Source of the DNA: an uncultured Bacteroidota bacterium
GTDB lineage: Bacteria > Bacteroidota > Bacteroidia > Flavobacteriales > TMED113
Assembly (NCBI GenBank): GCA_902520385.1
Contig: CABYOB010000005.1
Coordinates: forward strand, 1 to 33,778
Length of the DNA stretch: 33,778 bases
Direction: 5' to 3'
Shown in pieces: positions 1 to 33,778 of this stretch. The notes under the pieces are model-generated. The model did no database searches, was not told the DNA's origin, and worked only from the letters and a program-made list of their open reading frames with translations. The position numbers and the translations under genes were made by a program. Every line of letters starts with the position of its first letter. Position 1 is the first letter of the stretch.

Positions 1-64
1 ATGAGGACATATTTAAAAAAAAATCATTTAAAAAAAGTTTTGCCTCTTTTAAATCTTTATTCAT
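1..64 (-). CDS. Start of a gene cut by the window edge (possible second ABC permease)
   Basis: Reading leftward from an ATG at 64-62 gives 21 open codons (MNKDLKEAKLFLND...) up to the edge. It lies 26 bases downstream of the ABC permease gene on the same strand. A peptide-type permease B gene is often followed by its permease C partner, and that partner usually begins with a short charged stretch before its first membrane helix, which fits what is visible. This identity is inferred from position only; 21 codons are too few to recognise a family. Confidence 0.4.
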   Translation of the reverse strand, partial: MNKDLKEAKLFLNDFFLNMSS

Positions 65-90
65 TTTCCAATTTCCAATAATTATCATAA

Positions 91-1152
91 TTAATTAATT
101 TTAATCCTAGGGTCCAACCAAGAATAAATTACATCTACTAATATATTAATAAAAACAAAGCATGTACCTATAAATAATATCAAACCCATAACTAAAGGAA
201 AATCAACGTTGTTAATTGATTCCACCAATAATTTACCTACACCATTCCATCCAAAAATATATTCCACAAAAACAGCTCCAGACAACATCGATGCAAACCA
301 ACCTGAAGTTGCTGTTAATACTGAACTTAAAGAATTTCTTAGAGCGTGAACAATTACAACTTTAAACTCTGACAAACCCTTTGACCTAGCAGTTCTAACA
401 AAATTAGATGACAGAGTTTCTAAAAGAGAATTTCTTGTTAAACTCATTATGATTGCAATAGGACGTATACCTAAGGTAATAGCAGGTAATACTAAATTCT
501 TAATATTTAAATACTCTCCTCTTCCTAAATCATCCACTTCGTATAAACTTCCCACAACATTAAATCCTGTTAACCAACTTAATTTATATGCAAATATCCA
601 CATTATTAAAATTGCTGAAAAAAAAGAAGGTAAAGACATACCCAATGAACTAAAAAAAATAAAAAATTTATCAAAAAAACTATCTTTTTTTATAGCACAA
701 AAAACACCAATTGGAATCGATATAAAAACCGCTAACATAATTGACACAAAAGCTAATACAATAGTATTAGGAAAAACTGTAAGTATAATACTTAAAACTT
801 CTTTTTCTTTATAAACAAACGACTCACCTAAATAAGGTTTTTTTAATAGAATTAGTTTTTTTTTTGTTTCTAAAAGAGTAATACTTTGATATTTATCCAA
901 TTTTTTATTTTTTGAAAAATGAAAAGAAATTGGAGATAAATCATTTAAATATAAAAAGTACCTCTCTATAGGAGGTTTATCCAAATTATACTTCTTTCTA
1001 ATATTTTCTAATTGAACAGCATCGTCTCTATCACCTAACATCATTTTTGCAGGATCAGATGGAATAATATTAAAAAGAAAAAAAACAATTGAAATTACAC
1101 CTAGAAAAACTAAAAGACTATATTTTATTTTTCTTAGGAAAAAATTAAACAA
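91..1152 (-). CDS. Oligopeptide/dipeptide-type ABC transporter permease (DppB/OppB family)
   Basis: This is an inner-membrane permease of a binding-protein-dependent ABC importer for peptides (or nickel or other small solutes). The protein has 353 aa. It opens with a membrane helix (about 10-30) and the typical DppB start region with IPSDPAKMMLG, followed by a lengthened soluble stretch (about 60-115) and then about five further membrane helices. The cytoplasmic coupling loop is clear near residue 255: RTARSKGLSEFKVVIVHALRNS, the conserved ARAKGL...HALRN motif that docks on the ATPase. It ends in WLDPRIKIN, as family members do. Its start is 7 bases after the stop of the BT_3928-like gene, so the two are probably co-transcribed. 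The ATPase and solute-binding subunits are not in the window. The transported substrate cannot be told from sequence. Confidence 0.9.
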   Translation of the reverse strand: MFNFFLRKIKYSLLVFLGVISIVFFLFNIIPSDPAKMMLGDRDDAVQLENIRKKYNLDKPPIERYFLYLNDLSPISFHFSKNKKLDKYQSITLLETKKKLILLKKPYLGESFVYKEKEVLSIILTVFPNTIVLAFVSIMLAVFISIPIGVFCAIKKDSFFDKFFIFFSSLGMSLPSFFSAILIMWIFAYKLSWLTGFNVVGSLYEVDDLGRGEYLNIKNLVLPAITLGIRPIAIIMSLTRNSLLETLSSNFVRTARSKGLSEFKVVIVHALRNSLSSVLTATSGWFASMLSGAVFVEYIFGWNGVGKLLVESINNVDFPLVMGLILFIGTCFVFINILVDVIYSWLDPRIKIN

Positions 1153-1159
1153 ACTAAAA

Positions 1160-2383
1160 TTATTTTAACAGATTTTTAATCTCCGTAATACTCGGAACAT
1201 TATTGCTATGCCACTTTTTAATTAAAACCCCATTTTTAAATAATAAAAGACCAGGATCAGATCGAATAATGATTTTAGCTATATCGCCATCGCCATAATA
1301 ATAAATAACATCTTCGCCAATTACATTTTTAACCTTATCAATATCAGCCCAACTACATACTTGCATTACACCAATTTTTTCACTTTTAGCATCTCTAAAC
1401 AAATTTTTAATTTCTCTAAAAGAATCTTTATTAGCTTTTTTATAATTATAAGAACTAGATACAAGAATTGCTGGATAATTAACAAAGGCCTTTGTTACAT
1501 TATTATCCATTGCGCCTTCATTAATTGTAAAACTTGTCGTCTCATTGATTATAACTTCTTGAAACTTTTCTTGATAATTTTCTTTGAAATTGAATCCTTC
1601 TTTATAAGGCCTATAATCTTTAATGGGCAAATTATTAAAAGTATAAGAAACAAAAACAGAAGATGCCAAAGCAGTTGAAAAAATAACCAAAAGACTATAA
1701 CTATAATACTTTTTTATAAGAAAGTAAATGAAAAATAAAATAAGCAAAAACAATAAAGGAAAATACCAAGAAAAAATAAAACTCCAAATAAATGTAAAAA
1801 TGAAAGAGAAAATTATCGATGGTATATCTTGAAATAAAGAATTAAGACTTTTTTTTCTATCTAAAATAAAAATAGGAACTGCAAAAATGATTAACAAAAT
1901 ATCTTTCACAAATGACTCCCAGGGAGTTAAACTCCTTCCTATAGAGTCTTTCATTGCATCACCAAAACAACCACAATCATCAACACATTGGATAGGAATT
2001 CCAGAAGCTGTTTCTCCTGGCAAGCAAGTAGCAGTATGTAATGTCAAAAATGTAAAGAAAATTAACATTGCAAAAGTAAAAAATAAAGATATTTTTATTC
2101 TAGCCTTTACAATCAATGCAAAACCTAATACAATTTCAAAAACACAGATAAAAGCAGCAAGAAACAATGTAGAGGGAATAAGCCATTCTAAAGAAAATGA
2201 ATTCCAACCAAAAATTTCATGAATTCGATAAGCTAAGGCACCATCTTGAAAATACTCCTCAAGTTTATATGCAAAACCAATAGAGTCATTGGCCTTTATT
2301 ATTCCTGATACAATTAAAGTTGCACCGACAATAGATCTAAATAAAGATGATAGTAAAGCACGAAAAATTATTTTTTTAATCAT
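1160..2383 (-). CDS. BT_3928-like / DoxX-MauE family membrane protein with thioredoxin-like tail
   Basis: The protein has 407 aa. The N-terminal half has four membrane helices of the DoxX/MauE type (Pfam MauE/DoxX clan), with SGIIKANDSIGFAYKLEEYF after helix 1 and a cysteine-rich loop ending in DCGCFGDAMK, a motif typical of the MauE-like redox-associated branch. A second hydrophobic block (about 155-240) follows. The final ~150 residues look like a periplasmic thioredoxin-fold remnant (DPGLLLFKNGVLIKKWH) without a CxxC pair. The arrangement matches the Bacteroidota BT_3928 family, usually found between a DUF1599 gene and tpiA; here tpiA is not next to it. Its ATG overlaps the DUF1599 stop as ATGA, implying translational coupling. 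A redox role (electron transfer to envelope proteins) is inferred from the family; no substrate is known to me. Confidence 0.8.
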   Translation of the reverse strand: MIKKIIFRALLSSLFRSIVGATLIVSGIIKANDSIGFAYKLEEYFQDGALAYRIHEIFGWNSFSLEWLIPSTLFLAAFICVFEIVLGFALIVKARIKISLFFTFAMLIFFTFLTLHTATCLPGETASGIPIQCVDDCGCFGDAMKDSIGRSLTPWESFVKDILLIIFAVPIFILDRKKSLNSLFQDIPSIIFSFIFTFIWSFIFSWYFPLLFLLILFFIYFLIKKYYSYSLLVIFSTALASSVFVSYTFNNLPIKDYRPYKEGFNFKENYQEKFQEVIINETTSFTINEGAMDNNVTKAFVNYPAILVSSSYNYKKANKDSFREIKNLFRDAKSEKIGVMQVCSWADIDKVKNVIGEDVIYYYGDGDIAKIIIRSDPGLLLFKNGVLIKKWHSNNVPSITEIKNLLK

Positions 2384-2922
2384 TTCTTATCTTTTAATTG
2401 AATTAAAGCAAAAATTGAATAATTTACAATATCATGATAATTTGCATCAATTCCCTCTGACATAATGGTTTCACCATCATTATCTTCAATTTGTTTAATT
2501 CTATGAAGTTTTTGCAAAATCAAATCAGTAAAAGAGCTTATCCTCATCTCCTTCCAAGCTTCACCGTAATCATGATTTTTTTGCTCCATAAGATTTTTTA
2601 TAATAGAGGCATGTTTTTTATATTCAACAAGAGAGTCCTCCAAACCCATATCAGGCTGAAGTGTAGATTTTTTATTTAACTGAATCAAGGCAATTATTGA
2701 ATAATTCAAAATACCCATAAATTCGGCATCAATACTTTCATTAATTTTTTGAACCCCCTTATCATCAATGCTTCTAATTCGCTGTGCTTTAATAAATATT
2801 TGATCAGTTAAAGACTTTAATCTCAATATTCTCCAAGCACTTCCATAATCATGCATTTTTTTTCGAAAAACATCTAAACAGTCATTAATTATTATGTCAA
2901 AATAATCGGATGTAGTTATCAT
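2380..2922 (-). CDS. DUF1599 (nucleotide modification-associated domain 1) protein, internally duplicated
   Basis: The protein has 180 aa, is soluble, and has no signal peptide. It consists of two copies of the DUF1599 unit: HDYGSAW at 24-30 with NYSIIALIQL at 73-82, and HDYGEAW at 117-123 with NYSIFALIQL at 167-176, an offset of about 93 residues. DUF1599 (PF07659) also occurs in phage proteins linked to nucleotide modification. The chromosomal Bacteroidota version sits beside folP and the BT_3928 gene, as it does here, but its reaction is not established. It is divergent from folP with only 55 bases between the two start codons, so a shared promoter region is likely. The first gene of the leftward operon. 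Confidence 0.85.
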   Translation of the reverse strand: MITTSDYFDIIINDCLDVFRKKMHDYGSAWRILRLKSLTDQIFIKAQRIRSIDDKGVQKINESIDAEFMGILNYSIIALIQLNKKSTLQPDMGLEDSLVEYKKHASIIKNLMEQKNHDYGEAWKEMRISSFTDLILQKLHRIKQIEDNDGETIMSEGIDANYHDIVNYSIFALIQLKDKK

Positions 2923-2977
2923 TAGTATAATTATAATTAAAACTATTCATAAATTTAAACTTATTAATGAAAAAAAT

Positions 2978-3808
2978 ATGTTAAAAAAAGTAAAAAAAAA
3001 ATCACTATCAAAAAAAAATCCTTTAATTATGGGAATATTAAACATCACTCCAAATTCATTTTATGATGGAGGTAGATTTTCAAATATTAAAAATGCAATA
3101 GAACAAACAAAAAAAATGATTACTGAAGGAGCTGACATGATAGATATAGGTGCCTTTTCATCTAAACCTTTCTCTAAAGAAATCTCAATAAATGAAGAAA
3201 AAAAAAGATTACTGCCAGTTTTAAAAGAGATAAGAAATTTATTTCCAAAAATATTAATTTCAATAGACACCTATCGAAGAGAAATAGCTGAGGAAGCTGT
3301 GAATTTAGGAGCCAATATCATTAATGATATTTATTCTGGAGAATATGATTCTACAATGATAGATTTTATAAAAAAAAATGACATAACATACGTGGCAATG
3401 CACATGAAAGGTAATCCAATGATCATGCAAAAAAAAATAGAATACAAAAATTTTAAAAATGAAATTTTAGATTTTTTTATAAAAAAAACATTAGAAATCA
3501 AAAAAAATGGATTTGATAAATTAATAATCGACCCTGGTTTTGGATTTGGAAAATCAATAGAACAAAATTTTGAAATGATAAATTTTATCCCTGAACTAAA
3601 AAAAATTAATAAACATGTCTTAGTTGGAATTTCTAGAAAATCCATGATTTACAAAACATTGAAAACAAATGCTGAAAATAGTTTAAACAGCACAACCATT
3701 TTAAATACAGTTTGTATATTAAAAGGTGCAAAAATTTTAAGAGTTCATGATGTAAAAGAAGCTAAAGAAGTTATAAAAATGATTAATTTAGTTAAAAATA
3801 ATATTTAA
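2978..3808 (+). CDS. folP: Dihydropteroate synthase
   Basis: FolP condenses p-aminobenzoate with dihydropterin pyrophosphate to give dihydropteroate in folate synthesis. The protein has 276 aa, normal for the family, and a TIM-barrel layout. Seen motifs: MGILNITPNSFYDGG (18-32), DIGAFSSKP (56-64), the DTYR strand, NDIYSGE, MHMKGNP, the pterin-site DPGFGFGKS, LVGISRKSM, and the final RVHDV. The pABA-loop position that is Thr-Arg-Pro in E. coli reads Ser-Lys-Pro here, a conservative but noticeable change at the sulfonamide-contact loop. The start at 2978 is the first ATG in frame; an ATG at 2967 is out of frame. The stop overlaps the cdaA start by one base (TAATG). Confidence 0.96.
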   Translation: MLKKVKKKSLSKKNPLIMGILNITPNSFYDGGRFSNIKNAIEQTKKMITEGADMIDIGAFSSKPFSKEISINEEKKRLLPVLKEIRNLFPKILISIDTYRREIAEEAVNLGANIINDIYSGEYDSTMIDFIKKNDITYVAMHMKGNPMIMQKKIEYKNFKNEILDFFIKKTLEIKKNGFDKLIIDPGFGFGKSIEQNFEMINFIPELKKINKHVLVGISRKSMIYKTLKTNAENSLNSTTILNTVCILKGAKILRVHDVKEAKEVIKMINLVKNNI

Positions 3809-4581
3809 TGTTTTTTATTGACTTTAACATATTTGATTTTATAGACATCACTCTTGTGAGCATTTTAATTTTTCAATTATATAAATTAGTCAAGGGAAGT
3901 GCAGCAATTAATATCTTTATTGGCATGGCTCTAGTTTATATAATGTGGAAAATTTTTTCAGCACTAGAAATGAGTCTTTTAAGCGAAATTTTAGGACAGT
4001 TTATCAGTGTAGGAGTCTTAGCTTTAATTATTGTTTTTCAACAAGAAATAAGACGTTTTCTAGTTTTAATTGGAAAAAATATATTTAAAAACAAAAACTT
4101 ATTTATAAAATCAAAAAGCACAGAAAACTTTTTAAATGAAGAAAATATTAATGATATATGTGGAGCTTGTCAAAATATGTCAAAAACAAAAACAGGAGCA
4201 ATAATAATTATTGAAAGAAATGACAATTTAGATCAAATTATAAAAACAGGAAGAGTCATTTCAAGTAATTTGTCTCAAATTATGATAGAAAGTGTATTCT
4301 ATAAAAACGCACCTCTTCATGACGGAGCAATCGTGATAATTAATAAAAAAATTATTGGTGCACGATGCGTATTACCTATTAGTGAGTCAAATATAATATT
4401 AACCGAAATGGGGATGAGACACAAGGCGGCTCTTGGAGTAACAGAGTTACACGATTGTATTGCTATTACTGTTTCAGAACAAAATGGAAAAATAAGTTTT
4501 TTTGAAAATGGAAAAATGCAAACCAATCTTGAAACAAAAAAGCTCAAAGATCTAATAACACTTTCCTCTTTAAAAAAATGA
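3808..4581 (+). CDS. cdaA: Diadenylate cyclase (c-di-AMP synthase), CdaA type
   Basis: CdaA makes the second messenger c-di-AMP from two ATP at the inner membrane. The protein has 257 aa: hydrophobic segments at about 8-24, 32-50 and 64-80, then a coiled linker and a DisA_N (DUF147) cyclase domain. Both signature motifs are intact: DGAIVI (172-177) and RHKAA (204-208, the RHR motif with Lys). The folP-cdaA pairing is common in Bacteroidota and in some other phyla cdaA sits near glmM, so the link to folP is lineage-typical. Translation is likely coupled at both ends (TAATG with folP, ATGA with the following gene). No phosphodiesterase for c-di-AMP is visible in the window. Confidence 0.95.
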   Translation: MFFIDFNIFDFIDITLVSILIFQLYKLVKGSAAINIFIGMALVYIMWKIFSALEMSLLSEILGQFISVGVLALIIVFQQEIRRFLVLIGKNIFKNKNLFIKSKSTENFLNEENINDICGACQNMSKTKTGAIIIIERNDNLDQIIKTGRVISSNLSQIMIESVFYKNAPLHDGAIVIINKKIIGARCVLPISESNIILTEMGMRHKAALGVTELHDCIAITVSEQNGKISFFENGKMQTNLETKKLKDLITLSSLKK

Positions 4582-6470
4582 AAAAAATTTTATTTTTTTT
4601 GAGTCTAACAATAATTATTTGTTATGTAAGTTTTGAATTGTTAAACTCAAAACAAAATATAATAGAAATAATAAACTCTAAAATTGAGACTAATTCTTCA
4701 AATAAATCATTAAAAGTTCTTTTTGCATTAGACACAGAATGCCCTCTCTCAACACAATACATAAAAAAAATTAACTCCCTGGCAGAAAAATACTCTGACA
4801 ATTTTGAATTTTTAATTTTTTTTCCTGGACCCTACTACTCAAATGAAGAAGTAGAAAAATTTATTGAAAAAAATAATATAAAAATTAAATTTTTAATTGA
4901 TAATGACTTAATGATTACAAAATCTCTTAAAGCATCTGTTGTTCCAGAGTCATTTTTAATCAATATCCATTCTAAAATAATATACCAAGGATTAATTGAT
5001 AATTGGGTTAGTGAATTAGGAAGAACAAGGCAATACACAAATAAAAACTACTTAGAAGATGCCATGAAACTATCCTTAAAAGGGGTGAAACCTTTAATAA
5101 AAAAAACTAAAGCAATTGGCTGTTTAATAGAAAAGGATTTTACAAAAAAAACTAAATCTGATTCCTCAGTAAATGCCATGGAAATAATATTTGAAAAGTG
5201 TGCCAGCTGTCACTATAATGGAGGAGCAGCTCCATTTCCTTTAACTTCATACGAAGATATTGACAAAAGAAAAAAAATGATTTATCATGTTATAAGTAGT
5301 AATTATATGCCTCCATGGCCAGCAGATCCAAATTATTCAAATTTTTTAGGTGAAAAAACTCTAACTAAAAAAGAAAAGAAAATTATTCACAACTGGATTA
5401 AAAACAAAAAAAAGTTAGAATATTCAGAAAAAGAAAAAATTATATTTAAAAGCAACAAAGAAAAACCTGATTTAGTTGTTAAAATGGAAAATGAATATAA
5501 GATAAAAGGTAATAATAAAGATAAATTTTTAATGATGAAATTTCCTTTTGAATTACCTTATGATACATTTATTAAATCAATAAAATTTATCCCTGGAAAT
5601 AATCAAATTGTTCATCATGTAAATGCACATCTCATTAGTTACAATCATAAGAAAAAGAATATTTTTAATGGAGATAGAATAGTTGATACTGAATTATTTT
5701 CTGATTCAATTTGTTTTGAAAAATTAGATTTATTTAACGATGACAGAACAGTGCCTAATTTAAGTAGATCTGTTTCAAATTATTTACCAGGTTCTGCCCA
5801 AGGTAGCTACCCTAAAGGAATTGGAGTAATTAAAGCAAAGAGAAAAAATGTTATCCTAGTTAATGATTTTCACTACGGCCCATCTAATATAGACACAACT
5901 GACAATTCATATTTTGAAATTTATTTTTCAGACACCCCACCAAAAAGAAATCTAGAAGAAATTACATTAGGCACCCTTGGTTTAAAAGAAAATTATTATT
6001 CGCATGACACCACATTTTATTGCACTCAAAAAATATCCCCAGAACTAATTGTAAAACCTAATGAAAAAATAACATGTACTACTAAAGCGAAAATAGTAAA
6101 AGACATTTCAATATTAACCATAAATCCTCATATGCATTTACTTGGAAAATCATTTAAATCATATGTAATCACAGCTGAAAAAGATACCATTCCTTTGATT
6201 AAAATTGATGACTGGAATTTTAGATGGCAATATTTTTACACTTTTGAAAAGATGATTAAAATCCCAAAAAACTCTGAAATTATTATAGAAGCTACATTTG
6301 ATAATACAAACGAAAATTTAGATAACCCATTTGACCCACCCAAATTAATTACAGAAAAAATTGACTGGAATGGAAAAGGAAGTATGAAAACATCAGATGA
6401 AATGATGCAATTTATTATTACATACTTGCCATACAAAAAAAATGATGAAAAAATTAGTTTAAAACCTTAG
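4578..6470 (+). CDS. Redoxin - cytochrome c - copper type II monooxygenase-like fusion protein
   Basis: A 630-aa exported protein with an N-terminal membrane helix or signal (about 3-22). Domain 1 (45-180) is a redoxin/thioredoxin fold with a single active-site-type cysteine in ECPLSTQY (Cys55, no second Cys in a CxxC). Domain 2 (200-280) is a mono-haem cytochrome c: CASCH at 208-212 and MPPWPAD at 244-250 as the likely axial Met. Domain 3 (300-620) resembles peptidylglycine alpha-hydroxylating monooxygenase (PHM): VHHVNAH (His346, His347), FHYGP (His432), NPHMHLLGKSF (His518, His520) and TSDEMMQ (Met609) match the positions of the two copper sites. The ATG overlaps the cdaA stop by 4 bases. 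An envelope or periplasmic oxidase role is inferred; the substrate is unknown. Similar redoxin/cytochrome c/monooxygenase combinations occur in other aquatic bacteria, to my knowledge without a defined role. Confidence 0.85.
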   Translation: MKKILFFLSLTIIICYVSFELLNSKQNIIEIINSKIETNSSNKSLKVLFALDTECPLSTQYIKKINSLAEKYSDNFEFLIFFPGPYYSNEEVEKFIEKNNIKIKFLIDNDLMITKSLKASVVPESFLINIHSKIIYQGLIDNWVSELGRTRQYTNKNYLEDAMKLSLKGVKPLIKKTKAIGCLIEKDFTKKTKSDSSVNAMEIIFEKCASCHYNGGAAPFPLTSYEDIDKRKKMIYHVISSNYMPPWPADPNYSNFLGEKTLTKKEKKIIHNWIKNKKKLEYSEKEKIIFKSNKEKPDLVVKMENEYKIKGNNKDKFLMMKFPFELPYDTFIKSIKFIPGNNQIVHHVNAHLISYNHKKKNIFNGDRIVDTELFSDSICFEKLDLFNDDRTVPNLSRSVSNYLPGSAQGSYPKGIGVIKAKRKNVILVNDFHYGPSNIDTTDNSYFEIYFSDTPPKRNLEEITLGTLGLKENYYSHDTTFYCTQKISPELIVKPNEKITCTTKAKIVKDISILTINPHMHLLGKSFKSYVITAEKDTIPLIKIDDWNFRWQYFYTFEKMIKIPKNSEIIIEATFDNTNENLDNPFDPPKLITEKIDWNGKGSMKTSDEMMQFIITYLPYKKNDEKISLKP

Positions 6471-7525
6471 TTGTATTTTTCTAAAATTGCTTTATTTATA
6501 TTTCTTATGAGCAAAGGCCCTTTATAAACAAAGCCCGTGTATAATTGAATTAATGAAGCACCTGCTTCAATTTTTTCTATAGCATCATCTGGACTCATAA
6601 TGCCACCCACTGCAATAATCGGAATTGAGCCTGAAGCTTTTTTGTTTATATATCTAATCATATTAGTAGACATTTCTTTGATTGGAGAGCCTGTTAACCC
6701 ACCCTGTCCAATTTTCTCAATCTTATCGTAAGAAGTTTTTAAACCATCTCTCGTATTAGTACTATTTGTTGCTACGACTCCTGATATTTTATACTTAAAA
6801 ATTAAGTCTATAACTTCATCAACATATTTAAAGTCTAAATCTGGAGAAATTTTAATTAAAACAGGTTTTGGATTATACTTTTTTTCATTAATTAATTGAA
6901 TTGATGAAATTAAAGTTTCTAATTTATCTTTTCTTTGCAACTCTCTCAAACTAGGAGTGTTTGGAGAACTAACATTCAATACAAAATAATCAACATAATC
7001 AAATAGATCATTAAAACATTTCTTATAATCATCAACCGAGTCTTCTAAAGGTGTTGTTTTATTCTTACCAATATTACCACCAATAATTAATTTAGTTTTC
7101 TTTTTCTTTAATCTAGAGATAACTTTTATTAAACCATCATTATTGAAACCCATACGATTTATTAAACCATTATCTTTTTTTAATCTAAACAATCTTGGTT
7201 TTTTATTTCCATATTGTGATTTTGGAGTAACAGTTCCTATTTCAATAAAAGAAAAACCAAATGCATCAAAATCATTTATCATTTTTGCATTTTTATCAAA
7301 TCCAGCAGCCAATCCAACGGGATTTGAAAAATTAATTCCAAACACATTTCTCTCTAGCTTTTTATTATTAATAAAATATCTGGATTTTTCAATTTTTTTT
7401 AAAAAAGGAATTTTGAATAAAAACTTTATTATAAAAAAAGTAAAATTATGAGAAAACTCTGGGGGGAAAAGAAACAAAAAAGACCTTGTAAAGAACCAAA
7501 CAACTTTATAAATTAAATCAAACAT
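6467..7525 (-). CDS. pyrD: Dihydroorotate dehydrogenase (quinone), class 2
   Basis: PyrD oxidises dihydroorotate to orotate in pyrimidine synthesis and passes electrons to the quinone pool. The protein has 352 aa. The N-terminal ~40 residues are hydrophobic and amphipathic (KVVWFFTRSFLFLFPPEFSH), the membrane-docking helices that mark the quinone-linked class 2. FMN barrel motifs follow: NPVGLAAGFDKNA, EIGTVTPKSQYGN, RMGFNNDG, the catalytic-serine loop NVSSPNTPSLR, and the phosphate-binding GGLTGSP and AVGGIMSPDDA. It is transcribed toward the monooxygenase gene, and the two stop codons overlap (4 bases), leaving no space for a terminator. It is divergent from the secreted-protein gene to the right. 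Confidence 0.96.
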   Translation of the reverse strand: MFDLIYKVVWFFTRSFLFLFPPEFSHNFTFFIIKFLFKIPFLKKIEKSRYFINNKKLERNVFGINFSNPVGLAAGFDKNAKMINDFDAFGFSFIEIGTVTPKSQYGNKKPRLFRLKKDNGLINRMGFNNDGLIKVISRLKKKKTKLIIGGNIGKNKTTPLEDSVDDYKKCFNDLFDYVDYFVLNVSSPNTPSLRELQRKDKLETLISSIQLINEKKYNPKPVLIKISPDLDFKYVDEVIDLIFKYKISGVVATNSTNTRDGLKTSYDKIEKIGQGGLTGSPIKEMSTNMIRYINKKASGSIPIIAVGGIMSPDDAIEKIEAGASLIQLYTGFVYKGPLLIRNINKAILEKYN

Positions 7526-7634
7526 AAATATGTAAAAATATACATAAATTTAATAATAAATTAAATATTTTCACCGTGTTAAGTTTTAATAGAATATAAT
7601 TTTTAAATTTATGTATGATATATTAATTATCACC

Positions 7635-10232
7635 ATGAAACTTTTAAATTCATTTAGACATCTTGTAGTTATATTTTTTTGTATTGGACAAGTGGCTATT
7701 TTTGCTTGCGACACATCACCATCAATTATCATTAACCAAACTACAGATAACAGTGATGGAACTTTTACTTTAGATTTAAGTTTATGTATTGGTAGTGGTG
7801 GATCAGCTGATGGTTTTGATTTATATTTTGAAAATGAAATTAATATATTATCTACTAATGTAACTGAAGTCACCTCACCCATAGGAGGAAATACTGCAAA
7901 TGTAACAATAAATAATGGGGTTTGGGAAGCTGTATATAACGGTTTTGATGGCAGTAATGCGAGTTGGTTTGAAGTCGAAAATGCGGGATTTGGAATAGAT
8001 TGCATGGATTTTCAAATTACTGTAGATGGTAATCCAGAGGGCGAAACTATATGTAGCTTGGGTATTAATGAAAACTGTTTAGGATTTACTCAACAAGATG
8101 AATTTATAACTTGTGAAAATATACCCGGCCCTTGTTTTCCTAATTATTTTATTGAAGCTCCAGGAAACGCAAGTGGAAATATTGAGAATGCAGGAGAAAA
8201 TTGTGGTTGGATTGAATATGAGGATGAAATTGTTGAAATAATAATTCCTTGCATAGGAGATTACACATTTACTATAAGTCAAGATTTTTCTGATGATTTC
8301 TTTTTTGGAAATACAATTTACGCAACACTAGGAGAAGATTGTTGTGATCAACAAATAAATCAAGTAGTTGCTTGGGAAGAATCCACATCATGGACACAAA
8401 ATCTTGAAGCTGGCACATATTATTTAGTTATTGATATGTTTATAGACACATGGCTAGGTTTATCTGGCGAATGGGATTTAAGTATTACTTCTAACAACAA
8501 TTTTTCCGGATCAACTATTGCAAATGCTGGAGAGGATCAAGAAATATGTGAAAATTCTACGATTCTATCTGGAAACAACCCAGAAGATGATGAAGTTGGA
8601 CAATGGAGTATTATAAGTGGAAATGGAATATTTTCTGAATTAAACAATCCATTATCAGAAATAAATAATTTATCAATTGGTGAAAATATTTTACAATGGT
8701 CTATAATAGGAGAATGTGGTGAATCAACTGATCAAATTACAATCAATGTTATTGATGGCGAACCTACCATTGAATTAGTTGATGTTGTTTATTGTTTAAA
8801 TCCTATTAATCTAAATGCTGTAGTTGAAGGTGGAGGAACCTGGACTGTAGAACCCTCTACTAACATTATAATTGAAAGCCCTGATAGCGAAAATACATTT
8901 GCAACCCCAACTGCTTATGGCACTTACACATTTACATTTGAAGGTTGTAATGGATCTGATTCTCAAGAAGTATTAGTAAGTACTTCTAACCCAACAATTA
9001 TTGATTTTCCAGATCAAGTTTATTGCCTTTCTTCATTTAATTTAGAAGCAGAAGTTGATGGGGATCCTGGTTACTGGGGATTTGAAGGTCCTGGATCCAT
9101 TAATTTTAGTAATCCTGTTTCACTATCTACTACGGCAATAGCTGATGAATATGGCTTATATACTATTTCGTATTATGGATGCGGAACTTCAACAAGTGTA
9201 AATGTAAACATTCAAGGAGTTCCACCACAAATTGTTTCAGCTCCCGATGAACCAATATTTTGTGATTTTAATGCTAATCTTGAAGCATTCGTAGTTGGAG
9301 ACCCTCAAGGTTGGACAGGATCAGGACCTGGAAGTGTAAATTTCTCTTCACAAGAAACATCAACAACAGCCACTGTTAGTGAATTTGGATTATATGAATT
9401 TACATTCAATGGATGTAATGAGTCTGCTTCAGTATTTGTAGACTTTTCACCATCTCAACCGACTATCGAACATCAAGATACAATTTTTTGTGCTTTAGAA
9501 ACAATGTTAACAGCAAGTGGAGAAGGAAATGCTGAGGGATGGTCGGTATATAGTTCCCCTGAAGGATCTAATGTTAATTTTAGCAATGAAAACAACTATT
9601 TAACAAATGTTAGTGTTAATGAATATGGAACTTACCAATTTCAATTTTCTGGTTGTGGAGATACTGCACTAACTTCATTAACATTTGCTCCACATGCGCC
9701 ATATTTAATATCACCCGATCACCAAGATTGTATTTTAGAAGCAGAATTAATAGCTTATACAGCAGATCAAAACGCTGGACCTTGGACACAAATATCCGGA
9801 GAAAGTGGTGTTCAAATTGAAAATAGCTGGTCTAATTCTACATCAATTTCTGTTCCAAACTACGGAATGTATGAATTTGAATTTGAAGCATGTGATACAA
9901 GTTCAATAATCAGTGTTGGATTTTCTTGTGGTTTAGTTATACCTAATACAATTACTCCAAATGGAGACGGAAATAATGATTTGTTTTTTATTCCAAATAT
10001 GAATCCACAAATATATTCTTCTAGTTTATTAACAATTATTAACAGATGGGGAAATGAAGTTTTCTCCGTCACAAATTACGGACTAAATGACAATTGGTGG
10101 GATGGAACAACAAAATATAAAGGTGAAGAATTGAAAACAGGAGTTTATTATTATATACTTGACGTTTTTAATGTTGTACATAATCAGAAAGAGAGTTACT
10201 CCGGAAACGTAACTATTTTTAATGATGACTAA
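7635..10232 (+). CDS. Large secreted multi-repeat protein with T9SS type B sorting domain
   Basis: The preferred start is the ATG at 7635 (MKLLNSFRHL...), because it places a normal signal peptide of about 24 residues (ending near VAIFAC) at the N-terminus; the ORF-track start at 7611 adds 8 residues in front. The remaining ~865 aa are acidic and Cys-containing: an N-terminal cohesin-like or bacterial-adhesin-like segment, a pre-peptidase-type beta domain (about 170-290), a PKD-like unit with AGEDQEICEN, then about five repeats of ~75 aa each opening with a (Y/F)C(L/A/D) strand and closing with a YGxYxFxFxGC strand. The last ~95 residues (TPNGDGNNDLF ... INRWGNEVF ... GVYYYILDV) are the gliding-motility-type C-terminal domain that directs export by the type IX system and surface attachment. 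It is a paralogue of the next gene. A surface adhesin or matrix role is inferred. Confidence 0.9.
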   Translation: MKLLNSFRHLVVIFFCIGQVAIFACDTSPSIIINQTTDNSDGTFTLDLSLCIGSGGSADGFDLYFENEINILSTNVTEVTSPIGGNTANVTINNGVWEAVYNGFDGSNASWFEVENAGFGIDCMDFQITVDGNPEGETICSLGINENCLGFTQQDEFITCENIPGPCFPNYFIEAPGNASGNIENAGENCGWIEYEDEIVEIIIPCIGDYTFTISQDFSDDFFFGNTIYATLGEDCCDQQINQVVAWEESTSWTQNLEAGTYYLVIDMFIDTWLGLSGEWDLSITSNNNFSGSTIANAGEDQEICENSTILSGNNPEDDEVGQWSIISGNGIFSELNNPLSEINNLSIGENILQWSIIGECGESTDQITINVIDGEPTIELVDVVYCLNPINLNAVVEGGGTWTVEPSTNIIIESPDSENTFATPTAYGTYTFTFEGCNGSDSQEVLVSTSNPTIIDFPDQVYCLSSFNLEAEVDGDPGYWGFEGPGSINFSNPVSLSTTAIADEYGLYTISYYGCGTSTSVNVNIQGVPPQIVSAPDEPIFCDFNANLEAFVVGDPQGWTGSGPGSVNFSSQETSTTATVSEFGLYEFTFNGCNESASVFVDFSPSQPTIEHQDTIFCALETMLTASGEGNAEGWSVYSSPEGSNVNFSNENNYLTNVSVNEYGTYQFQFSGCGDTALTSLTFAPHAPYLISPDHQDCILEAELIAYTADQNAGPWTQISGESGVQIENSWSNSTSISVPNYGMYEFEFEACDTSSIISVGFSCGLVIPNTITPNGDGNNDLFFIPNMNPQIYSSSLLTIINRWGNEVFSVTNYGLNDNWWDGTTKYKGEELKTGVYYYILDVFNVVHNQKESYSGNVTIFNDD

Positions 10233-12327
10233 AAAAATTTTATTTTTTCTTTTATTAATAAATATTATCCAAGGACAAAATTTATTAATTCAAAATGGCT
10301 CATTTGAAGGTCCAACTGCACCAAATGTATCACCACCAAATTGGATTGGTTGTATGCCAGGCCAAACTCCAGACACTCAACCCGGATCTTGGGGAGTCGA
10401 TCTAGTACCTTCGGAAGGAAATAGCTACATTGGATTAGTTCACAATGTACCAACAAATTGGACAGAAGGAGTCTCGCAAGAATTAACACAACCTATGAAT
10501 CAATTTATAGAATATAACTGTTCCATTGATATTGCAGGGCATTTAGCAGACGAATCTAACGCACCTGTTGAACTAATTATTTGGGGAGGATTTAATGACT
10601 GTCCTCAAAGTGAATTACTTTGGAGCTCCGGAGATGTTCCTGACTTTGTATGGACTACATACTCAGTTGAATTTACACCAAATGAAAACTATACACATAT
10701 AATGTTACAAGTAAATGCACTTACCGAAACTTCTACATATATTTTAGTTGATAACTTTACATGTGAAAATATTTGCCCAGAACCTATTTCAGAAGCAGGT
10801 GAAAATCAAAACATTACATGTGATGACTTTATAAATTTGTCAGCTAATCCTCCCATTAATTCTGATGAAGGAGGAGAGATGATTGGTGAATGGAGTATTA
10901 TAAGCGGAAGTGGAAATTTTAGTTCTTTTAATGACCCCAATACATTAGTTTCAAACTTAAGTATTGGAGAAAATATTTTTGAATGGACATTAATAAACGA
11001 CTGTGGCTCATCAAGTGATATAGTTATTATAAATTTTAATCAAGAATATAATTTTGAAATACCAAATCAAGTATATTGCTTATCTAGTTTTGAATTACAA
11101 TCTTCAGTTGAAGGTAATTGGATTGTTGATGATGAATTAAATATGATAATTGAAAACCCTAATACTCCGAACACAATCGCATCACCTTCAAGCTATGGAA
11201 CATATTTATTTAGTTTCGAATCATGCGGAAACATTGTTTTCTCTCAAGAGGTAAATGTAGTTGGCTCGTATCCTACTATTACAGGTGACGCACAATCTTC
11301 TTGCTTAGAACCAATTTCATTAAATGTTAATATTTTAGGAGATCCTGGATACTGGGATTATGAAGGACCTGGAGAAGCAATATTTGACGATATATTTTCT
11401 CTAAATCCAGTAATTAATGTTAATAATTATGGAGAATACACATTTACTTATTATGGCTGTGGACTAAGTAACAGTATTAATGTTAATTTTAATCCTCAAA
11501 ATCCAATAATAAACCCACAACAAACAATATTTTGCTCATATGAAACAATACTAGAAGCAAATAGTAATGACCCAACAGGATGGACATTATTAGAAGGTCC
11601 TTACAATAGTACTGTTCAATTTTCTAATCCAGAATCTGAGACAACAAATATTCAAGTAAGTGAATATGGACTATATCAATTTATGTTTGAAGGCTGTGGA
11701 GGATATGAAACTATAGATGTATTATTCGAGTCCTTACCTCCAACTATTATATCAGCTGAACATGAAGACTGCTTGTTAGAAACTTCACTTTATGCATTTA
11801 CTGAAAATGATGAAATTGGAGGTCCTTGGGAACAAATAAATGGACCTTCAGAAGCAATAATTACATCTCCATTTGAGTCTAGCACATCTATTTTTGTTAG
11901 TGAGTATGGAATTTACGAATTTATTTATCCAGCATGCGATACATTTTCAAGTATTGAAATAGGATTTTCATGCTCACCAGTTTTTCCAAACGTATTCACA
12001 CCTAATGGTGATGGAAATAATGATTATTTTGAAATTCAAAATTTAACAACTGGAAATTATTCTGAAAGCCTCCTAACTATTTATAACAGATGGGGGCAAA
12101 TTATTTATCTAGAAAAAGACTATGGCTTAAGTGATGATGTAAATTGGTGGAATGGCAAAACCACATTCAACATGAAACCATACTCGGGAATTTCTCCAGA
12201 TAGAGATATAGAGGCAAATCAATTAAAAAAAGTGAATGAAAGTGTATACTATTACGTTTTTGATGTATATAATATTGCACATGACCAACCAGAAAAATAT
12301 ACAGGTTATATAACTATTATTAAATAA
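10222..12327 (+). CDS. Secreted paralogue with carbohydrate-binding-like domain and T9SS type B sorting domain
   Basis: The protein has 701 aa. A signal peptide (MTKKILFFLLLINIIQGQN) is followed by a jelly-roll domain (about 20-180) that begins NGSFEGP and ends YILVDNFTC, the pattern of CBM4/9- or DUF642-like carbohydrate-binding modules. A PKD-like unit comes next (SEAGENQNITCDDF...), then four of the same ~75-aa Cys-containing repeats as in the upstream gene, and the T9SS type B domain (TPNGDGNNDYF ... YNRWGQIIY). The sorting domain carries an extra ~25-residue insert (KPYSGISPDRD...) before the final strands. The start overlaps the end of the upstream gene by 11 bases; the second Met (MTKK) is equally good. 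The shared repeats show that the pair arose by duplication with N-terminal domain exchange. Cell-surface polysaccharide binding is inferred. Confidence 0.9.
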   Translation: MMTKKILFFLLLINIIQGQNLLIQNGSFEGPTAPNVSPPNWIGCMPGQTPDTQPGSWGVDLVPSEGNSYIGLVHNVPTNWTEGVSQELTQPMNQFIEYNCSIDIAGHLADESNAPVELIIWGGFNDCPQSELLWSSGDVPDFVWTTYSVEFTPNENYTHIMLQVNALTETSTYILVDNFTCENICPEPISEAGENQNITCDDFINLSANPPINSDEGGEMIGEWSIISGSGNFSSFNDPNTLVSNLSIGENIFEWTLINDCGSSSDIVIINFNQEYNFEIPNQVYCLSSFELQSSVEGNWIVDDELNMIIENPNTPNTIASPSSYGTYLFSFESCGNIVFSQEVNVVGSYPTITGDAQSSCLEPISLNVNILGDPGYWDYEGPGEAIFDDIFSLNPVINVNNYGEYTFTYYGCGLSNSINVNFNPQNPIINPQQTIFCSYETILEANSNDPTGWTLLEGPYNSTVQFSNPESETTNIQVSEYGLYQFMFEGCGGYETIDVLFESLPPTIISAEHEDCLLETSLYAFTENDEIGGPWEQINGPSEAIITSPFESSTSIFVSEYGIYEFIYPACDTFSSIEIGFSCSPVFPNVFTPNGDGNNDYFEIQNLTTGNYSESLLTIYNRWGQIIYLEKDYGLSDDVNWWNGKTTFNMKPYSGISPDRDIEANQLKKVNESVYYYVFDVYNIAHDQPEKYTGYITIIK

Positions 12328-12357
12328 AAAAACCTCTTTAATATAGAGGCTTTTTTA
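12326..12357. terminator. Bidirectional hairpin terminator between convergent genes
   Basis: A run of seven A, the stem CCTCT / AGAGG (12333-12337 and 12345-12349) around a 7-base loop, and a run of six T. The A and T runs let it act in both directions, which fits its place between two convergent genes (12327 plus strand, 12377 minus strand). Confidence 0.85.
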
Positions 12358-12376
12358 TTATTAGAAAAAATTAAAA

Positions 12377-12823
12377 TTATTTTGTTTTCTTTTTCTTGTC
12401 TTCTTTAATTTTTAAAGTAAAAGGATGAATAGATTTAGAAGCTGAACGATACTTTTCTAACTGTTTTTTTGATAAAAATTTCGATATTTTTTTATCTCGT
12501 TCATTCGCTGCTTCAGTCATCATAGAAAATTTTGCTTTTTTATTCTGCATCATAGTATTTTTATCACCTTTAGCAGCTTTATTTTTATATGCTAGTTTTT
12601 GATCTAATGCAATAAGATTTTTCGCATAAGCCATATAAGCTTTTGTTAATTCCTTTAATTTAGAATCTTTATCTTTTAGTTTTAGTTCTTTTTGTAAAAA
12701 CTCAACAGCAATTTTTGCTTGTTTCAATAATACTTTTGAATTATCCGTGCCCTTTACTGGATTAGAAAAGGCTGAAAAAGAGAACATTAAAACTGTAATT
12801 ACACTTAAAATAAGTTTTTTCAT
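12377..12823 (-). CDS. Small secreted lysine-rich helical protein of unknown function
   Basis: A 148-aa protein with a clear signal peptide (MKKLILSVITVLMFSFSAFS, cleavage near AFSNP). The mature part is basic and predicted helical, with a Met/Lys-rich middle (MMQNKKAKFSMM) and KFLSKKQLEKYR near the end. That last element resembles the LTxxQ-type segment seen in small periplasmic Spy/CpxP-like and related Bacteroidota proteins, but the similarity is too slight to assign the family. It ends before the bidirectional terminator. The gene stands 135 bases from its upstream neighbour, across a strong palindrome, so it probably has its own promoter. Confidence 0.75.
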   Translation of the reverse strand: MKKLILSVITVLMFSFSAFSNPVKGTDNSKVLLKQAKIAVEFLQKELKLKDKDSKLKELTKAYMAYAKNLIALDQKLAYKNKAAKGDKNTMMQNKKAKFSMMTEAANERDKKISKFLSKKQLEKYRSASKSIHPFTLKIKEDKKKKTK

Positions 12824-12911
12824 AGTTATGATTTTTAATTTATAAATATTTGGTTATATCAATTATATAACAAAATTATTCTTTTTTTATTGTATTCTAA
12901 AATATTTACCA

Positions 12912-12943
12912 AAATTAAGCCCCTCATATGAGGGGCTTAATTT
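12912..12943. terminator. Perfect 32-bp palindrome, likely terminator of the His-rich protein gene
   Basis: AAATTAAGCCCCTCATATGAGGGGCTTAATTT is a perfect inverted repeat: 16 bp per arm with a GC-rich core AAGCCCCTC, in an otherwise AT-rich region. It lies 15 bases past the stop of the gene ending at 12959, with a T-rich tail on that strand. It looks like a strong intrinsic terminator, and by symmetry it could work in both directions. Confidence 0.8.
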
Positions 12944-12958
12944 AATCTAAAAATATTT

Positions 12959-13249
12959 TTACTCTGCAGGTTTTGCATCTTCAGCAGGTGCAGCATCTTC
13001 AGCAGGTGCAGCATCTTCAGCAGGTGCAGCATCTTCAGCAGGTGCAGCATCTTCAGCAGGTGCAACTTCCTCATTATGAGAATGTTCTACATCGCCACCT
13101 TCATGTGAGTGAGTCACTCCATCTCCATGTGTATGTTCTGTATTTACACTCTCATTTGAAGAAGTATCTTCTTCAGAATTTAAAGATGTAATAATTCCAA
13201 AAGCTATTGCGATAACCGCAAGTAACATTACTATTTTTTTAGCATTCAT
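12959..13249 (-). CDS. Small membrane-anchored His-rich protein with AEDAAP repeats
   Basis: The likely start is the ATG at 13249 (MNAKKIVMLLAVIAIAFG), giving 96 aa; the ORF-track start at 13288 is a TTG with no added structure. A single N-terminal membrane helix or signal is followed by an acidic linker, a histidine cluster (EHTHGDGVTHSHEGG, EHSHNEE) that looks metal-binding, and five tandem AEDAAP units at the C-terminus (the last reads AEDAKP). The DNA unit is an 18-bp minisatellite. Comparable short His/Ala/Glu-rich proteins are seen in flavobacteria, without an assigned function that I know of. Binding of zinc, copper or nickel in the envelope is inferred from the histidines only. Confidence 0.75.
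   Translation of the reverse strand: MNAKKIVMLLAVIAIAFGIITSLNSEEDTSSNESVNTEHTHGDGVTHSHEGGDVEHSHNEEVAPAEDAAPAEDAAPAEDAAPAEDAAPAEDAKPAE
12975..13064. repeat. 18-bp tandem repeat, five copies, coding for AEDAAP
   Basis: The unit GCATCTTCAGCAGGTGCA is repeated five times head to tail (90 bases). The copies are almost identical at the DNA level, so recent expansion is likely and copy number may vary between strains. It lies fully inside the small His-rich protein gene and keeps the frame. Confidence 0.9.
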
Positions 13250-13323
13250 TTGAATAAATTTTTTATTAATACAAGACGAATTTAACAAAATATTCTATGA
13301 TAATATTAAAAAAAAAAAAAATA

Positions 13324-13659
13324 TTAAATATTCATTTTCTTTTTTAAAGAATCCACCTTTTGATAATTAGTGCAATTTTTTATAGACTCCTCCCAATGAT
13401 TTAGCCCAATCTGAAAATCAATTTCATCATTTTTTTGCCATAACTTCATTAATTTAGAAAAATCAACCATTTCAACTTCTTTATAATTATCAACATCTAA
13501 ATATTTATTATATATAACATTTATTTGTTTAAATATCTCCATCTTAACATCTATAAAATCACATGGTTTTGTTAAATTTTTTAAATTTTTATTTTCAACT
13601 GAAACATCACAAGAAATGAAAAAGAAAATAAAAAGTGATAAAACTAACTTAAGGTTCAT
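13324..13659 (-). CDS. Small putative lipoprotein of unknown function
   Basis: A 111-aa protein. The N-terminus is a lipoprotein signal peptide (MNLKLVLSLFIFFFISC) with the lipobox cysteine at about residue 17. The mature part is short and charged, with two further cysteines (KPCDF, NCTNY) that could pair. I do not recognise the family. It is downstream of two small membrane-protein genes on the same strand, with 32 bases between. Confidence 0.7.
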   Translation of the reverse strand: MNLKLVLSLFIFFFISCDVSVENKNLKNLTKPCDFIDVKMEIFKQINVIYNKYLDVDNYKEVEMVDFSKLMKLWQKNDEIDFQIGLNHWEESIKNCTNYQKVDSLKKKMNI

Positions 13660-13691
13660 AAATTTTGTAATTATATTACAAAGATAAACGA

Positions 13692-13838
13692 TTATTTATT
13701 GTTATAATTTTTTAATTCAGGATCATTTTCTAATTCTTTTTGTTGAGCATTATTAGATTTTACTATAATTGAAAATAATGTGAATAAATAAGCACAAAAA
13801 ATTATCAGCCCAATAACAAACATTGTTATATTACTCAT
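13692..13838 (-). CDS. 48-aa single-pass membrane protein (not in ORF track)
   Basis: Translating from the ATG at 13838 gives MSNITMFVIGLIIFCAYLFT... to a TAA at 13692-13694, 48 aa. One membrane helix (about 5-27) is followed by a polar tail with QQKELENDPELKN. Its start overlaps the end of the upstream 70-aa membrane-protein gene by 8 bases, a strong sign that it is real and translationally coupled. The form (small one-helix protein with a charged tail) recalls accessory subunits of transporters or oxidases. No partner is present next to it and the function is unknown. Confidence 0.75.
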   Translation of the reverse strand: MSNITMFVIGLIIFCAYLFTLFSIIVKSNNAQQKELENDPELKNYNNK

Positions 13839-14043
13839 TGTTTTTGCTTTTAATTTTATTTTTATAATCCTTACTTCTTTGTCTAATTACAACAGATAAT
13901 ATTAATATAGATGGCACCCAGATCCCCACAAATATTCCTTCTAACTGATAACCAGAAAACCAAAGGCCAACTGAATATAAAAAGGAAATAAATGCTAAAA
14001 CAACAGGGTAAAAAGTGTGCCAAAATAGTATAAATTTTTTCAT
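13831..14043 (-). CDS. 70-aa two-helix membrane protein
   Basis: MKKFILFWHTFYPVVLAFISF starts the first membrane helix (about 10-30), and GIFVGIWVPSILILSVVI forms the second (about 36-54), with a lysine-rich cytoplasmic tail. The GLWFSGYQLEGIFVGIWVPS stretch has the look of a conserved small flavobacterial membrane protein, but I cannot name it. It overlaps the downstream 48-aa gene by 8 bases, so the two probably act together. Confidence 0.75.
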   Translation of the reverse strand: MKKFILFWHTFYPVVLAFISFLYSVGLWFSGYQLEGIFVGIWVPSILILSVVIRQRSKDYKNKIKSKNNE

Positions 14044-14170
14044 AATTTTTTTTTTAAAAAAGTATAATGTTTTTATTTAATTCTTTTACTAAGAAAAAAC
14101 ATCAGATTGAATATAAATTGTATTTAATAAATTAGTTTTTTTTAAAAAAACTTAATAATACACTAGTGTA

Positions 14171-14344
14171 CTATTCTTTAAGTTTATCTATTTCAACAAG
14201 GATATCGCTTGCCTCTTTTTCTAATTTATCACTTTCCTTTCTATTAGTTTTAGATAGCCTATAAGCTTGTTCTTTTTTTTTATAATACAAATCATTAAGC
14301 TTTTCCTTTTTTGTTTTTGTTTTAAATAGGTAACGCCATATCAT
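14171..14344 (-). CDS. 57-aa Lacal_2735-like small helical protein (not in ORF track)
   Basis: From the ATG at 14344 (MIWRYLFKTKTKKEKL...) to TAG at 14171-14173, 57 aa. The pattern is a short hydrophobic/basic start, then LNDLYYKKKEQAYRLSKTNRKESDKLEKEA and a final helix ILVEIDKLKE. This matches what I recall of the Lacal_2735 family of Flavobacteriia (short proteins with an A-x-x-LSxxNRxxSDxxxAEA core and a terminal helix). Its start lies inside the end of the 62-aa gene (23-base overlap). The function of the family is unknown. It falls under the size cut-off of the supplied ORF track. Confidence 0.75.
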   Translation of the reverse strand: MIWRYLFKTKTKKEKLNDLYYKKKEQAYRLSKTNRKESDKLEKEASDILVEIDKLKE

Positions 14345-14510
14345 TTTCTTTAATTTTATATTTTTTAACTAATCTTTTATAAATTTTTTTAAGATTCTCT
14401 TTTTTTGCCCTAGGAGTTTCAAATAAATAACCTAAATCAGAGCCGTTAGGCATTTTTTCCATCGTTTGTGACAAACTCCTACATATTTCTATTGCTTTTT
14501 TTCTATTCAT
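14322..14510 (-). CDS. 62-aa protein of unknown function
   Basis: A 62-aa soluble basic protein, MNRKKAIEICRSLSQTMEK..., with a Gly/Phe stretch GSDLGYLFETPRAKK and a C-terminal run of helical lysine-rich sequence. I do not recognise a family. The 23-base overlap with the Lacal_2735-like gene suggests both are real and co-expressed. About 220 AT-rich bases with no visible gene separate it from the tRNA on the right. Confidence 0.6.
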   Translation of the reverse strand: MNRKKAIEICRSLSQTMEKMPNGSDLGYLFETPRAKKENLKKIYKRLVKKYKIKENDMALPI

Positions 14511-14730
14511 AAATAATTTTTAATTAAAAACTGCATTAGTAAAACATTTTAATATTAAATAGTTCTGTATAGCTTTTTCAATGTAAAGTTATGCAAAAAG
14601 AGTGTTAAAATCCTAATTTTTTAAATAATTTTATTTGAAAATCAATCCATATATGGTTAAAATAATAAAATCATTTGCTATTGTTTTAGTGTAGAAATTA
14701 CTAATAAATAAACAAGAAAAAAGAAACTTG

Positions 14731-14804
14731 TGACCCTGAAAGGATTCGAACCTTCAACCGCCTGATCCGTAGTCAGGTACTCTATCCAGTTGAGCTACAG
14801 GGCC
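14731..14804 (-). tRNA. tRNA-Arg (anticodon ACG)
   Basis: Read on the minus strand, GGCCCTG (14804-14798) pairs with CAGGGTC (14738-14732) as the acceptor stem. The D arm is GCTCAACTGGATAGAGT; the anticodon arm CCTGA-CTACGGA-TCAGG gives anticodon ACG (Arg, reads CGN after A-to-I editing). The T arm is GAAGG-TTCGAAT-CCTTT. The discriminator base is A and CCA is not encoded. It begins 5 bases after the stop of the TlpA-like gene, so it is probably processed from the same transcript. Confidence 0.96.
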
Positions 14805-14809
14805 TAAAA

Positions 14810-16159
14810 TTAATTTAATTTTTTATTTAAATAGTTGACTGCTTTTCTAGTATCCTTTGGTTTTTCAATTATTTTCATCGATTTATCTAAAATAAAAACA
14901 GAGGGAGTCTTTTTTACTTTATAGTCCTTGCAAACAGGCGATTTATAAACTTTAAACTGATTTAAATTAATCCAATTAAATCCATTATCATTTATAGTCT
15001 TTTTCCATTTTTCTTTATTTTGATCTAATGCTACTGCAATAATTTCTACACCTTTAAATTTATTAGATTTATACCAAGAAGCAAGAGCTGGTAATTCAGA
15101 CATACAATGCGTACAGTGAGAAGCCCAAAAAACTAAAATTGTATATTTATTTTTAGCACATATAGACTTTAAATTTATAGATTTATTATACAAGTCTTTA
15201 ATAGTAAAATCAGGTGGTGTATTGCCCTTTTGTAAATCTTTAAATTTTGAAGCTCTTTCTTTCATTAAATCACTTACTTCTATCTCACCACATGCATCAC
15301 CAAAAAAATATTCATCAATTATATAGTTACTTAATTCTATCCACATAGAGTCACTAGAAGTAACCCCCGTATTATAAAATCCATCTAACATATTATACAT
15401 ACAAAATTCTGCAACTTTTTCATTTACTTTAGCTTTATCCATAATGAAATCTACAGCATCATAAAAAGCATACTTATTATTTTTAGGATCATATTTAACA
15501 TGTGAAACCATATATTGTTGAATTCTATTAGGTATTAAACTACTCCTAATAATACTTTCGTCGTTAAAGTTAATATCATCAAAAAACAAATTAGGGTTAT
15601 GCATATTAACGGGTTTAGTTTTAGCTAAAACCATGGAAGTATAGGTACCAGGATAATCTTTCGATAATTTTAAGGAAAAAATTTCCATTTCATTATTTAA
15701 CTTCTTTACCTCTGACCTTCTCATTTCAACACTTTTTGTTGCGTCCCTTTTAACTTGATTGATCATTCTGTCAATTGCTGATTTTTTATCATTGTGTAAT
15801 TTTTTAGCCGTATTATCGCTAGAATTTAAAACACTATAATTTCTAGATAATCTATATTCATTAAAAGTTATATTAAAAACACTTCCTTCATTAGGATTTA
15901 AAACAATTTCAACACCATTAGTTTCATTATTAAATGTTAATTTGTAAAATCCTTTTATATAGTTTTTAGGCTTAAATTGGAAAGTGCCAGAATTAACTAT
16001 TGTACTATCTAAAACATAGGTTTCTTTTCCAATAATCTCATATAAATATAACTTTCCTGATTTAGCTTTTATCATTTTACCTTTTACAGTAATTTGACCT
16101 GCATCTTGAGAAAAAGACAAGAGACTAATCAATAATATAAACGCAAAAAAATTCTTCAT
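14810..16159 (-). CDS. TlpA-like thiol-disulfide oxidoreductase with DUF4369 domain
   Basis: A 449-aa exported protein: signal peptide (MKNFFAFILLISLLSFSQ), an N-terminal DUF4369 beta domain (about 22-110: TVKGKMIKAKSGKLYLYE ... DSTIV...GTFQFKP), a helical middle, and a C-terminal AhpC/TSA-thioredoxin domain (about 305-445). The active site is WASHCTHCMSELP, a CxxC of the TlpA/ResA kind, followed by the cis-Pro loop KKTPSVFILD. Such proteins reduce disulfides in the periplasm, for example in cytochrome c maturation; the partner cannot be told here. It starts 4 bases past folD and ends 5 bases before tRNA-Arg. Confidence 0.92.
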   Translation of the reverse strand: MKNFFAFILLISLLSFSQDAGQITVKGKMIKAKSGKLYLYEIIGKETYVLDSTIVNSGTFQFKPKNYIKGFYKLTFNNETNGVEIVLNPNEGSVFNITFNEYRLSRNYSVLNSSDNTAKKLHNDKKSAIDRMINQVKRDATKSVEMRRSEVKKLNNEMEIFSLKLSKDYPGTYTSMVLAKTKPVNMHNPNLFFDDINFNDESIIRSSLIPNRIQQYMVSHVKYDPKNNKYAFYDAVDFIMDKAKVNEKVAEFCMYNMLDGFYNTGVTSSDSMWIELSNYIIDEYFFGDACGEIEVSDLMKERASKFKDLQKGNTPPDFTIKDLYNKSINLKSICAKNKYTILVFWASHCTHCMSELPALASWYKSNKFKGVEIIAVALDQNKEKWKKTINDNGFNWINLNQFKVYKSPVCKDYKVKKTPSVFILDKSMKIIEKPKDTRKAVNYLNKKLN

Positions 16160-16163
16160 AATT

Positions 16164-17048
16164 TTATATTTTATTTATTTTCTGCTTATAAGCAAGAAAA
16201 GTATTTTGTAATAACGACACAATAGTCATAGGACCAACACCACCTGGAACAGGAGTTATAAAAGATGCTTTTTGCTTGACAGAATTAAAATCAACATCTC
16301 CAACTAAACGCCATCCACTTTTATGTTCTTTAGACTTGATTCTATTTATACCAACATCTATTATAACCACACCTTCCTTAACCATATCAGCTTTTAAAAA
16401 ATTCTCTTTTCCTAAAGCAATAATTATAATATCTGCATTCAAAGTTAAGTTTTTAATATCTTTTGTGCGACTATGAGCTACAGTAACTGTTGCATTGGCA
16501 AATTTAGCATTTCTAGACATTAAAATACTTATTGGTCTTCCTACTATATTGCTTCTGCCTATGACCAAACAATTTTTCCCAACTGTATCAATTTCATATT
16601 CTTCAATTAATTTAATAATACCAAAAGGGGTAGCAGGTAAAAAAGAAGGAGCACCAAGCATCATTTTCCCTAAATTAACAGGGTGAAAACCATCAACATC
16701 TTTCTTATCAGAAATAGATTTAGTTATTAAAAATTCATCTATATGATTAGGTAAAGGAAGTTGAACAATTAACCCATCAATATTAGAATCTAAATTTATT
16801 TTTAATATTTTTTTAATTAATTCATCTTGAGAAATATTTTCATCAAGATGAATAATGGTCGAATCAAACCCTATTTCATTACACGCTTTTTGTTTTGATG
16901 TTACATAAGTTTTTGAGGCTGGATTATTACCAACTAATATGGCCACTAAATGAGGTTTTCTTTTTTTTAAAGAAATTATTTTTTTCACTTGACTATGCAA
17001 GTGTAATCTTATTTTTTTTGACAAAGATTTTCCGTCTAACAAAATCAT
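16164..17048 (-). CDS. folD: Bifunctional methylene-THF dehydrogenase / methenyl-THF cyclohydrolase
   Basis: FolD interconverts 5,10-methylene-THF and 10-formyl-THF for purine and formyl-Met supply. The protein has 294 aa, typical length. Motifs: the catalytic YVTSKQKACNEIG (Lys in the YxxxK pattern), DGLIVQLPLP, KDVDGFHPVNLG, the NADP-binding GRSNIVGRP, VTVAHSRT, and TPVPGGVGPMT near the C-terminus. It sits 6 bases after ffh and 4 bases before the TlpA-like gene, in the same operon-like run. Confidence 0.97.
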   Translation of the reverse strand: MILLDGKSLSKKIRLHLHSQVKKIISLKKRKPHLVAILVGNNPASKTYVTSKQKACNEIGFDSTIIHLDENISQDELIKKILKINLDSNIDGLIVQLPLPNHIDEFLITKSISDKKDVDGFHPVNLGKMMLGAPSFLPATPFGIIKLIEEYEIDTVGKNCLVIGRSNIVGRPISILMSRNAKFANATVTVAHSRTKDIKNLTLNADIIIIALGKENFLKADMVKEGVVIIDVGINRIKSKEHKSGWRLVGDVDFNSVKQKASFITPVPGGVGPMTIVSLLQNTFLAYKQKINKI

Positions 17049-17054
17049 TTTATA

Positions 17055-18404
17055 TTATTTAAAATTTGGCATTTGCCCAGGACTTTGCCCCATTCCTTTC
17101 ATTAAGTTATCTAACCCTCCACCCTTTAACATTTTCATCATTTTTCCCATTTGATTAAATTGCTTCATGAGTTTGTTAACCTCTTGAACACTAGTTCCAC
17201 TTCCTTTAGCAATTCTATTTACTCTAGATGAATTAATTAATTTAGGGTTATTTCTTTCTTCCTCAGTCATTGAATATATAATAGTTTCTACAACTTTAAA
17301 AGCATCATCATCTATATCAACATTTCTAATCATCTTTCCTACACCCGGCATCATACCCAATAAATCTTTTAAATTACCCATTTTTTTTATTTGCTTAATC
17401 TGTTTCAAAAAATCATTAAATGTAAATCTATTTTTTAAGATTTTTTGCTCCATTTTTGCAGCTTCCTTTTCGTCAAATTGTTCTTGAACCTTTTCAACTA
17501 AAGAAACAACATCTCCCATTCCTAAGATTCTATTTGCCATCCTATCTGGATGAAATAAATCAATAGCATCTAATTTTTCTCCAGTACCTATAAATTTAAT
17601 TGGTTTTTTAACTTCATATTTGATTGTAAGAGCAGCACCACCTCTAGAATCACCATCTAATTTTGTTAAAACAACACCACTAAAGTCTAAATTGTCATTA
17701 AAAGCTTTAGCAGTTTTTACTGCATCCTGACCAGTCATAGAGTCTACTACAAATAAAATTTCATCTGGTTTAGCAACATTCTTTATAGAGTGTATTTCAT
17801 TCATCATTTTCTCATCAATAGATAGTCGGCCAGCAGTATCAATAATAACTAAATTTTTTCCGTTTTTCTTTGCAAAATCAATTCCCTCTTTAGAGATAAT
17901 TACTGGGTCTTTTTGATTTAAATTTTTATAAACATCAACATTAATTTGATTAGCAATAAATTCTAATTGATCAATTGCTGCTGGTCTATAAACATCACAA
18001 GCAACTAATAATGGCTTGAATTTTTTCTTCTTTTGAAGATAATTCGCAAGTTTAGCTGAAAAAGTAGTTTTACCAGATCCTTGAAGACCAGCAAGTAAAA
18101 CAATAGAAAAATTATTATTTAAATTTAAATCTGAAGCCTTATCGCCCATTAGTGATGTTAATTCATCTTTAACAATCTTAACCATCAACTGCCCGGGCTG
18201 CAAAGCTGTTAACACCTCCTGGCCCATTGCTTTATTCTTAACCTTATCTATAAAATCTTTTGCGGTTTTATAGGCCACATCAGAATCAATCAAAGCTCTC
18301 CTTATTTCTTTTAAAGTTTGAGCAACATTAATTTCATTAATTCTACCATGCCCTTTTAGTATTTTAAAAGATTTTTCTAGTTTTTCTGTTAAATTTTGAA
18401 ACAT
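17055..18404 (-). CDS. ffh: Signal recognition particle protein Ffh
   Basis: Ffh binds 4.5S RNA and signal peptides and delivers ribosomes to FtsY at the membrane. The protein has 449 aa. The N domain covers about 1-95; the GTPase domain has GLQGSGKTT (Walker A), DVYRPAAIDQL, DTAGRL, TKLDGDSRGGAAL and the closing GTGEKLDAIDLFHPDRMANRILGMGD. The Met-rich M domain follows (about 325-449) with GMMPGVGKM, SRVNRIAKGSG (RNA binding) and a C-terminal tail rich in Met and Gly. Its receptor gene ftsY is also in this window, 12 kb away on the same strand. Nine bases separate it from argS. Confidence 0.97.
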   Translation of the reverse strand: MFQNLTEKLEKSFKILKGHGRINEINVAQTLKEIRRALIDSDVAYKTAKDFIDKVKNKAMGQEVLTALQPGQLMVKIVKDELTSLMGDKASDLNLNNNFSIVLLAGLQGSGKTTFSAKLANYLQKKKKFKPLLVACDVYRPAAIDQLEFIANQINVDVYKNLNQKDPVIISKEGIDFAKKNGKNLVIIDTAGRLSIDEKMMNEIHSIKNVAKPDEILFVVDSMTGQDAVKTAKAFNDNLDFSGVVLTKLDGDSRGGAALTIKYEVKKPIKFIGTGEKLDAIDLFHPDRMANRILGMGDVVSLVEKVQEQFDEKEAAKMEQKILKNRFTFNDFLKQIKQIKKMGNLKDLLGMMPGVGKMIRNVDIDDDAFKVVETIIYSMTEEERNNPKLINSSRVNRIAKGSGTSVQEVNKLMKQFNQMGKMMKMLKGGGLDNLMKGMGQSPGQMPNFK

Positions 18405-18413
18405 AATTAATTT

Positions 18414-20162
18414 TTACATTCTATTTGGAACATCAATACCCAACAATCTCATTCCATTTTTTATAACCAAACTTACTTTTTTTGATATTGTTAATCTAAA
18501 ATTTTCATTTCTTGAACCATCTAAAATAGGAACTTTTTGATAAAATTTATTATATGTTTTAGCTAAATGGTAAATATAATTTGCAAGAAATGCAGGATTT
18601 AAAGATTCTTTACATTGTTTTATACAATTAGGAAATTCAATAATAATCTTAATTAAAGCCTTTTCTACACTACCCATTTCTTCAAATGAATTATAACAAT
18701 TTTTAAAATCCTTCTTTTTACTTAAAACAGAGTTTATTCTTGCATAAGTATACTGAATAAAAGGAGCTGTATTACCATTAAAGTCAATTGAATCCTCTGG
18801 ATTAAACATTATGCTTTTTTTAGAGTCAACTTTTAAAATAAAATACTTTAATGCCCCATCTCCTACTATATTTGACAAATCTTTAATTTCCTCATCATTA
18901 AAATCATCGAATTTATTAGATTTTTTAATTAAGTTAAAAGATTCATTTCTCATTTTATCAATTAAATCATCAGCATCAACAACAGTGCCCTCTCTAGATT
19001 TCATTTTACCAGTAGGCAAATCAACCATACCGTATGATAAATGGAAACATTTCTTAGCCCATTGACAACTTAATTTTTCTAAAATTTTAAATAACGTCTG
19101 AAAGTGATAATTTTGCTCATTACCAGTAACATATATCATATTGTCAAAGTTAAAATCTTTATACCTAGAAAAAGCTGTACCTATATCTTGAGTCATATAT
19201 ACTGCTGTACCATCAGATCTTAATAATAATTTTTCATCTAAATTATATTTACTCAAATCAACCCAAACAGAGTTATCTTCCTTACTAAAAAAAATATTTT
19301 TATCTAGAAATTCATTTACTATACGCTTTCCATCTAAATAAGTATCACTTTCATAATAATTTTTATCAAAAACAATCCCTAATTTTTTATATGTTATATC
19401 CATTCCTTCATAAACCCAATTATTCATCATATTCCATAATTTAATAATTTTAGGGTCCTTATTTTCCCATTTAACCAACATCTCTTGAGCTTCAATTAAA
19501 ATATTTGGAATTATATTTTTATCACCTATTTTATTTATTTCCTCCTTTAATTTCTTTTCAAATAAAATATAATACTGACCAACAAAAAAATCACCTTTTA
19601 CTTTTTCAGAAGCGGGCGTTTTACCATTTCCATATTTAAGCCATGCTAACATACTCTTACATATATGAATTCCTCTGTCATTAATAACTTGCACCATTTT
19701 TACATTATGACCACAAGCCTTAAAAATATTGGAAATAGCAAATCCAATTAAATTATTTCTAATATGACCTAAATGAAGAGGTTTATTTGTGTTTGGTGAT
19801 GAAAATTCAACTAATGTAGTTTCAGAATTACTTTTAGATGACAAAAAACCATAATTTTTAGATTCTACAGCCGTTTTAAAAAGATTTGATAAAAATCCAT
19901 CTGATAAATTCAAATTTAAAAACCCTTTAACAATATTAAAAGAATCAATCTCATCAAAATCTTTTAAAATATTTGCTATTTCATTAGCTGTAGTTAATAA
20001 ATCTGTCTTAGAAAAAGATAAAAAAGGGAAAATTATTAACGTAAAGTCACCTTCAAAATCTGATTTTGTTTTAATAATTTGACAAAAATTAGAAGGAATA
20101 TCCACATTATATAAATCATTAATTGATTTTTCTATTTTTTTATTTAAAAAATCTATTGTCAT
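18414..20162 (-). CDS. argS: Arginyl-tRNA synthetase
   Basis: ArgS charges tRNA-Arg with arginine. The protein has 582 aa. An N-terminal additional domain (about 1-100) precedes the class I core: HIGH motif as LHLGHIRNN after FSSPNTNKP, VQVINDRGIHICK, the KMSK-like loop KMKSREGTVVDADDL, and a C-terminal DALR-type anticodon-binding domain with the FIQYTYARI element. The start shares one base with the ctlX stop (TAATG). A tRNA-Arg gene lies at the end of the same gene run, 3.6 kb downstream. Confidence 0.97.
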   Translation of the reverse strand: MTIDFLNKKIEKSINDLYNVDIPSNFCQIIKTKSDFEGDFTLIIFPFLSFSKTDLLTTANEIANILKDFDEIDSFNIVKGFLNLNLSDGFLSNLFKTAVESKNYGFLSSKSNSETTLVEFSSPNTNKPLHLGHIRNNLIGFAISNIFKACGHNVKMVQVINDRGIHICKSMLAWLKYGNGKTPASEKVKGDFFVGQYYILFEKKLKEEINKIGDKNIIPNILIEAQEMLVKWENKDPKIIKLWNMMNNWVYEGMDITYKKLGIVFDKNYYESDTYLDGKRIVNEFLDKNIFFSKEDNSVWVDLSKYNLDEKLLLRSDGTAVYMTQDIGTAFSRYKDFNFDNMIYVTGNEQNYHFQTLFKILEKLSCQWAKKCFHLSYGMVDLPTGKMKSREGTVVDADDLIDKMRNESFNLIKKSNKFDDFNDEEIKDLSNIVGDGALKYFILKVDSKKSIMFNPEDSIDFNGNTAPFIQYTYARINSVLSKKKDFKNCYNSFEEMGSVEKALIKIIIEFPNCIKQCKESLNPAFLANYIYHLAKTYNKFYQKVPILDGSRNENFRLTISKKVSLVIKNGMRLLGIDVPNRM

Positions 20163-21094
20163 TACATTTTATTTAAGAAAATTTCCGCCAACATGCATCT
20201 AGCCCCTCCCCCTCCGTATTTTTCAATAGTGTCTAACGGTGAATGTACAATTTTACAAAAGCTATTTATAATTTTTTTCTGATTTTTTGAAAAACAATTA
20301 AAAGCCCTAGAACTCATTATCAGAATATTTTCATCTTTATTATTTTTAACCTCCAAAACATTACCACAAAAATTATTTACTTGATCTAAAGAAATTGTAA
20401 TAATTTTTTTTTTTGTCCTATCTAGAGAGTCAATAATTTTATTTTGTTCATTCTTGCTAGCAACAGACTCAAAACACACTATAGCAAAATTTTCACAAAT
20501 ACTCATCATTACATTAGTGTGGTAAATAACTTTTCTATGATTATAATTCAGGTAAGCAGTAAATACTATAGGTTGGAAATTTATTTTTTTACAAAATTCA
20601 TTTAATAAATCTTGACATGTTCTTTCAGATAACGCAGCATAAACTATTTGATTCACTCTATCTAAAACCATACTACCAGTTCCCTCTAAAAAATTATTAT
20701 TTTTTTCATTGAATTCAGCATCATTAAAAATCTGAGAAAAAGAAAAATTTTCCTTTAAAAAAGCAATTATATCACTTCTTCTTTCAAGCCTTCTATTTTT
20801 TGCAAACATAGAGTGAATAAAAATCTTACCATCTTGATATGTTGAAATCCAATTATTTGGAAAAATAGAATCAGGGGTAATAGGATAAGGAGTATCATTA
20901 AATAAAAAGACATTTATGTTGTTGTTTTTTAAAACATTGAAAAAATTATCGAATTCCACCAAAGCTTTTTGATTTATACTATAATTATTATTACCCAAAC
21001 CATCCCCCTGAAAATAATTATTTATTGAAGTCTCTGGGTTGCCGAAAAATTTATAAGGCCTTATAAGAAATAAATTTGATGTAGACTGCTTCAT
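20162..21094 (-). CDS. ctlX: CtlX-type hydrolase (arginine deiminase-related, citrulline utilization)
   Basis: The start chosen is the ATG at 21094 (MKQSTSNLFLIRPYKF), which overlaps the upstream TGA as ATGA; the ORF-track start at 21121 adds 9 unrelated residues. This gives about 310 aa of the amidinotransferase/deiminase fold. Visible elements: IFPNNWISTYQDGKI, KNRRLERR, LEGTGSMVLDR (catalytic Glu region), YHTNVMMSI (catalytic His) and GGGGARCMLAE with the nucleophilic Cys near the C-terminus. The family, named CtlX, is linked to citrulline/arginine metabolism, and all catalytic positions appear intact. The exact substrate is inferred from the family name. Confidence 0.88.
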   Translation of the reverse strand: MKQSTSNLFLIRPYKFFGNPETSINNYFQGDGLGNNNYSINQKALVEFDNFFNVLKNNNINVFLFNDTPYPITPDSIFPNNWISTYQDGKIFIHSMFAKNRRLERRSDIIAFLKENFSFSQIFNDAEFNEKNNNFLEGTGSMVLDRVNQIVYAALSERTCQDLLNEFCKKINFQPIVFTAYLNYNHRKVIYHTNVMMSICENFAIVCFESVASKNEQNKIIDSLDRTKKKIITISLDQVNNFCGNVLEVKNNKDENILIMSSRAFNCFSKNQKKIINSFCKIVHSPLDTIEKYGGGGARCMLAEIFLNKM

Positions 21095-22038
21095 ATTCTT
21101 TTTAAAGGTAAAGTTGAACATCTAAAAAGACCTCCCATTTTAGCAATACTAGAATATTCAACTTCTTCTACTATATATCCTAATTTTAACAAAATATTAT
21201 TTAAAATTTTAAAATTTTTATTTGAGACCACTATATTTTTAGAGATGGAAAACAGATTTGTATTCAAATGAACCATTTGCTCATTAGATATCTCTATTAT
21301 ATTTTTCTTTGAGAATAATTTATTAACTAAATCAATGTCTTTTCTTTTACTAAATGAATCGTAACAAATCAAAATATGACCAAGACCTAATGTCTGAAAA
21401 CAACAATCTAAATGTAAACAATTATCTTCAATAGAAGTGTCTGATTTTTTTAATTCAAAACCATATACCTTTTTGTTAGGAAAAAACTTTTTAAAAAAAT
21501 CAACAGACTTCTTATTTGTTCTTCCAACTTTCTTTGTGGCAAAATCATAATCACTACAAATACCAATAAAAATATAATCATTATATATAATTACGTCACC
21601 ACCCTCTACTCTGATATCATTTGGTAAAAAGACAACTTTTGATTTATCAAAATAAGATAAAATATGATTAATCCCTTCTATTTCCCTTTCTCTATCTTTT
21701 ATGATATTTGATACAAAAAAAACATCATCAATTACAAAACCAATATCTCTTGTAAAAACTTGATTAATTGATTTCAAGTTTTTTGGCCTTAAAACATCTA
21801 CATCATACTTTTCTAAAATTTTTTTAAATGCATTTAATTCTGAAATCAATTGATCCTCCTCAGGAAATGTATTTTGTAATACATGTTTCCTTGTTTGAGG
21901 ATCATAAACATCTTGAATTAAAGGAATTCCTCCTAAATCATTGGCGATTCCTAAAATAACCTTATTTAAGGTGTTAAATTCATTTTTAATAGAAAATTTC
22001 AAAACATAAAATAATTTAAAAGACTCAAAGTTATACAA
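21091..22038 (-). CDS. Amidinotransferase / dimethylarginine dimethylaminohydrolase family protein
   Basis: A ~300-aa member of the guanidino-group modifying superfamily (arginine deiminase, DDAH, amidinotransferase). Seen: FTRDIGFVIDD, RVEGGDVII (substrate Asp/Glu), CLHLDCCFQTLG (catalytic His) and GGLFRCSTLPL with the nucleophilic Cys at the C-terminus. No in-frame ATG exists near the front. The track begins at a TTG (22038), while a second TTG at 22002 (read as MKFSIKNEFNTL) would fit the expected family N-terminus better. The stop overlaps the ctlX ATG. Arginine or methylarginine hydrolysis is likely, but which product forms is not determined. Confidence 0.82.
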   Translation of the reverse strand: MYNFESFKLFYVLKFSIKNEFNTLNKVILGIANDLGGIPLIQDVYDPQTRKHVLQNTFPEEDQLISELNAFKKILEKYDVDVLRPKNLKSINQVFTRDIGFVIDDVFFVSNIIKDREREIEGINHILSYFDKSKVVFLPNDIRVEGGDVIIYNDYIFIGICSDYDFATKKVGRTNKKSVDFFKKFFPNKKVYGFELKKSDTSIEDNCLHLDCCFQTLGLGHILICYDSFSKRKDIDLVNKLFSKKNIIEISNEQMVHLNTNLFSISKNIVVSNKNFKILNNILLKLGYIVEEVEYSSIAKMGGLFRCSTLPLKRI

Positions 22039-22118
22039 AAAGGTTATTAAAGAAAACTAACAGCACATTAGATAAAATAAAATAACTAGATTTATATAAT
22101 TATATACATTATATCAAA

Positions 22119-22898
22119 ATGTCAAATAAAAGTATATTAATTAAAAATAAAGATAAATATGTCTTCTCAATTATTCTTAACTGTGCAGAAAATGGCAATG
22201 CTTTAAATCAAAATTTAATTACAGAGCTAATAAATGCTTTTGAGAATTTATCTAAAAATAAATTATGTAGAGTTATCATTTTAGAATCTTCATCAAAAAT
22301 ATTTTGTGCTGGAGCTGATTTAAAAGAATTAAAAGAAATGCAAAATAATTCTTATGAAAAAAATTTAAAAGACTCTAAAAACTTAATGGCACTTTTTAAG
22401 AAAATATTATCAATTAAAAAACTAGTTATTGCTAAAGTGAATGGAGCAGCTATTGCTGGTGGATGTGGGCTAGCAACTGCATGTGATGTTATTTTCGGGA
22501 CTGAAAAAGCAAAATTTGGGTATTCAGAAGTTAAAATTGGTTTTGTTCCCGCTTTAGTTAGTACATTTCTTTCAAAAAGAGTAAATGATTTTATAAGTAA
22601 AGAGTTACTCTTAACTGGCGAAATATTAGATTCTAAAAAAGCACATAAAATAAATCTTATCAACTATAATGTTAAATCAGAAAAAGTTGACAAAGAAGTA
22701 GAATTATATATTAAAAGATTTTTAAAAAATTCCTCACCCCAATCTGTTTCCGAAACAAAAAACATGCTTTATAATTTTTTTGAATTTGAAAAAAAAATGA
22801 ATTTAGCATGTGAAATAAATGCGAGATCAAGAAAAAATACTGATTGTCTATTAGGAATTAAACGTTTTTTAAATAAAGAAAAAAATTTTTGGAATTAG
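22119..22898 (+). CDS. Enoyl-CoA hydratase/isomerase family protein
   Basis: A 259-aa crotonase-fold protein acting on acyl-CoA thioesters. The oxyanion-hole segments are CAGADLKE (about 67-74) and NGAAIAGGCGLATACD (about 108-123), and YSEVKIGFVPA carries one catalytic Glu. In classical hydratases, AGGxCELA carries a second Glu; here that position is Gly, so a straightforward hydratase mechanism is doubtful. The FGYSEVKIGFVPA pattern is common in flavobacterial members annotated as methylglutaconyl-CoA hydratase-like (leucine breakdown). Its stop is followed directly by the ftsK ATG. Confidence 0.85.
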   Translation: MSNKSILIKNKDKYVFSIILNCAENGNALNQNLITELINAFENLSKNKLCRVIILESSSKIFCAGADLKELKEMQNNSYEKNLKDSKNLMALFKKILSIKKLVIAKVNGAAIAGGCGLATACDVIFGTEKAKFGYSEVKIGFVPALVSTFLSKRVNDFISKELLLTGEILDSKKAHKINLINYNVKSEKVDKEVELYIKRFLKNSSPQSVSETKNMLYNFFEFEKKMNLACEINARSRKNTDCLLGIKRFLNKEKNFWN

Positions 22899-25130
22899 AT
22901 GACTAAACAATTAAAACTAAAATTAAGTAATGCGCAAGGACAAAAGAAAATCATACTTGGTTTAATATTACTTTTAATCTCTATTTTTTTAATTATATCA
23001 TTCAATTCATTTTGGTTAAATTGGAAAGCAGATTATGATCAACTTCAATCAGGCTGGGACTATTCAACTCAAGCAAAAAACCTACTTGGATGGATTGGAT
23101 CTTACTTATCATATTTTTTTATATCAAATTTAGGTATTAATGCTTATGGTATCGTCGTAATTTTATTTTCTGCATCAATAAAATTAATATTCAATTTAAA
23201 ATTTAATTTTTATTACTTCTTTCAAAAAAGTACGTTGTTGATTATATGGGGAATGATTTTTTTAGGCATGCTGAATTTACAACTAGAACCAAAAGGAGCC
23301 GGAGGTATAATTGGTCAAAACATTAATGAAAACCTAAATACATTAATTGGAAATTTAGGAGTTATTATGATTTTAACTGCTTGGTTTATTATATGGGCTG
23401 TTTCTACTTTTAAAATTTCCCATTTTAAAATAAATAATCGATTATTTTCTTTTAAAAAAAACAATAAAAATAAAAATGAAATAATAAATAATCAAACCAA
23501 AAAAAATATTTCAGAAAAAATTGAAGTTAAAAAATCTGACGAATCCCACATAAATAAAATTAATGAACCAAGACTTGAAATTAAAAAAGTCAAAGATGAA
23601 AAGATAACAACTGAATCTATTCAAAGTTTTGACCCCAGATTAGAATTAAAAAATTATATCTTTCCAACTTTAGAAGTTCTAAAGCAATATGATAATGAAA
23701 TAGTAATAAATGAAAATGAATTAGAGCAAAATAAAAAAATAATAATAGAAACTCTTTTGCATTTTAAAATTGAAATTACTGCAATGAATGCTGAGGTTGG
23801 GCCAACAATTACACTATATGAAATAGTACCTAAAGAAGGCATAAAAATATCCAAAATAAAAAATCTAGAAGACGATATTGCCTTAAGAATTAAAGCAACT
23901 GGAGTTAGAATTATTGCTCCATTACCTGGAAAAGGAACTGTAGGTATAGAGGTGCCAAATCAAAATCCAAGTATAGTATCAATGAAATCTGTTATTTCAT
24001 CAGATAAATTTCAAAAAAACTCATTTGAACTTCCAATTGCTATTGGAAAGACTATTTCTAATGAAACATTTATTGCAGATCTAGCTAAAATGCCTCATTT
24101 ATTAATGGCTGGTGCAACAGGGCAGGGAAAATCTGTTGGTTTAAATGCTATTATTTGTTCTATATTATTTAAGAAGCATCCATCAGAAGTAAAATTTGTA
24201 TTAATAGATCCAAAAAAAGTAGAATTAACTTTATACAATAAAATTGAAAAACACTTTCTAGCTAAACTACCAAATAATGATGATGCAATTATTACTAATA
24301 CTAAAGAAGTAATTACTACACTAAAAGCCTTATGCCTTGAAATGGACAATAGATATGATCTTTTAAAATCCGCAAGTGTTAGAAACATAATAGAATATAA
24401 TGAGAAATTCAAATCACGTAAATTAAATCCAAAAAATGGACACAAGTATTTACCATATATAATTTTAGTAATTGATGAGTTTGCTGACTTAATTATGACT
24501 GCAGGCAAAGAAATAGAAATTCCGTTAGCTAGATTAGCTCAACTAGCAAGAGCAATTGGCATCCATCTAATAATAGCTACTCAAAGACCTACTACGAATA
24601 TCATCACTGGCACAATAAAAGCAAACTTTCCTGTAAGAATTGCATTTAGAGTTTCTCAAAGTATAGACAGTAAAACTATTTTAGATACTAGCGGGGCTAA
24701 TCAACTAATTGGAAGAGGTGATATGTTAATTTCTACAGGAAATGATTTATTAAGAATACAATGTGCATTTATAGACACGCCAGAAGTAGAAAAAATCACA
24801 TCATTTATTGAAGAACAAAAGGTGTATCCAAAAAGATACGATCTCCCTGAATATTCTAATTCAAATGACAAAAAAAGCATTTCAAATACAGGGGGTGAAA
24901 AAGATGAGTTTTTTGAAGATGCTGCAAGGCTAGTAGTTATACAACAACAAGGCTCTACATCTATGTTACAAAGAAAAATGAAATTAGGTTATAACAGAGC
25001 AGGAAGAATCATGGATGAACTTGAAATGGTAGGTATAGTTGGTAAATCTGATGGCAGTAGATCCAGAGAAGTTTTAATTAAATCAGAAGAGGAATTAATA
25101 GATTTATTAAAAAAAATGAAAAATGTTTAA
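22899..25130 (+). CDS. ftsK: DNA translocase FtsK
   Basis: FtsK pumps chromosomal DNA at the division septum. The protein has 743 aa, shorter than E. coli FtsK. Four membrane helices (about 15-170) are followed by a Lys/Glu-rich linker (about 175-235), the alpha/beta motor with Walker A GATGQGKSVG, DPKKVEL, Walker B ILVIDEFADL, ATQRPTTNIITG, and the DTSGANQLIGRGDML element. A C-terminal winged-helix gamma domain follows (LVVIQQQGSTSMLQRKMKLGYNRAGRIMDELE) that recognises KOPS-type DNA sites. The start is the base immediately after the previous TAG. Confidence 0.97.
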   Translation: MTKQLKLKLSNAQGQKKIILGLILLLISIFLIISFNSFWLNWKADYDQLQSGWDYSTQAKNLLGWIGSYLSYFFISNLGINAYGIVVILFSASIKLIFNLKFNFYYFFQKSTLLIIWGMIFLGMLNLQLEPKGAGGIIGQNINENLNTLIGNLGVIMILTAWFIIWAVSTFKISHFKINNRLFSFKKNNKNKNEIINNQTKKNISEKIEVKKSDESHINKINEPRLEIKKVKDEKITTESIQSFDPRLELKNYIFPTLEVLKQYDNEIVINENELEQNKKIIIETLLHFKIEITAMNAEVGPTITLYEIVPKEGIKISKIKNLEDDIALRIKATGVRIIAPLPGKGTVGIEVPNQNPSIVSMKSVISSDKFQKNSFELPIAIGKTISNETFIADLAKMPHLLMAGATGQGKSVGLNAIICSILFKKHPSEVKFVLIDPKKVELTLYNKIEKHFLAKLPNNDDAIITNTKEVITTLKALCLEMDNRYDLLKSASVRNIIEYNEKFKSRKLNPKNGHKYLPYIILVIDEFADLIMTAGKEIEIPLARLAQLARAIGIHLIIATQRPTTNIITGTIKANFPVRIAFRVSQSIDSKTILDTSGANQLIGRGDMLISTGNDLLRIQCAFIDTPEVEKITSFIEEQKVYPKRYDLPEYSNSNDKKSISNTGGEKDEFFEDAARLVVIQQQGSTSMLQRKMKLGYNRAGRIMDELEMVGIVGKSDGSRSREVLIKSEEELIDLLKKMKNV

Positions 25131-25779
25131 AATAATATTAATTTTTATTTTCTCTACTTTATTTTCTTATTCTCAAAAAAAAGAAATAAAAAAAGAAAAA
25201 AAAATTGTATTGGATTATCTTAATTCTAAATTTTGTGAAAATCCATTTTCAATACAAACAAAAAAAGAATTTGATTATGAAATGAAAATTATAAAAAAAA
25301 AAAATCAACTTTATTTTGAGTTTGTACAAAAAAATTATAAAAATGAAATAAAAAGTAATGGTGAAATTATATTAAAACTAGATCATAAACATGAAGAATT
25401 AGAAATATATTCTTTAACAGAAAAAGAAAAAGAAAAATGTTTTTTTTATTCAAAATTTATTAAAGAATTTCATATTGAGGATATTAAAAAAAATAAACAA
25501 AACAACGGATACTTCGTCTCTGGAAAAATTGAAAAATTAAATTTAAATATAGAGCTTGAAATAAAATATCCTTTAAACAATAAAGAGGATAAAGTTTTAT
25601 ATAAAATATCAAGTGAAAAAAACAAAAAACTTAATGATAATGAAAAAAAACAAGAAATTATCTTTTACGAAAAAGATGAATTTGAAAATAATTTTAAAGA
25701 ACTTTTCTTATACGAAAACTTTAACATTAAATCATTAAAAGAAAAATATAATACTTGGGAAATTATTGATTTTCGTTAG
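25123..25779 (+). CDS. Secreted Lys-rich protein in the usual lolA position
   Basis: A 218-aa protein starting inside ftsK (8-base overlap) with a signal peptide (MFKIILIFIFSTLFSYS). The mature part is extremely rich in Lys and Glu, with alternating polar/nonpolar stretches that could form a beta sheet (GEIILKLDHKHEELEIY). In Flavobacteriia the gene after ftsK is commonly a LolA-like outer-membrane lipoprotein carrier. I see no LolA motif clear enough to prove it, so the assignment rests on position. The end overlaps the convergent PBP-like gene by 17 bases. Confidence 0.7.
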   Translation: MFKIILIFIFSTLFSYSQKKEIKKEKKIVLDYLNSKFCENPFSIQTKKEFDYEMKIIKKKNQLYFEFVQKNYKNEIKSNGEIILKLDHKHEELEIYSLTEKEKEKCFFYSKFIKEFHIEDIKKNKQNNGYFVSGKIEKLNLNIELEIKYPLNNKEDKVLYKISSEKNKKLNDNEKKQEIIFYEKDEFENNFKELFLYENFNIKSLKEKYNTWEIIDFR

Positions 25780-27235
25780 TTTCTAACATTTCAACTATAC
25801 TATGCTTTTCATATTTCCACAATTTAAATGCTTCATTTCTATATATATTATTTTCTTTTAATACAAAATTATAATAAGTTCCAAAAAGACTTTTTTCTGA
25901 AGAAATTAAATTACCAAAAAAATTATTTAAAAAATACAGCCCACATTTATAACCCTGGTAAACATACTTGTTTTGCGGATGAATTGAAAAATATTCATAA
26001 AAAGATTTTATAAAATCACTTTTATCAAAAAAAGGTTTACTTTCACTAAAAAAACGCACATTCAAATCATATAATTCTGAGTGAGGAATTAATGAAAAAT
26101 CTAAAATATCATCACTGCAAAAAACAACCATAGAACCATCTTTTAAAGCATGAAGCCTAGAAATAATATCAGAAACAAAAACAGGATCATTGGATGGTAT
26201 GAAAAAAATACCAGAAAGTGAGTTGATTTCCTCATCAGTCATGAATTCAGAAATAGTTGGTGTGTCAATTTCATAATAAACCACATTACTTTTCCACTCT
26301 TTCAAATGATCAGAAATTATTTTCCTTTCTTTTTTTTCATCTTCTTTTAAAAAAATAGAAACACTATTGGAACTCAACTCTTTAATAAATCTATTATAGA
26401 TATAATTAGCAGTGTATGATATTTTTTCAACTCTATCAGATTCAAAAAAAAATATTTTATTTTGATTATAGTCCTTATTTATTGAGTTAGATTGAAGAGG
26501 AGAAACTAAGGTGATATTTGAATTTGTAATTTTATTGGATATAAAATCAAAATTTTCTTGATATAACGGTCCGAAAATAATGTCCATTGAATTTAAATCA
26601 TTATAAGTTAACATGTTTTTTAAAGTATCAATACTATGATAAGTATCAAAAACATTAAGGTTTAATTTTAGATTAGTGTCATCAAAAAACTCATTAAAAG
26701 AAAATAATAAACCAGAGTAAAAATCTAAAGAAATTCTAGATTCTCTATGAAAGTTTGTTTTTTTTATTTTATCGAAAGGGTAGCTAGATATAATTGAGTC
26801 AGTTGAATTTGAAAAAAAAGGAAGTAGAATAGAAATATTAACAATTGTATCTTTTCTTTCGGAAATTAAAGTATCATTCAATGAATTTAAAATTAAATCA
26901 GGAACAACAGAAAAGTCATTTAAATCTTCCTTAAGAAATAAAGAATCTATGTTTGAAATTGTATCGCCTACAAGATTATTAACAAACAGATTCTGATCTT
27001 TAATGAAAATTTTAATTTCTAATACTTCAGGACAATCACTTAGAAACTTACATTTTTTTAATTCTGGATTTAATTTAATAATTTTTCTTTTTGATATTCC
27101 ATATTTTAATTTTAAACTATGATATGTGTCATCATCTGAAATATAATGAATAATAAAATCACTACTAGTTTTAATTTCTTGTTTTTGAGAAAAAATAAAG
27201 AATGGAAAAGTTAAAAATAATAAGAAATGTTTCAT
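25763..27235 (-). CDS. LysM domain plus periplasmic-binding-like (PBP1) exported protein
   Basis: A 490-aa protein. Signal peptide MKHFLLFLTFPFFIFSQ; a LysM-like module at about 28-72 (HYISDDDTYHSLKLKYGISKRKIIKLNPEL); a linker; then a type 1 periplasmic-binding-like fold from about residue 128 to the end (NISILLPFF, LDFYSGLLFSFNEF, MDIIFGPLY, TLVSPLQSNS, GYKCGLYFLNNFFG). Proteins of this architecture follow guaA in many flavobacteria; despite the ABC substrate-binding label they are not linked to a transporter. A cell-wall-associated role is inferred. It begins 9 bases after guaA. Confidence 0.85.
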   Translation of the reverse strand: MKHFLLFLTFPFFIFSQKQEIKTSSDFIIHYISDDDTYHSLKLKYGISKRKIIKLNPELKKCKFLSDCPEVLEIKIFIKDQNLFVNNLVGDTISNIDSLFLKEDLNDFSVVPDLILNSLNDTLISERKDTIVNISILLPFFSNSTDSIISSYPFDKIKKTNFHRESRISLDFYSGLLFSFNEFFDDTNLKLNLNVFDTYHSIDTLKNMLTYNDLNSMDIIFGPLYQENFDFISNKITNSNITLVSPLQSNSINKDYNQNKIFFFESDRVEKISYTANYIYNRFIKELSSNSVSIFLKEDEKKERKIISDHLKEWKSNVVYYEIDTPTISEFMTDEEINSLSGIFFIPSNDPVFVSDIISRLHALKDGSMVVFCSDDILDFSLIPHSELYDLNVRFFSESKPFFDKSDFIKSFYEYFSIHPQNKYVYQGYKCGLYFLNNFFGNLISSEKSLFGTYYNFVLKENNIYRNEAFKLWKYEKHSIVEMLETNENQ

Positions 27236-27244
27236 AGACTTTAA

Positions 27245-28771
27245 TTATTCCCACTCAATGGTAGCTGGGGGTTTTGAGCTAATATCGTAGACCACCCTAT
27301 TAACTCCTTTAACTTTATTAATTATTTTATTGGAAACAGTAGATAAAAAATTAGCTGGAAGATGAGCCCAATCAGCAGTCATGCCGTCAGTTGAAGTTAC
27401 GGCTCTTAATGAAACTACATTTTCATATGTTCTCTCATCTCCCATAACACCGACAGTTTTAATAGGGAGGAACATTGCACCAGCTTGCCATACGTCATTG
27501 TAAAGCTTATAGTCAATTAAAGATTTGATGAAAATATGATCAACTTCTCTCAAAATTTCCAAATTTTTTCTATTTACTTCTCCAATAATTCTTATTGCAA
27601 GTCCAGGTCCAGGAAAAGGATGTCTGTCAAGAATTCCTTTAGCTAATCCCAAATTTGCCCCAACTTTTCTTACTTCATCTTTAAAAATTTCTCTTAATGG
27701 CTCAATAACTTTTAAATCCATTTTCTCTGGTAATCCACCAACATTGTGATGTGATTTAATTTTAGCTGAAGGACCGCCAGTTGCAGAAATAGACTCAATG
27801 ACATCAGGATAAACTGTTCCTTGACCAAGCCATTTTACTCCACCAATTTTCTTAGCTTCTTGTTCAAAAATCTCTACAAATTTATTTCCAATAATTTTTC
27901 TTTTTAATTCTGGATCTGAAACTCCACTTAATGCATCTATAAAATTTTTTTTAGAATCTATTCCTTGAATATTTAACCCTATAGATTTATATGAATTTAA
28001 AACGTCATTAAATTCATTTTTCCTTAAAAGACCATTATTAATGAAAAAACAAAATAAATTGTCACCAATTGCCTTATTTAACAAAAGTGCTGCAACACTA
28101 GAGTCAACTCCGCCTGACAAACCTAACAGAACTTTATCATCACCAACCTTAGTCTTAATATCAAGGATAGATTTATTAATAAATGAATCCATATTCCATG
28201 ACTTTACGCATTTACAAATTTTAGTTAAAAAATTATCTAATATTTTTACCCCATCAGTAGTATGATAAACCTCAGGATGGAATTGAAGACCAAATGTGTT
28301 TTCATTATTAAGAGAAAAACCAGCTATTTTCACGTCTTCAGTACTTGCAATCACTTTGGATTTACTAGAAATACTTGAAATTGTATCTCCATGAGACATC
28401 CAAACTTGTGAGTTTAAATTAACATCACTCATTAAAGAAAAACCATCAACAAAATTTAATTTTGCTCTACCGTATTCTCTAATTTCAGATTTCAAAATCT
28501 CGCCATTTTCTTGATCTGCTAACAATTGAGCGCCATAGCAAAGACCTAAAACAGGAACCTTTTTTCTAATTTTTAAAGTGTTTATTTTAGGAGAATTAGG
28601 ATCAGTAACTGAACATGGACCACCAGATAATATAACTCCCTTAGTTTGAGAATCAATATCTGAAAAACTAGAGAAAGGAATAATTTCTGAGAAAACAGAT
28701 AATTCTCTAATTCTTCTAGCAATAAGTTGTGTATATTGAGAGCCAAAATCAACAATTACAATTTTTTCCAT
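27245..28771 (-). CDS. guaA: GMP synthase (glutamine-hydrolysing)
   Basis: GuaA turns XMP into GMP using glutamine. The protein has 508 aa. The class I glutamine amidotransferase domain (1-190) has VILSGGPCSV, GLCYGAQLL with the nucleophilic Cys, and GLQFHPEVYH with catalytic His and Glu. The ATP-pyrophosphatase domain has the P-loop LLGLSGGVDSSVAALL (about 215-232). The dimerisation domain has RHPFPGPGLAIR, GVMGDERTYE, and ends in SSKPPATIEWE. All parts are intact. It is 19 bases after bshC. Confidence 0.98.
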   Translation of the reverse strand: MEKIVIVDFGSQYTQLIARRIRELSVFSEIIPFSSFSDIDSQTKGVILSGGPCSVTDPNSPKINTLKIRKKVPVLGLCYGAQLLADQENGEILKSEIREYGRAKLNFVDGFSLMSDVNLNSQVWMSHGDTISSISSKSKVIASTEDVKIAGFSLNNENTFGLQFHPEVYHTTDGVKILDNFLTKICKCVKSWNMDSFINKSILDIKTKVGDDKVLLGLSGGVDSSVAALLLNKAIGDNLFCFFINNGLLRKNEFNDVLNSYKSIGLNIQGIDSKKNFIDALSGVSDPELKRKIIGNKFVEIFEQEAKKIGGVKWLGQGTVYPDVIESISATGGPSAKIKSHHNVGGLPEKMDLKVIEPLREIFKDEVRKVGANLGLAKGILDRHPFPGPGLAIRIIGEVNRKNLEILREVDHIFIKSLIDYKLYNDVWQAGAMFLPIKTVGVMGDERTYENVVSLRAVTSTDGMTADWAHLPANFLSTVSNKIINKVKGVNRVVYDISSKPPATIEWE

Positions 28772-28790
28772 ATACTAAATGTAGTATTAA

Positions 28791-30389
28791 TTAAAATCCT
28801 TTTAAAATAATATAACCACTTTCTAAACAATTTAATTTTTTAATAAGTATGTCAAAAAACTTATCCCCATGTTTTAAATAATAATAAAAAAAAGAGCTAC
28901 TTCTTTCTTGAATATTATTTTTGAAGTAAAAACTAGAATGTATTTGTGATAAAATTTGGACATAAGAAGTATGGTCCTTTTTTTGATATTTAATTATTTT
29001 CTTTTCTAATTTTTGTAAATCTTTTTCAATTTTTTTACAAATAGACAAAGAATGTATGTTTAAAGAATTATCAATTTTTTTTGTTTTTTTATCTATAGAA
29101 TTGAACAAAGAACTAAACTCATTCAATTCTTGAATTAAATTAATTTTTGATTTTTTATAAAGTGATCTTGATAAAAATTGTTCAATCGGAAAAAACAGCT
29201 CAATTGATTCTACTTTATTTTTTTTAAGAAATTTATAATGATCATAATTAACATTTAACACAAATGACCTCATAACTAAAATTGGAAATTCTAATTTTAA
29301 TTTAGAAAATAGAGATTTTAATTGCAACCAATAAGAAATTTCCGTTGGGCCACCAACATAAGCAATATTTGGTAATATTTTTTCTTGATATAAAGTTCTT
29401 AAAATAACATTTGGACTAAATCTTTCAGGAAAACCCTCTATTTCATCTAATATTTGCTTTTGAGACCATTCTTTTTGATTATTAACTAATTGGTATTTTT
29501 TATTTTTTTTTACAATTCTTACTCTATTATTTCCTTTTAAATAAAACAAATTTAACTCTCTAGGTTTAACAATTGTTTTATAGTCTTTAGATAATTCTTT
29601 TGTTTGACTAGAGACTAAATCAAATGAAGTTTGATCTTTAATCTCTAACTTTAAAATAGATTTAAAATGTTTTTTTAAAACAGAATCATTTGCATCAAGA
29701 ATTAAAAGACCATGCTTTGCAAAAAAAAATGTCAATAAAGACCTAATACCTTTTGACAAAGTATCATTTTTTGTATATGTTTCAATCAATAATTTTTTCA
29801 AATCCTTTTTGTAAGGATAATCTTCAAAAGAACTAAAAATATCATCAATAAATAAATCTATATTTTTTGTACTAATAGAACCAACGTCAGAATTATCATG
29901 TTTTTTACTCCAATCATGTTGTCTAGAAAATAAATTTAAACTCTTTATTTCTTCAAAATCATGATCCTCGGAGGCTAGCCAAAAAATAGGTACAATATTT
30001 TTTTTTGAAACCTTAGAAATCCTAGACGATAGATTTATAATATTTATAATTTTATAAATTAAGAAAAGTGGATTAGCAAATAAACATATTTGATGACCAG
30101 TTGTAATTGTATATGTTTTATCAGATAATAAATTTTCTATATTATTATTAATCCTATCAAGATTAGAATTTAAAAAATTTGTATTCTGATATTGCTTTTT
30201 AAATACTGAAACTAAATCAAATCTTACATCCCTAGATAATTTTCTTTTTTTTATTTGTTTAATAATAGTCTCTTCTGAAGGGAATGAAGAAATAAATGGT
30301 TTTAATTTTTTTTCCTTAGAATTGTAATCATTAACAAGTTTAGAGAAAAAATTAATTTTTTTAAAATCTATTATTTCTTTTAAAATCAT
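28791..30389 (-). CDS. bshC: Bacillithiol biosynthesis cysteine-adding enzyme BshC
   Basis: BshC adds cysteine to glucosaminyl-malate to complete bacillithiol, a low-molecular-weight thiol used by many Bacteroidota in place of glutathione. The protein has 532 aa, typical length. Seen: ITTGHQICLFANPLFLIYKI (nucleotide-like fold), VPIFWLASEDHDFEEI (signature), GILLF-type core as HGLLILDAND, FSPNVILRTLYQE and IAYVGGPTEISYWLQLK. A long C-terminal coiled coil (about 400-480) mediates dimers. bshA and bshB are elsewhere. The start shares a base with the ftsY stop. Confidence 0.95.
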   Translation of the reverse strand: MILKEIIDFKKINFFSKLVNDYNSKEKKLKPFISSFPSEETIIKQIKKRKLSRDVRFDLVSVFKKQYQNTNFLNSNLDRINNNIENLLSDKTYTITTGHQICLFANPLFLIYKIINIINLSSRISKVSKKNIVPIFWLASEDHDFEEIKSLNLFSRQHDWSKKHDNSDVGSISTKNIDLFIDDIFSSFEDYPYKKDLKKLLIETYTKNDTLSKGIRSLLTFFFAKHGLLILDANDSVLKKHFKSILKLEIKDQTSFDLVSSQTKELSKDYKTIVKPRELNLFYLKGNNRVRIVKKNKKYQLVNNQKEWSQKQILDEIEGFPERFSPNVILRTLYQEKILPNIAYVGGPTEISYWLQLKSLFSKLKLEFPILVMRSFVLNVNYDHYKFLKKNKVESIELFFPIEQFLSRSLYKKSKINLIQELNEFSSLFNSIDKKTKKIDNSLNIHSLSICKKIEKDLQKLEKKIIKYQKKDHTSYVQILSQIHSSFYFKNNIQERSSSFFYYYLKHGDKFFDILIKKLNCLESGYIILKGF

Positions 30390-32074
30390 TATTTTTCTAC
30401 AAGTAAAGATTCTACAAATTGTTTCTTATCAAATAATTGTAAATCATCAATAGATTCACCAACTCCAATATATTTAATTGGAATACTAAGTTGGTCACAT
30501 ATACCTATAACTACACCACCTTTTGCAGTACCATCAAGTTTAGTGAGAGCCAAATAATTTACATCAATAACATCTAAAAATCTTTTGGCTTGTTCTAAGG
30601 CATTTTGACCAGTAGAAGCATCTAAAGCTAAAACTAATTCGTGGGGAGAATTAGGAATTAATTTATTACAAACATTTTTAATTTTTAGTAATTCATTCAT
30701 TAAATTAACTTTATTATGTAATCTCCCTGCAGTATCTATTAAGACATAATCTGATTTTTGAGATAAAGCAGATTGAATAGTGTCAAAAACAACTGAAGCT
30801 GGATCAGAACCTATTTTTTGTTTCACAATAGGAACATTTACTCTATTAGCCCAGGATGATAGTTGTTCAATTGCAGCTGCTCTAAATGTGTCAGCCGCAC
30901 CAATTATAACTTTTTTCCCTTCTTTATTTAATATATTAGCCAATTTACCTATAGTAGTAGTTTTACCAACACCATTAACACCCACAAACATAATAACATA
31001 GGGATTATTGTCTGATTTTTTTAATGAATTATTGTTTTCATTTCCTATAGAAACAAGATTGATTATTTCATTTTTTAAAATACTTCTTAACTCTTCATTA
31101 TTCATATAAGAGTTCTTTTGAACATAAGATTCTACTGAGTCAATTATTTTAATTGTAGTTGAAACTCCTATGTCACAAGAAATAAGTAATTCTTCGAGAT
31201 CCTCTAAAACAGTAATATCTATTTTATTTTTACTAGAAAAAAATCTATTTATTTTACCCCAAAAACCATCTCTAGTTTTAGAAATTGCCTTATCTAATTT
31301 TTCTTTTTTAGGAGGAGAAAAAGTTTCGAAAAAATCTGAAAATTTTGATGACTCCGGCTCTGGTTCTAGCTCTGGCTCTGATTTTAGCTCTGGCTCTAAT
31401 TCTAGCTCTGGTTCCGGCTCTGGTTCCGACTCTGGTTCTGATTCCAGCTCTGGTTCAGGCTTTGATTCCGACTCTGGCTCTGGTTCTGATTCCAGCTCTG
31501 GTTCAGGCTTTGATTCCGACTCTAGCTCTGGTTTCGACTCTGGCTCTGATTCCGGTTCTGGTTCTGATTCCGGTTCTGGTTCTGATTCCGTCTCTGGCTC
31601 TGGCTCTGGATTTAGCTCTGATTCTAGCTCTGGCTCTGATTCTAGCTCTGGTTCTGATTCCAGCTCTGGTTCAGGCTTTGATTCCGACTCTGGCTCTGGT
31701 TCTGATTCCAGCTCTGGTTCAGGCTTTGATTCCGACTCTGGCTCTGGTTACGACTCTGGCTCTGATTCCGGTTCTGGTTCTGATTCCGGTTCTGGTTCTG
31801 ATTCCGTCTCTGGCTCTGGCTCTGGATTTAGCTCTGATTCTAGCTCTGGCTCTGATTCTAGCTCTGGTTCTGATTCCAGCTCTGGTTCAGGCTTTGATTC
31901 CGACTCTGGCTCTGGTTTCGACTCTGGCTCTGATTCCGATTTAATTTTCGGTTCAAGATTTAAATCTTTTTTAATTTCTTTTTTTGGGTCAATTAAATCT
32001 TTTTCTAAAAGATTTTCTTCTTTATCTTGTTTTTTTTTGGTAAAAAATTCCTTGATTTTTTTAAAAATAGGCAT
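30389..32074 (-). CDS. ftsY: SRP receptor FtsY, interrupted by one in-frame TAA
   Basis: FtsY is the membrane GTPase that receives Ffh-bound ribosomes. One frame runs from the ATG at 32074 to the stop at 30389 (about 561 codons). It starts [16 protein letters not shown], then a very long E/P/S/K repeat linker (about 45-245), the N domain (about 255-323: [32 protein letters not shown]), and the G domain ([49 protein letters not shown]). Codon 109 (31748-31750 on the top strand) is TAA where the matching place in the sister repeats reads AAA (Lys). The track therefore splits it into 31748-32074 and 30389-31105. Between the stop and residue 324 there is no ATG, GTG or TTG in frame, so a shortened product would lack the N domain. 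Sequencing error, repeat assembly error, or a true nonsense allele are all possible. Confidence 0.9.
31353..31940. repeat. Low-complexity tandem repeat in ftsY: 216-bp unit with nested 48-bp unit
   Basis: Coding on the minus strand for Glu-Pro/Glu-Ser/Lys-Pro dipeptides. A 216-bp unit (72 codons) begins at 31434, again at 31650, and partly at 31866. Within the first two units a 48-bp subunit starting ggttctgattccagc is doubled; in the last it is single. The first two units differ at only two bases that I find, one of which makes the in-frame TAA. The long plus-strand ORFs here (Ser-Gly or Leu-Ala rich) are shadows of this repeat. Confidence 0.92.
31748..31750 (-). other. In-frame TAA in ftsY linker
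   Basis: Top strand TTA within ctctggTTAcgactc, against ctctggTTTcgactc at 31532-31534 and 31916-31918 in the sister copies. On the coding strand this is AAA to TAA, a single base change (A to T). Confidence 0.95.
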
Positions 32075-32122
32075 AACTAAAATTATAGATTATAACTAAA
32101 TATAAAAAAGATGTTTTTTTAT

Positions 32123-32278
32123 TTATTTGTTTTCGAAAAAAGTTTTTAACTGGTCTTTGGGAATAATTTCTTCTTTAAAATTATAAAAACCATTCTTTTC
32201 AGAGCGAATCATTTTAATTGCCTTGGTAAAATCTTTACCACCTTTTTTTTGCAATGTAGCTACTACTTTTTTTGCCAT
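32123..32278 (-). CDS. DUF4295 family small protein (not in ORF track)
   Basis: From the ATG at 32278 (MAKKVVATLQKKGGKDFTKAI) to TAA at 32123, 51 aa. Sequence elements KMIRSEKNGFYNFKEEIIP and KDQLKTFF match the DUF4295 family, which is restricted to Bacteroidota and lies between rpmG and ftsY, exactly as here. It starts 5 bases after rpmG, so the pair is surely co-transcribed. The protein is very basic and a ribosome-associated role is inferred from the neighbourhood. It is absent from the supplied ORF track because of its length. Confidence 0.93.
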   Translation of the reverse strand: MAKKVVATLQKKGGKDFTKAIKMIRSEKNGFYNFKEEIIPKDQLKTFFENK

Positions 32279-32283
32279 AACAA

Positions 32284-32466
32284 TTATTTTATTTCCTTAT
32301 GAATAGTATATTTTTTAAGTATTGGATTATACTTTTTTATCTCTATTCTATCAGGTGTGTTTTTTTTATTTTTTGTTGTAACATACCTAGATGTGCCTTT
32401 TACACCACTATCTTTATGCTCTGTGCACTCCAAAATAACTTGAACTCTATTTCCTTTTTTAGCCAT
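32284..32466 (-). CDS. rpmG: 50S ribosomal protein L33
   Basis: 60 aa, [21 protein letters not shown], then [24 protein letters not shown] and a short basic tail, the complete L33 pattern. It has only one Cys and no CxxC pairs, so it is of the zinc-independent (C-minus) kind. The usual upstream partner rpmB (L28) is not here: the next gene up is an M1 peptidase, ending 73 bases before, so rpmG probably starts its own transcript in that AT-rich gap. Confidence 0.96.
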
Positions 32467-32539
32467 CTATATTAAATAATTGGAATGCAATTTTAAACAA
32501 AAAATAGCACTCAAACAAAAAGTATTAAAAAAAAATAAA

Positions 32540-33778
32540 CTACTTTATTTTTTTTATGTCTAATAAAAATAAATTGTTGGCTATATTAAAATTAGATTTA
32601 TTGAACTTATTAATCTCTATTTTTTTCCAATTTACCTCTGGATACAACCAGTCATTACCCAGATTATTTATCTTTGCTAAAATTGGCATATTAAAACCTG
32701 GAACCGCATTCCACCTAAAATTTAAAAAATATTTATTTCTTTTTTTACTAAAAAAGTATTCAAAAATAGGTAATTCAGCTGTAAATAAATATTGCTGAAA
32801 AAAAAATGACATATCATAATTAAAATAACTTTGAATATATTGAATTACATCATCAGTTTTAACAATCTTATTTTTAAACTCTGTCTGTAAACCTTTTATC
32901 AAAATAGCCCAAAGACTGTCATTTCTTAAGCTAGATCTTAATGTGTGCAACATCCATGAACCTTTGTAATACATATCAGTTGATGAAAAAAAATCTGACT
33001 TAATAGGGCGTTTATTTTTTATTTTTTTCTTTTGATAATCCAAATAAACTAACATATCATCGTAGGAATATATTTCCTCAACATATAATGCTTCTGCGTA
33101 AGTAGCAAATGCTTCGTGTATCCACATGTCATTTATATTACCCATACTTAAATTATTCCCCCACCATTCATGAGCCGTTTCATGAATGATGATAAAATCA
33201 AAATCGATATCTGATGGAAAACGACCTAAATAACCTTTTTTATATTGATTGCCATAAGCAATACATGTTTGATGCTCCATTCCTAGATAAGGGGTTTCTA
33301 CTAAAGCATATCCATCTGAATAAAAAGGAAATGCTCCAAATTTTTTTTCAAAAACGTGAAGCATTGGCTTAACTTGGCGAAAATGTTCAATTGCTTTATT
33401 ATAATTTTCTTTTAAAACATAATAATCAATATCTAATAATCCATCAATTCCTAATAAAGTATCAGAAAAATGTTTGTAATCAGCAATATTTACAGAAACA
33501 TTATAATTGTTAATTGGATGAGAATTTTTCCAAACAAAATATTTTTTTTCCAAATTATTAATTGTAGTGTCTTTCGAAAAAATTAAATTTCCATTTGAAA
33601 CTACTTCTAAATTTTTTGGAACAATTGCTGAAACACGAATACTATCTGCTTTATCATATAAAACATCATTGTTTGGCCACCAAATACTTGCCCCATCTCC
33701 TTGACAGGCAACACCAACCCAATGATTACCAGAAGAATCTCGATCCCAAACAAATCCACCCTCCCACGGTGCATTTTT
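32540..33778 (-). CDS. M1 family zinc aminopeptidase (5' end beyond the window)
   Basis: The track starts this gene at a TTG (33553), but the frame stays open to the window edge and encodes recognisable M1 sequence upstream (PWEGGFVWDRD, GVACQGDGASIWWPNND, VSAIVPKNLEVVSNGNL), so it is partial: 412 codons seen. Catalytic parts: the exopeptidase loop LGMEHQ, zinc motif HETAHEWWGN, the third ligand in NDMWIHEAFATYAE, and a Tyr in MYYKGSWMLHTL. The C-terminal region ends shortly after the catalytic domain, as in the short Bacteroidota members. A role in periplasmic or external peptide breakdown is usual; the N-terminal signal cannot be checked here. Confidence 0.92.
   Translation of the reverse strand, partial: KNAPWEGGFVWDRDSSGNHWVGVACQGDGASIWWPNNDVLYDKADSIRVSAIVPKNLEVVSNGNLIFSKDTTINNLEKKYFVWKNSHPINNYNVSVNIADYKHFSDTLLGIDGLLDIDYYVLKENYNKAIEHFRQVKPMLHVFEKKFGAFPFYSDGYALVETPYLGMEHQTCIAYGNQYKKGYLGRFPSDIDFDFIIIHETAHEWWGNNLSMGNINDMWIHEAFATYAEALYVEEIYSYDDMLVYLDYQKKKIKNKRPIKSDFFSSTDMYYKGSWMLHTLRSSLRNDSLWAILIKGLQTEFKNKIVKTDDVIQYIQSYFNYDMSFFFQQYLFTAELPIFEYFFSKKRNKYFLNFRWNAVPGFNMPILAKINNLGNDWLYPEVNWKKIEINKFNKSNFNIANNLFLLDIKKIK

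Follow-up and report, generated by a model that had tools for sequence, protein, structure and literature searches.

What is a single bacterial polypeptide doing with a redoxin, a c-type cytochrome and a copper core resembling that of the animal PHM/DBH-type enzymes, which make peptide hormones and noradrenaline, and from where would such a protein draw its electrons? The question is raised by a gene found in a stretch of 33,778 nucleotides (the window) from an uncultured member of the Flavobacteriales, the source genome of which is a 0.78-Mb assembly that is 63% complete. The nearest public records to the window are Flavobacteriales MAGs, which are taken to be marine. Our reading, which we hold to be fairly probable, is that the gene encodes a copper monooxygenase of the PHM/DBH superfamily that is exported, tethered to the membrane and coupled to haem, and that operates by the mechanism set out below.

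The start of the ORF overlaps the stop of an upstream cdaA-like gene by 4 bases. A sequence-only reading of the window had reported this ORF together with a series of motifs: C55 (CPLS), C208-H212 (CASCH), M244 (MPPWP), H346-H347, H432 (HYG), H518/H520 (HMH) and M609 (SDEM). All are real and lie exactly where they had been placed. The features of the gene are:

4578..6470, + strand: redoxin / cytochrome c / PHM-like copper monooxygenase gene, 630 aa, ATG start
4578..4649, + strand: N-terminal hydrophobic signal/anchor, aa 1-24; charged then hydrophobic N-terminus, predicted helix 2-24
4689..5141, + strand: redoxin (thioredoxin-fold) domain, aa 38-188; C55 at 4740-4742, C182 at 5121-5123; Pfam Redoxin
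5160..5417, + strand: cytochrome c domain, aa 195-280; CASCH 208-212 at 5199-5213, probable axial M244 at 5307-5309
5448..6467, + strand: PHM/DBH-like dicopper core, aa 291-630; Pfam Cu2_monoox_C, AF2 fold, DBH profile match
5613..5618, + strand: CuH ligands H346-H347; invariant (37/37), align with HH of DBH
5871..5873, + strand: CuH ligand H432; invariant (37/37), aligns with HY of DBH
6129..6137, + strand: CuM ligands H518 and H520 (HMHLLGK); invariant (37/37), cf. rat PHM H242-T-H244-HLGK
6402..6404, + strand: CuM ligand M609 (SDEM); invariant (37/37), cf. rat PHM S311-D-E-M314

Pfam recognizes the Redoxin family at aa 46-140 (27.5 bits, cut-off 26.6) and Cu2_monoox_C (PF03712) at aa 497-580 (33.2 bits, cut-off 23). 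PF01082 was not matched by the window protein and was matched by only 4 of 40 relatives. An AlphaFold2 model of the full-length protein, built with 40 relatives, has a pLDDT of 89.8 and a pTM of 0.84.

The dicopper core

When the single protein was searched against the PDB only the redoxin domain was matched; the copper core was found with a profile of the family, which detected human DBH (E 7e-8) with the HH, HY and HxH motifs in register. These motifs are the copper ligands of DBH. With Foldseek the top PDB matches of the full-length model are DBH (4zel, 3e-14) and rat PHM (3mll, TM 0.59). A model of the core only (pLDDT 90.0) returned PHM or DBH structures as its first 30 PDB matches, with E values from 3e-13 to 1.2e-8, and the next, unrelated match stands at 3.6e-4. 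H346, H347, H432, H518, H520 and M609 are present in every one of the 37 aligned homologues, the identity of which falls as low as 24-30%. Because of this fold, the profile match and the ligand conservation, the assignment of the C-terminal 340 residues as a homologue of the PHM/DBH copper monooxygenases is strongly supported. The sequence-only reading had suggested a PHM-like core with complete copper ligands, and structure prediction as the way to check it; both the predicted fold and the invariance of the ligands bear this out.

The protein thus carries the tandem jelly-roll PHM fold and the full CuH (HH, H) and CuM (HxH, M) ligand sets, M609 being placed by the match of SDEM to rat PHM. 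Given the fold match and the register of the motifs, the six ligands are predicted to converge on two copper sites. With PHM (the PHM domain of PAM; PF01082/PF03712; 1phm, 3mll) the core shares the two jelly rolls, CuH HH...H, CuM HxH...M, SDEM and HxHxLGK, but the identity is about 14% and the window protein has in addition a fused haem c and a redoxin. Superposition of the core on PHM gives a TM of about 0.6 and an rmsd of about 6 Å, figures which suggest that the angle between the predicted jelly rolls differs from that of PHM. DBH (4zel) is the best sequence-profile match and its core is likewise preceded by an extra N-terminal domain; in this ascorbate-using animal enzyme, however, it is a DOMON domain that occupies the place of the cytochrome c. 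By analogy with PHM, O2 and a C-H substrate would react at CuM (H518, H520, M609), and CuH (H346, H347, H432) would provide the second electron.

The redoxin domain and its linkage

The redoxin had been described as a single-Cys protein, a description that is incorrect or, at best, incomplete. The domain has a thioredoxin fold and, in addition to the conserved C55, a second conserved Cys, C182, which lies within an IGC motif and occurs in 16 of 17 redoxins (the remaining one cannot be read at that position); many relatives possess CPLC (CxxC) where the window protein has CPLS. C55 and C182 would form a putative Cys pair in the window protein, the part being taken by CxxC in many relatives. By Foldseek the nearest folds are the Thermus thermophilus thioredoxin-like protein (2ywo/2cvb), followed by ResA/StoA. 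These have the thioredoxin fold and the CP motif in common with the window redoxin, and 2cvb also has a C-terminal IGC, but all of them are stand-alone proteins, and the window redoxin has CPLS rather than CxxC. A peroxiredoxin was considered and rejected, as the PxxxTxxC motif is missing (the window has ALDTECP).

Among 58 distinct PHM-domain proteins the redoxin is fused in three and encoded by an adjacent gene in 24; in 20 of the latter that gene immediately precedes its partner on the same strand, at distances of -25 to +33 bases. This partner is not obligatory, as roughly half of the cytochrome-PHM proteins found lack a redoxin in the vicinity. The 630-aa fusion is also encoded by another MAG of the window's genus (L004 / G001), with 69% identity to the window protein. 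The three-domain polypeptide of the sequence-only reading is real, but it is lineage-specific: fusion is confined to the window's genus and one remote protein (L052), and in close relatives outside the genus the redoxin is the product of a separate neighbouring gene. In the tree the fused pair nests among redoxin-adjacent relatives (support 100/98) and L052 is placed separately, on a very long branch. The redoxin would accordingly have been a neighbouring gene originally, and would have become fused in the window's genus.

As to function, a thiol oxidoreductase of thioredoxin fold is the most likely identity of the domain, which probably acts as a dedicated maturation partner that holds the cysteines of CxxCH reduced for attachment of the haem. 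Since no cysteine of the copper core is conserved across relatives, those of CxxCH are the only conserved thiols for it to serve; this, together with the predicted fold, favours a role in haem attachment. It is also possible, though we think it somewhat unlikely, that the redoxin attends the copper core instead, as a redox or copper-delivery partner in the manner of a Sco-like chaperone, or by removing peroxide after uncoupled turnover. Thioredoxin-fold proteins such as Sco do deliver copper, and the redoxin does travel with the cytochrome-PHM gene, whether fused or adjacent. Against this, the active-site motif has only one Cys in the window protein and many relatives (CPLS/CPIA), and there is no Sco-type Pfam match, the best folds being those named above.

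The haem c domain and the direction of electron flow

Cytochrome c Pfam matches in the window protein are weak and fall below the cut-off; the domain was assigned because of its invariant CxxCH...MPP motifs and its predicted helices (195-207, 225-240 and 264-275), which are of class I type. CxxCH and M244 (in MPPW) are found in 21 of 21 homologues, and a model of the domain matches 57 of 58 relatives.

Since the window query itself contains a cytochrome, Cu2_monoox_C was used alone to survey 297 Bacteroidota genomes. Matches were obtained in 26 of them, and all 28 complete proteins (27 plus that of the window, one further protein that begins at a contig end having been left out) carry a haem c motif, CxxCH or CX4CH, N-terminal to the copper core. 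At least two types of cytochrome occur in this position, CxxCH...MPP[WYF] and CX4CH...MPLG. The latter, with a CATSGCH-type motif and MPLG in place of MPPW, characterizes a second PHM-like group (L103, L107, L108, L112, L117, L118, L121, L129). In the Bacteroidota sample it is thus the rule that a PHM-like core is coupled to haem c, and for this reason donation of electrons from haem to copper is the most economical reading. The class I-like haem c (C208/C211/H212, axial M244) would pass electrons singly to the copper sites, standing in for the ascorbate of the animal enzymes. That haem replaces ascorbate had already been proposed for the window protein; the comparative part of the proposal has held, and the direction of the electrons is what we infer. 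To judge from the sequences, then, the electrons for copper chemistry in these bacteria probably come from haem in place of vitamin C. Genes for cytochrome c assembly are present in four members of the family; no PF01578 assembly gene was found in the source genome, which is 63% complete.

In the opposite scheme the copper core would be a centre of oxidase or dehydrogenase-like type, from which the haem c accepts electrons on their way to a respiratory chain. Fused c-type cytochromes often serve periplasmic dehydrogenases in this capacity, and the universal presence of haem indicates electron transfer but not its direction. Yet the full PHM-type ligand sets for CuH and CuM, the CuM Met included, are invariant, which fits activation of O2 with a need for reductant, and the known members of the PHM/DBH group consume electrons; we regard reverse flow as distinctly unlikely. 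Donation from haem to copper also has a parallel in the copper nitrite reductases with a tethered haem c, in which the haem feeds the copper enzyme, though their cupredoxin fold and their reaction are unrelated.

Substrate, gene neighbourhoods and export

As the protein has the fold of PHM and its copper ligands, one may ask whether it is a genuine peptidylglycine hydroxylase that produces amidated peptides, a bacterial PAM. Arg240, Asn316 and Tyr318 of PHM anchor the peptide carboxylate. After checking the residue letters and numbering of rat PHM, in which R240 lies two residues before H242, we find N516, Q611 and I613 at the corresponding positions of the window protein, and Arg was never encountered at the first of these in 37 homologues or in the census set. 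NHL-repeat (PAL-type) matches were likewise absent from seven genomes, a search which short repeats may escape and which includes the 63% complete source genome. With no counterpart of Arg240 in any of these proteins and no PAL-type lyase in these genomes, the C-terminal glycine of a peptide is an unlikely substrate; peptide amidation was rejected, and we rate a bacterial PAM as very improbable.

Still less credible is the idea that two genes were joined by decay or by the assembly: a lost stop or a shift of frame would suffice to fuse the two genes seen in relatives, but two separate MAGs share the fusion at 69% identity, every ligand is intact and the fused pair is firmly placed in the tree.

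The neighbours of the gene in the window (folP, cdaA-like, pyrD and DUF1599) are housekeeping genes and give no hint of the substrate; in the window's family the gene belongs to a block of such genes that is itself conserved (folP ... pyrD). More remote members of the same class have the cytochrome-PHM gene, in many cases together with a redoxin, between SusC/SusD genes and that for an ASPIC/UnbV FG-GAP protein; at some of these loci genes for a ROK regulator and for a PAP2 protein are also close by. The set SusC - SusD - (redoxin) - cytochrome-PHM - ASPIC/UnbV FG-GAP recurs in distant Bacteroidota families (L093, L095, L092, L094, L097), not every gene being present at every locus. Such an arrangement suggests that the enzymes of these loci oxidise a nutrient that is imported or bound at the surface; because the window's family has the housekeeping block instead, the hint may not carry over to the window protein.

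Judged by eye, the N-termini of the group are mostly signal peptides, lipoboxes or anchors; relatives with a separate redoxin begin with signal peptides or lipoboxes, and a type IX secretion tail is found at the C-terminus of many longer relatives. On these features the group appears to be exported. A tblastn search against plasmids gave no match.

Two genomes of the window's family also encode cytochrome-PHM paralogues of ~775 aa with a Kunitz/BPTI domain (PF00014) near the C-terminus, which is unusual in a bacterial protein:

L065:400-2721, - strand: Kunitz/BPTI-bearing cytochrome-PHM paralogue (PF00014 E 1.8e-8)
L067:1435-3762, + strand: Kunitz/BPTI-bearing cytochrome-PHM paralogue (PF00014 E 5.3e-9)

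In the first of these the domain is followed by sequence resembling a type IX sorting tail.

Elsewhere in the window, the minus strand carries a match to the eukaryotic-type dimethylarginine dimethylaminohydrolase family at 20165-21121 (PF19420, E 1.3e-96) and the bacillithiol biosynthesis enzyme BshC at 28794-30389, which suggests a bacillithiol thiol pool. Two further ORFs on this strand have no Pfam match, one of 407 aa at 1163-2383, conserved in nine loci including the window, and one of 490 aa at 25766-27235.

None of the domains of the protein is new in kind, and the core belongs to the PHM/DBH superfamily. Among the titles and abstracts that our literature search returned, no paper dealt with this domain architecture, and to that extent the haem-coupled, redoxin-linked form appears uncharacterised. 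More tentatively, we propose that the PHM-type copper monooxygenases of the Bacteroidota, and perhaps beyond, could be self-sufficient, with a fused haem c in the place of ascorbate; they would be exported, some to the surface by type IX secretion and some being encoded within SusC/SusD operons, and would oxidise a nutrient or glycan rather than peptides. How the second electron passes between the distant coppers of PHM and DBH, and how these enzymes are re-reduced, has long been debated. In the bacterial protein the reductant would be covalently attached and spectroscopically visible, so that each electron could be followed. A superfamily described mostly in animals would also gain a bacterial branch, placed in a setting open to experiment, that of SusC/SusD operons and surface secretion; the haem-coupled form may represent a different, and possibly older, way to power this chemistry.
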